This document shows, in pieces, positions 1 to 64,000 of a stretch of DNA of 64,000 bases. Below the pieces are notes generated by a model that saw nothing but the letters and a program-made list of their open reading frames with translations, ran no database searches and was not told the origin of the DNA. The first letter of the stretch is position 1; each line of letters starts with the position of its first letter. This DNA is from Sphingorhabdus sp. (GTDB taxonomy: Bacteria > Pseudomonadota > Alphaproteobacteria > Sphingomonadales > Sphingomonadaceae). The stretch spans positions 1-64,000 of the forward strand of contig JANQNO010000010.1 of NCBI GenBank assembly GCA_028279555.1. The letters run 5' to 3'. The position numbers were made by a program, and so were the translations under genes.

Positions 1-488
<488 letters not shown>

Positions 489-539
489 GATTCAAACACC
501 CAACCGGCACGGCAGAGCCGCTGACCGGAAGGACGCGAA

Positions 540-569
540 TTTCAAGGAGCCGTCCTGCACAAAAGTCAA
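540..569 (-). promoter_or_regulatory. Possible rRNA operon promoter
   Basis: On the minus strand TTGACT (rc of 564-569) is followed after 17-18 bases by CTTGAA/TTGAAA (rc of 540-546). The -35 match is good but the -10 is weak. The site lies about 55-80 bases upstream of the 16S 5' end. The assignment rests on hexamer resemblance and position only. Confidence 0.35.
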
Positions 570-1043
570 TTACATATATGGATATGCGTAAAGGACATAT
601 GTGCAAGCCGGCTAATTTGGTTACCCGAACGATCGCAGCCTTGAAGCCTGCGGATCCGGGGCCGCCGCCCACATGTCCCTTCATCTATTCATCACAATGT
701 CAAAGAGCCAACCAGCAAAAAGGGACACCCGTTGTTCCCCGATATTGCTACCGGAGGAGCGGGTGACCTTGTTTTTGGCGACCGATACGGCAGAAACACT
801 GGGCTTTGCTGCGTCGGTGGAGGGGCATATATGGGCGGCCTCCGATTCAGTCAACAACCTTTTTGCAATTTTATTACAAAAAATCACCGGTCGCCGGGCG
901 GCGAACCAGAAACAGGTTGCTGACCGACAGGTTTTCAATACCAGAAACTGGCAGAAAAGTACAGGTTCCAGTGCGGTTTAAACGCCAAATTTGCAAGCGG
1001 GCTCCATAACGGCTTGTTAAGCAAAAAAAGCTAGGCTTTTGCG
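570..1043. other. Gene-free spacer between rrn and the polysaccharide operon
   Basis: Several short overlapping reading frames cross this 474-base stretch on both strands, but none has a convincing ribosome-binding site, domain or consistent codon use. It presumably carries upstream rRNA promoter elements leftward and a promoter for the deacetylase gene rightward. A small inverted repeat, AAAAGC-TAG-GCTTTT (1026-1040), sits directly before the ATG at 1044. Confidence 0.5.
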
Positions 1044-2012
1044 ATGTTGCGGCTTTATGTCACCATAGATACCGAGTATTCGGCAGGCTTCTATCGCCCT
1101 GGCCAGCGGATGACGCGTGTGCAGAATTACGCCATGTCGCTTCTGGGGCGCACGGACAGCGGCGATGCAGGCATCGGATATCAGATGGATATCCTTGACC
1201 AGAATGGCCTGAAAGCCGTGTTTTTTGTCGATCCCATGCCAGCGCTGGCATGGGGTCAAGGTGCCATCGATGACATTGTCGGGCCGATCATCGAACGCGG
1301 CCATGACGTCCAGCTTCATTTGCACCCCGAGTGGCTGGAATTTGTCGATGACAACCCACTGGGCGATCGCACTGGCCGCAATATCGGGGATTTCAGCCTC
1401 GACGATCAAAGAACGCTGCTGAATTTTGGTATCGACGCGCTAACCGCAGCAGGCGCACCAAGACCCGCGGCGTTTCGTGCCGGCAATTATGGTGCCAATG
1501 ACGATACCCTGCGCGCACTGGCAGAAGTGGGGATTGCCTATGACACCAGCTTATGCCCGGGTATCGAAAATTCGGAATGTAGGATAGAACTACCCGAAGG
1601 AAGCATCTTACCAGTTCGGCATTGCGGAATCATCGAAGTCCCAATCGGTGCCGTGATATCGCCTGGCGGTAGAAAACGGCATGCGCAGATTACCGCACTT
1701 TCGCTGCGAGAAATGCAAAAAGCGCTATACCAGTGCCTTGATCGAGACATAACTGATTTCACAATTGTATCCCACAGTTTTGAGCTGCTGAGCCGCAACC
1801 GCAAGAGCATCAATCGCATTGTCCGTAGCAGGTTCGAAAAATTCTGTCGGTGGCTGGGCCGGACGGATAGCATCCAAACCGCAACCTATCGTGACAATCC
1901 ACCGGCAGTCGGGGGGGCGAACGACCAGAACCTGCCAGCGACAAATCTGCTGCTGACCGCCGAGCGGATGGCTGTGCAGGCAGCAAGCAACTTACTCTAT
2001 GGTGCAAAATGA
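1044..2012 (+). CDS. Polysaccharide deacetylase-family protein
   Basis: A 322-residue protein with the NodB/polysaccharide deacetylase layout: an acidic motif DTE at residues 9-11, a metal-type histidine pair HLH at 92-94 within a conserved HPEW context, and FRAGNYGAN around 144-152. Proteins of this family remove N- or O-acyl groups from cell-surface polysaccharides with a divalent metal. No signal peptide is visible, so it probably acts on a cytoplasmic or membrane-linked precursor. It opens a tight operon: its TGA overlaps the ATG of the FemAB-like gene, and a flippase follows. The substrate cannot be read from the sequence. Confidence 0.75.
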   Translation: MLRLYVTIDTEYSAGFYRPGQRMTRVQNYAMSLLGRTDSGDAGIGYQMDILDQNGLKAVFFVDPMPALAWGQGAIDDIVGPIIERGHDVQLHLHPEWLEFVDDNPLGDRTGRNIGDFSLDDQRTLLNFGIDALTAAGAPRPAAFRAGNYGANDDTLRALAEVGIAYDTSLCPGIENSECRIELPEGSILPVRHCGIIEVPIGAVISPGGRKRHAQITALSLREMQKALYQCLDRDITDFTIVSHSFELLSRNRKSINRIVRSRFEKFCRWLGRTDSIQTATYRDNPPAVGGANDQNLPATNLLLTAERMAVQAASNLLYGAK

Positions 2013-2926
2013 TGCTCCGGGAAACAGATATTGCTTTCCGGATCGGTTGCCGCAGGGTCTTCGGCCTGACCCGCAAGCTGGTAATTGCCAGCTACAGTCT
2101 GCAAGATATCCTCACAGGCCGTCGCCACCAGATTGGGCATCTGCCCGATGGCGGACAAGGCTATCGCCTTCAGTCATTGCCTGCTGGCGAGATTGCCGCA
2201 GTCAAGCGCATGTTTCCCAACATGATCGCGCACATCATGGACGGCTATCCGCGTTATTTTATCGAAATGGACGGCAGCTATGACGAATATCTGTCCGGCT
2301 TTTCCGGCAAAACCCGCTCGACGCTGCGCAGGAAGGTGCGAAAGTTCGCTGCACTCGATGGCCGCGATAAACCCGATATTCGGACCTACCACGACCCATC
2401 GCAGATCGCCGATTTCTTCAAGCTGGCAAGCGGGCTGTCCGCGAAGACCTATCAAGAACGGTTGCTCGATGCAGGGCTGCCGGCGAGCAGCGAAGACAGG
2501 GACCATGCAATCGGTCTGGCCCGCGAGAACCGGCTGCGCCTTTTCCTCCTTTTTTCCGGCGGAAAGCCGGTCAGTTATCTTTACCTGCCGGTTGAAGGCG
2601 ACACGCTGATCTATGCCCATCTCGGCTATGATCCTTCCTATGCGAAACACTCGCCGGGCACTGTGCTGCAGATGCTTGCGCTTGAAGAACTTTTTGCCGA
2701 ACAGCGCTTCAGCTATTTCGACTTCACCGAGGGCGAGGGTCCTCATAAGCGTCTGTTCGCCACCGGGCATGTGGATTGCGCCACTTTACTCCTGCTGGAA
2801 AATGGCATGGCGAACCGGTTGCTTCCTGCTGCGACGGGCCTGCTCGAAAGCGCTGTAGCCGGTCTCGGGGAGCTGGCCGAAAAGACCGGAACCAAACCAG
2901 CGCTTCGCCGGATGCTGAGAGCCTGA
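2009..2926 (+). CDS. FemAB/GNAT-like acyltransferase (Acetyltransf_6 type)
   Basis: This 305-residue protein shows the C-terminal features of FemAB-like BioF2/Acetyltransf_6 proteins: KTRSTLRRKVRKF around 95-107, a long LFLLFSGGKPVSYLYLP strand region, and GYDPSYAKHSPGTVLQMLALEELF, typical of the acyl-CoA binding turn. Such enzymes in exopolysaccharide loci are thought to acylate sugars or aminoacylate lipid-linked intermediates. The start overlaps the upstream stop (ATGATG), and one base separates its stop from the flippase ATG, so the three genes are probably translated together. The acyl donor and acceptor are unknown. Confidence 0.75.
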   Translation: MMLRETDIAFRIGCRRVFGLTRKLVIASYSLQDILTGRRHQIGHLPDGGQGYRLQSLPAGEIAAVKRMFPNMIAHIMDGYPRYFIEMDGSYDEYLSGFSGKTRSTLRRKVRKFAALDGRDKPDIRTYHDPSQIADFFKLASGLSAKTYQERLLDAGLPASSEDRDHAIGLARENRLRLFLLFSGGKPVSYLYLPVEGDTLIYAHLGYDPSYAKHSPGTVLQMLALEELFAEQRFSYFDFTEGEGPHKRLFATGHVDCATLLLLENGMANRLLPAATGLLESAVAGLGELAEKTGTKPALRRMLRA

Positions 2927-2927
2927 A

Positions 2928-4448
2928 ATGGATATCGCCGCGAAACCACCCGAGGATAATGCCGAATTTGGAAGCCGCGTGAAAAAGGCTGTCATTTGGC
3001 GTTCGGGTACGCAAATCGTCGCGCAGATAATTGCCTGGGGTTCTACGCTGCTGGTGATGCGCGCGCTGGACCCTTCCGACTATGGCATTTTTGCGATGAC
3101 GCAGGTGGTCCTGACCTTTCTGGCCTTTATGAGCGGTCACGGTTTTGCCAGTTCGCTCATCCAGTCTGAAGAGGTGACGCCGCACAAGATCAGGCAGGCC
3201 TTCGGAATGCTCCTTCTGCTCAATGCAGCAATCGCCTGCATCCAGCTGATGATCGCTCCTGCGGCAGCGGCCTATTACAAACAGGATATCGTTGCCGATC
3301 TCCTGCGCTGGCAGGCGGCCATCTATCTGGCCACGCCCTTCATGGTCTTGCCCGAAGCGCTGATGATGCGGAATCTCGAATTCAAAAAACCCGCCATCAT
3401 CAATCTGATTTCGGCGGTCATGGGTGCGACGGTGGCGCTGACCTGCGCCTATAATGGATGGGGCGTGTGGACATTGGTGGCCGCGCCAATCTCGATCTTC
3501 TGGACACGGGCGATCTGCCTGGTGATTGCGGCGCGCATGTTCATTCTCCCCAGCTTCGATTTTCGCGGTGCGGGGCATATGTTCGGCTTTGGAACAGCCT
3601 TGCTGATCAATCATTTCTTCTGGACGATCCAGAGCCAGTCGGACATTTTTATTGCTGGCCGCGTCCTCGATCCGCATACGTTGGGTCTCTATGCAGAAGC
3701 GCTTTTCTTCGCGCTGATATTCTCGTCCAAATTCATACCGCCGCTCAACGAGGTCGCCTTTCCTGCCTATTCCAAGTTGCAGAAAGACCCGGCGGCTTTT
3801 GCATGGTCGTTCCGCAAGGCGATCCGGCTGATCATGCTGATTGCCTGTCCCTTCTATTTCGGCATGCTGGTCACGGCAGCACCGATGATCGAGACGCTGA
3901 TCGGAACCAAATGGCTCGGCATGGTGCCTTTCATCCAGATCCTTGCGCTTGCGATGCCGGTAATGACTCTCCAGATCCTGTTCGGCCCCGCAACCAATGC
4001 GCTGGGCCGCCCGCGCATCCTGATGCAATGCTCGATCTTCGGCGCTATCGTGATGCCGGCGACCTATATGATCGCGATCCAGTTCGGGGCGCAGGCGCTT
4101 GCATGGGGCTGGCTGATTTCCTTCTCGATCCTGCTTGCTTTTACCTGCTGGAGATCGAACCGGCTGATCGGCGTGACCGCGCTCGATCTGTTGCGCGCCG
4201 TAGTGCCGGGCATGCTCGCCGCATCGCTGATGGCGATTATCGTCCACCTTTGCGACATCTGGCTGCTGCTCCCGCTCTGGCCGGAGATCGGCAGCGCCCC
4301 GCGCCTCGCCATTCTCGTCGCCATCGGCGGCATCAGCTATGTGGCGATGCTCTGGTTCACCGCGCGCGAAACCTTCCGGGAGGTGCTCGATCTCCTTATC
4401 AGGCGCAAGCCGCCGGAACCCGAAGCTGAGCCGGTTCCGGCGGAGTGA
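2928..4448 (+). CDS. Polysaccharide/lipid-linked oligosaccharide flippase (Wzx/MATE-like)
   Basis: This 506-residue integral membrane protein has about 12-14 hydrophobic helices starting near residue 26 and the N-terminal signature of polysaccharide biosynthesis flippases (VIWRSGTQIVAQ, then RALDPSDYGIFAMTQ). It would move lipid-linked oligosaccharide across the inner membrane. It ends the operon with the deacetylase and FemAB-like genes. The charged proline/glutamate-rich tail is cytoplasmic-looking. The gene ends back to back with the oxygenase gene on the other strand (stops at 4446-4448 and 4449-4451) with no spacer. Confidence 0.85.
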   Translation: MDIAAKPPEDNAEFGSRVKKAVIWRSGTQIVAQIIAWGSTLLVMRALDPSDYGIFAMTQVVLTFLAFMSGHGFASSLIQSEEVTPHKIRQAFGMLLLLNAAIACIQLMIAPAAAAYYKQDIVADLLRWQAAIYLATPFMVLPEALMMRNLEFKKPAIINLISAVMGATVALTCAYNGWGVWTLVAAPISIFWTRAICLVIAARMFILPSFDFRGAGHMFGFGTALLINHFFWTIQSQSDIFIAGRVLDPHTLGLYAEALFFALIFSSKFIPPLNEVAFPAYSKLQKDPAAFAWSFRKAIRLIMLIACPFYFGMLVTAAPMIETLIGTKWLGMVPFIQILALAMPVMTLQILFGPATNALGRPRILMQCSIFGAIVMPATYMIAIQFGAQALAWGWLISFSILLAFTCWRSNRLIGVTALDLLRAVVPGMLAASLMAIIVHLCDIWLLLPLWPEIGSAPRLAILVAIGGISYVAMLWFTARETFREVLDLLIRRKPPEPEAEPVPAE

Positions 4449-5405
4449 TCACGGCTTGAGCAAACCGATCTCTATCAGCCTTTCGGTCAGATAGTCGTCG
4501 GCCAGAATCGGCTCGGGATAGCGATCCGGATTTTCCGCGCTCGCGCAGCCGGGCAAGGTCGCGATCTCGAAATCGCTGCGCAGATGCAGGAAATAGGGCA
4601 TCGAATAGCGCGAATATTTCGAGCGGTCGCCCGACGGATTGACCACCCGATGCGTCGTCGAGGGCAGCACATGGTTGGTCAGCCTTTGCAGCATGTCTCC
4701 GACATTGACCGCGAGCCCGCCTTCAGGCGGAGAGACGCCCATCCAGCTGCCATCGGGGCGCAAAATTTCCAGCCCTGCTTCTTCCGCTCCCAGCAGCAAC
4801 GTGATCAGGTTGATATCCTCATGCGCGCCGGCGCGGATTGCCCCGCCGGTATCTTCGCCCTGAAGCGGCGGATAATGAAGCAGGCGCAGCACGCTGTTGC
4901 CGTCCTCTATGGCAGTATCGAACCAGTCCGGCGACAGATCCAGATAGCGCGCAATCGATGACAGTATCTTCGCGCCAACCCGGTCGAACTCTGCATAAAG
5001 CGCTGAAAATGTCTCGGCAAAGCCGTCGATACCCTCGGGCCAGATATTGTCCGGCATCGAGCTGCGCAGCGGGTTATCCGCAGCCAGTGTCCGACCGACA
5101 TGCCAGAATTCCTTGAGATCATGATGCGCCGCGCCTTTGGCAATCTCGGTCTTGAAGGGCGTATAGCCCCGCGCGCCTGCAATGCCGGGGTCATAGCCCT
5201 TTTGCTTCACCTCTTCGGGAAGATCGAAAAGCGTTTTCGTCAGCGCCCAAGCCTTGCCCACAAGGCCGGTATCCAGCCCGTGATCCTTGACCATTGCAAA
5301 GCCGAATGTCCTGAAGCTGCCGCCCAGTTCCTGCCCCAGCGCATCGGCACTATCATTCGCCAGCGAAATGACCGGCATCTTTTCTAATGTGTCGCTCATG
5401 TCCAT
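4449..5405 (-). CDS. Isopenicillin N synthase-family 2-oxoglutarate/Fe(II) oxygenase
   Basis: A 318-residue protein with the non-haem iron dioxygenase fold: iron ligands H195 and D197 (AHEDIN) and H252 (STTHRV), and the RxS co-substrate motif at R266/S268 (RYSMP). The N-terminal DIOX_N region includes MPVISL and the GFAMVKDHGL segment. These enzymes hydroxylate or desaturate small molecules. Bacterial homologues of this type are common and mostly uncharacterised. Start codons at 5405 and 5399 are both possible, with no strong ribosome site for either. It is divergent from the EVE gene across 74 bases. Confidence 0.85.
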   Translation of the reverse strand: MDMSDTLEKMPVISLANDSADALGQELGGSFRTFGFAMVKDHGLDTGLVGKAWALTKTLFDLPEEVKQKGYDPGIAGARGYTPFKTEIAKGAAHHDLKEFWHVGRTLAADNPLRSSMPDNIWPEGIDGFAETFSALYAEFDRVGAKILSSIARYLDLSPDWFDTAIEDGNSVLRLLHYPPLQGEDTGGAIRAGAHEDINLITLLLGAEEAGLEILRPDGSWMGVSPPEGGLAVNVGDMLQRLTNHVLPSTTHRVVNPSGDRSKYSRYSMPYFLHLRSDFEIATLPGCASAENPDRYPEPILADDYLTERLIEIGLLKP

Positions 5406-5479
5406 AAGGGTAACCCTAAGCAGACTGCGGCGCCAGAAAAATTGCGCTGCATCAATTTGCAGCGAGGAGAATATTCACG

Positions 5480-5944
5480 ATGGCGAAGAGACACTGGCTG
5501 GTTAAGAGCGAACCCGATGCCTATGGCTGGGATGACCTGGTGGCCGAATGGGAGGCAGGCGACAATCGCGACTACCCCGGGCAGAATCCCGGCATGTGGG
5601 ACGGGGTGCGCAATTATGCCGCGGCCAGCCATATGCGCGAGATGAAGAATGGCGACGAGGTGTTTTTCTATCATAGCCAGCAGGGGCTGGAGATTGTCGG
5701 CATCGCCGAGGTCGCGGGCGAACATTATGTCGACCCGACCGACAAGAAAGCCGGAGAACGAAAAACAAAATTTGTCTGCGTCGATCTAAAGCCCGTGCGC
5801 AGCCTGGCAAACCCCGTGAGCCTGAAACAGATCAAGGCCAATCCCGAACTGGCCGAGATGAAGCTGGTGCGGCAGGGCCGGTTGTCGGTCTCTCCGGTCA
5901 CCGATGCAGAGTGGAAGGAAATATTGAAGATGGCAGGCGAGTAG
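5480..5944 (+). CDS. EVE domain protein (thymocyte nuclear protein 1-like)
   Basis: This 154-residue protein is a single EVE domain, a PUA-like fold thought to read modified bases. It opens with the typical WLVKSEPDAYGWDDL and continues through GVRNYAAASHMREMKNGDEVFFYHS and the aromatic-lined FVCVDLKPV region. The length is typical of free-standing bacterial EVE proteins. A GAGGAG ribosome site lies about 11 bases before the ATG. No restriction or modification genes are adjacent, so its role here is open. Confidence 0.9.
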   Translation: MAKRHWLVKSEPDAYGWDDLVAEWEAGDNRDYPGQNPGMWDGVRNYAAASHMREMKNGDEVFFYHSQQGLEIVGIAEVAGEHYVDPTDKKAGERKTKFVCVDLKPVRSLANPVSLKQIKANPELAEMKLVRQGRLSVSPVTDAEWKEILKMAGE

Positions 5945-6022
5945 GAAATATTCTTGCAAAGTTGCCAAGGTTGCCGGCCTAATGGGTGGTTTTTTGGTCC
6001 GCAGCGGACGGGCATTTTCGAA

Positions 6023-6619
6023 TCACGCCTCATCTTCACCCCATTCGCCCTCTTCATGACCGTCCGCCGATGGACCGAAGCCATGCGCTTCGAAATCGGC
6101 ATTGCCTGATTCCAGCTGGTCCTCCAGCAGACCGCGCGCACGCATGAACATCACGCCGCGCGCTTCATCGGGCTGCTGCGCGATCATCGCGTCCATATAT
6201 TTGCCGAAACGCACCGGGTCGCGATAGCGCAGCAGGAACATCGTCAGCCTCTCGTCGAAATGCCGATATTCGCCCACCTGTTCCTTGCCGCGAAAAATCG
6301 GGCGCGGCACGCCGTGCAGCGCACGCGAGAAGGCGGCATCGGCCAGACGTTCGACCCCGGCATCGAGCGCGGCGCGCCAGGCGAGCCGGAAGGCAGCGGC
6401 GTCGCTGCGGTTACGCAGCTTGTAGGCGCTGGTTTGGCTCATGCCGACTGCGCGGCAAGCCTCCGAAACACAGCCGCAAGCCGCGAGTGCCTCGATAAAG
6501 GCCATCTGCCTTTCCGGTGTCCAGCCATTGTGCCGCATGCGAACGGGTACGGGATCGAATTCGGCGAGGTCGCCTGAATTTTCGTTTTGGGGCGGGTCAA
6601 TATCGTGATTCTGCGTCAT
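6023..6619 (-). CDS. Helix-turn-helix protein of unknown function
   Basis: This 198-residue protein has a recognisable HTH in residues 33-70: WTPERQMAFIEALAACGCVSEACRAVGMSQTSAYKLRNR, the kind seen in terminase-small-subunit-like or invertase-like DNA-binding domains. A helical region (AWRAALDAGVERLADAAFSRALHGV) and an acidic tail ending GEWGEDEA follow. The rest matches nothing I recognise. It stands alone between convergent and divergent neighbours, so no partner can be proposed. Confidence 0.7.
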   Translation of the reverse strand: MTQNHDIDPPQNENSGDLAEFDPVPVRMRHNGWTPERQMAFIEALAACGCVSEACRAVGMSQTSAYKLRNRSDAAAFRLAWRAALDAGVERLADAAFSRALHGVPRPIFRGKEQVGEYRHFDERLTMFLLRYRDPVRFGKYMDAMIAQQPDEARGVMFMRARGLLEDQLESGNADFEAHGFGPSADGHEEGEWGEDEA

Positions 6620-6752
6620 CCATCAGGATAAGGCACAGATGGGGGCATGTAGGAAAGGTGTTTTTTGATTCCCGGACATTCGTCAATCCCGGTTGGTGTG
6701 ATTTGAGCGGTGAGTTTCTTGGTTGAGCACCGTTCGCCGATCAAGGCACTCC

Positions 6753-6916
6753 CGTCACACCCGAGTAGGCGGGTGTGACGATGTTTTCGCCTGGCCCTGC
6801 AGTCCAAATTCTACGTCGCCCCAGCGACGGCTGGGGCCTATCCCGCGTCTCAGCTGTGAACCGAACCCTTCGTTCTTGACTTCTGGTCTGGGATAGACAC
6901 CCGCCTGCGCGGGTGT
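6753..6916. repeat. Composite palindromic repeat in a gene-free gap
   Basis: The 401-base gap 6620-7020 has no gene but several palindromes. An 11-bp hairpin arm CGTCACACCCG (6753-6763) pairs with 6770-6780, GCCCCAGC (6818-6825) pairs with 6830-6837, and ACACCCGC (6897-6904) pairs with 6909-6916. The first and third hairpins share the CACACCCG/CGGGTGTGACG sequence in opposite orientation, so they look like ends of one element. Translated on the minus strand the right end gives PAQAG, the well-known false peptide of dispersed bacterial repeats. Confidence 0.7.
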
Positions 6917-6963
6917 GACGGTTTCCGGTGTCGCCACACAGTCAAAGCCCGCCACTACCTCAG

Positions 6964-6993
6964 CCCTTCAACGCCGCCTGCGGCATCGAAGGG
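6964..6993 (-). terminator. Strong hairpin downstream of the DUF305-LVIVD gene
   Basis: CCCTTCAACGCCGC (6964-6977) faces GCGGCATCGAAGGG (6980-6993) across a two-base loop, giving 14 pairs with two G-U wobbles in RNA. It sits 28 bases beyond the stop of the minus-strand gene, so it may end or protect that transcript. There is no T-run after it, so it is not a textbook intrinsic terminator. Confidence 0.4.
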
Positions 6994-7020
6994 GCTTGTG
7001 CGCTTGTTTGGACCCTGAAC

Positions 7021-9216
7021 CTAATTTGCGGTTCGGGCAGCCGATACCTTTCTTAGCGCTGCTTTCGGCCAGGTCACCGGGAACTGCGTCTGCGGATTGA
7101 ACACCTCGCCCTGGTCCGCCGCCTCGGCAGCCGCGATTTCTTCCGCGCTCAGGAATTCGCTCGGCTCCAGGGCAAACACGTCGACGCCGCGCGCGATTTC
7201 GGTCGCATAGATGCGCCCCTTATACCAATAGGCCGACCAGTATCCGCCGGTAATCAGCTGATCCTCGTCGACCGGGCCGCGATCAAAATAGGCGATTTCA
7301 AACGGCTTTTTGGCATCGGTGAAATCGATGACGCTGACCCCGCCCTGATACCAGGCCTGCACGAAGATATCGCGTCCCGGCACCGGAATGATCGAGCCAT
7401 TGTGGGCGACGCAATTTTCCTTGTCGCCCTGCGGCGCGGGCAGCTTGTAGAGGCTACGAAATTCGAGCTTGCCATCGACAATCTCGTATATCGCGTTTGC
7501 GCCCCAGTTTCTCGGATCCGCCGCCTGACAACGCGGACGGCCGCCACCGCCCCATTCATCGGTAAACAGAACCTTGCTGCCATCATTGCTGAAGGTGGCC
7601 GAATGCCAATAGGCAAAGCCCTTGTCGACAACCTCGTCGATGCGTTTCGGATTTCTTGGATCCGTTACGTCGAAGATCACGCCATTGCCGGAACAGGCAC
7701 CGGCCGCGAGATTTTTCGAAGGGAACACCGTGATATCATGACAATGGTCGGTGCGATTTGTTTCCTGTGTATCATCACCATGATCGCCGCCCTGCCAGAG
7801 CCCTGCCAGACGCCCTGTCGCGGGGTCGGCAAAGACAGCCGGGCTGTCGACTATCCGCGCCTTTGAAGGATCAGCAAGCGGAATCTCGATCACATCGATG
7901 CGGAAAAGGGCGGTGCGATCATCGCCCGCTACATCGCCGATGCAGCCCGCCATCTCCTCCTCTTCGCGAATCCGGGATGTGCCCGAGTTGTATACGATCA
8001 GACTGTCCCGGGTTTCCTTCACCACCGAATGGGTGTGGGAACCGCGGCAGGTCTGCACCTGGCCAACCTGAACCGGGCGGGTAATGTCGGATATGTCGAA
8101 AATACGCAGGCCGCGAAAACGCTCCTCGCTAACCTTGCCTTCCACGCCCTGCAATCCGCAGTCGAGGCGCGCGCGCGTGTCCTGCACGCTCATCAGCAGC
8201 AGATTGCCGGCAATCGATACGTCGCCCTGACCGCCCGGGCAGACAACCGAGCTGACCAATGTCGGCTGGCCGTCTTCGCCCAGCCGGTAAGCATTCCATC
8301 CATGATAGTTGCCGGCAACCATTATATCGCCGGAAAAGGCCATGTCGGTATTGGCAAAGCTCAGCAGCGGTGCGCGCTCGCCAAATTCCGGCTTCTTTTC
8401 TTCATCCTCTTTTTCAGCCTTCTTGTCCTCCTCATCCCCGTCTTTCTTGGGCTTTTCGGGTTGCAAGCCAGCCGGGTTGGCAGGGTCGAAAAAGCCGGCA
8501 GGTTTGGGCAGGCTGCTGACTTTGCGCAGATTCTTTATCGCTTCTCCGGCATCGGCAAACCCTGCCTTGAGTGTAGCGCGGGGGTCTTTCGACAGGCTCG
8601 CCAAAACGGCGTTCATACGCTCGATCTCGGCAATTTGGTCGCGCTTAACATCATCTGTAAACTGCGCCATCACCGGATCATAGGCCGTGCCGGGATATTC
8701 GAGCAGTTCGTCCACCATATCGACCGCACCTTCATGATGCACGATCATCAGCTCGAGAAACAATTTGTCGAAGGCCGTACCGCGCGCTGCCGCCAATTCG
8801 CGCATCTGCTCAGGGCTGGCCATGCCCCGCATCGTGTGATGCGCATGCCCCATGCCTTCCATCATCAGGGGCTCGCTGCGGTCATCGAGCCAGCCGCGCA
8901 TGAAGTCTATCTCGTCCTTCTGGCTGGCATCGATTCGCCCGGAAACTGCGACAATGTCTTCCTGATTGGTCCGGTCCTTCACCAGCGCCGACATATCGAC
9001 CGCCTGCTGATGGTGAATGATCATGCCCTGCATGAAACGGACATCGGCGGGCGAATAGCGATTATCCGCCAGCTTTATGGCTTCTTCACTGCTGAGCTGT
9101 TTGGGTGCCTCGCCGATCGGCCCGGGCTGCATGATGGGCGCGCTGTTATTGGCGAGGAGACCAGGGGTAAAAGCTGCCGCGCCCAACAGAGCGCCCGCTA
9201 CCAGTGACATTTTCAT
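7021..9216 (-). CDS. Secreted DUF305 - LVIVD beta-propeller fusion protein
   Basis: A signal peptide (KMSLVAGALLGAAAF) is followed by a DUF305 (ferritin-like) region with two HH pairs, MIIHHQQAVDM near residue 68 and MIVHHEGAVDM near 157. A charged Glu/Lys/Asp linker spans about 254-280, and a roughly 450-residue repeat domain follows with LVIVD-type blades (LRIFDISDITRPVQVG, GVIFDVTDPRNPKRID, VSVIDFTDAKKPFEIA). Five or more cysteines lie in the propeller. Single-domain DUF305 proteins often occur with metal-homeostasis genes, while LVIVD propellers are uncharacterised. The ATG at 9216 is preferred because GGGAG lies nine bases before it; the ATG at 9225 abuts the same site. Confidence 0.8.
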   Translation of the reverse strand: MKMSLVAGALLGAAAFTPGLLANNSAPIMQPGPIGEAPKQLSSEEAIKLADNRYSPADVRFMQGMIIHHQQAVDMSALVKDRTNQEDIVAVSGRIDASQKDEIDFMRGWLDDRSEPLMMEGMGHAHHTMRGMASPEQMRELAAARGTAFDKLFLELMIVHHEGAVDMVDELLEYPGTAYDPVMAQFTDDVKRDQIAEIERMNAVLASLSKDPRATLKAGFADAGEAIKNLRKVSSLPKPAGFFDPANPAGLQPEKPKKDGDEEDKKAEKEDEEKKPEFGERAPLLSFANTDMAFSGDIMVAGNYHGWNAYRLGEDGQPTLVSSVVCPGGQGDVSIAGNLLLMSVQDTRARLDCGLQGVEGKVSEERFRGLRIFDISDITRPVQVGQVQTCRGSHTHSVVKETRDSLIVYNSGTSRIREEEEMAGCIGDVAGDDRTALFRIDVIEIPLADPSKARIVDSPAVFADPATGRLAGLWQGGDHGDDTQETNRTDHCHDITVFPSKNLAAGACSGNGVIFDVTDPRNPKRIDEVVDKGFAYWHSATFSNDGSKVLFTDEWGGGGRPRCQAADPRNWGANAIYEIVDGKLEFRSLYKLPAPQGDKENCVAHNGSIIPVPGRDIFVQAWYQGGVSVIDFTDAKKPFEIAYFDRGPVDEDQLITGGYWSAYWYKGRIYATEIARGVDVFALEPSEFLSAEEIAAAEAADQGEVFNPQTQFPVTWPKAALRKVSAARTAN

Positions 9217-9339
9217 GATCGTCATTCTCCCGCCAGTACTCAGTGTTTGTTACCCTCATCGCTAGCTGGGATTGCGAACGATGTCGAGCGTATAGAAGGA
9301 CAAGAAAAGGCGGCCTTTAATTCAGCTATGAGCAAGGCC

Positions 9340-10347
9340 TCAGGCCGCTTCCATCTCTTCCATCACATAGAGCAGGCAATCCTGGCCGATGATCCGAATG
9401 TCGAGCGTCGCCATCGAAGGTATGATGTCGCAGCAGATGAGCAGCTTCTCCCCGCGGATTTCAAACAGCTCCGCGGCGATATCGCGGCCATCGTCGGTAT
9501 GCGCTGTCAGCGGAAGGGCCGTTACGCCATCCAACGTTGCGAGCAGCTCGCCCTTTTTGAGGCATCCGAAATTATGGTGATCGAGATCGCTGCGGAAGGT
9601 GACAGCCTCGTCCCTGCCCTCAAAGCCGAAGGCCACATCCGGTTTCACCTTCACCACCGCGCGCGTTTTCAAGAGGATGATATCGCGTTTTGCCATTGGG
9701 TGGCCCGGAAGTTCATGCATATGCAGGCAGGCATCGAGAAACTCGGTCGCATGCGCCAGCCCCGCAGCCTCCCCGGCCTTGCCGCATTCGAGCGTTACCG
9801 CAGGGCAGTGCTCGGCCATTGCCATCGACTGCGTGCCCGCAGGCTGGCGGAAATAGATCGCGGTGCGCGCGAACAGCGCGGCGAGATGGAGGAAGGGCGG
9901 CGCGAGCCGGTTGATCCCGGCATAATGCGGGTTGCTGCCGGTATTATTGTGCAGGTCGACGCTGGCAAAGAGCGGAGAAGCCGTAACCGTGGCGATGACC
10001 TCGCGCATCATCGCCGCCTCGGCTGTGTCTGGCGTGGCTGTTCCGGGCCATGCGCGGTTATAGTCGCTCTGCCCCCGCGCGATGCGTTCTCCTGTCGTCG
10101 CGCCTGCCACATTGGCGATGAAAAGCCAGAGGCTGCGGGGAAGCGGCCCACCTGAATATTTGCGCAATATCGCCTGCACAGCCTGAAAGCCCGTTGGCTC
10201 GTTGCCATGCTGCAAGGCGGTCACGAAAAGCGGCGGGGACTGCCGCCCTTCCAGGCGAAAAAGCGTCGGCCCGCCCAGCAGACCTTCGACTTCGGCGGGC
10301 GCGCAGGAGAGCAGCTTGCCAGGAATGTCGTTACGTAATTTCAGCAT
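9340..10347 (-). CDS. Succinylglutamate desuccinylase/aspartoacylase-family (M14) metalloenzyme
   Basis: A 335-residue AstE/AspA-type zinc hydrolase. The zinc ligands are H47 and E50 (QHGNE) and H133 (DLHNN). The substrate-carboxylate signature DYNRAWPG is at 95-102, and the catalytic glutamate is E187 in TLECG. These enzymes hydrolyse N-acyl amino acids or small amide-linked conjugates. It lies five bases after a GCS2-type carboxylate-amine ligase, with which it is probably co-transcribed. The pairing of an amide-forming and an amide-cleaving enzyme suggests one small peptide-like metabolite. The arginine succinyltransferase genes that would mark a true astE are absent. Confidence 0.8.
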   Translation of the reverse strand: MLKLRNDIPGKLLSCAPAEVEGLLGGPTLFRLEGRQSPPLFVTALQHGNEPTGFQAVQAILRKYSGGPLPRSLWLFIANVAGATTGERIARGQSDYNRAWPGTATPDTAEAAMMREVIATVTASPLFASVDLHNNTGSNPHYAGINRLAPPFLHLAALFARTAIYFRQPAGTQSMAMAEHCPAVTLECGKAGEAAGLAHATEFLDACLHMHELPGHPMAKRDIILLKTRAVVKVKPDVAFGFEGRDEAVTFRSDLDHHNFGCLKKGELLATLDGVTALPLTAHTDDGRDIAAELFEIRGEKLLICCDIIPSMATLDIRIIGQDCLLYVMEEMEAA

Positions 10348-10352
10348 GAAGT

Positions 10353-11771
10353 TCAGATCGTCCAGCCATGCACGGGTTCGTCGCTTTGCTGCCGCTCCAG
10401 ATAGGCGGCAAGCATTCCATCCATGGCGGCATCATGGCGGCGGACATATTCGCGCTGCCAACTTGCGCCATTGCGCCCACTCGCAGCGCGCTCTGCGATA
10501 ATACCCAGATACCGGCCGATATCGGCATCGTCGATATGCAGGCTGCGCAGACCTGCCTCAGCCATCGGCAAGAAAATCTCGCCAATCAGTTTATCGAGCG
10601 GCTGGTCATCCTCGCCCCGCCAGCGAATGCGCGCTTTCAATCCATGGCGCGCGGCAGCATAGAAATTGTCACGCGCCGTGAAAAACTGACAACGTTTGTG
10701 CGGCAGAGTCTCGTCACGCGCCAGAAATGTGACCAGTCCGAAATAGAAGGCTGCGTTTGCCATGGCATCGACAATCGTCGGACCAGCAGAGACAGCGCGC
10801 TGCTCCATCCGGTAATGCGGTGTTCCGTCCTCGTCCCAGCCGATCAGCGGCCGGTTCCAGCGCCAGATCGTGCCATTTTGCAGCCGCAGATGATCGAGCT
10901 TTTCTGCGCCGCGATCCATCAGCTGCGGCAGCAGCACGGGATAACGCTGCCGATTGGCGAGGAACACTTCGCTCAGCGCCTCCTCGATAAAGCGCACGCC
11001 AAAGGTAACGCGTTCGGCATAGTCCCAGTCCCCTACCGACACCGCCTGTTCGAAAAGCGGAATGCGCGTCTCATCCCAGAGATCCCTGCCGAACAGATAG
11101 GGCGCGTTGGCCGCCACGGCGACCGCGGGAATCGAGGCAAGTTTGGAGGCATTGTAGAAATTCGCGCCCTCTGCCGCCGGGATTTTGAGGTGAATCTGGA
11201 AGGAGGTCGTGCCTGCCTCCAGCATGACGTCTGTATGCTCGCTCTCCAGGCTTTCGCGCCCATCGATCGACAGGCGGATTGGTTTGCCGCGGCGCATCTT
11301 GAAAACCTGATTATTGATCGCTTCATAGCGTTTGCCATGCGACATGTTTTCTTCGCACAGATCCTTGCCCGTGATCGTGGGCAGGATGCCGATATTGGCG
11401 AGTTTCAGATCCATATCGGCGGCAACCGAACAGGCCCTGTTCCACTGTGTCAGCAGATTTTCATGCAGGATCGACAGGGCATTGCGGTCAAGCTCGGCGG
11501 GATCGCCATTGAATTCGATGTTGAAAAGGGAAAGTTCCGGCACCACCAGCGCGCTGCCGATCGCCTCGATCAATTCCTCATTCTTCGCCGCCGGCCGCAT
11601 GTCGGCATCGACGATCCAGGCTTCAAGCTCGAAGCCGCCGGTTGCGGGCCCTTCTGAAAGTTTGCCCTCAGCCTCCAGCGCCTGCAGCAGGTCTGTCTCC
11701 GCGCGCAGACGCTCGACAAAAGCGTCATAGTCGGCATCCTCGAAATCGCTTGTCTCAAGTTCCTGGCCCAT
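10353..11771 (-). CDS. GCS2-family carboxylate-amine ligase (glutamate-cysteine ligase-like)
   Basis: This 472-residue protein belongs to the glutamine-synthetase-fold GCS2/YbdK group: GGFELEAWIVD near 45-55 (the GxExE-type metal site), an EFN-GDP segment near 87-91 (FNIEFNGDPAEL), and the later HYRMEQRAVSAGPTIVDAMANAAFYFGL region. Members join an amino group to the carboxylate of glutamate or related acids with ATP. It is longer than E. coli YbdK and has an extended C-terminal helical region. It is followed five bases later by the AstE-like gene. Whether it makes gamma-glutamylcysteine cannot be decided from the sequence. Confidence 0.75.
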   Translation of the reverse strand: MGQELETSDFEDADYDAFVERLRAETDLLQALEAEGKLSEGPATGGFELEAWIVDADMRPAAKNEELIEAIGSALVVPELSLFNIEFNGDPAELDRNALSILHENLLTQWNRACSVAADMDLKLANIGILPTITGKDLCEENMSHGKRYEAINNQVFKMRRGKPIRLSIDGRESLESEHTDVMLEAGTTSFQIHLKIPAAEGANFYNASKLASIPAVAVAANAPYLFGRDLWDETRIPLFEQAVSVGDWDYAERVTFGVRFIEEALSEVFLANRQRYPVLLPQLMDRGAEKLDHLRLQNGTIWRWNRPLIGWDEDGTPHYRMEQRAVSAGPTIVDAMANAAFYFGLVTFLARDETLPHKRCQFFTARDNFYAAARHGLKARIRWRGEDDQPLDKLIGEIFLPMAEAGLRSLHIDDADIGRYLGIIAERAASGRNGASWQREYVRRHDAAMDGMLAAYLERQQSDEPVHGWTI

Positions 11772-11795
11772 GAACCCCTCAAACTGCTTTTGCCG

Positions 11796-12434
11796 CTATC
11801 CCGGCAGTTTGACAAGCGGTCCGCCGATTTCAATTGCCCGCTTGTAGGCATCACGCGCCATCAGCCGCTCCAGATAGCTTTTGGCATTCGGGCGCTGATC
11901 GAGCATTCCAGTGAGATTGATCAGTTCCAGCAGATATTCCATATTGATATCTGCGCCGGTAAATCCGCTTTCCAGCAAAAACTCGCGCCCCTCCAGATGC
12001 GCATCGACATAATCCAGCAGCTTGGTGACCTCGCCGCCGACAAAACCCTGCAAAAGAGGAAGCTTGTCGAGCCCGCCAAAACGCGGCCCGAGCATCGTCA
12101 GCAGCACCGGCATCGCCAGCGTGCCTTCGGTAAATTGCATCCATTCAAGATAGGCGCTGCGCTCTGCCTCCCCCGGGGCCACGCCCAGCTTCCCGGCACC
12201 ATGCGTCTCAATCAGATATTCGATGATCGCGCCCGATTCCATCATCACCCGGCCATCGACATCGACCGCCGGTGCCTTGCCGAGCGGGTGGATAGCAAAG
12301 AGGTCATCCTGTGAGCGGTTGGTGGTCTCGTCGCGGTGATGCTCGACAATACTGTAACCGATATCGAGCTCCTCGAGCAGCCAGATAATCCGGGTCGAGC
12401 GCGAGTAACGCAGATGGTGCAGGGTGATGGTCAT
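11796..12434 (-). CDS. Glutathione S-transferase family protein
   Basis: A 212-residue GST with an N-terminal thioredoxin-like half (MTITLHHLRYSRSTRIIWLLEEL, catalytic Ser/Thr/Tyr region at its start), the cis-proline context GKAPAVDVDG, the MESGAIIEYL glutathione-binding turn, and an all-helical C-terminal half. The frame stays open upstream to 12665, but that extension translates a palindromic repeat. The start at 12434 is chosen because GAGAGGAAA sits just before it. It is separated from the next upstream GST by 208 bases containing that repeat. Confidence 0.88.
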   Translation of the reverse strand: MTITLHHLRYSRSTRIIWLLEELDIGYSIVEHHRDETTNRSQDDLFAIHPLGKAPAVDVDGRVMMESGAIIEYLIETHGAGKLGVAPGEAERSAYLEWMQFTEGTLAMPVLLTMLGPRFGGLDKLPLLQGFVGGEVTKLLDYVDAHLEGREFLLESGFTGADINMEYLLELINLTGMLDQRPNAKSYLERLMARDAYKRAIEIGGPLVKLPG

Positions 12435-12446
12435 CGAATTTCCTCT

Positions 12447-12619
12447 CGTCATTCCGGACGTTACGGCAGCAGAAATCTGTGATTTCGCTGCTGCTGTTAG
12501 AGCCGGAATCCAGTCAACTTTCCAGCCAAAAAGGAAGGCTGACTGGATTCCCGCCTGCCCTGCAGGCAGTTTATCCTGAGCGGCTGCCGCAGGCATGCAG
12601 CCGAAGGGCGGGAATGACG
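12447..12619. repeat. MITE-like palindromic element between two GST genes
   Basis: The 173-base element is bounded by perfect 9-bp inverted ends, CGTCATTCC (12447-12455) and GGAATGACG (12611-12619). Inside is a second perfect inverted pair, GGAATCCAGTCA (12505-12516) with 12540-12551. The terminal sequence and the ATCCAG/CTGGAT internal motif match the element inside sufC (32466-32535), so both belong to one family. It carries no gene of its own. Confidence 0.8.
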
Positions 12620-12642
12620 AAAGAAAGACGGCTCCTTCTTTT

Positions 12643-13329
12643 CTACCCGGTCCGGTAATCCGCAACCAGATCGCCGGTTGCCGCTATCTCCTCTTCATGC
12701 CCCTTTTCGCGCCAGCTTTCCTGCAAGGCTTCTTCCTCCCATTGCCGCATGGCAGGATGCGCGATGATATGCTCAGCCCATTCGCGGCCCGCTTTTCCGA
12801 CATCGAGATCGAATGTCCGCACCCGGTATGCCACGGGCGCGAAAAAGGCATCGGCGGCAGTGAATCTATCGCCGCCCAGCCAGGGCCCGCCGAAACGCTC
12901 CAGCCCTTCCTCCCATAGTTCGCGGATGCGCGCGACATCTTTCTTAAGCGCCGCCGACATAGGCCGGGGTTTGACCCGCACGCCGACATTCATCGGGCAA
13001 TCATTCCTCAGCGCGGAAAAACCGCTGTGCATTTCAGCCACCGCACATTGCGCATAGGCACGGGCAGCCTCCTCATCCGGCCAGACGCCCTGATGCCGCT
13101 CGGCGAGATAAAGCGTGATGCCCAGCGAATCGTATATCGTACGCTCGCCATCGATCAGGGCGGGCACCTGCCCGGTCGGTGAGAATGTGCGGAAGGCGTC
13201 ATAATTGACCATCGCAGCGAAGGGCTCGATCCGGTCCTCGAATGGAATATCGAGCGCCTTCATCAAGATCCAGGGACGCAAGGACCAGCTGGAATAGTTC
13301 CGGTTCGCGGTAATGAGGGTGTAGGTCAT
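12643..13329 (-). CDS. Glutathione S-transferase family protein
   Basis: This 228-residue GST starts TLITANRNYSSWSLRPWILMKAL, the SSWSxRPW motif of a bacterial subgroup in which a serine activates glutathione. The cis-proline region is FSPTGQVPALID and the glutathione-binding turn is YDSLGITLYLAER, followed by a helical C-terminal domain. The ATG overlaps the stop of the methyltransferase gene upstream (ATGA on the minus strand), so it is the last member of a long overlapping gene chain that begins at scoA. Confidence 0.88.
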   Translation of the reverse strand: MTYTLITANRNYSSWSLRPWILMKALDIPFEDRIEPFAAMVNYDAFRTFSPTGQVPALIDGERTIYDSLGITLYLAERHQGVWPDEEAARAYAQCAVAEMHSGFSALRNDCPMNVGVRVKPRPMSAALKKDVARIRELWEEGLERFGGPWLGGDRFTAADAFFAPVAYRVRTFDLDVGKAGREWAEHIIAHPAMRQWEEEALQESWREKGHEEEIAATGDLVADYRTG

Positions 13330-13991
13330 TTTCTTTTTCCACGCAGGAACAACATGTTCCCCCTAAGCACAGTCGCCTGAATATCGAAATAACCTCCGAA
13401 CGCAGTTTCGATATCACCGGCAGTCTCGGGTTCGGCAGCTTCGCCGCGCCGATGAAGCAATCTCAGCATGCCATCACCTATTCTTCTACCTGACAAAACG
13501 AGACAACAAAGCGCAGCCGGCGCTGCCGGCTCAAGCAGGGCGGCAAAGGCGGGCAAATAGCAGGAACGGCTTCCAAATAAATGCGTCATGCCCCAGCTCA
13601 TTCCACCTGCAAAACTTTTGTCATCGAAAGGCGGTGCCAATGCATCACCCTGAAGAAATCTGCCAGACGGCAGGCGCTTCGCACCGCGCTCAATCATGCC
13701 CAGCGAACGGTCAAACAGAAGCAAGCGGCCTTCATGTCCCTGATAGGCGCTAGCGGTGAAGATCAGAGAGCCGCAGCCATAGTCGATGATCGGCTCTAGC
13801 CCCTCCGATTGCCCTAGAAAATCAGTCGCAGCCTCGACATAGGCCGACTTCGGACATCCCCACACCAGCCGGTTATAAATGGCATTTCCGACGAGCAGAT
13901 CATACCCGGCTGCCATACTGTCATATGACGACTCTCTTTGATCGGTCGGCAAGCTGCTCAGAATGCCAGGAGTCAGCTGATGAAATGTCAT
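13326..13991 (-). CDS. Class I SAM-dependent methyltransferase-like protein
   Basis: A 221-residue protein with a Rossmann methyltransferase core: PIIDYGCGSLIFTASAYQGHEG (glycine-rich SAM loop, with a slightly unusual YGCGSLIF), LLLFDRSLGMIERGAKR (motif II acidic residue), and FLQGDALAPPFDDKSF (motif III/IV). The start at 13991 forms an ATGA overlap with the membrane-protein gene upstream. A longer reading frame to 14261 only shadows that gene. The substrate is unknown; the operon context (CoA transferase, GST) does not settle it. Confidence 0.75.
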   Translation of the reverse strand: MTFHQLTPGILSSLPTDQRESSYDSMAAGYDLLVGNAIYNRLVWGCPKSAYVEAATDFLGQSEGLEPIIDYGCGSLIFTASAYQGHEGRLLLFDRSLGMIERGAKRLPSGRFLQGDALAPPFDDKSFAGGMSWGMTHLFGSRSCYLPAFAALLEPAAPAALCCLVLSGRRIGDGMLRLLHRRGEAAEPETAGDIETAFGGYFDIQATVLRGNMLFLRGKRK

Positions 13992-14452
13992 CAGCAAGAT
14001 TTTGCCGACAAGGCATTCCAGGCGCGCCATGTCCCCACGGCGTAGGCAACACCATAGACCAGCACGATCAGCGACGACCAAACCGTAAACGCATCGGTCA
14101 GTTCGGGCTTCCACAGATGAAGCGGGACAAGCGCCAGCCCGCGCAGCAGGTAGATCGCCGATATGACCACAAGCCCGGTGCGCAAGAGGGGCAGCCGGGG
14201 CAACCTGCCCGCACCTGAAAAGGCATAAGCTGCCCAGATCGCCAGTATCCCCGCGATACATATTGTCATATAGACAAGGCTCGGGTCGCCCCGCTCATAT
14301 GCCTGAATCGATTGTTCAGGCGCGCCGAAGAAGCGAAACCAGTCTGGCCCGCCCAGGATGCAACCAATATGCAGCAGCGACGCGGCAATCGAGAGCCAGC
14401 CTCCAATAATGAGCCAGCGGCTGCCAGGCGAAGCTGATACGCGCCGCGACAA
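13991..14452 (-). CDS. Four-helix membrane protein of unknown function
   Basis: This 153-residue protein has four predicted membrane helices (WLIIGGWLSIAASLLHIGCIL, VYMTICIAGILAIWAAYAF, LVVISAIYLLRGLALVPL, SSLIVLVYGVAYAVGTW). The only available start is TTG at 14452, directly after the TAA stop of the upstream gene and in the same frame. A weak CAGGGCG precedes it. I do not recognise the family by name. It ends with an ATGA overlap into the methyltransferase gene. Confidence 0.6.
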   Translation of the reverse strand: MSRRVSASPGSRWLIIGGWLSIAASLLHIGCILGGPDWFRFFGAPEQSIQAYERGDPSLVYMTICIAGILAIWAAYAFSGAGRLPRLPLLRTGLVVISAIYLLRGLALVPLHLWKPELTDAFTVWSSLIVLVYGVAYAVGTWRAWNALSAKSC

Positions 14453-14803
14453 TTATCGCGCCCTGATTGCAAAAATTGCCGGTACCAGCATCAGCCAGAA
14501 ACCGGAAGCGGGCATCAGCAGGATGCCAAGCAGCGAAATCGCCAGCAGCGCCCATCCAGTTATTGCAAGCTTGTGCTTCAGGCCATTTACCTCAAGCTGG
14601 TCGACCGCGAATCCCGTCGTCGCCATGAAGAAGCCGGATATCAAAAACCAGCTTACTGCTGCGCGCATCGGGTCTTCGCCGACCGTGTCGAATAGCCCGT
14701 CTGCCAGCAATCCTCCGACTATGCCGCCAAAGACGGCAAAACCGAACAGCGTGTGGAGTGCAGCGATCGCAAGAATGCTTCGCCCGATCCACCTGTTTCG
14801 CAT
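14453..14803 (-). CDS. DUF6463-like small membrane protein
   Basis: A 116-residue protein with four hydrophobic helices and the opening RNRWIGRSILAIAALHTLFGFAVFGGIVGGLLADG, which I associate with the DUF6463 family (moderate certainty). Function is unknown. The ATG overlaps the scoB stop (TGATG). The TAA stop is immediately followed, in frame, by the TTG start of another membrane protein. Confidence 0.65.
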   Translation of the reverse strand: MRNRWIGRSILAIAALHTLFGFAVFGGIVGGLLADGLFDTVGEDPMRAAVSWFLISGFFMATTGFAVDQLEVNGLKHKLAITGWALLAISLLGILLMPASGFWLMLVPAIFAIRAR

Positions 14804-15474
14804 CAGAGCGCAACCTCATATTTCGCCGTCGTGGCCGCAGCGACATCCTCTTCGCTGACGCCCGGTGCGAGTTCGATCAACCGGAAGGGACTGTCATGAT
14901 CGGCGCGGTGGAACACGCAGAGATTGGTGATGATCATATCGACGACATTGGTGCCGGTGAGCGGCAGCGTGCATGCAGGAATGAATTTGGGGTCTCCCGC
15001 CTTCGACTGGTGGTCCATCACCACGATGATTTTCTTCACGCCTGCGACCAGATCCATCGCGCCGCCCATCCCCTTTATCATCTTGCCCGGGATCATCCAG
15101 TTGGCGATATCTCCATTCTCGGCCACCTCCATCGCGCCGAGCACGGTGAGGTCGATATGCCCGCCGCGGATCATCGCGAAGCTGTCGGACGATGAAAAAT
15201 AGCTCGATGTCGGCAGCTCGCTGATGGTCTGCTTGCCGGCGTTGATCAGGTCGGCGTCGACTTCGTCCTGATAGGGAAAGGGGCCGATGCCCAGCATGCC
15301 ATTCTCGCTCTGCAGCGTGACCTCCATCCCGCCCGGGATATGGTTCGCCACCAGCGTCGGAATGCCGATGCCGAGATTGACATAATAGCCGTCTTCCAGC
15401 TCCTGCGCCGCGCGCGCGGCCATTTCATCGCGGCTCCAACCCTTTGGCTCTTGTCCTTTGCTTTCTGCGCTCAT
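14803..15474 (-). CDS. scoB: 3-oxoacid CoA-transferase subunit B
   Basis: A 223-residue beta subunit of a succinyl-CoA:3-oxoacid CoA-transferase. [18 protein letters not shown] opens the CoA-binding region, and the catalytic glutamate lies in [13 protein letters not shown] near residue 57. The C-terminal part has [19 protein letters not shown]. With subunit A it transfers CoA to acetoacetate or related 3-oxoacids in ketone-body or aromatic catabolism. Unusually, two other genes separate it from scoA, although the whole set is one overlapping chain. Its ATG overlaps the stop of the small conserved gene upstream by one base. Confidence 0.92.
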
Positions 15475-15806
15475 CAGATCAGCCCCAAATCATCATCTTT
15501 TGTTCCGATAGAATTTTCATCCGGCAGCGGTGCCGGATTTTTGCGCTCGGCATCGAGGCCCTCCCAGATACGCTCGAGAGCTTGCTGCTCGCTGATGCCC
15601 ACCGCCTTTGCCCATCCGCGTGCAGCATGGCGGATGCAATCGACCATTGCGATGCCGAATGTGGCCGGATCGGGTGCGAGCGCGACGGGATTGACGAAAC
15701 AGGTGACCGGGCCGTTCTCCTTTGCCCAGACGCGCAGAAACTCCTTATGGCCCTGCACCATATCGGCATAGGGCATCAGATCGATCGGGATGGGTTTATT
15801 GGTCAT
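15474..15806 (-). CDS. Small conserved protein within the CoA-transferase operon (possibly DUF5076)
   Basis: A 110-residue soluble protein beginning [27 protein letters not shown] and containing [35 protein letters not shown]. This resembles a small family (I recall DUF5076) that sits beside CoA-transferase genes in sphingomonads; that recollection is only moderately firm. The start at 15806 is supported by a strong GGAGG site and an ATGA overlap with the phosphatase gene. No catalytic motif is obvious. Confidence 0.65.
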
Positions 15807-16714
15807 TCTTGCTCCTCCGGGCTCCACCGCGTTTCGGCGGGGAAAACCTCATCATAGCTTCCAGCAATGTCCGGCCCATAAACAGGATTCGGCAGAATAA
15901 ACCATCCCTTTCCCCAAAGCGGCGAAAAACTGCGATGGCCGGAGAGAGCCTTGCGCTGCATCGGGCGAAGCGCCGGCCTGTTGAAGATGTCAGCAATATC
16001 GCCGAGCTGATCCCCGACCAGTGCAATCACGCAATAGTCATTTGAGATGATCGCGCGGCGGCCATCCTTGCCCGATCCGTCGGGCGCATCTCCACGCAGG
16101 AAAAGACTCTCGCCATGCTTGAATTCGCCGAGCCCCGCTGCTGCCAATGTGGCTTCTGTACCGCCCGGATTGTGGTTCGAGCGGTTGGTGTTGACGATGA
16201 CGGTAATGCCTGCCTTGCGCAAGCGATCGAAAGCCTCGATCGACCCGGGCGTCGCAAGCGCTTTGCCTGCGCCGGTTTTTTCCCACTGGGACCAGACTTT
16301 CGGATCGAAATCCCTGCCTTGCTCGGCCATGTAGCGGGTGACGCCCATATTCCAAAGCAGCGTCTCATCTGCATCGAAGACTGCGGCAAGCGGCTTGTTT
16401 CCGCATGCCAGCCATCTCGGGTCTTCACCGTCACTGCCGATCGCCAGCACAACCGAATTTTCCGGGCGCTCGGCCGCCATTTTTTCGGCATAGTCTGCAA
16501 TTTCTGCCCAGCTCTGGCGCAGTATGATGCTCGATTCCGCAGAGCCATATAACCACTGCAAATTTGGATTCGGCGAATTTTCAGTCGGCGTCTCACCAAT
16601 CTGACCGGCCGCCTCTTCGGCAGTGAATGCAGTCGGCGATGTCTGCGTGGTTGCGCAGGCTTGGAAAGAGAGAGCAGCCAGCAAGAGTAAGATAGTTGGT
16701 TGTATAGGTTTCAT
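15803..16714 (-). CDS. HAD subfamily IIIB acid phosphatase-like lipoprotein
   Basis: This 303-residue protein has a lipoprotein-like signal (PTILLLLAALSFQAC, with a non-ideal lipobox) and the HAD core AVFDADETLLWN near residue 114, where the two aspartates are nucleophile and acid/base. Motif II is VIVNTNRSN, and KDGRRAIISNDYCVIALVGDQLGDI supplies motifs III and IV. The layout matches class C/e(P4)-type acid phosphatases that act on nucleotides or phosphomonoesters in the periplasm. The ATG at 16714 is chosen for its GGAGCC site. It separates scoA from scoB in the same transcript. Confidence 0.8.
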   Translation of the reverse strand: MKPIQPTILLLLAALSFQACATTQTSPTAFTAEEAAGQIGETPTENSPNPNLQWLYGSAESSIILRQSWAEIADYAEKMAAERPENSVVLAIGSDGEDPRWLACGNKPLAAVFDADETLLWNMGVTRYMAEQGRDFDPKVWSQWEKTGAGKALATPGSIEAFDRLRKAGITVIVNTNRSNHNPGGTEATLAAAGLGEFKHGESLFLRGDAPDGSGKDGRRAIISNDYCVIALVGDQLGDIADIFNRPALRPMQRKALSGHRSFSPLWGKGWFILPNPVYGPDIAGSYDEVFPAETRWSPEEQE

Positions 16715-16762
16715 ATCGGCTCCAATCATGGATGCAGGCGCGGACCCATGATAACTTTTGCG

Positions 16763-17470
16763 TCAGGCCGCCTCCCTTTCGCGCGTGGTTTCAAACTCGA
16801 TTTTCTTGTCATAGGGCGCACCCGATATCAGCCGCTTCACATAGATGCTGGGCAGGTGGATGCAGTCGGGGTCGAGCTCTCCCACCTCGACGATCTCTTC
16901 CACCTCGGCCACGCAGATTTTGCCTGCAGTCGCCATCGGCTGGTTGAAATTGCGCGCCGTTTTCCGAAAGACCAGATTACCCGCCTTGTCGGCCTTCCAG
17001 CCCTTGACGATACACAGATCGGCATAGATGCCGCGTTCGAGGATATAGTCCTCGCCCTCGAACTGCTTCACTTCCTTGCCTTCGGCGACCTGCGTGCCGA
17101 CACCGGTCTTGGTATAGAAGCCGGGGATGCCCGCACCGCCCGCACGGCAGCGTTCGGCAAGCGTGCCTTGCGGACAGAATTCGACCTCGAGCTCACCCGC
17201 CAGGAACTGCCGTTCAAACTCCTTGTTTTCGCCAACATAGGAGCTGATCATCTTCTTGACCTGACGGGTCCGCAAAAGCTTGCCCAGCCCCTCGCCATCG
17301 ATCCCGGCATTGTTGGAGGCGATGGTCAGATCCTTGACGCCCGAATCGCGCACCGCGTCGATCAGCCGCTCGGGAATACCGCAGAGGCCAAAGCCGCCCG
17401 CACAAATATGCATGCCGTCGAACAGCAGCCCGTCGAGAGCGGCAGCGGCGTCCGGATAGATTTTCTGCAT
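16763..17470 (-). CDS. scoA: 3-oxoacid CoA-transferase subunit A
   Basis: This 235-residue alpha subunit has the characteristic [27 protein letters not shown] start, the [15 protein letters not shown] segment and [29 protein letters not shown]-type region (here [19 protein letters not shown]). It pairs with the scoB product to activate 3-oxoacids with CoA. It heads a chain of eight minus-strand genes running to 12643. The gap to the phosphatase gene is 48 bases and all later junctions overlap or touch. It is divergent from the universal stress gene. Confidence 0.92.
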
Positions 17471-17568
17471 GGGGAATCTGCCTGCTATATTGGAAATCTC
17501 GCCACGCGATAACGCGCCCGCATGACAAGGGCAAGTATCCTCGGTACATGCCGAAATTCACCCCCTGT

Positions 17569-17609
17569 TTGACCAACATCAATGACCAGGAGCAGGACTC
17601 GCCTATCCT
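17569..17609 (+). promoter_or_regulatory. FNR/FixK-type box and -10 upstream of the universal stress gene
   Basis: TTGAC-CAAC-ATCAA (17569-17582) matches the FNR/FixK consensus TTGAT-N4-ATCAA at nine of ten fixed positions. A TATCCT hexamer lies at 17604-17609. If that is the -10, transcription starts near 17616 and the box centre falls at about -40, the classical class II activator position. This suggests induction under low oxygen. It is an inference from spacing; no regulator gene is in the window. Confidence 0.55.
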
Positions 17610-17661
17610 GCTCCGCAAGAGGCGGGAAACACAGCCCGCCGGAATAAAGGAGGACGGAGTC

Positions 17662-18471
17662 ATGAAATCGATTTTGCTTCATGCCGCGCGGGACAATGCG
17701 ATGGAATCGCGGCTGCAGGCGGCGCTGGATATTGCGCGCCGCTGCGACGGGCATCTTACGCTTCTTCATGGTCAGGCCTATCACGATTATCTTGCCATCG
17801 ACATGTTTGGCGGTGCGCATCTGATGGCCGATGTGCTCGCCGCGAGCGAGGAATTGCAGACCGAGATACGCCAGAAGATGAGCGAACGCCTTGCAAATGA
17901 GGCGGTGAAATGGGACTGGCGGGACACCTCCGGCGCGACCATCGACATGCTGGTCGAGGCGTCGCGTTTTTCCGATCTGATAATTTTGTCGCGCGGCGAC
18001 GGAGAGGCCATCAATCGCAATGTGCAGCGCTCGATAATCGGCGATATCGTGATGGACTCCGGCCGGCCCGTGCTGGTTGTGCCGGAAAACAGCAAGGGGC
18101 TGTCATTCGATCGGGCGATGGTTGCCTATGATGGCTCGCCCGAGGCGGCGAGCGCCATCCGCAGCGCTCTGCCCTTGCTCAAACTGGCTGAAGCCGTCGA
18201 AATCGTCGAGGTGGAGGAAAAGGAAAGCGAATATCCGCTGACCGACGCGGCGGAATATCTCGCGCGCCACGGTATATCCTGCCAGATTCGCGAATTGAAG
18301 CGCGCGCGGCAGGGCATAGCTGAAACGCTTTTGGGCCATGCCGGTGCCTTCGAGCCGGATTATCTGGTGATGGGTGCCTATGGGCACAGCCGGCTGAGGC
18401 AGACATTGTTCGGCGGCGTGACCCGCCATATGCTGAGCGAGGCGGATTTCCCGCTGTTGCTGGCGAGCTAG
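17662..18471 (+). CDS. Universal stress protein with two UspA domains
   Basis: This 269-residue protein has two USP domains in tandem. The first opens with KSILLHAARDN and ends ILSRGDG...RPVLVVPE. The second starts DRAMVAYDGSPEAASAIRSAL and ends with the nucleotide-binding motif GAYGHSRLRQTLFGGVTRHML (G-x2-G-x9-G). Such proteins bind ATP or other nucleotides and help survival under energy or oxygen stress. The start at 17662 follows a clear AAGGAGG site, and an FNR-like box lies about 80 bases upstream. The last four bases overlap the convergent HAD gene. Confidence 0.9.
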   Translation: MKSILLHAARDNAMESRLQAALDIARRCDGHLTLLHGQAYHDYLAIDMFGGAHLMADVLAASEELQTEIRQKMSERLANEAVKWDWRDTSGATIDMLVEASRFSDLIILSRGDGEAINRNVQRSIIGDIVMDSGRPVLVVPENSKGLSFDRAMVAYDGSPEAASAIRSALPLLKLAEAVEIVEVEEKESEYPLTDAAEYLARHGISCQIRELKRARQGIAETLLGHAGAFEPDYLVMGAYGHSRLRQTLFGGVTRHMLSEADFPLLLAS

Positions 18472-19127
18472 GGTTCTGACCCTAGCTTCACTTCGAGCAA
18501 GGCCCCGAGTTCGGTCAGCGCCTGCTGGCCGCCGGTTACCTTGATAGCCGCCATGCCGAGCGCGGCGGCGGGTTTGCAGTTGATGCCGAGATCGTCGAGA
18601 TAGACGCAGCTTTCGGGCGCAACTGAAAGCGCCGCGCACATCATTGTGTAGATACGCGGATCGGGCTTGCGGATACCGGCCTTGCTGCTTTCGATGATGT
18701 GATCGAAGCGCATCATGATGTCTGCGACCTGCGCGGCCTTTTCATCGGTCACTGCCATGCCCGCGCCTTTTCCGCTGGGGACATTGTTGGTGATGCAGCC
18801 CAGCGTGAAGCCGCGCTGTTTCAGCCTATCCAGCGCAGCGACCATCTCCGGACGGACATCGCCCGCCAGCACCGCGAGCACATCTGCGCCGCGCAGCTCG
18901 ACATCGATCATCGCCGCTTCATTGGCAAACAGCATGTCGAACTGCTGTGCATCGATCTCGGCGCGCTCGAATAGCGCCCAGGCGTTACCATCGGGATTCG
19001 CAGCGTTGATCCGCCGGATGCTGTTTTGCGGAATCCCGCGCTCTGCCTCGAGCCGGTTGAAGGCTTCGAAAGGTGACGAGGTGATCACCCCGCCGAAATC
19101 GAAAATGACGGTGGTGTAGTTGCTCAC
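18468..19127 (-). CDS. HAD-IA family hydrolase (epoxide-hydrolase N-terminal phosphatase-like)
   Basis: A 219-residue HAD phosphatase with motif I VIFDFGGVITSSPF near residue 8, motif II GCITNNVPSG, motif III lysine in SSKAGIRKPDPRIY, and motif IV VYLDDLGINCKPAAALGM. The FGGV variant and the SKAGIRKPDP sequence resemble the N-terminal phosphatase of soluble epoxide hydrolase and ACAD10. The start is GTG, overlapping the stop of the SMP-30 gene (GTGA), so the two are translationally coupled. Substrate unknown. Confidence 0.85.
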   Translation of the reverse strand: MSNYTTVIFDFGGVITSSPFEAFNRLEAERGIPQNSIRRINAANPDGNAWALFERAEIDAQQFDMLFANEAAMIDVELRGADVLAVLAGDVRPEMVAALDRLKQRGFTLGCITNNVPSGKGAGMAVTDEKAAQVADIMMRFDHIIESSKAGIRKPDPRIYTMMCAALSVAPESCVYLDDLGINCKPAAALGMAAIKVTGGQQALTELGALLEVKLGSEP

Positions 19128-20044
19128 TTGTTCAGATGTTCCAGCCGCAGCCCCGGCCTTTTCCAGCGCATTTTCGCCAGCTGGCCAGACCCAGACAGGC
19201 AGATCCAGGCATCCATCATGTCATCGCCGCCAAAGCAGATATTGGTTGTGAAAAGGTCGGGCGTGGGCACGAATTCGACCAACTCGCCTTCCGGGCTGAT
19301 CACGCTGATCCCGCATTCGCCGATGGTGGCGACGCAGATATTGCCGCTTGCTTCGATCGCCAGACTGTCGAAAAACTTGTACCCCGCCGGGCGGTAAACC
19401 GGAATGCCCGGGCCGCCCGGCCCGGCATCGGGCGCGACCTGTCCCGGCGCGGTCACATTGAATTTCATCAACCGGCAGGTGTAAGTCTCGGCTGCATAGA
19501 GCGTCTTGCCATCTGGCGACAGCCCGCAACCATTGGGGTTATTCGAGGGGAAGATTACTTCTTCGATGTGGCTGCCGTCTGCTTTTGCGTAGAAGATACC
19601 AACAATATCGTGGCAGCGTTTCTCAAAATCGATCTTGCCGTGGTCAGTGAACCAGAAGCCGCCGGCATCATCGAAAACAATGTCGTTGGGGCCGCGCAGC
19701 ACGCAACCATGATCGCCGCTCTTGTAAAGCAGTTCCACCTCGCCGCTATCGATGTCGATCCGCTCGATCCGCCCGCCCGAATAATCGTCGGCAATCCCGT
19801 GCGGCATCAGATAGCCGTCTTTTTCGTTCCAGTTGAAACCGCCATTGTTGCAGCAATAGAGCTTGCCGTCCGGCCCCAGCGCCAGGCCATTGGGGCCGCC
19901 GCCGGTTTCGGCCACCATTTGCTTCGTGCCGTCAGGCAAGACGCGCGTGATGCAGCCGGCCGCTATCTCGGCAAGAATGATACTGCCATCGTCCAAGGCG
20001 ACCGGGCCCTCAGGAAAACGCAATCCGCCCGCGATGATCTCCAT
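19124..20044 (-). CDS. SMP-30/gluconolactonase/LRE family protein
   Basis: This 306-residue six-bladed propeller has the family's metal residues in context: glutamate in GLRFPEGPVAL near residue 12, asparagine in GPNGLAL and RGPNDIVFDD, and the aspartate in KFFDSLAIEASGN. Members are calcium- or zinc-dependent lactonases acting on sugar or other lactones. The ATG at 20044 is chosen because GGAGAG lies seven bases before it. The pair with the HAD phosphatase suggests a small catabolic step, but the substrate is not deducible. Confidence 0.87.
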   Translation of the reverse strand: MEIIAGGLRFPEGPVALDDGSIILAEIAAGCITRVLPDGTKQMVAETGGGPNGLALGPDGKLYCCNNGGFNWNEKDGYLMPHGIADDYSGGRIERIDIDSGEVELLYKSGDHGCVLRGPNDIVFDDAGGFWFTDHGKIDFEKRCHDIVGIFYAKADGSHIEEVIFPSNNPNGCGLSPDGKTLYAAETYTCRLMKFNVTAPGQVAPDAGPGGPGIPVYRPAGYKFFDSLAIEASGNICVATIGECGISVISPEGELVEFVPTPDLFTTNICFGGDDMMDAWICLSGSGQLAKMRWKRPGLRLEHLNK

Positions 20045-20123
20045 GAATCTCTCCTGCAAATGTCATCGGTGGGCTGGCACAGATCGACGCGCAAGGAAAG
20101 GCGTTCATTTCTTGTTAATCAAA

Positions 20124-20149
20124 TCCCAAAAGTTGGGGAATTTTCCCAA
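20124..20149 (+). promoter_or_regulatory. Inverted repeat upstream of a sigma-54-type promoter
   Basis: Three alternating copies of a short motif (TCCCAA, TTGGGGA, TTCCCAA) make overlapping palindromes; the best is the 17-bp TTGGGGAATTTTCCCAA at 20133-20149. They lie about 75-100 bases before the -24 element at 20224, where enhancer-binding activators of sigma-54 promoters usually bind. The role is inferred from position. Confidence 0.45.
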
Positions 20150-20223
20150 TAGCTGTGAATGTCAAAACTGTCAGTAGTATGAGAAATATGCTATACATCT
20201 GTTTTTCTTGTATTTTATAAAAC

Positions 20224-20239
20224 TGGCACGCGATCTGCA
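20224..20239 (+). promoter_or_regulatory. Sigma-54 (RpoN) -24/-12 promoter for the micropeptide pair
   Basis: TGGCAC-GCGAT-CTGCA matches the -24/-12 consensus TGGCAC-N5-TTGCA with one mismatch (C for T in the -12 element). It reads toward the two micropeptide genes, the first of which starts 75 bases downstream. The invariant GG and GC doublets have the required ten-base spacing. Confidence 0.65.
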
Positions 20240-20313
20240 CTGCTGTGACTGTAAGCAATTACGACCCACTGACCGCCCTCCGGGGCACCAAACAGACATA
20301 AGGAATTTGAACA

Positions 20314-20424
20314 ATGACCCTCTCCGCCAACAAACAGATCACCGCCGTTGTTGCAGCTGTATTTTGCGCTTTCGTTACCCTCGGCACCAGCATCGCCCCG
20401 GGCGTTGCCCCCTATGTTGCCTAA
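20314..20424 (+). CDS. Micropeptide A (36 residues), single membrane helix
   Basis: ATG at 20314 follows AAGGAA by eight bases and encodes MTLSANKQITAVVAAVFCAF... ending APYVA. One hydrophobic helix covers most of the peptide. It is clearly related to the next peptide: both have [TS]A-[VI]-[VI]-A-x-VFC near residue 12, then GxS and a proline/alanine-rich end. The likely origin is tandem duplication. The function is unknown. The sigma-54-type promoter suggests stress or envelope control, as for psp genes, but no psp gene is in view. Confidence 0.65.
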   Translation: MTLSANKQITAVVAAVFCAFVTLGTSIAPGVAPYVA

Positions 20425-20459
20425 AAAGAGCAACTGAACCCAAAAAAAGGACAGGAAAA

Positions 20460-20579
20460 ATGAACTTCTCCCAATATCCCCGCACTTCCGCGATCATCGC
20501 CTCGGTCTTCTGCACCATGATCGTCTTCGGTATGAGCGCCGGCCCCGCCGTCGAGCCTGTGGCTACGCTGCTGGCCTGA
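20460..20579 (+). CDS. Micropeptide B (39 residues), paralogue of the preceding one
   Basis: ATG at 20460 follows AGGACAGGAAAA and encodes MNFSQYPRTSAIIASVFCTM... ending VATLLA. The core AIIASVFCTMIVFGMSAGPAVEP lines up with the first peptide's AVVAAVFCAFVTLGTSIAPGVAP, including the cysteine. It starts 35 bases after the first gene's stop. It has a single transmembrane helix with a short polar N-terminus. No function is known to me. Confidence 0.65.
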   Translation: MNFSQYPRTSAIIASVFCTMIVFGMSAGPAVEPVATLLA

Positions 20580-20702
20580 CCGGCCGGCAGCCCCTAACAG
20601 GCGAGCTCAAGGAAATAATATCGACAAAAGCATTTGAACCCGGCCGCACCATGTCTACATCGGCTTTCAAGCGAAACGTCCCCGACATGCGAAAGGCGGC
20701 CG

Positions 20703-22133
20703 ATGACCGAATATCCCGAAAAGCTGCAGCTCTACATCGATGGCAAGTGGCATGGCGCAGCGGGCCGCGACAGGATCGCGGTAACCAATCCCGCCAATGG
20801 CGAAACCATCGCCGAACTCCCGGTGGCAAATGACGCCGATCTTGCCGAGGCATTGGAAGCGGCAAAGGCTGGCTTTGCAGAATGGAAAAAGCGCGATGTG
20901 AATGAACGCGCTGCATTGCTTCGCGCAGCTGCTGGCTTGATGCGCGAACGCGCCGATACGATCGCCACCTATCTGACCATCGAGCAGGGCAAGCCGCTCC
21001 CCGAAGCAAAGGCCGAAGCCGCCAATGCAGCGGCGGTATTCGACTATTTCGCCGAAGAGGCAAAGCGCGCCTATGGCCGCGTTCTCCAGCGCCCGAGCGG
21101 GCAACGCAGCCTCGTGCTCAAACAGCCAGTCGGTCCGGTCGCGGCATTTTCCCCCTGGAATTTCCCGGTCAGCCTTATGGCCAAGAAGATGGCAGCCGCG
21201 CTTGCCGCAGGATGCTCGATCATCGCCAAGCCGGCCGAGGAGACCCCAGCCTGCTGCATCGAACTGATGAAATGCGTTGCCGATGCCGGCATCCCCGGGA
21301 ATGCGGCGCAGCTGGTCTTTGGCGATGCAGACCATATCAGCCGGACGCTGATCGGATCGGATATCATCCGCAAGGTCAGCTTCACCGGCAGCGTGCCGGT
21401 CGGCAAGCATCTGTTGAAGCTGGCAGCAGAAGGCGTCAAGCGCACGACGATGGAACTCGGCGGCCACGCGCCCGTGCTGGTCTTCGACGATTGCGATTTC
21501 GAAAAGGCGGTGCATCTCGCGGCAAACACGAAATTCAGGAATGCCGGGCAGATCTGCATCTCGCCCACGCGCTTCTATGTGCAAAGCGGAATTTACGACC
21601 GCTTCGCAAAGGAATTTGCGGAGCGCACCGGGCATCTGAATGTCGGCAGCGGGCTTGAAAAAGGCGTCGATATGGGGCCGCTTGCCAATGAACGCCGGCC
21701 GGCGGCGGTCGGCGGTCTGATCGAGAATGCGAAGGAGAAAGGCGCAGAACTGCTCACCGGTGGAGGACGCGGCGATGCCGGCAATTTCTTCGAGCCGACG
21801 GTGCTGTCCAATGTCCCGCTGGAGGCCGATATCATGAGCCAGGAGCCCTTCGGTCCCGTCGCGGTGATGCGACCCTTTGACACATTCGATGAGGTTATCG
21901 AACAGGCCAATCGCCTGCCCTATGGCCTTGCGGCATACGCCTTTACCGAAAATGGCCGCACCGCCAATCTGGTCAGCGACGCCCTGGAAGCCGGGATGAT
22001 CGGCATCAACAGCTTCGTCGTTTCCGCCGTCGATGCGCCCTTTGGCGGCGTGAAGGAGAGCGGGTTCGGCAGCGAGGGCGGGCCCGAGGGGCTCGACAGC
22101 TATCTGGTCACCAAAGCGGTGCATCAATATTGA
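20703..22133 (+). CDS. NAD(P)-dependent aldehyde dehydrogenase, succinate-semialdehyde type
   Basis: This 476-residue ALDH has the oxyanion asparagine in SPWNFPVSLM, the NAD-binding SFTGSVPVGK, the general base in TMELGGHAP, the catalytic cysteine in NAGQICISPTRF, and QEPFGPVAVM. The sequence style (YIDGKWHGAAGRDRIAVTNPANGE, then VVSAVDAPFGGVKESGFGSEGGPEGLDSYL) is typical of GabD-like succinate-semialdehyde dehydrogenases. Without a transaminase neighbour the physiological aldehyde is uncertain. The start at 20703 has AAGGCGG upstream; a longer frame from 20634 is rejected. The stop overlaps the next gene's TTG. Confidence 0.88.
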   Translation: MTEYPEKLQLYIDGKWHGAAGRDRIAVTNPANGETIAELPVANDADLAEALEAAKAGFAEWKKRDVNERAALLRAAAGLMRERADTIATYLTIEQGKPLPEAKAEAANAAAVFDYFAEEAKRAYGRVLQRPSGQRSLVLKQPVGPVAAFSPWNFPVSLMAKKMAAALAAGCSIIAKPAEETPACCIELMKCVADAGIPGNAAQLVFGDADHISRTLIGSDIIRKVSFTGSVPVGKHLLKLAAEGVKRTTMELGGHAPVLVFDDCDFEKAVHLAANTKFRNAGQICISPTRFYVQSGIYDRFAKEFAERTGHLNVGSGLEKGVDMGPLANERRPAAVGGLIENAKEKGAELLTGGGRGDAGNFFEPTVLSNVPLEADIMSQEPFGPVAVMRPFDTFDEVIEQANRLPYGLAAYAFTENGRTANLVSDALEAGMIGINSFVVSAVDAPFGGVKESGFGSEGGPEGLDSYLVTKAVHQY

Positions 22134-22486
22134 TCAAGCGGCGGCTCTATCTCGCGGCGGGATTTGTCGCGACCGGCATCGGCATTGTTGGCGTTTTCCT
22201 GCCCGGCCTGCCCGGCGTGCTTTTTCTCATCCTGGCGGCGGCCTGTTTCGCGCGCAGCAATCCGGAGCTGGAAGCGCGCCTGCTCGCGCATCCCAAATAT
22301 GGCCCGATCATCACCGACTGGCGGGAGCGCGGCGTGGTCAGCCGGAAGGCCAAATGGTCGGCGAGTATCGTCTTCGTGCTGACCATCGTGGCCAGCCCGA
22401 TATTCTTCCCGCTGCCGTGGAGCGCGATCCCGCCTGTCGCGTGCACAATCGTGGGAACATGGCTTTGGCTGAGGCCGGAAAAGTAG
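22130..22486 (+). CDS. DUF454 (YbaN-like) inner-membrane protein
   Basis: A 118-residue membrane protein with the family pattern: first helix AAGFVATGIGIVGVFLPGLPGVLFLILAAACFARSNP, then HPKYGPIITDWRERGVVSRKAK, and two more helices. It uses a TTG start that overlaps the aldehyde dehydrogenase stop (TTGA); there is no alternative Met. Function unknown. It ends one base before the convergent small gene. Confidence 0.82.
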   Translation: MIKRRLYLAAGFVATGIGIVGVFLPGLPGVLFLILAAACFARSNPELEARLLAHPKYGPIITDWRERGVVSRKAKWSASIVFVLTIVASPIFFPLPWSAIPPVACTIVGTWLWLRPEK

Positions 22487-22487
22487 A

Positions 22488-22658
22488 TTAGAGATCGCAG
22501 CTGCGCACCACCGCCCGATTGGTCTCATGGTTGACGGCAATATCGGCCAGCACGCTCATCGCCATCATCGGCACGCTGTTGCTGCGCCCGAAGGCGGAGA
22601 AGGCGATCATCGCCTGGCGGTCCAGAAGGCGGCGGCCCTTGCAGACAAGCCTGCGCAT
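22488..22658 (-). CDS. Small basic protein (56 residues), unknown
   Basis: A 56-residue protein starts MRRLVCKGRRLLDRQAMIAF and ends VVRSCDL. GGAGAG sits six bases before the ATG, and one base separates it from the stop of the 64-residue exported protein upstream, so the pair looks like an operon. It contains two cysteines and a methionine-rich middle. I recognise no family. Support is the ribosome site and gene spacing. Confidence 0.5.
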   Translation of the reverse strand: MRRLVCKGRRLLDRQAMIAFSAFGRSNSVPMMAMSVLADIAVNHETNRAVVRSCDL

Positions 22659-22659
22659 G

Positions 22660-22854
22660 TCAGCTCTCCTCCCCGGCCACCGGCGCGGCGGATATCCGGA
22701 CAGGAATGTCCACCTCTATCGAGCGGCCATTGTCGAAAATATGGCTTTCATCCTCGGCAAGGAAAGCAAAACTTTCAGGCGCTGTCATGAATAGTGCGCC
22801 GGTTGCGGAGAAACCCAGAATAACGGGGAATATATGGGATACCAGTTTCTTCAT
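22660..22854 (-). CDS. Small exported or membrane-anchored protein (64 residues), unknown
   Basis: The first 25 residues (MKKLVSHIFPVILGFSATGA...) form a signal peptide or anchor. The remainder is acidic with an IEVDIPVRISAAPVAGEES end that looks like a short beta strand. A GGGG stretch precedes the ATG. It is followed one base later by the 56-residue gene. Function unknown. Confidence 0.55.
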   Translation of the reverse strand: MKKLVSHIFPVILGFSATGALFMTAPESFAFLAEDESHIFDNGRSIEVDIPVRISAAPVAGEES

Positions 22855-22913
22855 GCCCCATTCTTCGGAGCCTGAGGAGAAAAGGTTACGCTGCTGAATT
22901 CATCGCCGGCACA

Positions 22914-23432
22914 TCAGGCGATGTCGGCGTCCCTGACAATCGCAATCCCCGCTTCGCGCTGGGCCTTGAGCTCGGCCTTCAGCTTCGCAGGATTGCGCGC
23001 GAAGACGAAACCGAAGCTGACGCCGCCTCCTTTCGACTGGGTCGCATGATGCAGCTTGTGCGCCTGCACCAGCCGCTTGGCATAGCCGCGTTTGGGCACA
23101 TAACGAAAATAGCGCTGATGCACCAAGCCATCATGAATGAGCGTATAGATTATCCCGTAGAAGAGAATGCCCAGGCCAACCCAGGTGGCGGGCGGCCACG
23201 CGCTTGTTCCCATCACCGGCGGAGAGCCGATGGCAAACATGGAAATGCTCATCGCCGCGCCGACCAGCCCGTAAAGATCATTCTTTTCAAAGCGCTTGTC
23301 ATGCGGCTCATGATGATCGCGGTGCCACGCCCAGCCGAAGCCGTGCATGATATATTTGTGGCTCGCCCAGGCGACGAATTCCATCGCGACCACGGTGGCG
23401 ATGACGATAGCAAGAATGACGAGAATGCTCAT
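22914..23432 (-). CDS. crtZ: Beta-carotene hydroxylase (fatty-acid hydroxylase superfamily)
   Basis: A 172-residue membrane di-iron enzyme with all histidine boxes: HKYIMHG near residue 25, HRDHHEPH near 37, HDGLVHQRY near 99, and HKLHHATQSKGGGVSFGF near 125. This arrangement is specific for CrtZ-type 3-hydroxylases, which make zeaxanthin and related xanthophylls, the usual yellow pigments of sphingomonads. No other carotenoid gene is nearby. It lies three bases after an unknown exported protein and is probably co-transcribed with it. Confidence 0.9.
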   Translation of the reverse strand: MSILVILAIVIATVVAMEFVAWASHKYIMHGFGWAWHRDHHEPHDKRFEKNDLYGLVGAAMSISMFAIGSPPVMGTSAWPPATWVGLGILFYGIIYTLIHDGLVHQRYFRYVPKRGYAKRLVQAHKLHHATQSKGGGVSFGFVFARNPAKLKAELKAQREAGIAIVRDADIA

Positions 23433-23435
23433 TAC

Positions 23436-24248
23436 CTACCTGATTTTCTGAATTCTCGGTTGGCCAGCGCTAATCTCGTTCGACCAGACCGACTTGTTAG
23501 AGGTCGTATTCACAAATATCGGGACTCTTGCCGCAAAGACCGAAAAGACGTGAATTTCTGTTGGAGTGGGGTCCAACACGTGGCTTAAAAAGAAGCTTTC
23601 CGGTTTCCCTTTCTCCTCATCGCCGGTCAGCGGCAAAGTAATGCAGCCCTTTGTGAATGCGCGGTGGCTGATGACTTTGCCATCCTTGACCGCAAAGCGA
23701 TAATGCTTGCCCAGCGGCACCGACTCCAGATCGGCTTGCGGAACGAGGAAATAGACGAAGATCGGATCATCATTCTCTTTTGGTGGTAGAACGACCAGAT
23801 TGAATGGTGACTTGCTACAACGCGTTATTTCGATCTTTGAGTTGAGCGCAGCTTGCCGTGCTTCGATCAGTTTGATCTGTTCAGCGGATAAATTTGCAGC
23901 ATCGCCCGAAAGCAATTTCCGTTCCGTCACACCATCCGGATTCCAGACCGCCGAATAGACACCTGCATAGCCATCCCCGTCCGGCCTCCAATATGTCACG
24001 AGAAATCCGGCGTCGCTTTCGGTGACGACCCAGCCGCGAATGCCGCTCGAATTGATGTCTTTAATATCTTCACGCGCCGTGTCGGTCGTGTGCCATGCGG
24101 CTTGGTCATGATTGTAGATTGCAAGGCCGCGATCCAGCGCTAGCTTGAGAGCCGCTTCCTCCTCAGCTGAAATTTTCGGTTCTTCAGCCAGCAGCGGCGA
24201 CGAAAAAGCTAGGCTGAGAGCCGCAAGAAACCGCATTAAGAAGTCCAT
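23436..24248 (-). CDS. Exported protein of unknown function upstream of crtZ
   Basis: A 270-residue protein with a signal peptide (MRFLAALSLAFSSPLLAEE) and a mature domain containing KLALDRGLAIYNHDQAAWHTTD near its start, a GWVVTESDAGFLVTYW sheet region, and a KGCITLPLTGDEE segment near residue 200. I do not recognise the family by name. AAGGA before 24248 supports the start; the second ATG at 24236 is also possible. It is followed by crtZ after three bases. Any role in pigment metabolism is only suggested by position. Confidence 0.65.
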   Translation of the reverse strand: MDFLMRFLAALSLAFSSPLLAEEPKISAEEEAALKLALDRGLAIYNHDQAAWHTTDTAREDIKDINSSGIRGWVVTESDAGFLVTYWRPDGDGYAGVYSAVWNPDGVTERKLLSGDAANLSAEQIKLIEARQAALNSKIEITRCSKSPFNLVVLPPKENDDPIFVYFLVPQADLESVPLGKHYRFAVKDGKVISHRAFTKGCITLPLTGDEEKGKPESFFLSHVLDPTPTEIHVFSVFAARVPIFVNTTSNKSVWSNEISAGQPRIQKIR

Positions 24249-24339
24249 TGCATCCTTATACAGAGGGCCATGGCACGGTCAAAGCCCGGAATTGCCCAGT
24301 CTTGCTTGCATATTGGGGATGCGTAGTTAAATCATCTGC

Positions 24340-25785
24340 ATGACCGGCCCCAAAACCCTCTATCAGAAGATATGGGACACGCATGTCGTCGAGCGGCGCG
24401 ATGACGGCACGGCGATCCTCTATATCGACCGCCATCTGGTGCATGAGGTGACCAGCCCGCAGGCCTTCGAGGGGCTGCGCGCGGCGGGGCGCAAGGTGCG
24501 GCGGCCCGATCTGACGCTGGCCGTCCCTGACCATAATCTGCCGACCACCGCGCGGCGGGACGAAAATGGCGCGCGCATTCCCATCGCCGATCCTGAAAGC
24601 GCTGCGCAGCTCGCCGCGCTCGAAAGCAATGCGCCCGAATTCGGCATCCGCTACATCGGCGATGCCGATGCCGAGCAGGGCATCGTCCATGTCGTTGGGC
24701 CCGAACAGGGCTTCTCGCTGCCCGGGACCACCATCGTGTGCGGCGATAGTCACACGGCCTGCCATGGCGGGCTGGGTGCGCTCGCCTTCGGGATCGGCAC
24801 CAGCGAGGTCGAGCATGTCCTTGCAACGCAGACGCTGCAACTGAAACAATCAAAGTCGATGGAAATTCGGGTCGACGGCGAGCTTAGCGCGGGCGTGACG
24901 CCGAAGGATCTGATCCTGCATATTATCGGCGTGATCGGCGCGGCCGGCGGCAATGGCCATGTCATCGAATATCGCGGGCAGGTCTTCAAGGAAATGAGCA
25001 TCGATGGCCGCCTGACCATCAGCAATATGAGCATAGAGGCCGGCGCGCGCGCGGGCCTGATCGCGCCGGATGAAAAGACGATAGCCTATCTGAAAGGCCG
25101 GCCAATGGCACCCAGGGGCGCCGATTGGGACGCTGCGGAGGATTATTGGCGCACGCTGCAAAGCGACGAGGGTGCGGTCTTCGACAAAAGCGTGCATATC
25201 GACGCAGGCGACGTCGCGCCAACAGTCACCTGGGGCACGTCACCTGAGGATGTCGTGCCGGTCACCGGCAAGGTGCCAGACCCGGAAAGCTTCGCCGATC
25301 CGGCCAAACAGGAGGCCGCACGCCAGTCGCTCGCCTATATGGGGCTGGAGCCGGGTACAGCGATGCAGGATATCGAGGTCGAGAACATCTTTATCGGCAG
25401 CTGCACCAATAGCCGCATCGAGGATTTGCGCGCAGCTGCAGCCATCCTGAAAGGGCGCAGGAAAGCGGGCAACGTAAAATGGGGCATCGTTGTGCCGGGC
25501 AGCGGCCTCGTTAAAAGGCAGGCCGAAGCAGAAGGGCTCGACGTTATCTTTACCGATGCGGGCCTCGAATGGCGCGAGCCGGGCTGCTCCGCCTGCCTCG
25601 GTATGAACCCCGACAAGGTGCCCGCGGGCGAGCGCTGCGCCTCGACATCGAACCGCAATTTCGTCGGGCGGCAAGGGCCCGGCGCGCGCACGCATCTCCT
25701 CTCGCCCGCAATGGCCGCCGCTGCCGCCGTGACAGGACGGCTGAGCGATGTTAGGAAGATTCTCTCCCAAAAGGAATTGACATGA
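24340..25785 (+). CDS. leuC: 3-isopropylmalate dehydratase large subunit
   Basis: This 481-residue aconitase-family protein has the LeuC features [43 protein letters not shown], and the three 4Fe-4S cysteines in [14 protein letters not shown] and [12 protein letters not shown]. With LeuD it isomerises 2-isopropylmalate to 3-isopropylmalate in leucine synthesis. The full expected length is present. The stop overlaps the ATG of a small membrane protein gene that separates it from leuD. Confidence 0.97.
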
Positions 25786-25982
25786 CCAAGAAGAAAAAAA
25801 CCGACGAAAGGCCGGATAAAAAGGAAGATGGCAAATGGTCGACCGGTGCCAAGGTCGGCGCTGCCGTGGGTTCCGCCGCACTGATGGCGGCTCTGCTCTA
25901 TGCCGGCAAGCGGCATCTCGATCACAAGAAAGACAAGCCGAAGCCGGGTATCGACAAGCAGCCCAAAGCCGATACGGACTGA
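25782..25982 (+). CDS. Small lysine-rich membrane protein between leuC and leuD
   Basis: This 66-residue protein has a very basic N-terminus ([16 protein letters not shown]), one transmembrane helix ([20 protein letters not shown]) and a basic tail ([13 protein letters not shown]). Its ATG overlaps the leuC stop (ATGA), and its stop lies seven bases before the leuD GTG, so it is in the leucine operon. No relation to isopropylmalate isomerase is evident. It may be a membrane tether or a chance passenger. Confidence 0.7.
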
Positions 25983-25989
25983 CGCCCCC

Positions 25990-26604
25990 GTGAAGCCTGT
26001 ATCGCACATTTCCGGCAAGGCGATCCCCTTTGGCGCGAAGAATATCGACACCGATATCATCATCCCGGCGCGGTGGCTGAAGACCATCAGCCGGGAGGGA
26101 CTCGGCAAAGGCGCATTCGAGAGCATCCGTTCGCAGGATGGCAATATCTTCGACGATCCGCGCTTTTCCGGCGCGCCAATCCTGATTGCCGGCGACAATT
26201 TCGGCTGCGGATCGAGCCGAGAGCATGCCGCTTGGGCGATGGCAGATTTCGGCATTCAGGCGGTGATCGCGCCGAGCTATTCGGATATATTTTCGGGCAA
26301 TGCTTTCAAGAATGGCCTGCTCGCTATCGAACTGCCGCAGGAAGCGATCGACCGGCTGATGCAGGTGGCCGAGGACGCGGCGGACGAAGAGGAACCGGTC
26401 TCCATCGATCTGGAAAGCCAGACCGTCACGACGGTCTTTCAGGACCGCTTTGCATTCGAGATCGACCCTTTCCGCAAGAAATGCCTGCTCGGCGGCCTAG
26501 ACGAAATCGCGATCACGCTGGAAAGCGAAGGCCCGATTGCCGACTATGAGGCAAAGCAGGCAGCAGACAAGCCCTGGCTGGTGCCGAGCTCGGCGATGTC
26601 GTGA
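25990..26604 (+). CDS. leuD: 3-isopropylmalate dehydratase small subunit
   Basis: The 204-residue swivel domain of isopropylmalate isomerase has [19 protein letters not shown] near residue 18, and [17 protein letters not shown], the substrate-binding loop. The C-terminal [15 protein letters not shown] is typical. The start is taken as GTG at 25990; the frame is open further upstream but that part overlaps the small membrane gene. It completes the leucine pathway enzyme with LeuC. Confidence 0.95.
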
Positions 26605-26614
26605 TATTTCGGGC

Positions 26615-26637
26615 GCAGGCCAGCATCGCTGGCCTGC
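26615..26637 (+). terminator. Perfect hairpin after leuD
   Basis: GCAGGCCAGC (26615-26624) and GCTGGCCTGC (26628-26637) form a perfect ten-pair stem with a three-base loop, ten bases after the leuD stop. No T-run follows, so it may stabilise the 3' end or act with Rho rather than as a simple intrinsic terminator. Confidence 0.5.
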
Positions 26638-26723
26638 AAGAAAATAAGGAAAGAAGAAGAGAAGATAATTTTGTTAGGTGGCGCATGCCAACGATTGCAT
26701 AACCACTTATTTCTTTTTTCCTT

Positions 26724-26744
26724 GCGTCCGCCATTGGCGGACGC
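26724..26744. repeat. Perfect short hairpin in the leuD-quinone reductase gap
   Basis: GCGTCCGCC-ATT-GGCGGACGC is a perfect nine-pair stem. A T-rich run precedes it on the plus strand (26711-26723), which is the wrong side for a plus-strand terminator. Role unknown; it lies 52 bases before the next ATG. Confidence 0.5.
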
Positions 26745-26795
26745 GCTAAATAATGGCACGCTCAACGAAGATAAACAAATATACGGAGACCTCCT

Positions 26796-27791
26796 ATGCG
26801 CGCATTGCTATCGACCGAAGTCGGCGGACCGGACAGCCTTTCGCTGGGTGAATTGCCTGACCCCGAAGCAAGTGCCGGTCATGTCGTGATTTCGGTCAAG
26901 GCCTGCTCGATCAACTTCCCCGATGTCCTGATCATTCAGGATCTCTACCAGTTCAAACCGCCACGTCCCTTTGCGCCAGGCGGCGAAATATCGGGCGTGG
27001 TCGAGGCGGTTGGAGACGGCGTTGAGGATATCGCGGTCGGCGACCGGGTGCTTGCAGCCTGCGGCAATGGCGGGCTCGCTGAAAAGGTCGCTGTCCCCGC
27101 GCGCGGCGTGTTCAAGATTCCCGACAGCATGCCTTTCGAAGAGGGCGCTAGCCTGCTGATGACCTATGGCACATCAGCCCATGCCCTGCAGGATCGCGGG
27201 CATATGAAGGAGGGCGACAATGTCCTCGTGCTCGGCGGTGCGGGCGGTATCGGCATCAGCGCGATCGAACTTGCCAAGGCCTATGGCGGACGCGTGGTGG
27301 CCGGCGTTTCGAGCGAAGAGAAGGCAGGGGTCGCGCGCGGTGCCGGTGCCGATGACGTCGTCGTCTACCCCCGCCAGCCCTTCGACAAGGAGCAGTCCAA
27401 GGCATTGTCGGGCATGTTCAAACAGGCCGCCGGAGCCGATGGCTTCGACATCGTCTATGACACGGTCGGCGGCGATTATTCCGAACCGGCGATTCGCTCG
27501 ATCGGCTGGGAAGGGCGCTTCCTCGTCGTCGGCTTTCCGGCCGGAATCGCAAAGCTTCCACTCAACCTCACTCTCCTCAAAAGCTGCGATGTGTGCGGCG
27601 TCTTCTGGGGTGCTTTCACGATGCGCGAGCCCGAGCGCAATCGCGCAAATATCGCTGAATTGATGCAGCTCTATGAAGCCGGCAAGATCAAGCCGCGCGT
27701 TACCGCGACCTATAGCCTGGAAGATGGCGGAGAGGCGATCGCACTGCTCGCCGATCGCAAAGCCACCGGCAAGATTGTCGTCACCATGTAG
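26796..27791 (+). CDS. NADPH:quinone oxidoreductase-like (MDR superfamily) enzyme
   Basis: A 331-residue zinc-free medium-chain reductase with the QOR pattern SINFPDVLIIQDLYQFKPPRPFAPGGEISGVVEAVGDGV, the nucleotide fold VLVLGGAGGIGISAIELAKAYGG, and a C-terminal VTATYSLEDGGEAIALLADRKATGKIVV. The structural zinc cysteines are missing, which fits quinone or acryloyl-CoA-type reductases. Substrate unknown. GGAG lies before the ATG. It stands alone between leuD and the DUF1476 gene. Confidence 0.88.
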   Translation: MRALLSTEVGGPDSLSLGELPDPEASAGHVVISVKACSINFPDVLIIQDLYQFKPPRPFAPGGEISGVVEAVGDGVEDIAVGDRVLAACGNGGLAEKVAVPARGVFKIPDSMPFEEGASLLMTYGTSAHALQDRGHMKEGDNVLVLGGAGGIGISAIELAKAYGGRVVAGVSSEEKAGVARGAGADDVVVYPRQPFDKEQSKALSGMFKQAAGADGFDIVYDTVGGDYSEPAIRSIGWEGRFLVVGFPAGIAKLPLNLTLLKSCDVCGVFWGAFTMREPERNRANIAELMQLYEAGKIKPRVTATYSLEDGGEAIALLADRKATGKIVVTM

Positions 27792-27869
27792 ATTCAACTG
27801 CTGGCTTGTTTTGACACGGCCTCGCCCCTAAATAGCGGGAAGCCCATAAGCTCGTTTGAGGAAAGCTGA

Positions 27870-28199
27870 ATGACGACATTCGATGATCGCGAAAACGCGT
27901 TTGAAAATAAATTTGCACGTGACGAGGAATTGCAATTCAAGGTCACCGCGCGCCGCAACAAGCTACTCGGCCATTGGGCTGCAGAGAAAATGGGGCTGAC
28001 CGAAGAAGAAACCGAGGCCTATGGCAAGTCGGTTGTCCAGGCCGATTTCGAGGAATCGGGCGAGGACGATGTGCTCAGGAAAGTGCTGGGCGATTTGACC
28101 ACGGCGGGGGTCGAGGCTGATGAAGCAGCCGTGCGCACCGCGATGGATGATATTATGGTTGAAGCGCGCCGCCAGTTCATCGAAGAAGCGGAGGAATAG
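27870..28199 (+). CDS. DUF1476 protein, ATP synthase zeta subunit-like F1 inhibitor
   Basis: This 109-residue helical protein opens MTTFDDRENAFENKFARDEELQFKV, the hallmark of alphaproteobacterial DUF1476 proteins. The characterised Paracoccus member, the zeta subunit, inhibits reverse ATP hydrolysis by the F1 motor through its N-terminus. The length fits the family. It lies upstream of a BolA gene by ten bases, so they are probably co-transcribed. Inhibitory activity in this species is inferred. Confidence 0.87.
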   Translation: MTTFDDRENAFENKFARDEELQFKVTARRNKLLGHWAAEKMGLTEEETEAYGKSVVQADFEESGEDDVLRKVLGDLTTAGVEADEAAVRTAMDDIMVEARRQFIEEAEE

Positions 28200-28209
28200 A
28201 AATCGCGCG

Positions 28210-28443
28210 ATGCCGATGGCGGCCGAAGATATTGTGCGCCTTATCGAGGAAGGCCTGCCCGGCGCGGAGGTTGAAATGACCGATCTCGCCGGCGACAATG
28301 ACCATTGGGCCGCAAAAGTGATCTGGGAAGGCTTTCGCGAGATGAGCCGGGTGGAGCGCACGCGGAAAGTTTATGCGGCGCTCGGCGGGCGTATGGGCGG
28401 CGAACTGCACGCCTTGCAGCTCACCTGCGCGGTGCCGGAGTAA
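28210..28443 (+). CDS. BolA family protein
   Basis: The 77-residue protein has the BolA core: EDIVRLIEEGLPGAEVEMTDLAGDNDHWAAKVIWEGFREMSRVERTRKVYAAL, with the conserved GDN-H region and HALQL near the C-terminus. BolA proteins bind CGFS monothiol glutaredoxins through a shared 2Fe-2S cluster. The CGFS glutaredoxin gene follows 120 bases later and the suf operon is 1.6 kb downstream. Starts at 28210 or 28216 are both possible. Confidence 0.9.
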   Translation: MPMAAEDIVRLIEEGLPGAEVEMTDLAGDNDHWAAKVIWEGFREMSRVERTRKVYAALGGRMGGELHALQLTCAVPE

Positions 28444-28467
28444 GAAAACAGCGGCTCTTTCGCCGCT

Positions 28468-28490
28468 CGTCCTGAGCCTGTCGAAGGACG
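28468..28490. repeat. Copy of a GAGCCTGTCGAAGG dispersed repeat
   Basis: CGTCCT (28468-28473) and AGGACG (28485-28490) flank the core GAGCCTGTCGA, a core also seen at 33134-33150. It lies between the BolA and glutaredoxin genes. A degenerate inverted partner (TGCTTCGACAGCGACC) follows near 28510-28525. This is the kind of short repeat scattered through proteobacterial intergenic regions. Confidence 0.65.
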
Positions 28491-28563
28491 AAAGGAATTG
28501 GCAGATCGTGCTTCGACAGCGACCCGCCGGGAGCCAGCACGAACGGAGACTAGGAGTTGAATT

Positions 28564-28893
28564 ATGTCCGTAAATAAGAGAATCGACGAGGTCGTAAAGA
28601 AGAATGATGTTGTGCTTTTCATGAAGGGCACACCATTATTCCCGCAATGCGGTTTTTCATCGCGCGCGGTCGCGATTCTCGACCATCTCGGCCTCAAATA
28701 TGAAAGCGTCGATGTGCTCCAGGATATGGAAATCCGGCAGGGCATCAAGGATTATTCCGATTGGCCGACCATACCGCAGCTCTATGTCAAAGGCGAGTTT
28801 CTGGGCGGTAGCGACATCATGATGGAAATGTATGAAGCCGGCGAATTGCAATCACTCGCAGAAGAAAAAGCTCTCACCAAGGCAGAAGCTTAG
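28564..28893 (+). CDS. grxD: Monothiol glutaredoxin, Grx4 type
   Basis: This 109-residue protein has the single-cysteine active site CGFS in FPQCGFSSRAVAILDHLG near residue 29, the WPTIPQLYVKGEFLGGSDIMMEMYEAGEL segment and GSD glutathione site. These proteins carry and deliver 2Fe-2S clusters, often with BolA. Its position after BolA and before suf fits iron-sulphur trafficking. The family assignment is firm; the exact symbol follows E. coli usage. Confidence 0.92.
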   Translation: MSVNKRIDEVVKKNDVVLFMKGTPLFPQCGFSSRAVAILDHLGLKYESVDVLQDMEIRQGIKDYSDWPTIPQLYVKGEFLGGSDIMMEMYEAGELQSLAEEKALTKAEA

Positions 28894-28994
28894 CCAGGGT
28901 CGAATACTGGTTAACCCGGCCCTGACCAAAAGCCCTAATTGTATATTTTCGTCATTTTCCTATGTGGGTTGCCACAAGAGGAATGGGCCAAGCG

Positions 28995-29930
28995 ATGCCG
29001 GATACGAAAATTTCCGATGCCGATCTGGATGAGTGGGCCGATGGCGCGGTCGCGCCGCTCGTCAATCCCGACAAGCTGAATATCGTTCAGTTCGAACCGC
29101 CGCCTCCGCTCGCCGCCTATGTGACGCAGCTCTATTATTTCCGCTGCGAGGAAAGCGAGATCCGGGACATGCAGCCAGCGGCGCTTGGTCATCTGGTGTT
29201 CCGGCTGCGCGGCAACGGAAAGCTGCGCTTTGCCGATGGTCATGTGGACGGAATGCATGCCGCCATGCTGTTTGGCCCTTGCAGCGCGGCAGCCGAGTTT
29301 CGCTTATCCGGCCCTTTTCATAATTTCGGTCTTGCGCTTTCGCCGCTTGGCTTTGTCGCGCTGACCGGCAAGCCCGCTTATAAATATGCCGACCGCCTGA
29401 TCGACGCTGCGGATATATTCGGCAGCGAGATCGACCGGCTCGCGCTCAAGCTGCAGGACGGCGCAGCCAAGAAGCAGATGTCGCCGCTGCAAATGGTCGA
29501 GGCGATCAGCGATTTCCTCTTGCCCCATGCGCGAAGCGTGAAGGAAGAACATATCCGCCTGATTGTCGCGGTAAGCCAGTGGCTTTCGGCCAGTCTCGAT
29601 CCGCAAATCGAGGATTTGCTCGCGGCTCTACCCGACATGTCGCGCAGCAAGATCACCCGGCAGATGCGCCGCTATTATGGCGCAACGCCCAAGCCGCTGA
29701 TGCGCAAATATCGCGCCCTGCGCGCCGCCTCGCATCTGGTCGATCCTGATTGCACGCCAAAATTGCGGCGGGAAATCGAGGCGCTGTTTTTCGATCAGCC
29801 GCATATGATCCGCGAGATTCGCCATTTTACCGGGCGGACACCGAAAGCGCTCGATGGCGACGATGCGCGGATATTGCGGATGTGGCTGTCGAAAGAGAAT
29901 TATCGCAATCTCGACGCCTATCCCGGTTGA
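28995..29930 (+). CDS. AraC-like transcriptional regulator
   Basis: A 311-residue protein with an N-terminal sensing half (FEPPPPLAAYVTQLYYFRCEES...ALGHLVFRLRGNGKL, a DUF6597-like beta region) and a C-terminal AraC-type HTH: LLAALPDMSRSKITRQMRRYYGATPKPLMRKYRALRAASHL, then IREIRHFTGRTPKAL. The second HTH is degenerate. It lies between glutaredoxin and the suf regulator. The start is uncertain: ATG at 28962, 28983 or 28995. AGAGGA at 28977-28982 suits 28995 with long spacing. Target genes unknown. Confidence 0.75.
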   Translation: MPDTKISDADLDEWADGAVAPLVNPDKLNIVQFEPPPPLAAYVTQLYYFRCEESEIRDMQPAALGHLVFRLRGNGKLRFADGHVDGMHAAMLFGPCSAAAEFRLSGPFHNFGLALSPLGFVALTGKPAYKYADRLIDAADIFGSEIDRLALKLQDGAAKKQMSPLQMVEAISDFLLPHARSVKEEHIRLIVAVSQWLSASLDPQIEDLLAALPDMSRSKITRQMRRYYGATPKPLMRKYRALRAASHLVDPDCTPKLRREIEALFFDQPHMIREIRHFTGRTPKALDGDDARILRMWLSKENYRNLDAYPG

Positions 29931-30003
29931 CGACCACCGCAGCCTGCATTGCAATTTTTGCACATGGCGAGCGGTTGATTTTTGCCAGATTCGCCGCCAT
30001 CTG

Positions 30004-30021
30004 TTAATAAGAGTAAATTAA
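30004..30021 (+). promoter_or_regulatory. AT-rich inverted repeat before the suf operon
   Basis: TTAAT (30004-30008) and ATTAA (30017-30021) form an inverted pair with an eight-base spacer, 31 bases before the Rrf2 start. The stretch is distinctly AT-rich relative to its surroundings. It could be the operator through which the Rrf2 protein controls its own operon. The evidence is position and symmetry only. Confidence 0.35.
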
Positions 30022-30051
30022 TCTGATTTTGATTCGCGGGGGTGCCCGAAG

Positions 30052-30461
30052 ATGCGGCTTTCCAATATGGCCGATTATGCAATTGTCGTCATGGGCGCAG
30101 CGGCGCGCCATTGTGGCGGCGCGCGAACATCGGCGACTGCGCTCGCCGAAGAGACCGGCATTGGCCTGCCGACCGTCCAGAAGCTGGTGAGCCTGCTGTC
30201 CAAATCCGGCCTTATCAAATCCTCGCGCGGTGCGGGCGGCGGAATTCAGCTCGCGCGGCCGGCAGCCGCGATCAGCCTTGCCGACATCGTCGAAGCCATC
30301 GAAGGGCCGATTGCGATGACCAATTGCATGAGCGAGACCGGATGCGACTGCGCGTTGGAGCCAGCCTGCAGCGTGAAGCCGCACTGGCACCAGGTCAACA
30401 GCGCGGTGCGCGGTGCTTTGGGCAGCGTATCGCTCGCCAGCCTTGCGCAGGAGCCCGCGCT

Positions 30462-30465
<4 letters not shown>
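30052..30465 (+). CDS. Rrf2-family regulator of the suf operon
   Basis: This 137-residue protein has a winged HTH ([21 protein letters not shown], then [45 protein letters not shown]) and the cysteines [15 protein letters not shown] near residues 92-106, as in iron-sulphur-sensing Rrf2/IscR proteins. It probably senses cluster status and adjusts suf expression. Its stop overlaps the sufB ATG (ATGA), giving translational coupling. Confidence 0.92.
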
Positions 30466-31942
<1,477 letters not shown>

Positions 31943-31943
<1 letters not shown>

Positions 31944-32287
31944 TGGATATCGCGACCATTGCATTGCCTTTCCATCGATATGCTGATGGAAGTCCTGTAT
32001 TCATTGAGACTCCAAACGGATTTGCAGCGGACTTCGGCAAGAAAACTCCAGCAGGCGACCGGGAAAGACAGCGTTACTTCAACTCTTGGCTCCAAAAATT
32101 GGGTGAGCAACTGGGATCAAATCGTATTCCGGTGTTTATCGAATGGGTAACTGGAGAGGTGACAAGAGTGGACAAAGGCTGTGTAGGGCATGCTCTTGCT
32201 GCTGGGCTGATACAAGAGGTGGTTATCGGGCAGGATCGCACCGTAACGCACGTCATATTGAAAGAAACCAATGCTCCAGATAAATAA
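31943..32287 (+). CDS. Unknown protein inserted between sufB and sufC
   Basis: A 114-residue protein starting MDIATIALPFHRYADGSPVFIETPNGFAADF, with a central WLQKLGEQLGSNRIPVFIEWVTGEVTRVDKG and a VTHVILKETNAPDK end. I recognise no domain. Its base composition looks more AT-rich than the flanking suf genes. It overlaps the sufB stop by one base and the sufC start by 17 bases, so it is fully embedded in the operon. Foreign origin or a lineage-specific Suf accessory are both possible. Confidence 0.6.
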
Positions 32288-33098
32288 CCTCCACACCACC
32301 GTAGCCGACAAACCAATCCTCAAGGGGCTGTCGCTCGCCATCAATGCAGGCGAAGTGCATGCGATTATGGGGCCTAACGGCGCGGGCAAGTCAACGCTCG
32401 CATATGCGCTGGGCGGGCGCGATGGTTATGACGTGACCGAGGGTAGTGCGGCTTTCACACCCCCACGTCACTCCCGCGAAGGCGGGAGTCCAGAAGAGGG
32501 AACGGAACTGGATTCCCGCCTGCGCGGGAATGACGAAGAAATAGATTTGCTTCAGTTGGACCCACACGAACGCGCCGCCGCCGGCCTGTTCCTGGGCTTT
32601 CAATATCCAGTCGAGATTCCCGGTGTATCCAACATCCAGTTCCTGCGCGAAGCCGCCAATGCACAGCGCGAAGCGCGCGGCGAGGAGGCCTTGTCAGGCG
32701 GCGAGTTCCTGAAGCTCGCACGCGAAAAGGCCGGGCTGCTAAAAATGGATATGGAGATGCTCAAGCGGCCGGTGAATGTCGGTTTTTCCGGCGGCGAGAA
32801 AAAGCGCAACGAGATGGTGCAGATGGGCATACTGGACCCGCGCCTCGCCATCCTCGACGAGACCGACAGCGGCCTCGATATCGATGCGCTGCGCGTCGTC
32901 GGCGATGGCATCAACAAGATCATGCGCGCGCCCGACAAGGCGGTGCTGCTCATCACCCATTATCAGCGCCTCCTGGAATATGTGCAGCCCGATTATGTGC
33001 ATATTCTTGCAGATGGCCGCATCGTGCGCACCGGCGGGCCGGAGCTTGCCAAGCAGCTCGAAGCCGAAGGCTATGACGCGATCATGGAGGCGGCGTGA
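32271..33098 (+). CDS. sufC: Fe-S cluster assembly ATPase SufC with an in-frame repeat insertion
   Basis: A 275-residue ABC ATPase, about 25 residues longer than usual. Walker A GPNGAGKST is at 34-42, Q-loop Q111 is in GFQYPVEIPGVSN, signature SGGEKKRNE is at 173-181, and Walker B LAILDETDSGLD is near 193-204. Residues about 63-90 (TPPRHSREGGSPEEG then TELDSRLRGNDEE) replace the short loop normally found before DLLQLDPHERA, and they are encoded by a palindromic repeat. All catalytic motifs remain. The insertion lies in the loop between Walker A and the Q-loop, so the protein may still fold. Starts at the ATG overlapping the unknown upstream gene. Confidence 0.93.
   Translation: MLQINNLHTTVADKPILKGLSLAINAGEVHAIMGPNGAGKSTLAYALGGRDGYDVTEGSAAFTPPRHSREGGSPEEGTELDSRLRGNDEEIDLLQLDPHERAAAGLFLGFQYPVEIPGVSNIQFLREAANAQREARGEEALSGGEFLKLAREKAGLLKMDMEMLKRPVNVGFSGGEKKRNEMVQMGILDPRLAILDETDSGLDIDALRVVGDGINKIMRAPDKAVLLITHYQRLLEYVQPDYVHILADGRIVRTGGPELAKQLEAEGYDAIMEAA
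32466..32535. repeat. 70-bp palindromic element inside the sufC coding sequence
   Basis: Inverted ends of 28 bp with three mismatches enclose a 14-base centre. The left end starts CGTCACTCCCGCGAAGGCGG and the right end finishes CGCGGGAATGACG. The ends match the element at 12447-12619. It is read through in frame as part of SufC, resembling the way Rickettsia palindromic elements sit in proteins. Confidence 0.9.
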
Positions 33099-33124
33099 TG
33101 ATGCTCGTTGGCTCCAACTTAATT

Positions 33125-33198
33125 CCGTCAGCCCTGAGCCTGTCGAAGGGCGTTTCTCGAGATGGACAGGCGGGCTTCGACAAGCTCAGCCCTAACGG
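33125..33198. repeat. Inverted repeat pair just before sufD
   Basis: CCGTCAGCCCTGAGCCTGTC at 33125 onwards and, inverted, CCGTTAGGGCTGAGCTTGTC ending at 33198, make an imperfect palindrome of about 74 bases around a short centre. It fills most of the 108-base sufC-sufD gap and ends only eight bases before the sufD ATG, so it overlaps the expected ribosome-binding site, where only a weak GGTG is seen. Confidence 0.8.
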
Positions 33199-33206
33199 TG
33201 TCTACT

Positions 33207-33944
33207 ATGGCTAGCCCCCTCCCCACACGCCGCCCAACGCACAAAGACGAGGCCTGGCGCTATGCCGATCTGAACGCGCTCGAGGCGCTGTGGCCGCTGC
33301 CCGCGCCGGAGGCGATTATGGTGCCTGCTGGTGGCGGCCTGAAGCGCGCCATCGTGCCCGAAGGCGGCGTGACGCAAATCGAATTGACGCTGGGCAAGGG
33401 CGCGCAGGCTTCGCTCCATGTGCTCAATAGCGCGGGCGATTATGGCCGGGTCGAACTTGACGTGAAGCTGCATGAGGCGGCCGACTTTACGCTCGATGCC
33501 GTGCAACTTGCCAGCGAAAGCCAGTCGATGGAAATCGTGACCACCGTCCGCCATCTGGAACCGGGTGCCACCAGCCGCCAGACCATCCGCAATATCGCTT
33601 CGGCCAAGGGTAGCGTCACCTATCTGGGGCAGGTCGCCGTCGCGGAAGGCGCGCAGAAGACCGACAGCGAGCAGGATGTGAAATCGATGCTGCTCGATCG
33701 CACCGCTACCGCCAATGCGAAGCCCGAGCTCGAAATTTTCGCAGACGATGTGCAATGCGCGCATGGCGCGACGGTGGGCGAGCTTGATGCGGGTGCGCTG
33801 TTCTATCTGGCATCGCGCGGCCTGCCGCCGGCGCGCGCCAAGCAGCTGATGCTGCAGGCCTTTGTCGCCGGTGTGTTCGACGAGGCCGAGGAAGCGGAGA
33901 AGCTCGCCGAAGCCGCGCTCTCCAAGCTGGGAGAGATGGTGTGA
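33207..33944 (+). CDS. sufD: Fe-S cluster assembly protein SufD (short form)
   Basis: A 245-residue protein that keeps the SufB/SufD beta-helix core: HLEPGATSRQTIRNIASAKGSVTYLGQVAVAEGAQKTDSEQDVKSMLLDRTATANAKPELEIFADDVQCAHGATVGELD, then LFYLASRGLPPARAKQLMLQAFV. The N-terminal helical part of longer SufD proteins is reduced, as I recall for other sphingomonads. The start at 33207 is chosen by the conserved RRPTHKDEAWRYADL opening. The earlier frame to 33162 translates the adjacent repeat. Confidence 0.92.
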   Translation: MASPLPTRRPTHKDEAWRYADLNALEALWPLPAPEAIMVPAGGGLKRAIVPEGGVTQIELTLGKGAQASLHVLNSAGDYGRVELDVKLHEAADFTLDAVQLASESQSMEIVTTVRHLEPGATSRQTIRNIASAKGSVTYLGQVAVAEGAQKTDSEQDVKSMLLDRTATANAKPELEIFADDVQCAHGATVGELDAGALFYLASRGLPPARAKQLMLQAFVAGVFDEAEEAEKLAEAALSKLGEMV

Positions 33945-34375
33945 GGAAACTCGCATTCCTTCTGCCCGCCTGCGCCATGCTGACCGCATGTCCTCCGCCG
34001 GAGGGTGTTAAAATTGCTGGCCACACGCCTGCCACCATTTACAACTATGATGGCAAGTTCCGGCTGGTCCCCGCGCCAAAGAGACTGTGGGAATCGCCGC
34101 TGGATATTGCCGGACATTTCATGAAGGGCCATCCCGAAAGCGTGGAAGGTAAGCCAGGATTCGAAACGCGCCTTATTGACGAGAATCCGAATGATAATCA
34201 GCTGACCTTGCTGATTACCGCGATGGGCTATCTCGACGACAGCGTGCGCGGCGAGCAATGGCGGATCAAAATCAGCAATGCGGGTAGCGGCTGGGGCGTT
34301 GTCACCGCCGAGAACCGCTTTATGTGCCAGCGCGGGCCAGGTGCAGGCCAGTGGGTGATCGAACCATGTCCGTGA
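33941..34375 (+). CDS. Small lipoprotein inside the suf operon, unknown
   Basis: This 144-residue protein has a lipoprotein signal with lipobox LTAC (LAFLLPACAMLTAC), followed by PPPEGVKIAGHTPATIYNYDGKF. The mature part is a likely small beta domain ending QRGPGAGQWVIEPCP. The start is GTG, overlapping the sufD stop. Its stop overlaps an ATG (34375) that may be the original sufS start. There is no obvious link to cluster assembly. Confidence 0.65.
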   Translation: MRKLAFLLPACAMLTACPPPEGVKIAGHTPATIYNYDGKFRLVPAPKRLWESPLDIAGHFMKGHPESVEGKPGFETRLIDENPNDNQLTLLITAMGYLDDSVRGEQWRIKISNAGSGWGVVTAENRFMCQRGPGAGQWVIEPCP

Positions 34376-34389
34376 TGGAACATACATCT

Positions 34390-34411
34390 CCCCTCCCGCA
34401 GGCGGGAGGGG
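34390..34411. repeat. REP-type palindrome at the expected sufS start
   Basis: CCCCTCCCGC (34390-34399) and GCGGGAGGGG (34402-34411) pair perfectly across a two-base loop. It lies 15 bases after the ATG at 34375 and directly before the region encoding the conserved SufS N-terminus. The palindrome is of a common dispersed type and probably inserted here. Confidence 0.8.
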
Positions 34412-34504
34412 AACAAAAGGCGCGACTTCCCCGGTCTCACGACGGCCGAGGGCGAGCGCTGGCATTATCTCGACACCGCTGCTTCGGCGCAAAAGCCGCA
34501 GGCC

Positions 34505-35620
34505 GTGATTGATGCGATGAACCGCGCGATGGGCGAAGACTACGCCACCGTCCATCGCGGCGTATATGCGCGCTCGGCCAATATGACGCTGGCTTACGAG
34601 GCCGCGCGGCGGCGGGTGGCCGAATTTATGGGCGCTACAAACGAGAATGAGATCGTCTTCGTGCGCGGCGCGACCGAGGGTATCAATCTCGCCGCCAATA
34701 GCTGGGGCGGCGTGAATATCGGCGAAGGCGACCGGATTATGCTCAGCCAGCTGGAGCATCATTCGAATATCGTTCCCTGGCAGATTCTGGCCGGACATAT
34801 CGGCGCGCATATCGATGTCTGTCCGCTCACCGAGGATGGCCGGATCGATCTGGACTGGCTGGAAGCCAACCTGACCGAGAAGCATAAACTTGTCGCGCTG
34901 GCGCATGTCTCCAATGTGCTGGGCAGCGTGCTCGATGCGAAGCGGGCTGCGAAAATTACCCACAAGGTGGGCGCGAAGCTGCTGCTCGATGGCTGTCAGG
35001 CGGCACCGCGCATGGCGCTCGATATGGGCGCGCTCGATTGCGATTTCTATGTCTGGTCGGCGCACAAGCTCTACGGCCCGACCGGGGTGGGCGTGCTGTG
35101 GGCACGCAGCGAACTCCTGGAAGCCATGCCGCCCTGGCAGGGCGGCGGATCGATGATCGACCGCGTGTCATTCGACGGCACAAGCTATGCCCCGGCCCCG
35201 GGCCGATTCGAGGCTGGGACGCCGATGATCACCGAGGTGATCGCGTTGCATGCAGCCATCGACTATGTCGAAAGCGCCTCCGGCACCAGCGGCATGGACA
35301 GCATGTTTGCGCATGAAAGCGCGCTGGCGGCTGAACTGCGCGAAGCGTTGCGCAGCATCAACTCGGTCACGCTCTATGGGCCGGAGCAATCGGCGGGCAT
35401 CGTCTCTTTCACCATGGAAGGGGTGCATCCGCATGACATCGGCACCATATTGGATGAAGAGAATGTTGCTGTGCGCGCCGGGCATCACTGCGCACAGCCG
35501 CTGATGGATCACTACGGCATCCCGGCCACTGCGCGCGCCAGTTTCGGGCTTTATTCCGATGAAGCCGATATAACGGCGCTGATGCGCGCGATGGACCGGG
35601 TCCAGAAGATTTTCGGGTGA
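34505..35620 (+). CDS. sufS: Cysteine desulfurase SufS, start codon displaced by a repeat
   Basis: PLP lysine is in VWSAHKLYGPTGVG and the catalytic cysteine in RAGHHCAQPLMDHYG; both are intact. The first in-frame start codon is GTG at 34505, but the same frame is open and coding-like from 34376: it encodes RRDFPGLTTAEGERWHYLD then TAASAQKPQAV, the conserved SufS N-terminus. No ATG, GTG or TTG exists in that stretch. The ATG at 34375 is one base out of frame. SufS supplies sulphur from cysteine to SufBCD, so the true start is important. A real frameshift, a rare start codon or a sequence error are the options. Confidence 0.88.
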   Translation: MIDAMNRAMGEDYATVHRGVYARSANMTLAYEAARRRVAEFMGATNENEIVFVRGATEGINLAANSWGGVNIGEGDRIMLSQLEHHSNIVPWQILAGHIGAHIDVCPLTEDGRIDLDWLEANLTEKHKLVALAHVSNVLGSVLDAKRAAKITHKVGAKLLLDGCQAAPRMALDMGALDCDFYVWSAHKLYGPTGVGVLWARSELLEAMPPWQGGGSMIDRVSFDGTSYAPAPGRFEAGTPMITEVIALHAAIDYVESASGTSGMDSMFAHESALAAELREALRSINSVTLYGPEQSAGIVSFTMEGVHPHDIGTILDEENVAVRAGHHCAQPLMDHYGIPATARASFGLYSDEADITALMRAMDRVQKIFG

Positions 35621-35626
35621 CAGGCT

Positions 35627-36151
35627 ATGAATGAAGAACGCGAAATCAGATTCGAAGAAGTGGACTCGGTGGACGCGCCGAAACGCGCCCGGGTCGAGGA
35701 TGCAGTCGTCGCGCCCTCGCCAGCCGAGCAGGACGCCATGACCGGAGAAGGCGCGCGCGCGCAGATGGAGCGCAAGAAGGATTATCTCGAGGGATTTCTC
35801 GCGCAGAAGCCGGCTGCACCGGTTGAGGATGGCAGGGGCGACAAGGGCGACAGTGCGCTCGAAGAGGCTATCGTCGATGCGCTCAAGGAGATTTACGATC
35901 CGGAAATCCCGGTCAATATCTACGATCTCGGCCTGATCTACAATGTCGAGGTATCGGGCGCGCAGGCCGTCGTCACCATGACGCTGACCACCCCGCATTG
36001 CCCGGTCGCGGAAACCATGCCGGGCGAGGTTGAAATCCGTGCCGCTTCGGTGCCCGGGGTGATGGATGCGGAGGTCAATCTGGTCTGGGATCCGCCCTGG
36101 GGGCCGGAAAAGATGAGTGATGAAGCGCGGCTCGAATTGGGGATGCTTTGA
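35627..36151 (+). CDS. sufT: SufT-like DUF59/MIP18 Fe-S assembly protein
   Basis: A 174-residue protein with a disordered, charged N-terminal third and a C-terminal MIP18 domain: ALKEIYDPEIPVNIYDLGLIYNVEV, VTMTLTTPHCPVAETMPGEVE with the conserved cysteine, and VNLVWDPPWGPEKMSDEARLELGML. SufT proteins help in Fe-S maturation. It begins six bases after sufS. The extended N-terminus is common in alphaproteobacterial SUF-system members. Confidence 0.92.
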   Translation: MNEEREIRFEEVDSVDAPKRARVEDAVVAPSPAEQDAMTGEGARAQMERKKDYLEGFLAQKPAAPVEDGRGDKGDSALEEAIVDALKEIYDPEIPVNIYDLGLIYNVEVSGAQAVVTMTLTTPHCPVAETMPGEVEIRAASVPGVMDAEVNLVWDPPWGPEKMSDEARLELGML

Positions 36152-36152
36152 T

Positions 36153-36217
36153 CCTTCGAGACAGGCCTTCGACTTCGCCCTTCGGGCTTCGCTCAGTCCT
36201 ACCTCAGGATGAGCGGG
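36153..36217. repeat. Dispersed repeat between sufT and the SufA-like gene
   Basis: CCTTCGAGACAGGCCTTCG at the left and CTCAGTCCTACCTCAGGATG at the right, with an inner CGCCCTTCGGGC hairpin, are characteristic of a widespread proteobacterial intergenic repeat. It occupies nearly the entire 82-base gap between the two genes. Confidence 0.7.
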
Positions 36218-36233
36218 ATAGGAGAATTGAGAT

Positions 36234-36626
36234 ATGACGGAAAAAAACGCTCACGCTGAGGAGCCGCTGAGTTCATCGAAGCGGCGTCGCGAAGCACCTG
36301 CTGCCGTTATCCTTACACCCGCAGCAGAGGCACGCATTGCCGAACTTATGGCCGAGGCACCCGACGATGCCATTGGTGTGAAACTCTCGACCCCGCGCCG
36401 GGGCTGCAGCGGCCTAGCCTATTCGGTCGACTATGTCAGCGAGGAAGACAGCTTCGATGAGAAAATCGAAACGCCCGGCGGTATCTTCTATATCGATGGC
36501 GGCTCGGTGCTCTATCTCGTCGGCTCCACAATGGACTGGCAGGAGGATGATTTCACTGCCGGTTTCGTTTTCGAAAATCCCAACGCCACCGGCGCATGCG
36601 GCTGCGGCGAAAGCTTCATGGTGTGA
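36234..36626 (+). CDS. A-type Fe-S carrier (SufA/IscA/ErpA family)
   Basis: The 130-residue protein has the HesB fold: AVILTPAAEARIAELM, then GVKLSTPRRGCSGLAYSVDYV with the first cysteine near residue 58, and the C-terminal FENPNATGACGCGESFMV with the CxC pair. It also has a 25-residue polar N-terminal extension. It would take clusters from SufBCD to target proteins. The stop overlaps the GTG of the acetyltransferase gene. Confidence 0.92.
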   Translation: MTEKNAHAEEPLSSSKRRREAPAAVILTPAAEARIAELMAEAPDDAIGVKLSTPRRGCSGLAYSVDYVSEEDSFDEKIETPGGIFYIDGGSVLYLVGSTMDWQEDDFTAGFVFENPNATGACGCGESFMV

Positions 36627-37078
36627 GCCAAATCGACTTTGTCGTCGAACCGGCAAGCGAGGAAGACCAAACCGATTGGCTGGAAATGCGGCTTCGGCTC
36701 TGGCCCGATGAAGACCGGCAGGAGCTTGCCGCGGACCTTGCCGATATGCTGGACGAGACGAATGCCAAGCAATGCTGGATCGCGCGGCAGGTTGACGGCC
36801 TGCCGATCGGTTTCGCCGAGGCCGATATCCGTCAGGACTATGTCGAGGATTGCGACAGTCCGGTGCCCTATCTTGAGGGAATCTGGGTGGCCCCCAATTT
36901 CCGCCGCGCCGGTGTGGCGGACACACTGCTCGCCACGGTCGAGGAATGGGCGCGGGAAGCCGGATTTGCCGAAATCGCGTCGGATGCGCTGCTCGACAAC
37001 AGGGCCAGTCATGGTTGGCACGAGGCAGTGGGCTTCGACGAGGTCGAACGCGTCATCACCTATCGCAAGGAAATCTGA
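36623..37078 (+). CDS. GNAT acetyltransferase resembling aminoglycoside 6'-N-acetyltransferases
   Basis: A 151-residue GNAT with several blocks like AAC(6')-I enzymes: WLEMRLRLWPDED near the start, GFAEADIRQDYVEDCDSPVPYLEGIWVAPNFRRAGVA (acetyl-CoA site RRAGVA), EIASDALLDNRASHGWHEAVGFDEVERVITYRKEI. In that family the SD-x-N and GF-x-E-x-ER-V-x-YRK blocks are typical. The start is GTG at 36623, overlapping the SufA-like stop (GTGA). Whether it modifies aminoglycosides or a housekeeping substrate cannot be told; chromosomal relatives often have no resistance role. Confidence 0.8.
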   Translation: MSQIDFVVEPASEEDQTDWLEMRLRLWPDEDRQELAADLADMLDETNAKQCWIARQVDGLPIGFAEADIRQDYVEDCDSPVPYLEGIWVAPNFRRAGVADTLLATVEEWAREAGFAEIASDALLDNRASHGWHEAVGFDEVERVITYRKEI

Positions 37079-37093
37079 AGCGCCGAGCCGCGG

Positions 37094-39490
37094 TCAGAAA
37101 TTCAGATCGAAACGAAAAGCAACACCGAGATCGTCTGCGGCGGCCCGAATATGCCCCGGTTCCTGCCGCCAGAAGGCATTCGCCGAAAATTGCCCATGGG
37201 AGAGCGGGATCGACCATGCCAGCTCGCTCGCAATTTCGCGGCCTTCGGGCGCGAGACTGAAAAGACGGCGATCGAAAGTCGCGCTGCGCGAAGAATAATC
37301 ATAGCTGGTCGGAAGATCGAGCGCCAAGCCGCCGCTTGTAACCCGAAGTGGTTGCGCGATCCTTAGACCCAGCTTGTCTCCCCGCAAAAATATATCGGTT
37401 TTTCCGGCATCAAGAGAGAAGGCATTGCTGGCAATATGGCCGCTTCCACCGAACGGAGCCGATCGCCGCGCGAATGTCCAGCCCTGCCGCCAATGCGCCG
37501 CGACAGACCAGCCACCGCCAAGCCAGACATGGCCGCCAACATCCAGAAACAGGCTGTTCGCGCCGCCGCGCGCAAGCGTCTCACTGAAGCGCGCACCCAA
37601 AATCGTCTCGTTCTCGTCCAGCCAGTTCAGGCCAGCCGTGAGTCTCACCGGTCCGAATTCCCGGTCGGCCGTCAAGCCATACTCGCTATAGCCATAACGG
37701 TTGTAGCCAGTTCGTCCGGAGGATGTTGGCGCAAGCTCGAACAACGATGCTGCCCCGCTTTCGGCGCTCGCCGTCAAGCCAAACCCCGCCAGCTCCTGCC
37801 GGATGGCAAAGGCAGTCCGGGGTCTGCGCTGAATATCGCTCGCCCCGGCCCCGCCGGTGGCAGCGACGAAGCTTGCGCTGGCCGGCCGGCCCTGGAGCAA
37901 CGCGACCTGCCGCGCCGCACCCTGCCGGACGGCAAGGCTGAAGCGCGTATCGGCTGCAATCTGCGCGCTCACGCGCCCAGCCAGAATACGCGCCCGCTGG
38001 TCATTATTCTTGCCGAGATCGAGCGCCGTGAGATTGCTTTTTCCGGCTGCGCCCGGAGCAATGTTGAAAGCAAGCTCTGTCGACCCGACATTTGCGCCCA
38101 CGCTGCGGCCCTGCGCGGCAAGCGCCGCAGCCAGCCGAGGTCGCCGCTGTGCCGACAGCAATCCATGCGTCAGATCAACGGTATAAGCCCGCCCATAGGC
38201 ATCAAGAATGATGGCGTCCAACCCGGCGCGGCCTGCATCGCCCATCGGCGCAGACATGCTTCCGGCATTGCCTGTCAGCGGAACAGCGATATCGGTGCCC
38301 GCAAGACGTGTGGCTCCGGCCGGCGCAAATGCATTCGCAATATCGAGGATACCCCTGCCATAGGTCGTATCCGTTCCGGCCTCTCCCACATCGCGCGCAG
38401 AGCTGAGCAAGAGGTCGACGATCTGCGCGCCGGTGAGGTTGGGAAAGGCCTCAGCCAGCAATGCAGCCGCACCCGAAATTTGCGGTGCGGAAAAGCTGGT
38501 GCCGGCATAGACGCGCACAAACTGCCCCTCTGGCGTGGTTTCGATCTCGATCGTGTCGTCCTTATAGACACAGCAGATACCCTCGCCGAGAGCGGACAGA
38601 GTGAAATCCCGGGTGTCCCCGGCCAGATTGCTGAAGTCGGATATGGCATCATCGTCATCGACCGAGGTGGATATGATGACCAATCCGTTGCCATTGGCCA
38701 GCAATGACCGGGCAAAGGGGCTGGGGTTGTTTACATCATATTCGGGCTCGTCGTCATTGCGCTCGTTTCCGGCAGCGACAACGATGATAATCCCGGCCTG
38801 GGTTGCGCGCCGGACAGCGTTTCTTACGCTCGCACTGGCACCGTCCGCTCCGCCCAGCGAGATATTGATAACCCGCGCACCGACAGCGACCGCGCGGTCG
38901 ATCCCCGCGGCAATGGCACTGTCGGCATAGCGGCATCCCGAATCCTCGTCATCTTCGCCTGGGTCTGTGCAGCTTGTTCCGCTGTCGGCACGAAGCGCAA
39001 GTATGGTGGCGTTGAAGGCGATGCCATGCGTGTCCAGATCGTCTTTGCCAGCCGCGATAACGCGCGCCACGCGGGTTCCATGACTATCCTCCAGGGGTTC
39101 GTCAAAGCCGCGGCCGCCGCCTGTCGCATCGAAAGACTGTGGATGGATGCGCCCTGCAAATTCGTGACTGTCGCCATCTATACCGCTGTCGATTACCCCA
39201 ACGACCACGCCCGAACCATCTGCGCCCTGCTGATAGGCGGAGACCGCCCCATGATAGCTTGGCCCGTCCGAGCGGCGAAACTCTGCCGTGTTGAAATCTG
39301 CCGTTGGCGGAGGGGGTGGCGGGGGCGGGGGCGGGGGAGGAGGAGGCGGTGGGGGTGGCGGAGGAGCAGCTGGCGGCGTCGCTCCGATCCCGCCGCCTGC
39401 CGCATTGCTGCCGCTGCATGCAGCAACGGCGAGCGAAAAGATGATGGCCGAACCTGCAGCAAGGGTCCGGTTTTTCCGCCTCTTTGTCAT
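37094..39490 (-). CDS. S8 subtilisin-like autotransporter protease
   Basis: A 798-residue protein. It has a lipoprotein-like signal (AIIFSLAVAAC), a tract of about 20 consecutive prolines near residue 42-65, then a subtilase domain with Asp in VGVIDSGID, His in DSHGTRVARV, oxyanion Asn in VVAAGNERND and Ser in GTSFSAPQISGAA. The C-terminal 300 residues form an autotransporter-type beta barrel ending FRFDLNF. It is likely secreted across the outer membrane, where it cleaves surface proteins or itself. The ATG at 39490 is chosen because the signal begins there; no clear ribosome site is seen. Confidence 0.87.
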   Translation of the reverse strand: MTKRRKNRTLAAGSAIIFSLAVAACSGSNAAGGGIGATPPAAPPPPPPPPPPPPPPPPPPPPTADFNTAEFRRSDGPSYHGAVSAYQQGADGSGVVVGVIDSGIDGDSHEFAGRIHPQSFDATGGGRGFDEPLEDSHGTRVARVIAAGKDDLDTHGIAFNATILALRADSGTSCTDPGEDDEDSGCRYADSAIAAGIDRAVAVGARVINISLGGADGASASVRNAVRRATQAGIIIVVAAGNERNDDEPEYDVNNPSPFARSLLANGNGLVIISTSVDDDDAISDFSNLAGDTRDFTLSALGEGICCVYKDDTIEIETTPEGQFVRVYAGTSFSAPQISGAAALLAEAFPNLTGAQIVDLLLSSARDVGEAGTDTTYGRGILDIANAFAPAGATRLAGTDIAVPLTGNAGSMSAPMGDAGRAGLDAIILDAYGRAYTVDLTHGLLSAQRRPRLAAALAAQGRSVGANVGSTELAFNIAPGAAGKSNLTALDLGKNNDQRARILAGRVSAQIAADTRFSLAVRQGAARQVALLQGRPASASFVAATGGAGASDIQRRPRTAFAIRQELAGFGLTASAESGAASLFELAPTSSGRTGYNRYGYSEYGLTADREFGPVRLTAGLNWLDENETILGARFSETLARGGANSLFLDVGGHVWLGGGWSVAAHWRQGWTFARRSAPFGGSGHIASNAFSLDAGKTDIFLRGDKLGLRIAQPLRVTSGGLALDLPTSYDYSSRSATFDRRLFSLAPEGREIASELAWSIPLSHGQFSANAFWRQEPGHIRAAADDLGVAFRFDLNF

Positions 39491-39665
39491 ATATGCGCAC
39501 CCAGTTTTTGCGGCACGGTTTGCTTGTCGTGAAGCAGGCCTGCGAACAGCCAATGCCTATATTCCCCTTGCAAATTGAGCCTATAGGAGAATTGCGATTG
39601 CGGCAATATCAACAAAATATGATCGCGGCCTTGTCCCTCCATGGAGCAACGTCTAATCGCGTCGA

Positions 39666-40352
39666 ATGTTCGCCTCGCTCAAAGCTATCGATAGCTGGAT
39701 CTTCGATCTCGACAATACACTCTATCCCGTCAGCTGCGGCATCCACGCGCTGATGGACGATCGCATTCGGGGCTTTGTCGCGCGGCTTTTGAAGCTTTCC
39801 GATGGAGAGGCCCACCGGGTGCAGAAAGACTATTTCCGCTCGCATGGGACGACGCTCAACGGGTTGATGGCGGATTATGGAATCGATCCGCATGACTATC
39901 TGGCCGATGTGCATGACTTTCCGCTGGAAAGGCTCGATAGAGCGCCGCCGCTGGCCGGAAAAATTTCCGTGCTGCCCGGCCGCAAGATCATCTTCACCAA
40001 CGCGGATGCGCCCTATGCGCGGCGGGTTTTGGCACGGCTGGGCCTGAGCGGGCTGTTTGAGGAGATTGTCGACATTCACAGCTTCGGCTATCGCCCCAAG
40101 CCAGCCGAGGCCGCCTATCGAACGCTGTTGGAAAAGACGAGCTTGAACCCGGGAACGGCGATCTTTTTCGAGGATCAGGCGCGCAATCTAGCGCCTGCAA
40201 AAGCGCTGGGGATGACCACGGTTTGGATCGAAAATGGTTCCGATCTCGGCGATCTACAGAGCGATGGTGCGCATATCGACCATCGCAGCCCCTGCCTTGC
40301 GGCCTTTCTCGATCGCGTTATAGAAACGCTCGCCCTGGAAAATGCCGAGTAA
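39666..40352 (+). CDS. Pyrimidine 5'-nucleotidase-like HAD hydrolase
   Basis: This 228-residue HAD protein has motif I WIFDLDNTLYPVSCGIHALMD, characteristic of the SSM1/pyrimidine 5'-nucleotidase branch, motif II KIIFTNADAPYARRVL, lysine in GYRPKPAEAAYRTLL, and motif IV AIFFEDQARNLAPAKALGM. It would dephosphorylate pyrimidine nucleotides or a related phosphate. It is followed 15 bases later by dapD, and this order is commonly seen in alphaproteobacteria. Confidence 0.87.
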   Translation: MFASLKAIDSWIFDLDNTLYPVSCGIHALMDDRIRGFVARLLKLSDGEAHRVQKDYFRSHGTTLNGLMADYGIDPHDYLADVHDFPLERLDRAPPLAGKISVLPGRKIIFTNADAPYARRVLARLGLSGLFEEIVDIHSFGYRPKPAEAAYRTLLEKTSLNPGTAIFFEDQARNLAPAKALGMTTVWIENGSDLGDLQSDGAHIDHRSPCLAAFLDRVIETLALENAE

Positions 40353-40367
40353 GGAAAAGAAATAAAA

Positions 40368-41207
40368 ATGACACAGCAGCTTGCCGACATCATCGACGAC
40401 GCCTGGGATAAGCGAGAGAGTCTCGGTCTGGAGACGCAAGGCGAAATCCGCGATTCCGTCGATGAAGCGCTCAACATGCTCGACAGCGGGAAGGCACGCG
40501 TCGCCGAACCGCGTGACGGGGAGTGGGCAGTCAACCAATGGCTCAAAAAGGCGGTGCTGCTGTCATTCCGCCTAAACCACATGGAGATCATCGAGGGAGG
40601 TCCTGGCGGTGCGGTCTGGTGGGACAAGGTGCCTTCCAAATTCGCTGGCTGGCAGGCCGATGATTTTCGAAAGGCCGCCTTGCGAGCCGTGCCAGGCTCG
40701 ATCGTGCGCAGGGGCGCTCATATCGGCCGCGACGTTGTTTTAATGCCGAGCTTTGTAAATCTTGGTGCCCATGTCGGCGACGGAACGATGATCGATACCT
40801 GGGCCTCGGTTGGCAGCTGCGCACAAGTTGGCAGCAATTGTCATATTTCGGCAGGAGCCGGTATTGGCGGCGTCCTGGAACCGTTGCAGGCCAACCCGAC
40901 AATCATAGAGGATAACTGCTTCATTGGAGCGCGCAGCGAAGTGGTCGAAGGGGTGGTCGTGGGTGAAGGCTCGGTTATCGCTATGGGAGTTTTCATCACG
41001 CAGTCGACGAAAATCGTCGATCGGGTAACTGGTAAGATTCATACTGGCCATGTCCCGCCCTACAGCGTCGTGGTACCAGGCACCATGCCCGCGAAAGCCA
41101 ACATCGATGGCGTACCCGGCCCTGCGCTGTCTTGCGCTGTAATTGTCAAAACCGTGGATGCGCAAACCCGCAGCAAGACGGGGATCAACGAGCTGCTGCG
41201 CGACTAG
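40368..41207 (+). CDS. dapD: 2,3,4,5-tetrahydropyridine-2,6-dicarboxylate N-succinyltransferase
   Basis: A 279-residue protein with a helical N-terminal domain ([18 protein letters not shown]) and a left-handed beta helix of hexapeptide repeats ([60 protein letters not shown]). The sequence through [20 protein letters not shown] is diagnostic of DapD. It uses succinyl-CoA in lysine and diaminopimelate synthesis. AAGGAAA lies before the ATG. Complete length. Confidence 0.97.
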
Positions 41208-41459
41208 GCAGGAGGAAAAAGCAAGCTCTTGTCGATTCTTCTTGCAATTCGGAGTGAATCGCTCTAATTAAGAATCACGGACCGGGCCCCTCTGGCGCTC
41301 GCAAGTTGCAAATCTGCAATGGCAGCGTGATGTCGGCCGTATCGGATGTTTCCGGTGCATGGCTTGCGGGCGGTTCCTACCCATCCCTTCCCTCCCTAAG
41401 CCTGCGGGTCATCGCCGGATCATCCGATTGAACTTTTAAATGTTCAAGAGGAGAAAAAA

Positions 41460-41639
41460 ATGTCCGACAAGGCATTTCGTTTGCTGGAATATCACCAAAA
41501 GCTCGATTCGCGGCTGCGCGCTGAAATGAAGCGCCGCTGGCCCGATTTCGCAAAGGTGGCAAGGCTCAAAAAGCTGAAGCTGGCGGTCAAGGACCGCCTC
41601 GCCAGGCTGTCGCGCAAACAGCGCGCAGCACGGGCCTGA
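41460..41639 (+). CDS. DUF465 (YdcH-like) small coiled-coil protein
   Basis: A 59-residue basic helical protein. LLEYHQKLDSRLRAEMKRRWPDFAKVARLKKLKLAVKDRLARL matches the DUF465/YdcH pattern (a helical pair with a P-D-x2-x-V-x-x-LK-K-x-KL turn). An AGAGGAG ribosome site lies just before the ATG. Function unknown. It ends immediately before the convergent HNH gene. Confidence 0.8.
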   Translation: MSDKAFRLLEYHQKLDSRLRAEMKRRWPDFAKVARLKKLKLAVKDRLARLSRKQRAARA

Positions 41640-41915
41640 TCAATTCCGCTTGCGCACTGGGGCATGAAAGTCGGGTGTTTTTTTCGCGATCCAGCGGAGA
41701 AACCGCCCGATCTCTTTATCCGCACGCAGCGCCTCGGCCCCGCAATAGTGTCGCGCCAGTTCGGCATTGCCAAAACGGGCATGGATCATGCGGTGGCAAA
41801 TGGGATGCACCGGCACCCTCTCCCGCCCGCCCTTCGACTTAGGCAGTGGATGGTGCCATTCCACCTTGCGGCCAAGCGGCCGTTCGCACAGCCAGCAGGA
41901 ACAGGCCTCCGTCAT
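41640..41915 (-). CDS. HNH endonuclease-like protein
   Basis: A 91-residue single HNH domain: CWLCERPLGRKVEWHHPLPKSKGGRERVPVHPICHRMIHARF has a zinc-type CxxC, the catalytic HH, the asparagine position replaced by V-P-V-H, and CHRMIH. HNH proteins nick or cut DNA; small stand-alone ones often have repair or unknown roles. The start at 41915 is chosen because the earlier frame overlaps the DksA-like gene; the ribosome site is weak. Confidence 0.75.
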   Translation of the reverse strand: MTEACSCWLCERPLGRKVEWHHPLPKSKGGRERVPVHPICHRMIHARFGNAELARHYCGAEALRADKEIGRFLRWIAKKTPDFHAPVRKRN

Positions 41916-41940
41916 AACCGAGACAGCAGGGTGTCCGGCC

Positions 41941-42288
41941 TCACCGCGCGCAACCCACGCAGCGCGTCGCCATCGGGTCGATCTCGAGCCGTTTGAAGGC
42001 GATGGCCTCCCCGCACTCGGCGCACCAGCCATACTCGCCCTCATCGATCAGCCGGAGCGCATGCCCGATCCGAGCCAGATCGGATTTTCGCCTGCGTGCT
42101 TCTGCTTCGCTCATGGCCTGCTGTTGCAGTGCATCCATGCGCGAGAGGCGCCCGACCGACTGTTGATCCAGATCGACCGTCGCGCGCCAGCCTTGGCTGC
42201 TTGCATCCTGCGCCGCCAGAGCTTCCCGCATTTCAAGCAGCTTGCGCCGAAGCAAATCAAGCCGCTCGGCGGAGAGCCCTTCGGCCAT
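41941..42288 (-). CDS. DksA/TraR-type C4 zinc-finger protein
   Basis: This 115-residue protein has a coiled-coil N-terminal half and the C-terminal finger GWCAECGEAIAFKRLEIDPMATRCVGC, with paired cysteines CAEC and CVGC. Short DksA/TraR proteins bind the RNA polymerase secondary channel and modulate promoters. The DxxDxA tip motif of DksA proper is not obvious. Its ATG abuts the VOC gene stop with no gap. Confidence 0.85.
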   Translation of the reverse strand: MAEGLSAERLDLLRRKLLEMREALAAQDASSQGWRATVDLDQQSVGRLSRMDALQQQAMSEAEARRRKSDLARIGHALRLIDEGEYGWCAECGEAIAFKRLEIDPMATRCVGCAR

Positions 42289-42684
42289 TCAGTCTGCAGG
42301 GCCCATCGCGAAGGCACACAGCTTGTTGCCTTCGGGATCGCGGAAATAGGCACCGTAAAAGGCCTGATCGCCCTCATCGCCGCGCACACCGGGCGCACCT
42401 TCATCGCTGCCGCCCAATTCCAGCGCCTTGGCATGCAGGGCGTCGACCTTGGCACGTTTGTCGCATATGATCGCGGCCATATGCCCGTTGCCCGGTTCCG
42501 CCTTGTTGCCATCGTAAGGCTGGGTTACACAGATTGCGGGCTGCCCCCAATCGGTGCCATACATGGTGAAGCCATTCTCCTCCATCCGCATCATTTCTTT
42601 GCCGCCGACTTCGCCGACCAGGTCAGCATAGAAACTGCGCTGTGCATCAAGATCGTTGGCACCGATTGTAATATATCCGATCAT
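42289..42684 (-). CDS. VOC superfamily (glyoxalase/bleomycin-resistance-like) protein
   Basis: A 131-residue protein with the paired beta-alpha-beta layout: IGYITIGANDLDAQRSFYADLVGEVGGKEMM at the start, and AFYGAYFRDPEGNKLCAFAMG at the end, where the glutamate-type metal ligand is E in DPEGNK. The first-half histidine of true glyoxalase I is not present, so the activity is unknown. It is co-directional with the DksA-like and HNH genes. Confidence 0.82.
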   Translation of the reverse strand: MIGYITIGANDLDAQRSFYADLVGEVGGKEMMRMEENGFTMYGTDWGQPAICVTQPYDGNKAEPGNGHMAAIICDKRAKVDALHAKALELGGSDEGAPGVRGDEGDQAFYGAYFRDPEGNKLCAFAMGPAD

Positions 42685-42720
42685 TCTTCTTTCTCCATTT
42701 CTCTGTTGGCGGTCAGCCTA

Positions 42721-43833
42721 TCACGGACAGCGCGCGAGGCAAGGTGAGACCGGCGTCTTTTCATCGACCATGGTGGCGATCCGCAGCCTGACCAGGCCAT
42801 CATCGGGCCGGGACCACAAACCTGCGCGAAGACCGTAGGCATCGCCCAAATGGCCGACCCAGCCGCCCGGCTGCAGCTCGATTCCGAGACCCCAGGCATG
42901 AATATTGCTGCCATCATTGTCGCCGTTGCTTCCGTCATATTGCCAATGGGGCCGGGTCATCTCGGCAAAACTCTTGCGCGATAGCAGCGGCATGCCATCG
43001 TTTGCGAGAAGCCTGCCGATGGTGACAAGCTGCTCGGCGGACATGCGAAGCCCGCCCTGCGGGCTGAAAGCCGAGCCATTCCTGCCAAGCCGGTAGCGCG
43101 CCAGATCGCAGCTGCCGTCGCTCGCCCTGACAAAGGCGCACTCTCCCTCGCCTGCCGCCAGCGGCGGATCTTTGGCAAGGTTGCCATTGGGCCTGAGCAG
43201 CGTCACAGCCTTTGCGCGTAAAGCCGGGCTACAACCGCTCCAGTTGAAACATGCATCCATCTGCAGGCGATCGAAAACCTGTTCGCGCATAATGCGGTCG
43301 AACCGTTTACCTGTAGCGGCTTCCATAATGGCGGCGATCACCGGCGAGCCGATATTGGCATAGCGAAAATATGTGCCCGGCGGATTGCCGCTGTCCCAGG
43401 CACCGGGTTTGGCCAGCAATGACTGCAAACGGCCATCGAGCGGCAACCAATAGCCAGCGTCGTCTTTGAGGCTCGATGTGTGGGAAAGCAGCATGCGCAG
43501 CGAAATAGGGCGATCGGGATAGTCCGGATTGCGCAGCGGCCAGCCGAGATATTCGCCGACATCGCGGTCGAGATCAAGCTTACCCTGTTCGGAAAGACGC
43601 ATGACGGCAAGCGCGGTCACCAGTTTTGAAATGGATGCGGTCCGCATGGGCATGTCGCTGCGTAGCGGACGTCCTGCAACACCGGCATCCCCCGTGATGC
43701 GCTGAATGCGGTTCCTCTCGGCATCGGCTTCAATGTAGATCGTGCCCGGCCTGGGCAAATTCTGGGGCAGGCTCGCACAAGCGCTGGCGAGCAGCGCAAG
43801 CATCAGCGCCGGTAACTTACCGCTTTGCTTCAC
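42721..43833 (-). CDS. Beta-lactamase-family serine hydrolase lipoprotein
   Basis: This 370-residue protein has a lipoprotein signal (LPALMLALLASAC) and a class C-like fold: SxxK as TASISKLVTALAVM near residue 67, YxN as FRYANIGSPVIAAIME, and a HLGDAYG motif in place of KTG. These proteins include esterases and DD-peptidases and are often not true beta-lactamases. The GTG at 43833 is chosen because AAGGGG lies five bases before it; it overlaps the upstream DUF3617 gene by 17 bases. Confidence 0.8.
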   Translation of the reverse strand: MKQSGKLPALMLALLASACASLPQNLPRPGTIYIEADAERNRIQRITGDAGVAGRPLRSDMPMRTASISKLVTALAVMRLSEQGKLDLDRDVGEYLGWPLRNPDYPDRPISLRMLLSHTSSLKDDAGYWLPLDGRLQSLLAKPGAWDSGNPPGTYFRYANIGSPVIAAIMEAATGKRFDRIMREQVFDRLQMDACFNWSGCSPALRAKAVTLLRPNGNLAKDPPLAAGEGECAFVRASDGSCDLARYRLGRNGSAFSPQGGLRMSAEQLVTIGRLLANDGMPLLSRKSFAEMTRPHWQYDGSNGDNDGSNIHAWGLGIELQPGGWVGHLGDAYGLRAGLWSRPDDGLVRLRIATMVDEKTPVSPCLARCP

Positions 43834-44362
43834 AAGGCCCCTTGTGCCTGCCGACCAGTTTTGCCTCGACCGGAACATGGCCGATCATCGGCAAGCGCAG
43901 CCCGATTTTTGCATCGAATGCAAAGCTCTTCTCGGTCATCGGTCCTGTTAGCTCCATATCGACCGCGCCCACCGAGGCCATTTCGCAGGACAGCGAAATA
44001 TTGGCCGTGCCGCCGACCAGTTCAAACCGGCCATAACGGCAATCTTCGGCATTGCCGGCAAAGAAGGAGGGCGGCGGTGATTTGGCCTTTTCCGCATCGA
44101 GGCAGCTTGCTTGTGCGCCATCCTTTTCGACGCGCGAGACGATCTTGTTGCGCCGGCTTGCGGCAAGCGACGGCAAGTCGATGTCGCTTACCTTCAGGGT
44201 CGATTCCCAAGCACCGGTGTCGAGCGATTCGATCCCGCCAGCCCCCATCGCTGCGGAAATCTCTCGCGCGCTCTCACCGGCGACATTATGCTCGTCGTCG
44301 TCATAAGGTCCGCAGGACGCCAATGTCGGAATAGCAGCCGCAGCGAAGAAAAAATGTCTCAT
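43817..44362 (-). CDS. DUF3617-like lipoprotein
   Basis: A 181-residue protein with a lipobox LASC (MRHFFFAAAAIPTLASC) and the DUF3617 pattern: GAWESTLKVSDIDLPSL, a middle cysteine pair, FFAGNAEDCRYGRFELVGGTANISLSCE. It ends with PVEAKLVGRHKGPCEAKR. This family is periplasmic or membrane-linked and uncharacterised. GGGAAG precedes the ATG at 44362. A related gene (44428-44976) lies upstream, so the two probably arose by duplication. Confidence 0.78.
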   Translation of the reverse strand: MRHFFFAAAAIPTLASCGPYDDDEHNVAGESAREISAAMGAGGIESLDTGAWESTLKVSDIDLPSLAASRRNKIVSRVEKDGAQASCLDAEKAKSPPPSFFAGNAEDCRYGRFELVGGTANISLSCEMASVGAVDMELTGPMTEKSFAFDAKIGLRLPMIGHVPVEAKLVGRHKGPCEAKR

Positions 44363-44427
44363 CTTCCCGCTAGGTTCCTGCATTCGCCAATGCATCCGGC
44401 ATTCGAAGCGATCCGCCCAAGCCCAAG

Positions 44428-44976
44428 TCAGCTTGGGCAGTCGCCCAGCCGCTTCGCAGTGATCGTGCCCTTCATCGTCATGCCTTCTTCGCCGACACCG
44501 GGAACACCCGACATTTGCTGGTTGATCTGCATGGTATAGCCATTGCTGCTAAAATCGCCGTCCATATCCATGGTCATCTTGATACCGCCGGGCTGATCGC
44601 AAGACATTTTCGCCTTCATATTGTTGCCGGAGCGGTTGAGGCTTTCCATCTTGCAGCCGCTATCTTCCTTCTGACCAAACATTTCAGCACCCGGATCCTT
44701 GGCCTGTTCCTCGGTGATGCAATGCTTGACCGTAAAGCCCTTGGCCATCCGCTCCGTCATCATGCCCTTCACGCTGTCCGGCATGCCGGGAATGTCCACC
44801 TCGGTAAAATTCATCGACATCTCATACTGACCGGCTGTCATCTGGCCGACGTCGCCCATCGTCGCTCTGGCTTCCTCAGCGGTTATATTGCCGTCGCCAT
44901 CCCTGTCGGCATCGCCGCCCGAAGAACAGGCCGCCATCGCCAGCGACGCGGCACCCAAAAAGAGAAGTTTTTTCAT
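44428..44976 (-). CDS. DUF3617 lipoprotein with an EF-hand-like loop
   Basis: A 182-residue protein: lipoprotein signal with lipobox MAAC, then a canonical-looking calcium loop DRDGDGNITAEE (residues about 25-36; D1, D3, D5, G6, I8, E12 all present), then the DUF3617 domain (AGQYEMSMNFTEVDIPGM... CKMESLNRSGNNMKAKMSC... GTITAKRLGDC). The calcium loop next to the lipid anchor is not part of the usual family. It is likely tethered in the periplasm. Confidence 0.8.
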   Translation of the reverse strand: MKKLLFLGAASLAMAACSSGGDADRDGDGNITAEEARATMGDVGQMTAGQYEMSMNFTEVDIPGMPDSVKGMMTERMAKGFTVKHCITEEQAKDPGAEMFGQKEDSGCKMESLNRSGNNMKAKMSCDQPGGIKMTMDMDGDFSSNGYTMQINQQMSGVPGVGEEGMTMKGTITAKRLGDCPS

Positions 44977-45094
44977 TCAGCTATCCTTTCCCAAAATCTC
45001 CGTTGCGCATCATGATGGTTAAGCAGGGAAAAGGCAACGGCTTAAACGGCAATGGCGGGGTGACAAAAGCCGGCGCGCTGCTCATATAGCAACA

Positions 45095-47275
45095 ATGGCC
45101 GGACTGGTGATCAGACGCGGGCTCGATGAGCCCGAGCAGGATGCGGATTTCACGCCGCACAAGCCCGCACGCCCGGAAAAGGCCGAGGGCGGCAAGGCCT
45201 TCAGGATCGTGTCCGACTATGAACCGGCGGGCGACCAGCCGCAGGCGATTCGCGAGCTGGTCGATACCGCGAAAGATGGCGAGAAGAATCAGGTGCTCTT
45301 GGGCGTAACGGGCTCCGGCAAGACCTTCACCATGGCCAAGGTGGTCGAGGAGCTGCAGCGTCCTGCCCTCGTGCTGGCACCCAACAAGATACTGGCGGCG
45401 CAGCTTTATGGCGAGTTCAAAAGCTTTTTTCCGGACAATGCCGTCGAATATTTCGTATCCTATTACGACTATTACCAGCCCGAAGCCTATGTGCCGCGCT
45501 CAGATACCTATATCGAGAAGGAATCGAGCGTGAACGAAGCCATAGATCGCATGCGCCATTCGGCGACGCGCGCGCTGCTCGAACGCGACGATGTGCTGAT
45601 CGTCGCCTCGGTCTCCTGCCTCTATGGCATCGGCTCGGTCGAAACCTATTCGGCGATGATTTTCGACCTCAAGAAAGGCGAGACAATCGACCAGCGCGAA
45701 CTGATCCGCAAGCTGGTCGCGCTGCAATATAAGCGCAACGACCAGGCCTTTGCGCGCGGCAATTTCCGCGTGCGCGGCGACAATCTGGAGCTGTTTCCTT
45801 CGCATTATGAGGATATGGCCTGGCGGATCAGCTTCTTCGGCGACGAGATAGAGGAGATCGCCGAGTTCGACCCGCTGACCGGAAAGAAGGGTGTCAAGCT
45901 CGACAGGGTGCGTGTCTATGCGAACAGCCACTATGTGACGCCCGGCCCGACGATGAAGCAGGCAACCGAAGCAATCAAATTCGAGCTTGCCGAGCGGCTT
46001 AAGGAGCTGGAGGCCGAAGGCCGCCTGCTCGAGCGCCAGCGGCTTGAACAGCGCACCAATTTCGATCTGGAAATGATCGCCGCCACCGGCAGCTGCGCCG
46101 GGATCGAGAATTATTCGCGTTTTTTGACCGGCCGCCTGCCCGGCGAGCCGCCACCGACGCTGTTCGAATATCTGCCCGACAATGCTTTGCTCTTTGTCGA
46201 TGAAAGCCACCAGACCGTGCCGCAGATCGGCGCGATGTCAAAGGGCGACCACCGGCGCAAGCTGACACTCGCCGAGCATGGATTTCGTCTGCCGAGCTGT
46301 ATAGACAACCGGCCGCTGCGCTTCAACGAATGGGATGTGATGCGCCCGCAAACGGTGTGCGTTTCGGCCACGCCCGGCCCGTGGGAGATGGAGCAATCGG
46401 GCGGCGTTTTCGCCGAGCAGGTGATCCGACCCACCGGCCTCATCGACCCGCCTGTCGAGATCAAGCCGGTCGAGGATCAGGTGCAGGATTGCATCAATGA
46501 GTGCCGCCAGACCGCGGAGAAAGGATACCGCACGCTGGTCACGACGCTCACCAAGCGGATGGCGGAAGACCTGACCGAATTCATGCATGAGGCGGGGCTG
46601 AAGGTCCGCTATATGCATAGCGATGTCGAGACGCTGGAGCGGATCGAGCTGATCCGCGATCTGAGGCTAGGCGTGTTCGACGTGCTGGTCGGGATCAACC
46701 TGCTGCGCGAAGGCCTCGATATCCCCGAATGCGGGCTGGTCTGTATTCTCGATGCGGATAAGGAAGGGTTCCTGCGCAGCGAAACCAGCCTCGTCCAGAC
46801 GATCGGCCGCGCGGCGCGCAATGTCGATGGCCGCGTGATCCTCTATGCCGACCGCATGACCGGATCGATGGAGCGCGCGATCAAGGAAACCGACCGGCGG
46901 CGCGACAAGCAGCTTGCCTTCAATGAGGCGAACGGGATTACGCCCGAGACGATCAAGCGCGATATCCACAATATCGTCGCCGACACCGCGAGCAAGGACG
47001 GCGTCACCGTCGATATCGATGATGACGAGCGCAACAATCTCGTCGGGCATAATCTGCGCGAATATGTGAAGGAGCTGGAAGAACGGATGCGCGCCGCCGC
47101 CGCCGACCTGGAATTCGAAGAGGCCGGACGCCTCCGCGATGAAATCCGCAAGCTCGAAGCCGACGAGCTGGGATTGCCCGAAGACAGCCAAGTCGCCGCA
47201 CCGAAGGGCCGGTCGACGGAGGGTAAGCCGGGCACCCGGAAGCTGCGTTATGGGCGGACGCGGCGGAAGTTTTAG
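45095..47275 (+). CDS. uvrB: Excinuclease ABC subunit B
   Basis: A 726-residue protein, with Walker [11 protein letters not shown], the beta-hairpin [35 protein letters not shown], helicase motifs V/VI ([39 protein letters not shown]), and a C-terminal UVR motif [29 protein letters not shown]. It verifies DNA damage in nucleotide excision repair. I see no alphaproteobacterial LexA box (GTTC/GAAC-N7-GTTC) upstream. The N-terminal 35 residues extend beyond the usual start. Confidence 0.97.
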
Positions 47276-47294
47276 CAACCAAAATTTCAGCACA

Positions 47295-47338
47295 TTGACC
47301 GAACTTCGTATAGAAGTTATAAACTTCAAAATGAAGTT
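47295..47338 (+). promoter_or_regulatory. Promoter with two tandem operator palindromes
   Basis: TTGACC (47295-47300), a 17-base spacer and TATAAA (47318-47323) form a near-ideal promoter. A palindrome AACTTC-N5-GAAGTT (47302-47318) fills the spacer, and a second copy (47322-47338) covers the start site and the ATG at 47331, offset by exactly 20 bases. Predicted transcription starts at or beside the ATG, so the message would be leaderless. Autorepression is the natural reading. Confidence 0.75.
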
Positions 47339-47855
47339 ATCTACTGACTATGCTGAAGCAATACCCTTTTCGCGATCTAACTTGGCTTTAGCTATTGGAG
47401 AAACGCGTTCAAAGGTCGGTAACTGGATTGACAGGAACTTACTTTGGCAGAGGTCTCATACTCACGGCTATTACAGGCTTAGCGAGGTATTCGATTTAGC
47501 TGGTTTTGCTGCACTTCGGATAGCTCATATCCCTGAGAAGGACTGTGCAAGTTACGTATATAACTATGGTTTCTACAGATCCTTTCTTCACGGCGATCAA
47601 CTGAATCATTTTTCTTATCGAGAGAGCAGTTGGGACATTGGTATTTACGATCCGTCAGCACTTGTTTCACTCACGATCAACATGCGAACTCTTGGAGCAG
47701 ATATCTTCAAACGTATCTCCGAGGAGGCAGCGAAATCCCCAGAATGCTGGCCTGATAATGCTTTTGAGAGCTTTCGGTTTTTGTATTTGAAAGCCGTAGA
47801 AATGAATCGACTAGACTATGGGGCAGTGCCAATTTTTGAAGAAGGTGCCTCGTGA
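47331..47855 (+). CDS. HTH protein coupled to a higBA-type module
   Basis: This 174-residue protein has a MerR/excisionase-like HTH near residues 14-60 (SRSNLALAIGETRSKVGNWI, then YYRLSEVFDLAGFAALR), followed by a domain I do not recognise. Its codons are notably AT-rich compared with uvrB. It lacks a ribosome site and probably has a leaderless message. The GTG of the toxin gene overlaps its stop. It may be an extra regulator of the toxin-antitoxin pair, acting at the two tandem palindromes. Confidence 0.7.
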   Translation: MKLSTDYAEAIPFSRSNLALAIGETRSKVGNWIDRNLLWQRSHTHGYYRLSEVFDLAGFAALRIAHIPEKDCASYVYNYGFYRSFLHGDQLNHFSYRESSWDIGIYDPSALVSLTINMRTLGADIFKRISEEAAKSPECWPDNAFESFRFLYLKAVEMNRLDYGAVPIFEEGAS

Positions 47856-48133
47856 TCCGCTCGTTCGCCAAAACCGAAACGGAGAAAATTTGGAATGGCG
47901 AGCGCAGCCGAAAGTTGCCTGCGGACATTCAGGGTCGCGCACTGGTTCGGCTCAGAATGCTGAATGCAGCAGGCAGCCTTGACGATCTCAAAAACCCGCC
48001 GTCAAACCGCCTTCACGCGCTGAAGGACGACCGCGCTGGACAACATTCTATTTCCATTAATAGGCAATGGCGTATATGCTTCATCTGGAAAGATGGAGAT
48101 GCATATGACGTCGAAATCGTCGACTATCACTAA
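47852..48133 (+). CDS. higB: RelE/HigB-family toxin
   Basis: This 93-residue protein matches HigB-like toxins: MIRSFAKTETEKIWNGERSRKLPADIQGRALVRLRMLNAAGSLDDLKNPPSNRLHALKDDRAGQHSISINRQWRICFIWKDGDAYDVEIVDYH in outline, with the conserved RLHALK, SISINRQWRICF and VEIVDYH end. These toxins cut mRNA at the ribosome. It uses a GTG start overlapping the HTH gene (GTGA). The toxin gene precedes the antitoxin gene, the order typical of hig loci. Confidence 0.88.
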   Translation: MIRSFAKTETEKIWNGERSRKLPADIQGRALVRLRMLNAAGSLDDLKNPPSNRLHALKDDRAGQHSISINRQWRICFIWKDGDAYDVEIVDYH

Positions 48134-48425
48134 TCCCGACTGGCTGCATAATGCCCATGCCGGGGAAATACTGGCTTCGGAATTTATGGAGCCTTTGGGT
48201 CTGACCAGCGTCGAACTCGCCGCTGCCTTGTCGGTCGATGAACTACGCCTGCAATCCGTGCTTAGCGGCAAAAAAGCTGTCGATGCTGATCTCGATCTCA
48301 GGCTTGGCCGCTATTTCCGGATGTCAGAAGGGTTTTTCCTTCGCCTCCAGGGTGATTTTGAGCTGCTGGAAGCCAAACGCGCGCTCAATGGCGAACTCGA
48401 CCGCATCCAGCCGCGCGCCGCCTAA
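48105..48425 (+). CDS. higA: HigA-family antitoxin (XRE HTH)
   Basis: A 106-residue XRE-type protein: HAGEILASEFMEPLGLTSVELAAALSVDELRLQSVLSGKKAVDADLDLRLGRYFRMSEGFFLRLQGDFELLEAKRAL in outline, matching HigA antitoxins. It neutralises HigB and binds the operator. The ATG at 48105 is chosen because GGAG lies six bases before it; it overlaps the toxin end. The stop overlaps the convergent CHAP gene by four bases. Confidence 0.87.
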   Translation: MTSKSSTITNPDWLHNAHAGEILASEFMEPLGLTSVELAAALSVDELRLQSVLSGKKAVDADLDLRLGRYFRMSEGFFLRLQGDFELLEAKRALNGELDRIQPRAA

Positions 48426-49141
48426 CTCCCCAGGCTAGCGATCAGATCGCCAATCGCATCCTGGCTGCGCGGCGCAGGCTTCGCCTGGCTCTCGTTTCTC
48501 GCCTTACGGTCAATATCAGCCAGCGCCTTGCTTGAAAGGCTGAATGTCCTGGCCGCTGCGCGTGCCGGTTTGCGCGAGGCCACCCGGACCTGACTGCGCG
48601 GCCAGTTACCCGGCACCGGCGTCAGCCGCGCCTTGCTTCCCAGCAAGGCCACCAACCGCTTTTTCATCTGGCCGTCACTCAGCCGCTGTTTCGGATAGAT
48701 AAAGCCATTGAGCGGCCAGCGCGTCCCGCCAAGCGCATCATTCGGCGTGTACCAGACGCGCACCCGGCTCCAGTCATTGTTGGGCGATGCATCGACGACC
48801 TTCACATTCTCTTCGACATGGCCGCGCTTGCCGCCGATTGTCGACCAGTTGGCGTGGCTGATAATGACGGTGCGCTTGTCGATGATCTTGCGCACGGCTG
48901 CGACATGGCCGAGCCGCATGCCGCCATGCGGCCGGAATGACATGATCGCGCCGACCTTGGGCTTGGAACCGCGGGCATAACGCCCCTTCGCCTGGCCCCA
49001 CCATGTATGCGCATCGCCGCGTATCTCCACGCCCGTCAGCGCGCGCGCATAGGGCACGCATTGCAGCCCTTCATTGAGGGCATGCGCAGCGGACGGCATG
49101 AAGATAACGGCCAGTGCGAGCAGAGCGGGAAAACGCAACAT
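48422..49141 (-). CDS. Secreted CHAP-domain amidase-like protein
   Basis: A 239-residue protein with signal peptide (LLALAVIFMPSAAHA) and a CHAP domain. The nucleophile cysteine is in LQCVPYARALTGVEIRGDAHTWW, and the histidine in GMRLGHVAAVRKI, followed by VIISHANWSTIGGKRGHVEENVKV. CHAP enzymes hydrolyse peptidoglycan amide bonds. The C-terminal third is basic, proline/alanine-rich and likely disordered. It probably acts in the periplasm. Confidence 0.85.
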   Translation of the reverse strand: MLRFPALLALAVIFMPSAAHALNEGLQCVPYARALTGVEIRGDAHTWWGQAKGRYARGSKPKVGAIMSFRPHGGMRLGHVAAVRKIIDKRTVIISHANWSTIGGKRGHVEENVKVVDASPNNDWSRVRVWYTPNDALGGTRWPLNGFIYPKQRLSDGQMKKRLVALLGSKARLTPVPGNWPRSQVRVASRKPARAAARTFSLSSKALADIDRKARNESQAKPAPRSQDAIGDLIASLGS

Positions 49142-49217
49142 CCCGCCGGACTACAGAGAGAAGGGAAATGCCGGCCTAAAAGCTATAGTTAACAATTCTT
49201 TGCAAATGCAACGGCGA

Positions 49218-49634
49218 TCAATGCTCCATATCGGAATGACCCGCCCCGGCGTCCTGCATAGCGTCAGGATCGATCCCGCGCTTTTTCAGCCAGGCCTGCA
49301 TCTGCGCGATTTCGGTCTTCTGCGCCTTGATGATTGCCTCGGCGAGCGCGCGGGTTTCCGCATCCTTGCCATGCTTCAGCACAATCTCGGCCATTTCAAC
49401 CGCGCCCTGATGATGCGGGATCATCCCGACCATGAAAGCCTCGTCGGCATCGGCCGGAATCTTGCTCATGCCCTTATGCATCTTCGCGTTGACTTTGAAA
49501 TAGGCTTTTTGGGCAGCATTCATACTCGCGGCAGCCATATTCAGCTCCGTGTCATCTATTTCCCACTTCATTTCCTGCTCTACAGGTTTGCAGGCAACAA
49601 GCACTGGCAAGATCATCATCGCAGCATATTTCAT
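49218..49634 (-). CDS. DUF305 lipoprotein
   Basis: A 138-residue lipoprotein (lipobox LVAC) with a four-helix DUF305 core: FMVGMIPHHQGAVEMAEIVLKHG, with the HHQGA motif, and IIKAQKTEIAQMQAWLKKRGI. Some members of this family bind copper. It follows thrS by four bases and is probably expressed with it, although no functional link is evident. It is the second DUF305 protein in the window, after the fusion at 7021-9216. Confidence 0.83.
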   Translation of the reverse strand: MKYAAMMILPVLVACKPVEQEMKWEIDDTELNMAAASMNAAQKAYFKVNAKMHKGMSKIPADADEAFMVGMIPHHQGAVEMAEIVLKHGKDAETRALAEAIIKAQKTEIAQMQAWLKKRGIDPDAMQDAGAGHSDMEH

Positions 49635-49638
49635 TCAG

Positions 49639-51594
49639 CTATCCCCTCAAATCCGGCGGCGTCGCTTCTTCTGCAAGCATCGCGATCGCCTCGTCGACGC
49701 CCATGATCCGTTGCTGCTTTTCGCCCAGCGTACGGATGGCAACGGTGCCTTCGTCGGCCTCGCGCTGCCCGACAACCAGCATATGCGGGATTTTCGCCAG
49801 GCTATGCTCGCGCACCTTATAGTTGATCTTCTCGTTGCGCAGATCGGCTTCGGCTCTGATACCCGCAGCTTTCAGCTTCTCTTCAACCTGTTTGGCATAG
49901 CCATCGGAATCCGAGGTGATCGTCGCCACCACGGCCTGCACGGGGGCAAGCCAGACTGGCATGCGCCCGGCATAATGCTCGATCAATATGCCCGTGAAGC
50001 GTTCCAAAGAGCCGAACAGCGCGCGATGCAGCATCACCGGGCGATGCTTCTCGCCATCCTCGCCAATATAGCCTATGTCAAAGGCTTCGGGCAGATTCAT
50101 ATCGACCTGCAAAGTCCCGCATTGCCAATCGCGGCCAATCGCATCGCGAAGGACGAATTCGAGTTTGGGGCCGTAGAATGCGCCCTCACCTTCATTGGTG
50201 GTGTATGCGAGGTCCATCGCCTCAAGCGTTTCGATCAGCGAGCCCTCCAGCACGTCCCAGATCTCATCAGACCCCATCCGGTTCTCAGGGCGCGTCGAGA
50301 GCTTGATGCGTACATCCTCGAACCCGAACTCGCGATAAATGTCCAGCACGAGGGCAACGACATCGCGGTTCTCATCATTGAGCTGCTCTGGCGTACAAAA
50401 GATATGCGCATCGTCCTGCGTGAAGTGCCTAACCCGCATCAGCCCGTGGAGCGCACCCGAGGGTTCATAGCGGTGGACTTTGCCAAATTCGGCCATGCGC
50501 AGCGGCAGGTCGCGATAACTTTTCAGGCCATGTGCAAACAGCGATACGCCGCCCGGACAATTCATCGGCTTGAGCGCAAAGACGCGTTCATCCTCGGTCT
50601 GCGTCGTGAACATATGCTCATGATAGTTGAACCAGTGACCTGAGGTTTCCCAAAGGCTTCGGTCCATCACATCCGGTGTGTTCACTTCCACATAGCCAGC
50701 ACGATCCTGCCGCCGGCGCATATAGGCGATGAGATTGTTGAACATCGTCCAGCCATGCGGGTGCCAGAAGACCGCGCCGGGTGCGAATTCTTCAAAATGG
50801 AAAAGGTCAAGCTCGCGGCCCAGCCGCCGATGGTCGCGCTTCGCCGCTTCTTCCAGCATGTGAAGATGCGCCTTCAATTGCTTCTTGTTGAGCCAGCCGG
50901 TGCCGTAGATACGCGTCAACTGCGCATTCCTCTGGTCGCCGCGCCAATAGGCCCCGGCCACACGCGTCAGTTTAAACGCTTGCGGGTCAAGCTTGCCTGT
51001 GCTGGCAAGATGCGGCCCGCGGCACATATCCATCCAGTCATCCCCCGACCAGTAAACAGTCAGCTCTTCATCCTCGGGAAGCTCGGCGGCCCATTCGGCT
51101 TTGAAGGCCTCGCCCTCCTTTTCCCATTTTTCGATAAGATCGGCGCGCGGCCACACCTCGCGGCGCAGCGGCTTGTCCGCCTTGATGATCTCGCGCATCT
51201 TGTCCTCGATCGCAGGAAGGTCATCGATACTGAAAGGATCGCGGCCTTCGGGTGCCATCACATCATAGTAGAAGCCGTCATCGGTTGCCGGGCCAAAGGT
51301 GATCTGCGTGCCCGGCCAGAGCGCCTGCACTGCCTCGGCCAGCACATGCGCATAGTCATGCCGCACCAGCTCGAGCGCCTCTGCCTCGTCTTTGGAGGTG
51401 ATTAGGGCCAGCTCGGTATCGTCCTCCAGCGGCCGCATAATATCGCGAATCTCTCCGTCGATACGCGCGGCAAGCGCGGCCTTGGCCAGCCCGGGACCGA
51501 TATCGGCGGCGATCTCGGCTGGCGTGGTCCCCGCAGCGACTTCACGGGCGCTGCCATCGGGGAGGGTGATCTTGATCTGGTCCATCTTGCTCAT
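49639..51594 (-). CDS. thrS: Threonine-tRNA ligase
   Basis: A 651-residue class II synthetase with an N-terminal TGS domain, an editing domain with [12 protein letters not shown], and a core with motif 1-3 sequences: [74 protein letters not shown], and the zinc-binding cysteine in MNCPGG. The anticodon-binding domain ends the protein. Starts at 51594 or 51585 are possible. Confidence 0.97.
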
Positions 51595-51945
51595 ATCTCA
51601 ACTGCCTTTGCCGCGCGCCTTGGCATAATTTGGGGCGCACCGGAAGATGGTGTCTGTTGTTTTTGCAGCGATTTCGGGAAGAGACACCGTGCCACCCGAA
51701 AACGGGTGGCGGTGGATGCGGTTCAGCGCGCGACCATCCGCCCCCCGGCAAGGGAGGTCGTAGTGGTCGTGGTTGTGATCCGAATCCGGTCCATGTGCTG
51801 GATGTAGCGGTGGCTGGTTTCAATTTCAATAACAGGAATGACATGCAGCCTTGGTCAATGATACCAATCAAAAAGTAAAGGGTGATTGACATATTCAACC
51901 TGACTAAAGTAAAGCCTCCTTGACTGATTCGAAAGGACGCTTGAC
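51595..51945. other. Divergent intergenic region with hairpin and inverted repeat
   Basis: This 351-base gap between thrS and the membrane protein has no gene I can support. It holds a perfect eight-pair hairpin GCCACCCG-AAAA-CGGGTGGC (51691-51710) next to other G/C-rich short palindromes, and an inverted pair GTCAAT (51854-51859) with ATTGAC (51885-51890), the latter overlapping a TTGACA -35 candidate (51886-51891). The second could be an operator for the XRE regulator downstream. Confidence 0.45.
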
Positions 51946-52563
51946 ATGGCAATTGCCGAAACAGACGAAAATTCCGAACTCATAAGGCCTGATCACCGGC
52001 AAACCTGGTTTTGGGGCGTCCTATTCCTCGCCGGGATGTTCGGTTTCCCTTTTCTGGGCTGGGTCATATATGATTGGGAGCAATGGACCATATTTGCCGG
52101 GATGATCTTTTCCATGTTCTTCCTCTTCCCCATGGTCCGCTCAGCGACGGCGGCCAGCGCCGAGGTGAATGAGGATACGCCTGCGATGCGCGCCTATAAC
52201 AAGCGCATCCTGCTATGGTCCTTTGCCTATGTCGGCCTGATGTTCGGGGCGGTCATCATTTACCAGCAGTTCGAACCAAGCGGAGCTCTCCTTGTCCTAA
52301 TCGCTCTCCTGCCTGCCATCCCGATCCTCTGGTCAATATATGCGGTAGGATCCTATCTGCGTGAAGAACAGGATGAATATGTTCGTCACCGCAAGATACA
52401 GGCAGGGATATTCGCCACCGGCTTTCTGCTCGCAGTAACCACCGTTTGGGGCTTTCTGGACCTGTTTGGTATGGTGCCAGGTGTGCCGGGATATATGGTG
52501 ATGCCGATCTGGGCAGCAGGCCTTGGAATCTGGACTCTGGTCAGCTGGATACGCGGAGCATGA
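51946..52563 (+). CDS. Membrane protein paired with an XRE regulator
   Basis: This 205-residue protein has about six membrane helices: TWFWGVLFLAGMFGFPFLGWVIY, WTIFAGMIFSMFFLFPMV, ILLWSFAYVGLMFGAVIIY, ALLVLIALLPAIPILWSIYA, and two near the C-terminus, with a conserved EEQDEYVRHRKIQA cytoplasmic stretch. Its stop overlaps the ATG of a small XRE regulator. Such membrane-protein/HTH pairs are common in bacteria, function unknown. Confidence 0.75.
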   Translation: MAIAETDENSELIRPDHRQTWFWGVLFLAGMFGFPFLGWVIYDWEQWTIFAGMIFSMFFLFPMVRSATAASAEVNEDTPAMRAYNKRILLWSFAYVGLMFGAVIIYQQFEPSGALLVLIALLPAIPILWSIYAVGSYLREEQDEYVRHRKIQAGIFATGFLLAVTTVWGFLDLFGMVPGVPGYMVMPIWAAGLGIWTLVSWIRGA

Positions 52564-52751
52564 AAAATCGCCTCAAAGTGCTGCGCGCCGAGCGTGACTG
52601 GACACAGGGCGATCTTGCCGAGGCGCTCGGCATCTCGCGCCAGTCGGTGAATGCCATTGAAACCGGAAAATATGATCCGTCGCTTCCGCTGGCCTTCAGG
52701 ATTTCCGATCTGTTCGAAATGCAAATCGAAGAGATTTTCATAAAGGAGTAA
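52560..52751 (+). CDS. Small XRE-type transcriptional regulator (YozG-like)
   Basis: A 63-residue protein is a single HTH: NRLKVLRAERDWTQGDLAEALGISRQSVNAIETGKYDPSLPLAFRISDLFEMQIEEIF. This is the typical compact YozG/YgzD form. ATGA overlap with the membrane protein gene indicates coupling. It probably controls its own operon, possibly at the inverted repeat near 51854-51890. Confidence 0.88.
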   Translation: MKNRLKVLRAERDWTQGDLAEALGISRQSVNAIETGKYDPSLPLAFRISDLFEMQIEEIFIKE

Positions 52752-52757
52752 AAGACT

Positions 52758-53729
52758 ATGAAGCATGCCCCTCTCCCTCTTTTCGCCGCGCTCGCTCTGA
52801 CCGCTGCTTTCCCTTCCCCGCTGATGGCGCATGAGGCTGCCGCGCCCGATTGCGCCGTTTCCGGTGATATCGAAATGGCTGAAACCGAAGGACATTCGGA
52901 GCGCATCACAGTCAAGCTGGCGGGCAAGCCAGATGGCCCGGACGTCGTCCTGATCCCCGGTCTTGCAACGCCCCGATCTGTCTGGGATGACACGGTGCGG
53001 GGTCTCGCCGGATGCTACCGCCTGCATCTGGTCCAGGTCAGAGGCTTCGGCGATGCCCCCGGAGCAAATGCCGAAGGATCCGTGCTCGATCCGCTTGTTG
53101 CTACTGTCGCCGACTACGTCGACGACGCGATAATCGACATGGGGCGAGCAAAACCCAAAATTATCGGCCACAGCTTCGGCGGGCTGACTGCGATGAAAAT
53201 CGGTCTCGCCATACCGGAGAAGGTCGAAGAAATTATGGTCGTCGATGCCCTGCCCTTTTTCGGTGTGCTTTTTGGCCCCGATGCCACCGCCGAACAGATA
53301 AAGCCGCAGGCCGAAGTGATCCGCAGCGCGATGCAGGCGGCCCCTGAGCCCGGTCTCGATGCCAATACGCTGCGCACCATGTCGCGCAGCAAAGCGGGCC
53401 GCGATCAGGTTCTGGCATGGGCAAAGCAAAGCGATGTCAAGGTGTCAGGGCAGGTATTCTATGAAGTGATGACGACCGACATCCGAACCGCACTGAAGGA
53501 AAACAAGGTGCCGCTGACCATGCTTTATCCGATCAATCCGCACAGCCCGTTTCCCGCTGAAATGACCGAGAATGTCTATAAGGGCAGCTATAGTGCAGTT
53601 CCGGGGGCGAAGCTGCGGCGGATCGATGACAGCGCGCATTTCATCATGCTCGACCAGCCGGAGAAATTCCACGCCGAAGTTGCGGCCTTCCTGTCCAACA
53701 AGGAAAAGGGGGAAGCTTCGGCTCCTTGA
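52758..53729 (+). CDS. Secreted alpha/beta hydrolase
   Basis: A 323-residue protein with a signal peptide (LPLFAALALTAAFPSPLMAHEA) and an alpha/beta-hydrolase fold. The oxyanion segment is VVLIPGLATPRSVW, the nucleophile is in KIIGHSFGGLTAMK, and the catalytic His is in DDSAHFIMLDQPEKF. It follows the XRE gene by six bases, so it may share its regulation. The substrate is unknown. Confidence 0.83.
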   Translation: MKHAPLPLFAALALTAAFPSPLMAHEAAAPDCAVSGDIEMAETEGHSERITVKLAGKPDGPDVVLIPGLATPRSVWDDTVRGLAGCYRLHLVQVRGFGDAPGANAEGSVLDPLVATVADYVDDAIIDMGRAKPKIIGHSFGGLTAMKIGLAIPEKVEEIMVVDALPFFGVLFGPDATAEQIKPQAEVIRSAMQAAPEPGLDANTLRTMSRSKAGRDQVLAWAKQSDVKVSGQVFYEVMTTDIRTALKENKVPLTMLYPINPHSPFPAEMTENVYKGSYSAVPGAKLRRIDDSAHFIMLDQPEKFHAEVAAFLSNKEKGEASAP

Positions 53730-53780
53730 CTTTGGCAGTCATATGCCGACAACGGTCCCCGCAGCCGGAAAGGGACAGGC

Positions 53781-54905
53781 ATGGACGATTATAGCAGCAG
53801 AAGCGAGAGCGCGCCGCCACCGGCAAAGCCGCCAAGCGCCTTTCAGTTCCACGGCAACTGGCAGGATTTTGCGAAGATAGCCTTCCCCAACCTGCTGCTC
53901 ACCATCGTCACGCTCGGCATATACCGCTTCTGGGCGACGACCAGAGAGCGCGAATATTTGTGGAGCCAGACCGAATTTATCGATGAGCGGCTGGAATGGA
54001 CCGGCAAGGGAATCGAGCTGTTTATCGGTTTCCTGCTTGTCTTTTTCCTGATCCTGATGCCCTTTGCGGTTATCAACTTCATCTCCCAGGGGTTGATCTT
54101 CCAGGGACAGGAAGCGCTCGCCGGATTGATCGTATTCCTTCTGCTTTTCGCCATTTTCTATCTCACCGGCGTCGCCTATTTCCGCGCGCTCAGATACCGC
54201 CTGTCGCGCACCTATTGGCGCGGCATCAGGGGCGGCAGCGACAATCCGGGTTTCTTTTATGGCGTCAGCTACATCTGGAAGTCGCTGGCCGGGTGGCTGC
54301 CGATCTTCCTGCTCGTTCCCTGGTCGTCCATTTCGCTATGGAATGAACGCTGGAACCGGATGAGTTTCGGCCCGCACATGTTCACCTCGAATGCCGAATG
54401 GACCGACCTGATGAAGCGCTATCTGCTCTTCTACCTCGTTCCCTTCCTGATTTTCGTCGGCATATTCGCGATCATCGGATATCTTGGAGCCACCGGTGCG
54501 TTGCAACCGGACGGAGGAGAACTTGATCCGGGGGCCGGAGCCCTGCTTGGGGTGTTTGCGATTGTCGTATTCGTTGGCTTCTATATTCTCATCCCGATTG
54601 CCGCGCTGATGTATTATTCGAAATTTTTTCGCGTCGCGGTGGGCGGACTGAAACTCCACAAGCTGGAGTTCGATTTCACTGCGCGCTCGGCAGACTGGAT
54701 TCTGTTCTTCCTGGCCAATATGGCAATCATCCTGTGCACATTGGGGATCGGCTACATCTTCATGCCCTACCGTAACTGGACGTTTTTCGTGCGCCATATG
54801 GAGGCCTTTGGCGAGATCAATCTCGACGAACTGACACAATCGGAAACGACGCGCGCGGGGCATGGCGAAGGCTTGCTCGATGCCTTCGACGTTGGCGCGA
54901 TTTAG
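53781..54905 (+). CDS. DUF898 (YjgN-like) inner-membrane protein
   Basis: This 374-residue protein has the YjgN opening FQFHGNWQDFAKIAFPNLLLTIVTLGIYRFWATTREREYLWSQTEF, then several helices and a repeat of the IxNxxLxxxTLGIxxxxxxxRxxRY pattern (ALRYRLSRTYWRGIRGG; ANMAIILCTLGIGYIFMPYRNWTFF). Its function is unknown. It lies 17 bases before an M48 protease, with which it probably forms an operon. Confidence 0.86.
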   Translation: MDDYSSRSESAPPPAKPPSAFQFHGNWQDFAKIAFPNLLLTIVTLGIYRFWATTREREYLWSQTEFIDERLEWTGKGIELFIGFLLVFFLILMPFAVINFISQGLIFQGQEALAGLIVFLLLFAIFYLTGVAYFRALRYRLSRTYWRGIRGGSDNPGFFYGVSYIWKSLAGWLPIFLLVPWSSISLWNERWNRMSFGPHMFTSNAEWTDLMKRYLLFYLVPFLIFVGIFAIIGYLGATGALQPDGGELDPGAGALLGVFAIVVFVGFYILIPIAALMYYSKFFRVAVGGLKLHKLEFDFTARSADWILFFLANMAIILCTLGIGYIFMPYRNWTFFVRHMEAFGEINLDELTQSETTRAGHGEGLLDAFDVGAI

Positions 54906-54922
54906 GGTCAGGACCCTACCCA

Positions 54923-56023
54923 ATGACTGAAATCGCCCCCGATCACGTCTTCCAGGCCTGGCATTTCGATGGCAAGAGCGCTGTGCGCCGCCCGGTCGAT
55001 ATTCAGGCCATCGGCAACGACTTTTATCTGACCGAAACAGAGAGGCGGCATGGCCCGTTCGCTTTTGCAGACATGACCTATGTCGGCGAGCAGAATGGCG
55101 CGCATGTCTATGGCCATGACGAAATCGATGGCTGGCGCCTCGGCCTGCGCGGCGAGATACCCGGAGAATTGAGCGGATTGCTGCCGCCTCCACGCCGCTA
55201 TGGCGGATGGATCGACCGGCTGGGTCTGGGCAAGGCCAGCATCACCTTCGCGGTGATCAGCGCAGCGGTGGTGGCAGTGGTGCTGTTCACGCCGCAATGG
55301 CTCGCGCCGCTTGTTCCATCGAGCTGGGAGCGCGAGATGGGCGACGCGCTGGTCGGCGATTTCGGCGGGCGTTTCTGTTCGACCGAAGATGGGAGCGCGG
55401 CGCTTGCGAAAATGACCCACGCGCTCGATGACAACCCAGAGGATTTGCAAGTCGAAGTCGCCAATATCGATATGGTCAATGCGGTTGCGCTGCCCGGTGG
55501 GAAAGTGATCATTTTCCAGGGTTTGATTGATAACGCGCGGTCGCCCGATGAAATCGCCGGCGTGCTCGCACACGAAATCGGCCATGTGCGCGAGCGCCAT
55601 GTAATGCAGGCGCTTTTGCGGCAATTTGGTTTGTCCATCGTGCTTGGCGGCGCGGATGGCACTGGCGGAAGCCTGCTCAACGGCGCATTGTCATCGAGCT
55701 ACAGCCGTGATGCCGAGCGCGAAGCCGATGATTTTTCCATTCGCGCCATGCGCAATGCCAATATCTCGCCGGCTGCTACCGCCGGATTTTTCCGCCGCCT
55801 TTCGCGGCTCGATGGCAGCGACCAGCCCGACCAGAATGCAGCGCGGATTACCGGCTATATGTCAACTCATCCGCTATCCGGCGAACGTCAGCGGGCCTTC
55901 GAAAACAGCCTGGAGGAGGGCAAGCAATATGCCCCCTCGCTAACCGCCGCCGAATGGCAGTCGCTCAAAACGATGTGCGAAAATGATCCCGATGTCGAAT
56001 CGGGCTTTGGGCCGTTCGACTAG
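54923..56023 (+). CDS. Membrane-anchored M48-family metallopeptidase
   Basis: A 366-residue protein: soluble N-terminal part, a membrane helix around 107-128 (ITFAVISAAVVAVVLFTP), and a zinc-protease domain with HEIGH at 217-221, third ligand E265 in RDAEREAD, and a C-terminal STHPLSGERQRAF. The M48 domain would face the periplasm or be membrane-bound. Its partner is the DUF898 protein, whose gene precedes it by 17 bases. Role in envelope protein quality control is plausible but inferred. Confidence 0.87.
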   Translation: MTEIAPDHVFQAWHFDGKSAVRRPVDIQAIGNDFYLTETERRHGPFAFADMTYVGEQNGAHVYGHDEIDGWRLGLRGEIPGELSGLLPPPRRYGGWIDRLGLGKASITFAVISAAVVAVVLFTPQWLAPLVPSSWEREMGDALVGDFGGRFCSTEDGSAALAKMTHALDDNPEDLQVEVANIDMVNAVALPGGKVIIFQGLIDNARSPDEIAGVLAHEIGHVRERHVMQALLRQFGLSIVLGGADGTGGSLLNGALSSSYSRDAEREADDFSIRAMRNANISPAATAGFFRRLSRLDGSDQPDQNAARITGYMSTHPLSGERQRAFENSLEEGKQYAPSLTAAEWQSLKTMCENDPDVESGFGPFD

Positions 56024-56026
56024 GCC

Positions 56027-56455
56027 CTATGTCAGCCGGGCGCTGGCAAACAGCACCCCGAATGGTTTGCACCAGATAACGACGGTCGTGTAGCCCTGAT
56101 CGATAAGCGACTGATCCACCGCGTAGCTCTGCGCTCCGCGATTGCTCTTGAGCTTGCCAAGTTCGACATACTTCGCGCGTTTCACGCTCGCCGAATTGCG
56201 CGCCGGTCCCTTGACCAGCCATACCCGCAAATTCGGACCTTGGCTCACGCTGAAATTGGAGAAAGCTATTTTGTGGCGGCCATCCTTGCCCCGGACAAGC
56301 TGGGCACGGCCGCTTCCCGATTTTCCGCCTGCACCCATAAAGCTGCCGTCGAGGACAGAGGCCGCCGCATGCGCTGCGACCGGCGACAGCAATGAAGACG
56401 GAAGCGCGAGCGCCAGTCCGGTTGCGATCAGCAACATCTTGCCATAGTTTTTCAT
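56027..56455 (-). CDS. DM13-domain exported protein
   Basis: This 142-residue protein has a signal peptide (MLLIATGLALALPSSLLSPVAAHAA) and a DM13 domain: GSFMGAGGKSGSGRAQLVRGKDGRHKIAFSNFSVSQGPNLRVWLVKG... YTTVVIWCKPFGVLFASARL, with the single conserved cysteine in VIWCKPF. DM13 is proposed to be involved in redox or cytochrome-like electron transfer. AAGGAGATT before 56455 sets the start; a longer frame is rejected. Confidence 0.82.
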   Translation of the reverse strand: MKNYGKMLLIATGLALALPSSLLSPVAAHAAASVLDGSFMGAGGKSGSGRAQLVRGKDGRHKIAFSNFSVSQGPNLRVWLVKGPARNSASVKRAKYVELGKLKSNRGAQSYAVDQSLIDQGYTTVVIWCKPFGVLFASARLT

Positions 56456-56514
56456 CATAATCTCCTTTGCTTGTGGGTTCGCAAGGGCGGCAGCAGTCGT
56501 TACAAGGCCAAAAT

Positions 56515-57261
56515 ATGAATGACTTGCCAGCGCAGATGATCGAAGTTGCGAACGGCGCGCGGATTGCGTGCCGCTACCAGGATGGCCGCGGACCCTGCCT
56601 TGTGTTTCTCCCCGGCTATATGTCGGACATGCTGGGCGGAAAGGCCGAGGCGCTTTCAAGCTGGGCGGTCCAGAATGACAGCGCGATGCTTCGGCTCGAC
56701 TATTCGGGCTGCGGCGAGAGTGATGGTGACTTCGCCGATGGCAGCCTGAGCCGGTGGCGCGATGAGGTCTTGCAGGCCATCACCTATTTTGCCGAGGGAA
56801 AGCAGATCATTCTTGTCGGTTCATCGATGGGCGGGTGGCTGATGCTGCTGGTCGCAGCGGAATTGGGAGAAGGGCTCGCCGGCATGATCGGCATCGCTGC
56901 TGCGCCAGACTTTACCGAATGGGGTTTTGACGAAGAACAAAAACAGCAGCTGGCGCAGGGGAAAACCATATTTGAAGAAAACCCCTATGGCCCCGATCCG
57001 ACACCCACCCATGCCAAATTCTGGCGGGATGGAGAATCGCTAAAGCTGCTGGGCCAAGAAATTGCCATCGATTGCCCCACCCGCCTGCTTCACGGACAGC
57101 GCGACGAGGATGTCCCCTGGGAAATTTCCCTGCGGCTTGCCGCTGCGCTGCGTTCAGACGATGTGCAGGTGACGCTGATTAAGGACGGCGATCATCGCCT
57201 TTCGCGGCCGGAGGATATCGATATTTTGATCGCGACTGCCGCACATCTACTACAAAATTGA
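56515..57261 (+). CDS. Cytoplasmic alpha/beta hydrolase
   Basis: A 248-residue protein with LVFLPGYMSDMLGGKAEAL, LDYSGCGESDGDF, nucleophile serine in ILVGSSMGGWLMLLV, an acid in LLHGQRDEDVPWEIS, and histidine in KDGDHRLSRPEDI. This looks like the ABHD10/palmitoyl-thioesterase-like branch of prolyl oligopeptidase-related hydrolases. No signal peptide. The start is ATG 56515 preceded by AAGG. Divergent from the DM13 gene. Confidence 0.83.
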   Translation: MNDLPAQMIEVANGARIACRYQDGRGPCLVFLPGYMSDMLGGKAEALSSWAVQNDSAMLRLDYSGCGESDGDFADGSLSRWRDEVLQAITYFAEGKQIILVGSSMGGWLMLLVAAELGEGLAGMIGIAAAPDFTEWGFDEEQKQQLAQGKTIFEENPYGPDPTPTHAKFWRDGESLKLLGQEIAIDCPTRLLHGQRDEDVPWEISLRLAAALRSDDVQVTLIKDGDHRLSRPEDIDILIATAAHLLQN

Positions 57262-57276
57262 TACCGGGGCTAAGCT

Positions 57277-58065
57277 ATGCATTTCTTCCTCCCTCTAGTC
57301 CTCCTGCAATCTTCGGCGCTGCCAACCATCGACGAGCTCAGGCTGTCCGAATGTATCGAACTGGCTGGAAAGGACGCGCCTTCCGCGATCATCGAAGGCA
57401 GCAAATGGCGTCAGGAAAATGGCGGCTGGCGCGCCGATATCTGCCTCGCCAACGGCTATGCCCGCAATTTCGAATTTGCCCGGTCGCTGCCCTATTTCGA
57501 GGCTGGTGCCGATGCCGCATCGCAGGAAACAGACGAGCGCGCCAACCTCTTCTGGCTGCAGGCCGGCAATGCCGCCATAGCAGCCGACAGGCCGAAGGAT
57601 GCTGTGCGCTATTTCGACCGCGCGCTTGCCAAAGGCGCGATGAGCGATGCCGACCGCGCCGAAGCGTTGATCGACCGTGCACGCGCGCATGTCGGCGCGG
57701 GGCAGGAAGCGCAAGCCAAGACCGACCTGTTCGCGGTGCGCCGACTCGCGCCAGAAAATGCAATGGGCTGGCTGTTTTCAGCTACGCTGGCACGCCGCAA
57801 CGGCGAACTGGCGGATGCGCAGAGCTTCATTGCGACGGCCGCAAGCCTTGCGCCCACAGACCCCGCCATGGCTCTTGAAGCCGGCAATATCGCGGCTGCC
57901 GCTGGTGACCTTGCGGCGGCCAGAACGCAGTGGGAGTTGACCGGCGCCCTCGCGCCGGACAGCCGCCAGGCCAAAACGGCCAAGATGCGGCTTGCCGAGC
58001 TTGGCGGCATGACAGATAATGAGGGCGCGAGCGAACAGACGGAAGGGGCAGCCGATGGCCGCTAA
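57277..58065 (+). CDS. TPR-containing protein upstream of gloA
   Basis: A 262-residue protein with a short hydrophobic start (MHFFLPLVLLQSSALP) and helical repeats matching tetratricopeptide units, e.g. FWLQAGNAAIAADRPKDAVRYFDRALAKG, ALIDRARAHVGAGQEAQAKTDLFAVRRLAPEN, and MALEAGNIAAAAGDLAAARTQWELTGALAPDS. It may be a periplasmic scaffold. Its end overlaps the gloA start by 11 bases, so the two are coupled. Confidence 0.8.
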   Translation: MHFFLPLVLLQSSALPTIDELRLSECIELAGKDAPSAIIEGSKWRQENGGWRADICLANGYARNFEFARSLPYFEAGADAASQETDERANLFWLQAGNAAIAADRPKDAVRYFDRALAKGAMSDADRAEALIDRARAHVGAGQEAQAKTDLFAVRRLAPENAMGWLFSATLARRNGELADAQSFIATAASLAPTDPAMALEAGNIAAAAGDLAAARTQWELTGALAPDSRQAKTAKMRLAELGGMTDNEGASEQTEGAADGR

Positions 58066-58495
58066 ATATCTGCATAGCATGATCCGCGTCAGCGATCCGG
58101 ATGCAACGGTCGATTTCTTCCGGCTCATCGGCCTCGAGGAGGTCCGCCGCTTCGATGTCGAGGCCGGCCGATTTACGCTCATCTTTATGGCTGCGCCGGG
58201 TCAGGAAGGCGTCGCCGAGGTCGAGCTTACCTATAACTGGCCGCCCGAAGATGGCGGCAAGACCGAAGAATATGCCGGGGGCCGCAATTTCGGCCATCTC
58301 GCCTACCGCGTCGATGACATCTACGAGACCTGTCAGCGGCTCATGGATGCGGGTGTCACCATCAATCGCCCGCCGCGCGACGGGCATATGGCCTTCGTCC
58401 GCTCGCCAGACGGGATCTCGGTCGAGCTGCTCCAGGAAGGCAGCCTTCCCCCGCAGGAGCCCTGGGCCTCGATGAAAAATACAGGAGAGTGGTGA
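58055..58495 (+). CDS. gloA: Lactoylglutathione lyase (glyoxalase I)
   Basis: This 146-residue VOC protein has the glyoxalase I outline: KYLHSMIRVSDPDATVDFFRLIGLEEVRRFDVEAGRFTLIFMA with the metal His, VELTYNW with a metal Glu, FGHLAYRVDDIYETC with the second His, and ISVELLQ with the last Glu. It joins methylglyoxal and glutathione. The start at 58055 has GGAAGGGG upstream. Its stop overlaps the gloB ATG (TGATG), giving a two-enzyme detoxification operon. Confidence 0.93.
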   Translation: MAAKYLHSMIRVSDPDATVDFFRLIGLEEVRRFDVEAGRFTLIFMAAPGQEGVAEVELTYNWPPEDGGKTEEYAGGRNFGHLAYRVDDIYETCQRLMDAGVTINRPPRDGHMAFVRSPDGISVELLQEGSLPPQEPWASMKNTGEW

Positions 58496-59220
58496 TGGCG
58501 CTGGAAATTGTCAGAATCCCCGTCCTTTCCGATAATTATGTCTGGCTGGTGCATGAACCGGAGTCGGGCGAAACCATGATTGTCGATCCGGCCGTTGCGG
58601 ATGCGCCGCTTGCCGAAGCGGAAAAGCGCGGCTGGAAAATCACCCAAATCTGGAACACCCATTGGCATCCCGATCATACTGGCGGCAACGCGGAGATAAA
58701 GGAAGCGACCGGTTGCGTGATTACCGGCCCCGAAGGAGAGGCAGAGCGCATTCCCACGCTGGACCGGCTGGTGAAAGAGGGCGACAGAGTTACCCTCGGC
58801 GAGGTTGAAGCGCATGTGATCGACGTCCCTGCCCATACGGCCGGCCATATCGCCTATCATCTGCCGAGCGAAAATGCGGCCTTTGTTGGCGATACGCTCT
58901 TTGCGATGGGCTGCGGACGGCTGTTTGAAGGCACGCCGGCGCAAATGTATGACAATATGCGCAAGCTGGAGGCGCTGCCCGACGCGACGATGGTCTATTG
59001 CGCGCATGAATATACCCAGAGCAATGGCGATTTCGCGCTCACCGTCGAGCCCGATAACACCGATTTGCGAGCACGCATGGATGAGGTGCGCGATATGCGC
59101 GGGCGCGGCGAAGCGACGGTGCCAACCACAATCGCAGCGGAAAAAGCGACCAATCCCTTTATGCGCGCCGATTCGGTGGAAGAACTTGCCCGCCGCCGCG
59201 CGCAAAAGGATGCAGGCTAA
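58495..59220 (+). CDS. gloB: Hydroxyacylglutathione hydrolase (glyoxalase II)
   Basis: A 241-residue metallo-beta-lactamase-fold protein. THWHPDHTGG holds the metal site, with VPAHTAGHIAYH, GDTLFAMGCGRLFEGTPAQMYDNM and YCAHEYTQSN. The C-terminal AEKATNPFMRAD is glutathione-thioester specific. It hydrolyses S-lactoylglutathione from GloA. AGGAGAG seven bases before the ATG at 58495 supports this start over 58489. Confidence 0.93.
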   Translation: MALEIVRIPVLSDNYVWLVHEPESGETMIVDPAVADAPLAEAEKRGWKITQIWNTHWHPDHTGGNAEIKEATGCVITGPEGEAERIPTLDRLVKEGDRVTLGEVEAHVIDVPAHTAGHIAYHLPSENAAFVGDTLFAMGCGRLFEGTPAQMYDNMRKLEALPDATMVYCAHEYTQSNGDFALTVEPDNTDLRARMDEVRDMRGRGEATVPTTIAAEKATNPFMRADSVEELARRRAQKDAG

Positions 59221-59287
59221 CTTACACTAGCATCTGCGCAGACGCACCGCTAAAGGACGCGCAATCAGAATTAATGGAGGCCGACAC

Positions 59288-60064
59288 GTGGCTCTGGGAC
59301 CAAAGGGCGGCAAGCCCGATCCAAATGACAAGCGCGCGCTCAGCGACGATGTCTTCCTGCGCGAAGTCGATGAAGCGGTGCGCAAGGACGAGCTTGAAAA
59401 TTTCTGGACGCGCTATGGCCGCTGGCTGCTGGGGCTGGCCATTGCCGGCCTGATCGCATTCGGCGGCTATATCTGGTGGTCCGGCCAGCAGCGCGGGAAT
59501 ACCGAGGAAACCGGTGAAACCTTCATCCAGGCGATCGACAAGCTGCAAAATGAAGATGAGGCAGGCGCGCTCGAAATCCTCAAGGGTATCAAAGAATCCG
59601 GTCAGCCTGCCTACCGCGCGATGGCCGAGCTGGTGGAGGCCAATCTGGCGATGGAAAAGGGCGATAGCAAAAAGGCGATAGCGGCCTATGCCAAGGTTGC
59701 CGCCGATGACAGCCTGCCAGACGCCTTTCGTGACCTTGCCCTGATCCGTCAGACGACCGCCGAATTTGACACGCTGGAGCCACAAAAAGTGATCGACCGG
59801 CTCAAACCGCTTGCCAAGCCGGGCCATGCCTGGTTCGGGAGCGCCGGCGAAATGACGGCGATATCCTATCTGAAAATGGGCAAGGAAGACGCCGCCGGTC
59901 AAATTTTCGCCCAGATTGCCAAGCAGGAAGAGTTGCCTGAAAGCCTGAAGGCGCGCGCCACGCAGATGGCGGGAAGCCTGGGCATCGATGCTGTTCAGCT
60001 TGACGACACGAAAGGCAGTGCATCGGGGGACGAAGACGCGGAAGCGAAAGGCAAGGATAAGTGA
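59288..60064 (+). CDS. YfgM-like membrane-anchored TPR protein
   Basis: A 258-residue protein with a single N-terminal anchor (RWLLGLAIAGLIAFGGYIWW) preceded by a charged region, and a periplasmic part with TPR-like helices (EALEILKGIKESGQPAYRAMAELVEANLAMEKGDSKKAIAAYAKVAAD). The order with bamB and der matches the yfgM-bamB-der arrangement of E. coli, where YfgM helps periplasmic chaperone contact with the translocon. The start is GTG; the stop overlaps the bamB GTG. Confidence 0.85.
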   Translation: MALGPKGGKPDPNDKRALSDDVFLREVDEAVRKDELENFWTRYGRWLLGLAIAGLIAFGGYIWWSGQQRGNTEETGETFIQAIDKLQNEDEAGALEILKGIKESGQPAYRAMAELVEANLAMEKGDSKKAIAAYAKVAADDSLPDAFRDLALIRQTTAEFDTLEPQKVIDRLKPLAKPGHAWFGSAGEMTAISYLKMGKEDAAGQIFAQIAKQEELPESLKARATQMAGSLGIDAVQLDDTKGSASGDEDAEAKGKDK

Positions 60065-61401
60065 AGATACTGGGTAAGGGCATAATCCTGCTGGCAGGCG
60101 CAGCGCTGCTTTCGGGCTGCGCGGTTATCAACGGCATTACCGGTGATGGCGACGACAAGAAGACAACGCCGACAATCGGCAACCGCGTCGATATTCTGGG
60201 AACACAGGTCGACAGCAAGGCCGATCCCTCGCTATCCGGCCTTTCGGTCATTCTTCCGCCCGCCCGAACCAATGCAAACTGGCCGCAAACCGGCGGGAAT
60301 GCGGCAAAATCACCTGGCCATTTGGCGTTGGGGCAATCGCTCGCCCGGCGATGGAGCGCTGATGTTGCCGCTGCATCGAACAGCAAGAAGCTCGCCGCTG
60401 CGCCGGTCATCAACAATGGCAAGCTTTTTGTTGTAGATACCGATGCGCGCGTTTCGGCATTCGATACCGCCAGCGGCGCAAGACTATGGGCCACGATACT
60501 GGAAACCGACAAAGATGGCCGTCCCTCGGCCTTCGGCGGCGGCGTGGCAGCCGAAGGCGCATTTGTCTACGCCACCAACGGTGTGGGCGATGTCGCAGCG
60601 CTCAACGCAGACACTGGCGCAATATTGTGGACCAAACGCCCAGCCGGGCCACTGCGCGGAGCGCCAACGGTGGCGATCGGCAATGTCTATGTCATGACCC
60701 AGGACAACCAGATTTACGCGCTTCGTGCATCGGACGGCGAAAGACAATGGAACGAAGCCGGGCCGCTCGGTTCTTCTGGTATATTCGGCGTCGCCGCACC
60801 TGCGGTGGCTTCGGGGACGGTAATCGCGGGCTATTCGACCGGCGAACTCACCGCCTACCGCTATGAAAATGGCCGCAATCTCTGGGCCGACAGCCTGTCG
60901 CGTACCTCGATGCGCACCAGCGTTTCGACGCTGATCGACATCGATGCCGATCCGGTGATCGACCGCGGACGCGTTTTCGCGCTTGGCAAAGGCGGGCGCA
61001 TGGCGAGCTATGAGCTCAATAGCGGCCAGCGGCTCTGGGAGATCAATATTGCAGGCATCGCCACGCCGGTTGTTGCGGGCGAGTGGGTATTCGTTTTGAC
61101 CGACGATGCCAAGATGCTGTGCGTGCAGCGCTCTTCGGGGAAAATTCGCTGGATATCGCAATTGCCGCAATTCAAGGATGAGAAGGACAAGAAGGGCGCG
61201 ATCGGCTGGCGCGGCCCTGTTCTGGCCGGTAACCGCTTGATTGCTGTCAACACGCTTGGCGAAATATGGGCGGTTTCCCCGGGGGAGGGCTCCTCGAGCA
61301 TGATTTACGACAACAAGGACCGCATCTCCGTGCCGCCCGTGGTTGCCGGTGGCATGCTCTACATCCTTGACGACAAGGGCCGCGTCTCGGCCCTCAAGTA
61401 A
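60061..61401 (+). CDS. bamB: Outer-membrane assembly lipoprotein BamB
   Basis: This 446-residue protein has a lipoprotein signal with LLSGC and an eight-bladed PQQ-like propeller, with repeated ADTGAxLWxxxx-type strands (LNADTGAILWTKRPAGPLRGAPTV, YRYENGRNLWADSL, ELNSGQRLWEINIAGIATPVV, SSGKIRWISQLP). It is a subunit of the BAM complex that folds outer-membrane proteins. GTG start overlapping the upstream stop. It lies 43 bases before der. Confidence 0.92.
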   Translation: MKILGKGIILLAGAALLSGCAVINGITGDGDDKKTTPTIGNRVDILGTQVDSKADPSLSGLSVILPPARTNANWPQTGGNAAKSPGHLALGQSLARRWSADVAAASNSKKLAAAPVINNGKLFVVDTDARVSAFDTASGARLWATILETDKDGRPSAFGGGVAAEGAFVYATNGVGDVAALNADTGAILWTKRPAGPLRGAPTVAIGNVYVMTQDNQIYALRASDGERQWNEAGPLGSSGIFGVAAPAVASGTVIAGYSTGELTAYRYENGRNLWADSLSRTSMRTSVSTLIDIDADPVIDRGRVFALGKGGRMASYELNSGQRLWEINIAGIATPVVAGEWVFVLTDDAKMLCVQRSSGKIRWISQLPQFKDEKDKKGAIGWRGPVLAGNRLIAVNTLGEIWAVSPGEGSSSMIYDNKDRISVPPVVAGGMLYILDDKGRVSALK

Positions 61402-61444
61402 AGACTTGCCGCCGAGCAGTCGCCCGCATAGGTCTGCTGCGCAG

Positions 61445-62821
61445 ATGAAACCCGCCATTGCCATTATCGGCCGGCCCAATGTCGGCAAATCGACCCTGTT
61501 CAACCGGTTGATCGGCAAGCGGCTGGCGCTGGTCGATGATCGACCGGGCGTTACGCGCGACCGGCGCGAGGGCGAGGGCAGCCTGTTCGACTTGGAATTC
61601 AGGATATTCGATACAGCAGGCTATGAGGAGGAGGACGCGCAAACGCTACCTGGGCGGATGCGCGCGCAAACCGAAGCGGCGCTCGAAGAGGCCGATGTTG
61701 CGCTCTTCCTGGTTGACGGTCGCGCAGGGATAACACCGCTCGATGAAGAGATTGCCCGCTGGCTGCGCGCTTCGAACCGCCCGGTCGTACTGGCGGTCAA
61801 CAAGGCAGAAGGCAGGCAGGCCGAAGGCGGCATCGCAGAGAGCTATGCGCTGGGGCTAGGCGATCCGATAGCAATCAGCGCCGAGCATGGCGAAGGCATG
61901 GCCGATCTCTTTCAGGCGCTCATGCCGCATATCGACGCGGCGGCTGCAAAGATCGCAGAACAGGGCGATGCAGGCGATGCCGATGATCCAGACGCACCGC
62001 TCAAGCTGGCGATAGTGGGCCGGCCGAATGCAGGTAAGTCGACACTCATCAACCGCCTGCTCGGGGAAAACCGGCTGATCACCGGGCCGGAAGCGGGCAT
62101 CACCCGCGACAGTATCGAGATAGACTGGGTCTGGAGCGATCCCGGCAGCGGCGATGAAAGACCGGTCCGGCTCATCGACACCGCCGGTATGCGCAAGAAA
62201 GCAAAGGTAAAGGACAAGCTGGAAAAATTGTCGGTTGCCGATGGCCGCCGTGCCATCGATTTCGCCGAGGTCGTGGTGCTGCTGCTTGATGCCAGCAAGG
62301 GCCTCGAACTGCAGGATCTGAAAATTGCCGATGCGGTATTGCAGGAGGGCAGGGCACTGGTAATCGCCATCAACAAATGGGATATAGCAGAAGATGCCAG
62401 CAGGCTCTTCAACGGCATACGTGCGGCTTTGGATGAAGGGCTGTCGCAGCTGAAAGGCGTGCCGCTGATTGCCGTGTCGGCTGCGACGGGCAAGGGCACC
62501 GATCAGATGCTCAAAGCCGCCTTCCACGCGCGTGAAGCCTGGTCGCGCAGGGTTCCAACCGCACTCCTCAACCGCTGGTTCGAGGCCGCTATTTCGGCCA
62601 ATCCACCGCCGGCACCGGGCGGGAGACGTATCAAGCTGCGCTATATCACGCAGGCAAATAGCCGCCCGCCCGCCTTCGTCGTGTTTGGTACGCGCGTAGA
62701 TCAACTGCCGGCAAGCTATCATCGCTATCTGCTCAACGGGATCAGGCGCGATCTCGATTTTGGTGCCGTTCCGGTGCGTATCAATCTTCGCGCACGCGCC
62801 AATCCCTTTGCTGCGGACTGA
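61445..62821 (+). CDS. der: Ribosome assembly GTPase Der (EngA)
   Basis: A 458-residue protein with two tandem GTPase domains. First: IIGRPNVGKSTLFNRL, DDRPGVTRDR, DTAGYEEEDA, NKAEG. Second: IVGRPNAGKSTLINRLLG, ITRDSIEIDW, DTAGMRKKAK, NKWD. The C-terminal KH-like domain has LRYITQANSRPPAFVVF. It acts in 50S maturation. The frame runs upstream to 61343, but the ATG at 61445 is conserved in position. Confidence 0.97.
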   Translation: MKPAIAIIGRPNVGKSTLFNRLIGKRLALVDDRPGVTRDRREGEGSLFDLEFRIFDTAGYEEEDAQTLPGRMRAQTEAALEEADVALFLVDGRAGITPLDEEIARWLRASNRPVVLAVNKAEGRQAEGGIAESYALGLGDPIAISAEHGEGMADLFQALMPHIDAAAAKIAEQGDAGDADDPDAPLKLAIVGRPNAGKSTLINRLLGENRLITGPEAGITRDSIEIDWVWSDPGSGDERPVRLIDTAGMRKKAKVKDKLEKLSVADGRRAIDFAEVVVLLLDASKGLELQDLKIADAVLQEGRALVIAINKWDIAEDASRLFNGIRAALDEGLSQLKGVPLIAVSAATGKGTDQMLKAAFHAREAWSRRVPTALLNRWFEAAISANPPPAPGGRRIKLRYITQANSRPPAFVVFGTRVDQLPASYHRYLLNGIRRDLDFGAVPVRINLRARANPFAAD

Positions 62822-62949
62822 CCCGGCAATTTACCTGTTTTCACGTTAAGTCAGGCGAACTGTAAAATCGTATACCCGCGGTTAACCAGTTGCGGTTAGG
62901 ATTGCGCCTTGGTTGTGGATAGTGGCCATATTCGCACAGGAGTTGAAGC

Positions 62950-63399
62950 ATGATGCATGAAGGCGAGATCAACGCAGGCAGCGATGATCTGATCAATTGG
63001 AAAGCCTTTGCCGAGGCGCGCAACGCGCTGGGCGAGCATTTTGTGCGCCTGCTCGGCTATTTCCGGGAAGACGGCATCAAATCGGTCGCAGCTATCGAGC
63101 AGGCCATGCTGGAAAAAGATTCAGGCGCGCTCGTTATCCCCGCCCATACGCTGAAAGGGGAATCGGCTCAGTTCGGCGCAGACCGCCTTGCCTTGCTGGC
63201 CGAGGAAATCGAGGTGGCCGCGCGGCAATTTGTCGAATTGCGCCAGGATCCGTCCGAGCTTGTCGAGCAGGTTGCAAGGCTGCGCCCGCTTTTTGAAGAA
63301 AGCCTGTCGGCGCTCGAAGCCGAATCGAGCCCGCTTGTACAGCGCAAACCGCTGGGCTTCGGTCAACGGCCGGGCGGTTTTGGGACGCGGCCGGGCTGA
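62950..63399 (+). CDS. Hpt-domain protein (histidine phosphotransfer-like)
   Basis: This 149-residue protein has an Hpt helix bundle with phosphorylatable H66 in PAHTLKGESAQFGADRLALLAEEIE, and a C-terminal tail that is glycine-rich (KPLGFGQRPGGFGTRPG). It could relay phosphate between a histidine kinase and a response regulator. No kinase or regulator is adjacent. AGGAGTTG precedes the ATG. The 128-base gap upstream carries TTAAC-type sequences but no clear CtrA site. Confidence 0.85.
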   Translation: MMHEGEINAGSDDLINWKAFAEARNALGEHFVRLLGYFREDGIKSVAAIEQAMLEKDSGALVIPAHTLKGESAQFGADRLALLAEEIEVAARQFVELRQDPSELVEQVARLRPLFEESLSALEAESSPLVQRKPLGFGQRPGGFGTRPG

Positions 63400-63420
63400 G
63401 CCTATTCTAATTTGTTGTTT

Positions 63421-64000
63421 TTATGTCCGCCTGAATGGCTGAAGCTGCCTGCGCGCGAGGCTGCGCCAGATCCATTCGAGCGGGCCGTAGCGGAAGCGGA
63501 GCAGCCAGGGTAGCGACCAGAGCAGCATGATCGCCCACATGCCGAATACGAAGAATAACAGCTCCCACCGCCCGACCTTGCCGAAAAGACCAAAGCCATA
63601 ACCATAAAAGATCGTTGTCATGACGATGCTGGTGCCCAGATAGTTGGTGAAGGCGGCCCGGCCCGCAGCGGCAACGCGCGCGATGAAACGGCTTTTTGCA
63701 AACTTTGCGATGAGCAGCAGCAAGGCAGCAGCATAACCGATTGTCATCAGGAGGCGCGCGGGCATGGTCCAGGCGATATTCGCATTCATGACCGTTATGA
63801 TGTCGAAGCCGCTTTGATATACGGCAAACGTAATGGCCGCCATCAGTAACGCCCCAACCGCAGTCATGCCGAACGCAAAACGGACATAGCGTTCCTGTTC
63901 CCATTCTCCGGTCATAAATCCGCTTTTCATCAGCGCCATGCCTATCATCATCACCGGTACGGTTTCGATAATGATCATGAAGGTGTTGACGAAGGGAAAA
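63421..64000 (-). CDS. DUF418-like membrane protein, C-terminal part
   Basis: The reading frame is open to the window edge, so only about 193 residues are present. It has at least five membrane helices and the DUF418-like sequence ...RFIARVAAAGRAAFTNYLGTSIVMTTIFYGYGFGLFGKVGRWELLFFVFGMWAIMLLWSLPWLLRFRYGPLEWIWRSL, in which the NYLxxS and FRYGPLEWIWR-like parts are typical. Function unknown. The start lies beyond 64000. Confidence 0.82.
   Translation of the reverse strand, partial: FPFVNTFMIIIETVPVMMIGMALMKSGFMTGEWEQERYVRFAFGMTAVGALLMAAITFAVYQSGFDIITVMNANIAWTMPARLLMTIGYAAALLLLIAKFAKSRFIARVAAAGRAAFTNYLGTSIVMTTIFYGYGFGLFGKVGRWELLFFVFGMWAIMLLWSLPWLLRFRYGPLEWIWRSLARRQLQPFRRT

Follow-up and report, generated by a model that had tools for sequence, protein, structure and literature searches.

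The CGTC-1 group of REPs, to which RPE-6 and dRS3 belong, is characterized in the part of Di Nocera et al. (2013; PMC3733652) cited here by a CGTC tag, a stem of 8 bp, a loop of four bases and a CCA tail; its members form head-to-head dimers and have no transposase of their own. In S. alaskensis and E. litoralis, according to this account, REPs occur inside genes such as truB and those of tRNA synthetases; SufC is not mentioned there, and recB of two Xanthomonas is the only case described of insertion at approximately one site. For the Rickettsia palindromic elements RPE-4, RPE-6 and RPE-7, the part of Matsutani et al. (2013; PMC3767692) cited here describes different repeat types at the same, solvent-exposed site of orthologous genes, isoleucyl-tRNA synthetase included, and leaves undecided whether such a site is a hotspot or reflects a common origin. 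Finally, MITEs can be fused in frame to genes as short inverted-repeat elements (PMC10969869, in the part cited).

The element described here lies within sufC of a Sphingorhabdus sp., in a window of 64,000 nucleotides (the whole stretch of DNA that was analyzed). It resembles the CGTC-1 REPs in all the traits listed above, and since these include RPE-6, the likeness to Rickettsia palindromic elements drawn in the original prediction is borne out; both sit in frame at surface positions of conserved proteins, translation being inferred in the case of SufC. Two differences from the known systems stand out. Whereas every Rickettsia ortholog examined in the cited part of Matsutani et al. (2013) carries an insert, SufC inserts of unrelated families coexist with sister sequences that have none, and unlike the MITEs (PMC10969869) the sufC insert shows no visible target duplication and no parent transposon was found. 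The free-living sphingomonad setting, by contrast, is not the novelty it had been taken for, given the earlier reports from S. alaskensis and E. litoralis (PMC3733652). REPs in genes, in sphingomonads too, their link to RPEs and the use of about one site by different repeats are thus already known. Among the papers listed in the literature searches, which covered main texts outside subscription journals, we recognized none on REPs in SufC, and one turn used by many families beside bare sisters was not found either. As far as these searches show, what is new is the scale, namely one turn of a core protein occupied by unrelated families in many lineages, with bare sisters.

The palindrome in sufC and its host protein

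The original prediction of a palindrome lying in frame inside sufC proved correct (Table 1): the element measures 70 bp, 25 of the 28 pairs of its inverted arms match, leaving the three predicted mismatches, and the sufC reading frame runs through it. Both units carry the CGTC tag (CGTC at 32466, GACG ending at 32535) and a stem of 8 bp closed by a four-base loop, ACTCCCGC-GAAG-GCGGGAGT in the left unit and, on the other strand, ATTCCCGC-GCAG-GCGGGAAT in the right one. Each is followed by an unpaired CCAG, where a short tail, mostly CCA, is expected according to the cited account of CGTC-1 REPs. At the start of the stem, where that account gives complementary A and T in nearly all cases for the first two positions, the right unit reads AT and the left unit AC. 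As RNA, positions 32457–32545 fold with −52 kcal/mol (z = −8.28), and none of 200 shuffles folded as well.

Table 1. Positions of sufC, its insert and related elements, in the window or, where a locus (L) is named, in that locus (genome:contig in brackets).
Feature	Position	Strand	Basis
sufC, Fe-S cluster assembly ATPase, 275 aa, in-frame insert	32271..33098	+	ORF list; TIGR01978; single SufC in genome
Segment replacing the 3-residue turn, codons 63-91 (TPPRHSREGGSPEEGTELDSRLRGNDEEI)	32457..32543	+	HMMER alignment vs E. coli SufC
CGTC-1 type REP, head-to-head dimer	32466..32535	.	genome copies, arm pairing, RNA fold, anatomy in cited account (PMC3733652)
Left arm: CGTC tag, 8-bp stem, GAAG loop, CCA tail	32466..32493	+	sequence and arm length
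Right arm: inverted unit with GCAG loop	32508..32535	-	sequence and arm length
Longer, interrupted element between genes, ends CGTCATTCC / GGGAATGACG	12447..12619	.	sequence and ORF list
TruB, long in-frame insert framed by CTCTCCCCTTCAGGGGAGAG-type arms (family E type)	L197:15406-16518 (G000:C4)		
IleS, in-frame CGTC-1 dimer	L009:406-3072 (G000:C7)		
Lhr-type helicase, in-frame CGTC-1 dimer after GAGKT motif, SufC's reading frame	L015:3-1805 (G000:C6)	-	
Smr-domain protein, similar element before Smr domain	L010:1075-1656 (G000:C2)	-	

With 26 match rows at E <= 0.01 in its own 2.75-Mb genome, corresponding to about 21 distinct places after both-strand and overlapping rows were merged by hand, the element is a dispersed repeat. 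The copy closest to it matches at 84% identity along its full length (E 1.3e-15), and the copies comprise dimers and single units, head-to-head dimers being expected to predominate in the CGTC-1 group as described in the cited account. The Y1 transposase profile PF01797, positive in 5 of 14 control genomes, has no match in this genome. The intergenic repeat that had been assigned to the same family agrees with the element in its ends, and its position between genes stands, as no ORF of at least 30 aa on both sides spans it; however, it is longer, interrupted and absent from the element's genome matches. A 464-kb genome sample (the window plus 400 kb) held 32 inverted repeats, 14 of them overlapping an ORF; among these 14, arms of at least 24 occur only in the sufC element, and only those in SufC and TruB look REP-like by eye. 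Two further palindromes lie in the window. One of the GTCGAAGG type (D) occupies the sufC–sufD junction at 33128–33200; the longest sufD frame (ATG 33162) begins inside it, so that the real start may be a later ATG near 33207. The other, at 6752–6921 (CCGTCACACCCG...), has arms of 25 with 23 matching and no long ORF spanning it.

The protein exceeds the cut-off of the TIGR01978 sufC profile (324.8 against 212.8 bits). Its alignment to E. coli SufC covers the regions on both sides of the insert throughout and is interrupted between residues 62 and 92, opposite residues 62 and 66 of E. coli; 29 residues (63–91) replace three (63–65), and the net gain of 26 agrees with the predicted addition of about 25. 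Walker A, Q-loop, signature and Walker B are intact by sequence reading, as had been claimed. An AlphaFold2 model (35 sequences, pTM 0.83) has the SufC fold, with 2d3w, 2zu0 and 5awf as best PDB matches; strands 53–62 and 91–92 flank the insert, which is modeled as a low-confidence loop (block means 70, 55 and 61). From the model and general knowledge we take the site to be the tip of the beta subdomain of ABC ATPases. The genome encodes one SufC (a single match at E <= 1e-15) and has no NifU_N/IscU match above cut-off, the one weak match reaching 20.4 bits against 22. On these grounds SufC is presumably essential in this organism and, as far as genome content indicates, evidently works with its insert, in line with the suggestion that the element can enter a protein without loss of function.

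Inserts at the same turn across the Sphingomonadaceae

Among 45 genomes of the genus, SufC was found in 41 and its loop was readable in 40. Most of these (29/40) have a bare turn of three residues, mostly NGE or NGQ, so that repeat-free relatives lack the residues of the insert; ten, one of them (G026) read partly, carry a long insert at the same point, representing six palindrome types, and in G023 the turn is extended by five residues. One genus member (G064, 95% complete) yielded a TruB match and neither SufC nor IleS, for which assembly gaps or divergent genes are possible reasons. The family was sampled with 397 evenly drawn genomes, using an inserted query and requiring end-to-end alignment over at least 756 bases or as far as the contig reached. 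Alignment at inserted length was obtained in 36. Reading all of these revealed 35 long inserts and, in G232, no more than a small expansion. A further genome (G206) aligned across the region at insert-free length. Conversely, a bare query gave a match split in two for 21 of 213 family members; all 15 split-match genomes that were read are inserted. In the order outside the family, no confirmed insert occurred among 79 genomes with a match (83 searched). Two-match rows came from G037, G460 and G495, and that of G037 reflects a partial second copy at a contig end.

The insertion is therefore not unique, and with ten carriers in the genus and 35 in the family sample a single accident in one species can be ruled out. 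The same holds for an assembly artifact, given the many independent assemblies, among them the complete chromosome NZ_CP104207 (L112). Cultured strains are among the carriers, such as Sphingopyxis panaciterrulae DSM 27163 (L109) and Sphingobium subterraneum DSM 102255 (L143). The contigs G026:C61 and G428:C244, both from drafts, have their start within the sufC insert, meaning that a repeat of this kind can break a core gene in a draft assembly.

Altogether 155 SufC sequences were read, 136 of them non-redundant and 51 of these inserted, a number that gives no rate, as the set was chosen for and enriched in inserts (L152 is inserted as well, outside the 51). In all 51, a segment of 27 to 45 residues replaces the turn. 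Loop length is bimodal, with 33 or 57 to 75 residues and three sequences in between. By motif, nine groups can be distinguished (D 14, C 7, H 6, E 5, A 4, B 4, F 3, J 3, C2 3), besides two decayed inserts, a grouping that is partly circular because the motifs were written from the same inserts, and A, C and C2 or H and J may be mutual variants; L113 and L114 look decayed and L115 shortened. Inserted sequences are interspersed with bare sisters across the family. When inverted repeats with arms of at least 17 were sought in the 155 loci (845 kb), 39 fell in the sufC loop, and the only two at other positions of sufC were a run of N and a chance repeat. This arm threshold is reached by 34 of the 51 inserts and missed by 17. 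Within these suf loci no REP-like repeat was found elsewhere in sufC or inside sufB: of 14 repeats binned as sufB, the REP-like ones (10 checked) lie outside the SufB frame, and the other four are two runs of N and two apparently chance repeats.

The four families tested (A, B, C and D) all have copies outside SufC in genomes that carry them in SufC. In whole-genome counts of match rows, which include both strands and the sufC copy, type B gives 14 rows in its carrier G031, 42 in G360 and 6 in G121. Type C gives 7 in G014 (four places), 4 in G035 (two places, just one besides sufC), 4 in G386 and 67 in G215, and in the bare G063 it gives 2 rows at one place. For type D there are 15 and 21 rows in the carriers G011 and G036, 44 in G268, 58 in G156 and 41 in G000, and the whole-genome search of G013, the bare sister of G011 and G036, returned none. 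These copies bear on the idea, raised for Rickettsia in the cited part of Matsutani et al. (2013), that all palindromes at a site diverged in place from one inserted sequence. The shared site and the mutual resemblance of A, C and C2, and likewise of H and J, would fit such a common origin. Nevertheless, A, B and D show no relationship in sequence and each recurs at other places in the genomes of its carriers, and palindromes of types D, E and F are also intergenic in G000; we consider this explanation very unlikely.

All 51 inserts have a length that is a multiple of three and contain no stop. Openness alone is a weak test, as 56% of the five other frames are open too, but in 44 of the 51 the frame in use has a lower hydrophobicity than the other open frames have on average (0.23 against 0.31), and in 31 it is the least hydrophobic of all. 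In six pairs sharing the same insert, pN was 0.092 and pS 0.306, a pN/pS of 0.30 compared with 0.08 in the gene core; these pairs are not independent (G386 enters twice), and a palindrome may distort such counts. By these measures the inserts evolve as weakly constrained coding sequence and, as far as the sequences tell, are presumably translated. Hairpins mark bypassed segments elsewhere, the mitochondrial byps. It is nonetheless barely conceivable that the segment is missing from the protein, by bypassing or splicing, or is an assembly error: against absence stand 51 of 51 open and in-frame inserts, the choice of frame and a pN/pS below 1, and the number of independent assemblies speaks against error.

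History of the inserts

On a tree of SufB and SufC only (130 leaves; six of the 136 were omitted for short SufB), at least 30 changes of insert presence and 46 of insert type are required. Collapsing weak nodes leaves 21 (support 0.9) or 15 (0.95) changes of presence and 37 to 42 of type. Presence is somewhat less scattered than random labels, for which 200 shuffles gave a mean of 39.8 changes and a minimum of 32.

The residues that frame the inserts differ from those of bare turns. The second place after the strand is P in 37 of 51 inserted sequences and G in 79 of 82 bare ones, and a large hydrophobic residue precedes DLL in 50/51 as opposed to 1/82. Most often the strand is followed by T and P in turn, and DLL is preceded by I, L or V; W before DLL occurs in nine inserts from five motif groups. 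Since these residues are not borne by the REPs, simple independent insertion is insufficient, and either descent from a long-loop allele or convergent selection is needed. All nine inserted sequences of the Sphingopyxis group have V two residues before F, where the 11 bare ones have A in nine cases and V in two. In 13 pairs of inserted and bare sisters, synonymous divergence in the 20 codons adjacent to the insert is 1.86-fold that of the remaining gene, against a median of 1.40 (5–95% range 1.21–1.60) in 200 draws of matched bare pairs; for amino acids the factor is 8.9, against a matched bare median of 4.2 (3.1–6.2). Inserted pairs of different type have no synonymous excess near the insert (1.37). 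The flank divergence fits short-tract exchange combined with altered constraint. Together with the framing residues it points to two likely layers, a turnover of REPs in a tolerant loop and a movement of long-loop and bare alleles between species.

Could a single old insertion (F-T-P ... I-D-L-L) have spread through the family by recombination, with only the palindrome core being swapped later? The framing residues common to inserts, the W frame with its five motif groups, the excess in the flanks of insert/bare pairs and the Sphingopyxis residue that tracks insert status all agree with this history. On the other hand, G031 retains NG before DLL, as if its insert had entered beside the old turn, and different-type pairs lack the synonymous excess. 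G014 and G035 carry the same type, C, with insert and core diverged about equally, so that a recent transfer of the insert between them is unsupported. We therefore regard a single origin as possible, though rather doubtful; it overlaps the explanation preferred below, except that it does not allow the bare turn to be entered repeatedly.

Alternatively, whatever agent moves REPs might favor a DNA feature of this spot in SufC. The position is identical in all 51 inserts and bare sites mostly encode N-G or D-G, then Q or E, as such a target preference would predict. However, unrelated families would all need the same preference and the bare-site sequence varies. In addition, the closest pair (G014/G063), where the insert replaces nine bases of the bare site, shows no target duplication by eye, although later change could have erased one. 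This alternative appears improbable to us.

Several unrelated families at the same position, in open frames that evolve as coding sequence and with bare sisters in between, suggest instead that repeats keep being built into one tolerant spot. In the explanation that we consider probable, an exposed and permissive turn is repeatedly colonized and reloaded by REPs, alleles are swapped by short-tract recombination, and frame and hydrophilicity act as a filter. REPs would arrive occasionally, and most arrivals in genes would be lost. At the SufC turn, which would be a recurrent REP site in the Sphingomonadaceae, the two strands probably hold together whatever hangs between them, so that inserts pass if their length is a multiple of three and they are open and hydrophilic. 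The long loop may then take up new REPs, lose old ones and decay, and insert and bare alleles would probably also be exchanged between species via short recombination tracts. In the Sphingorhabdus protein, a CGTC-1 dimer of a resident family would thus occupy the turn and be translated as a flexible loop of 29 residues.

REPs in other genes and meaning of the SufC site

Cases of REPs in genes are few genome-wide. Of 22 loci examined for the family of the sufC element, five lie in four supported genes (SufC, IleS, a Smr protein and an Lhr-type helicase); the remaining open frames were judged spurious by eye. The family A copies in the three genes other than sufC all read RHxRxxGxP...DxRxRGxD, as in SufC. 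Of 30 TruB loci in the genus 28 were read: nine sequences have clear REPs at one loop, belonging to three types, and another four appear decayed by eye. At this loop the congeners of G000 differ from it in REP type or lack a REP. Likewise, the IleS insertion point holds type A in G000, a CCCTCTCCC palindrome in G011 and G036 and nothing in G012 and G013, though these five of 30 loci give no rate.

An insert might also be kept for a selected function, its mRNA hairpin or extra loop tuning SufC or the suf operon. The hairpin is strong, inserts recur across many lineages and their peptides are somewhat constrained. Nevertheless, inserts of different types encode unrelated peptides, 29 of 40 congeners manage with the bare turn, decayed inserts are retained and similar inserts occur in TruB and IleS, all of which makes a selected function unlikely. 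A tentative wider reading, which we put forward with less confidence than repeated colonization itself, is that the turns of SufC, TruB and IleS are standing docking sites for REPs, at which a class of long-loop alleles circulates among Sphingomonadaceae by short recombination tracts and is reloaded time after time with each host's unrelated palindromes.

As sufC offers 51 carriers, unrelated families and sisters with the bare turn, the Rickettsia question of hotspot versus diverged single insertion becomes testable here, and the SufC data favor the recurrent use of one site. The inserted loops range from near-perfect palindromes to decayed ones, and this natural gradation within an Fe-S ATPase offers a gauge of how much a core protein tolerates. 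If the docking-site reading is true, mobile palindromes would be a shared and renewable source of protein loops.
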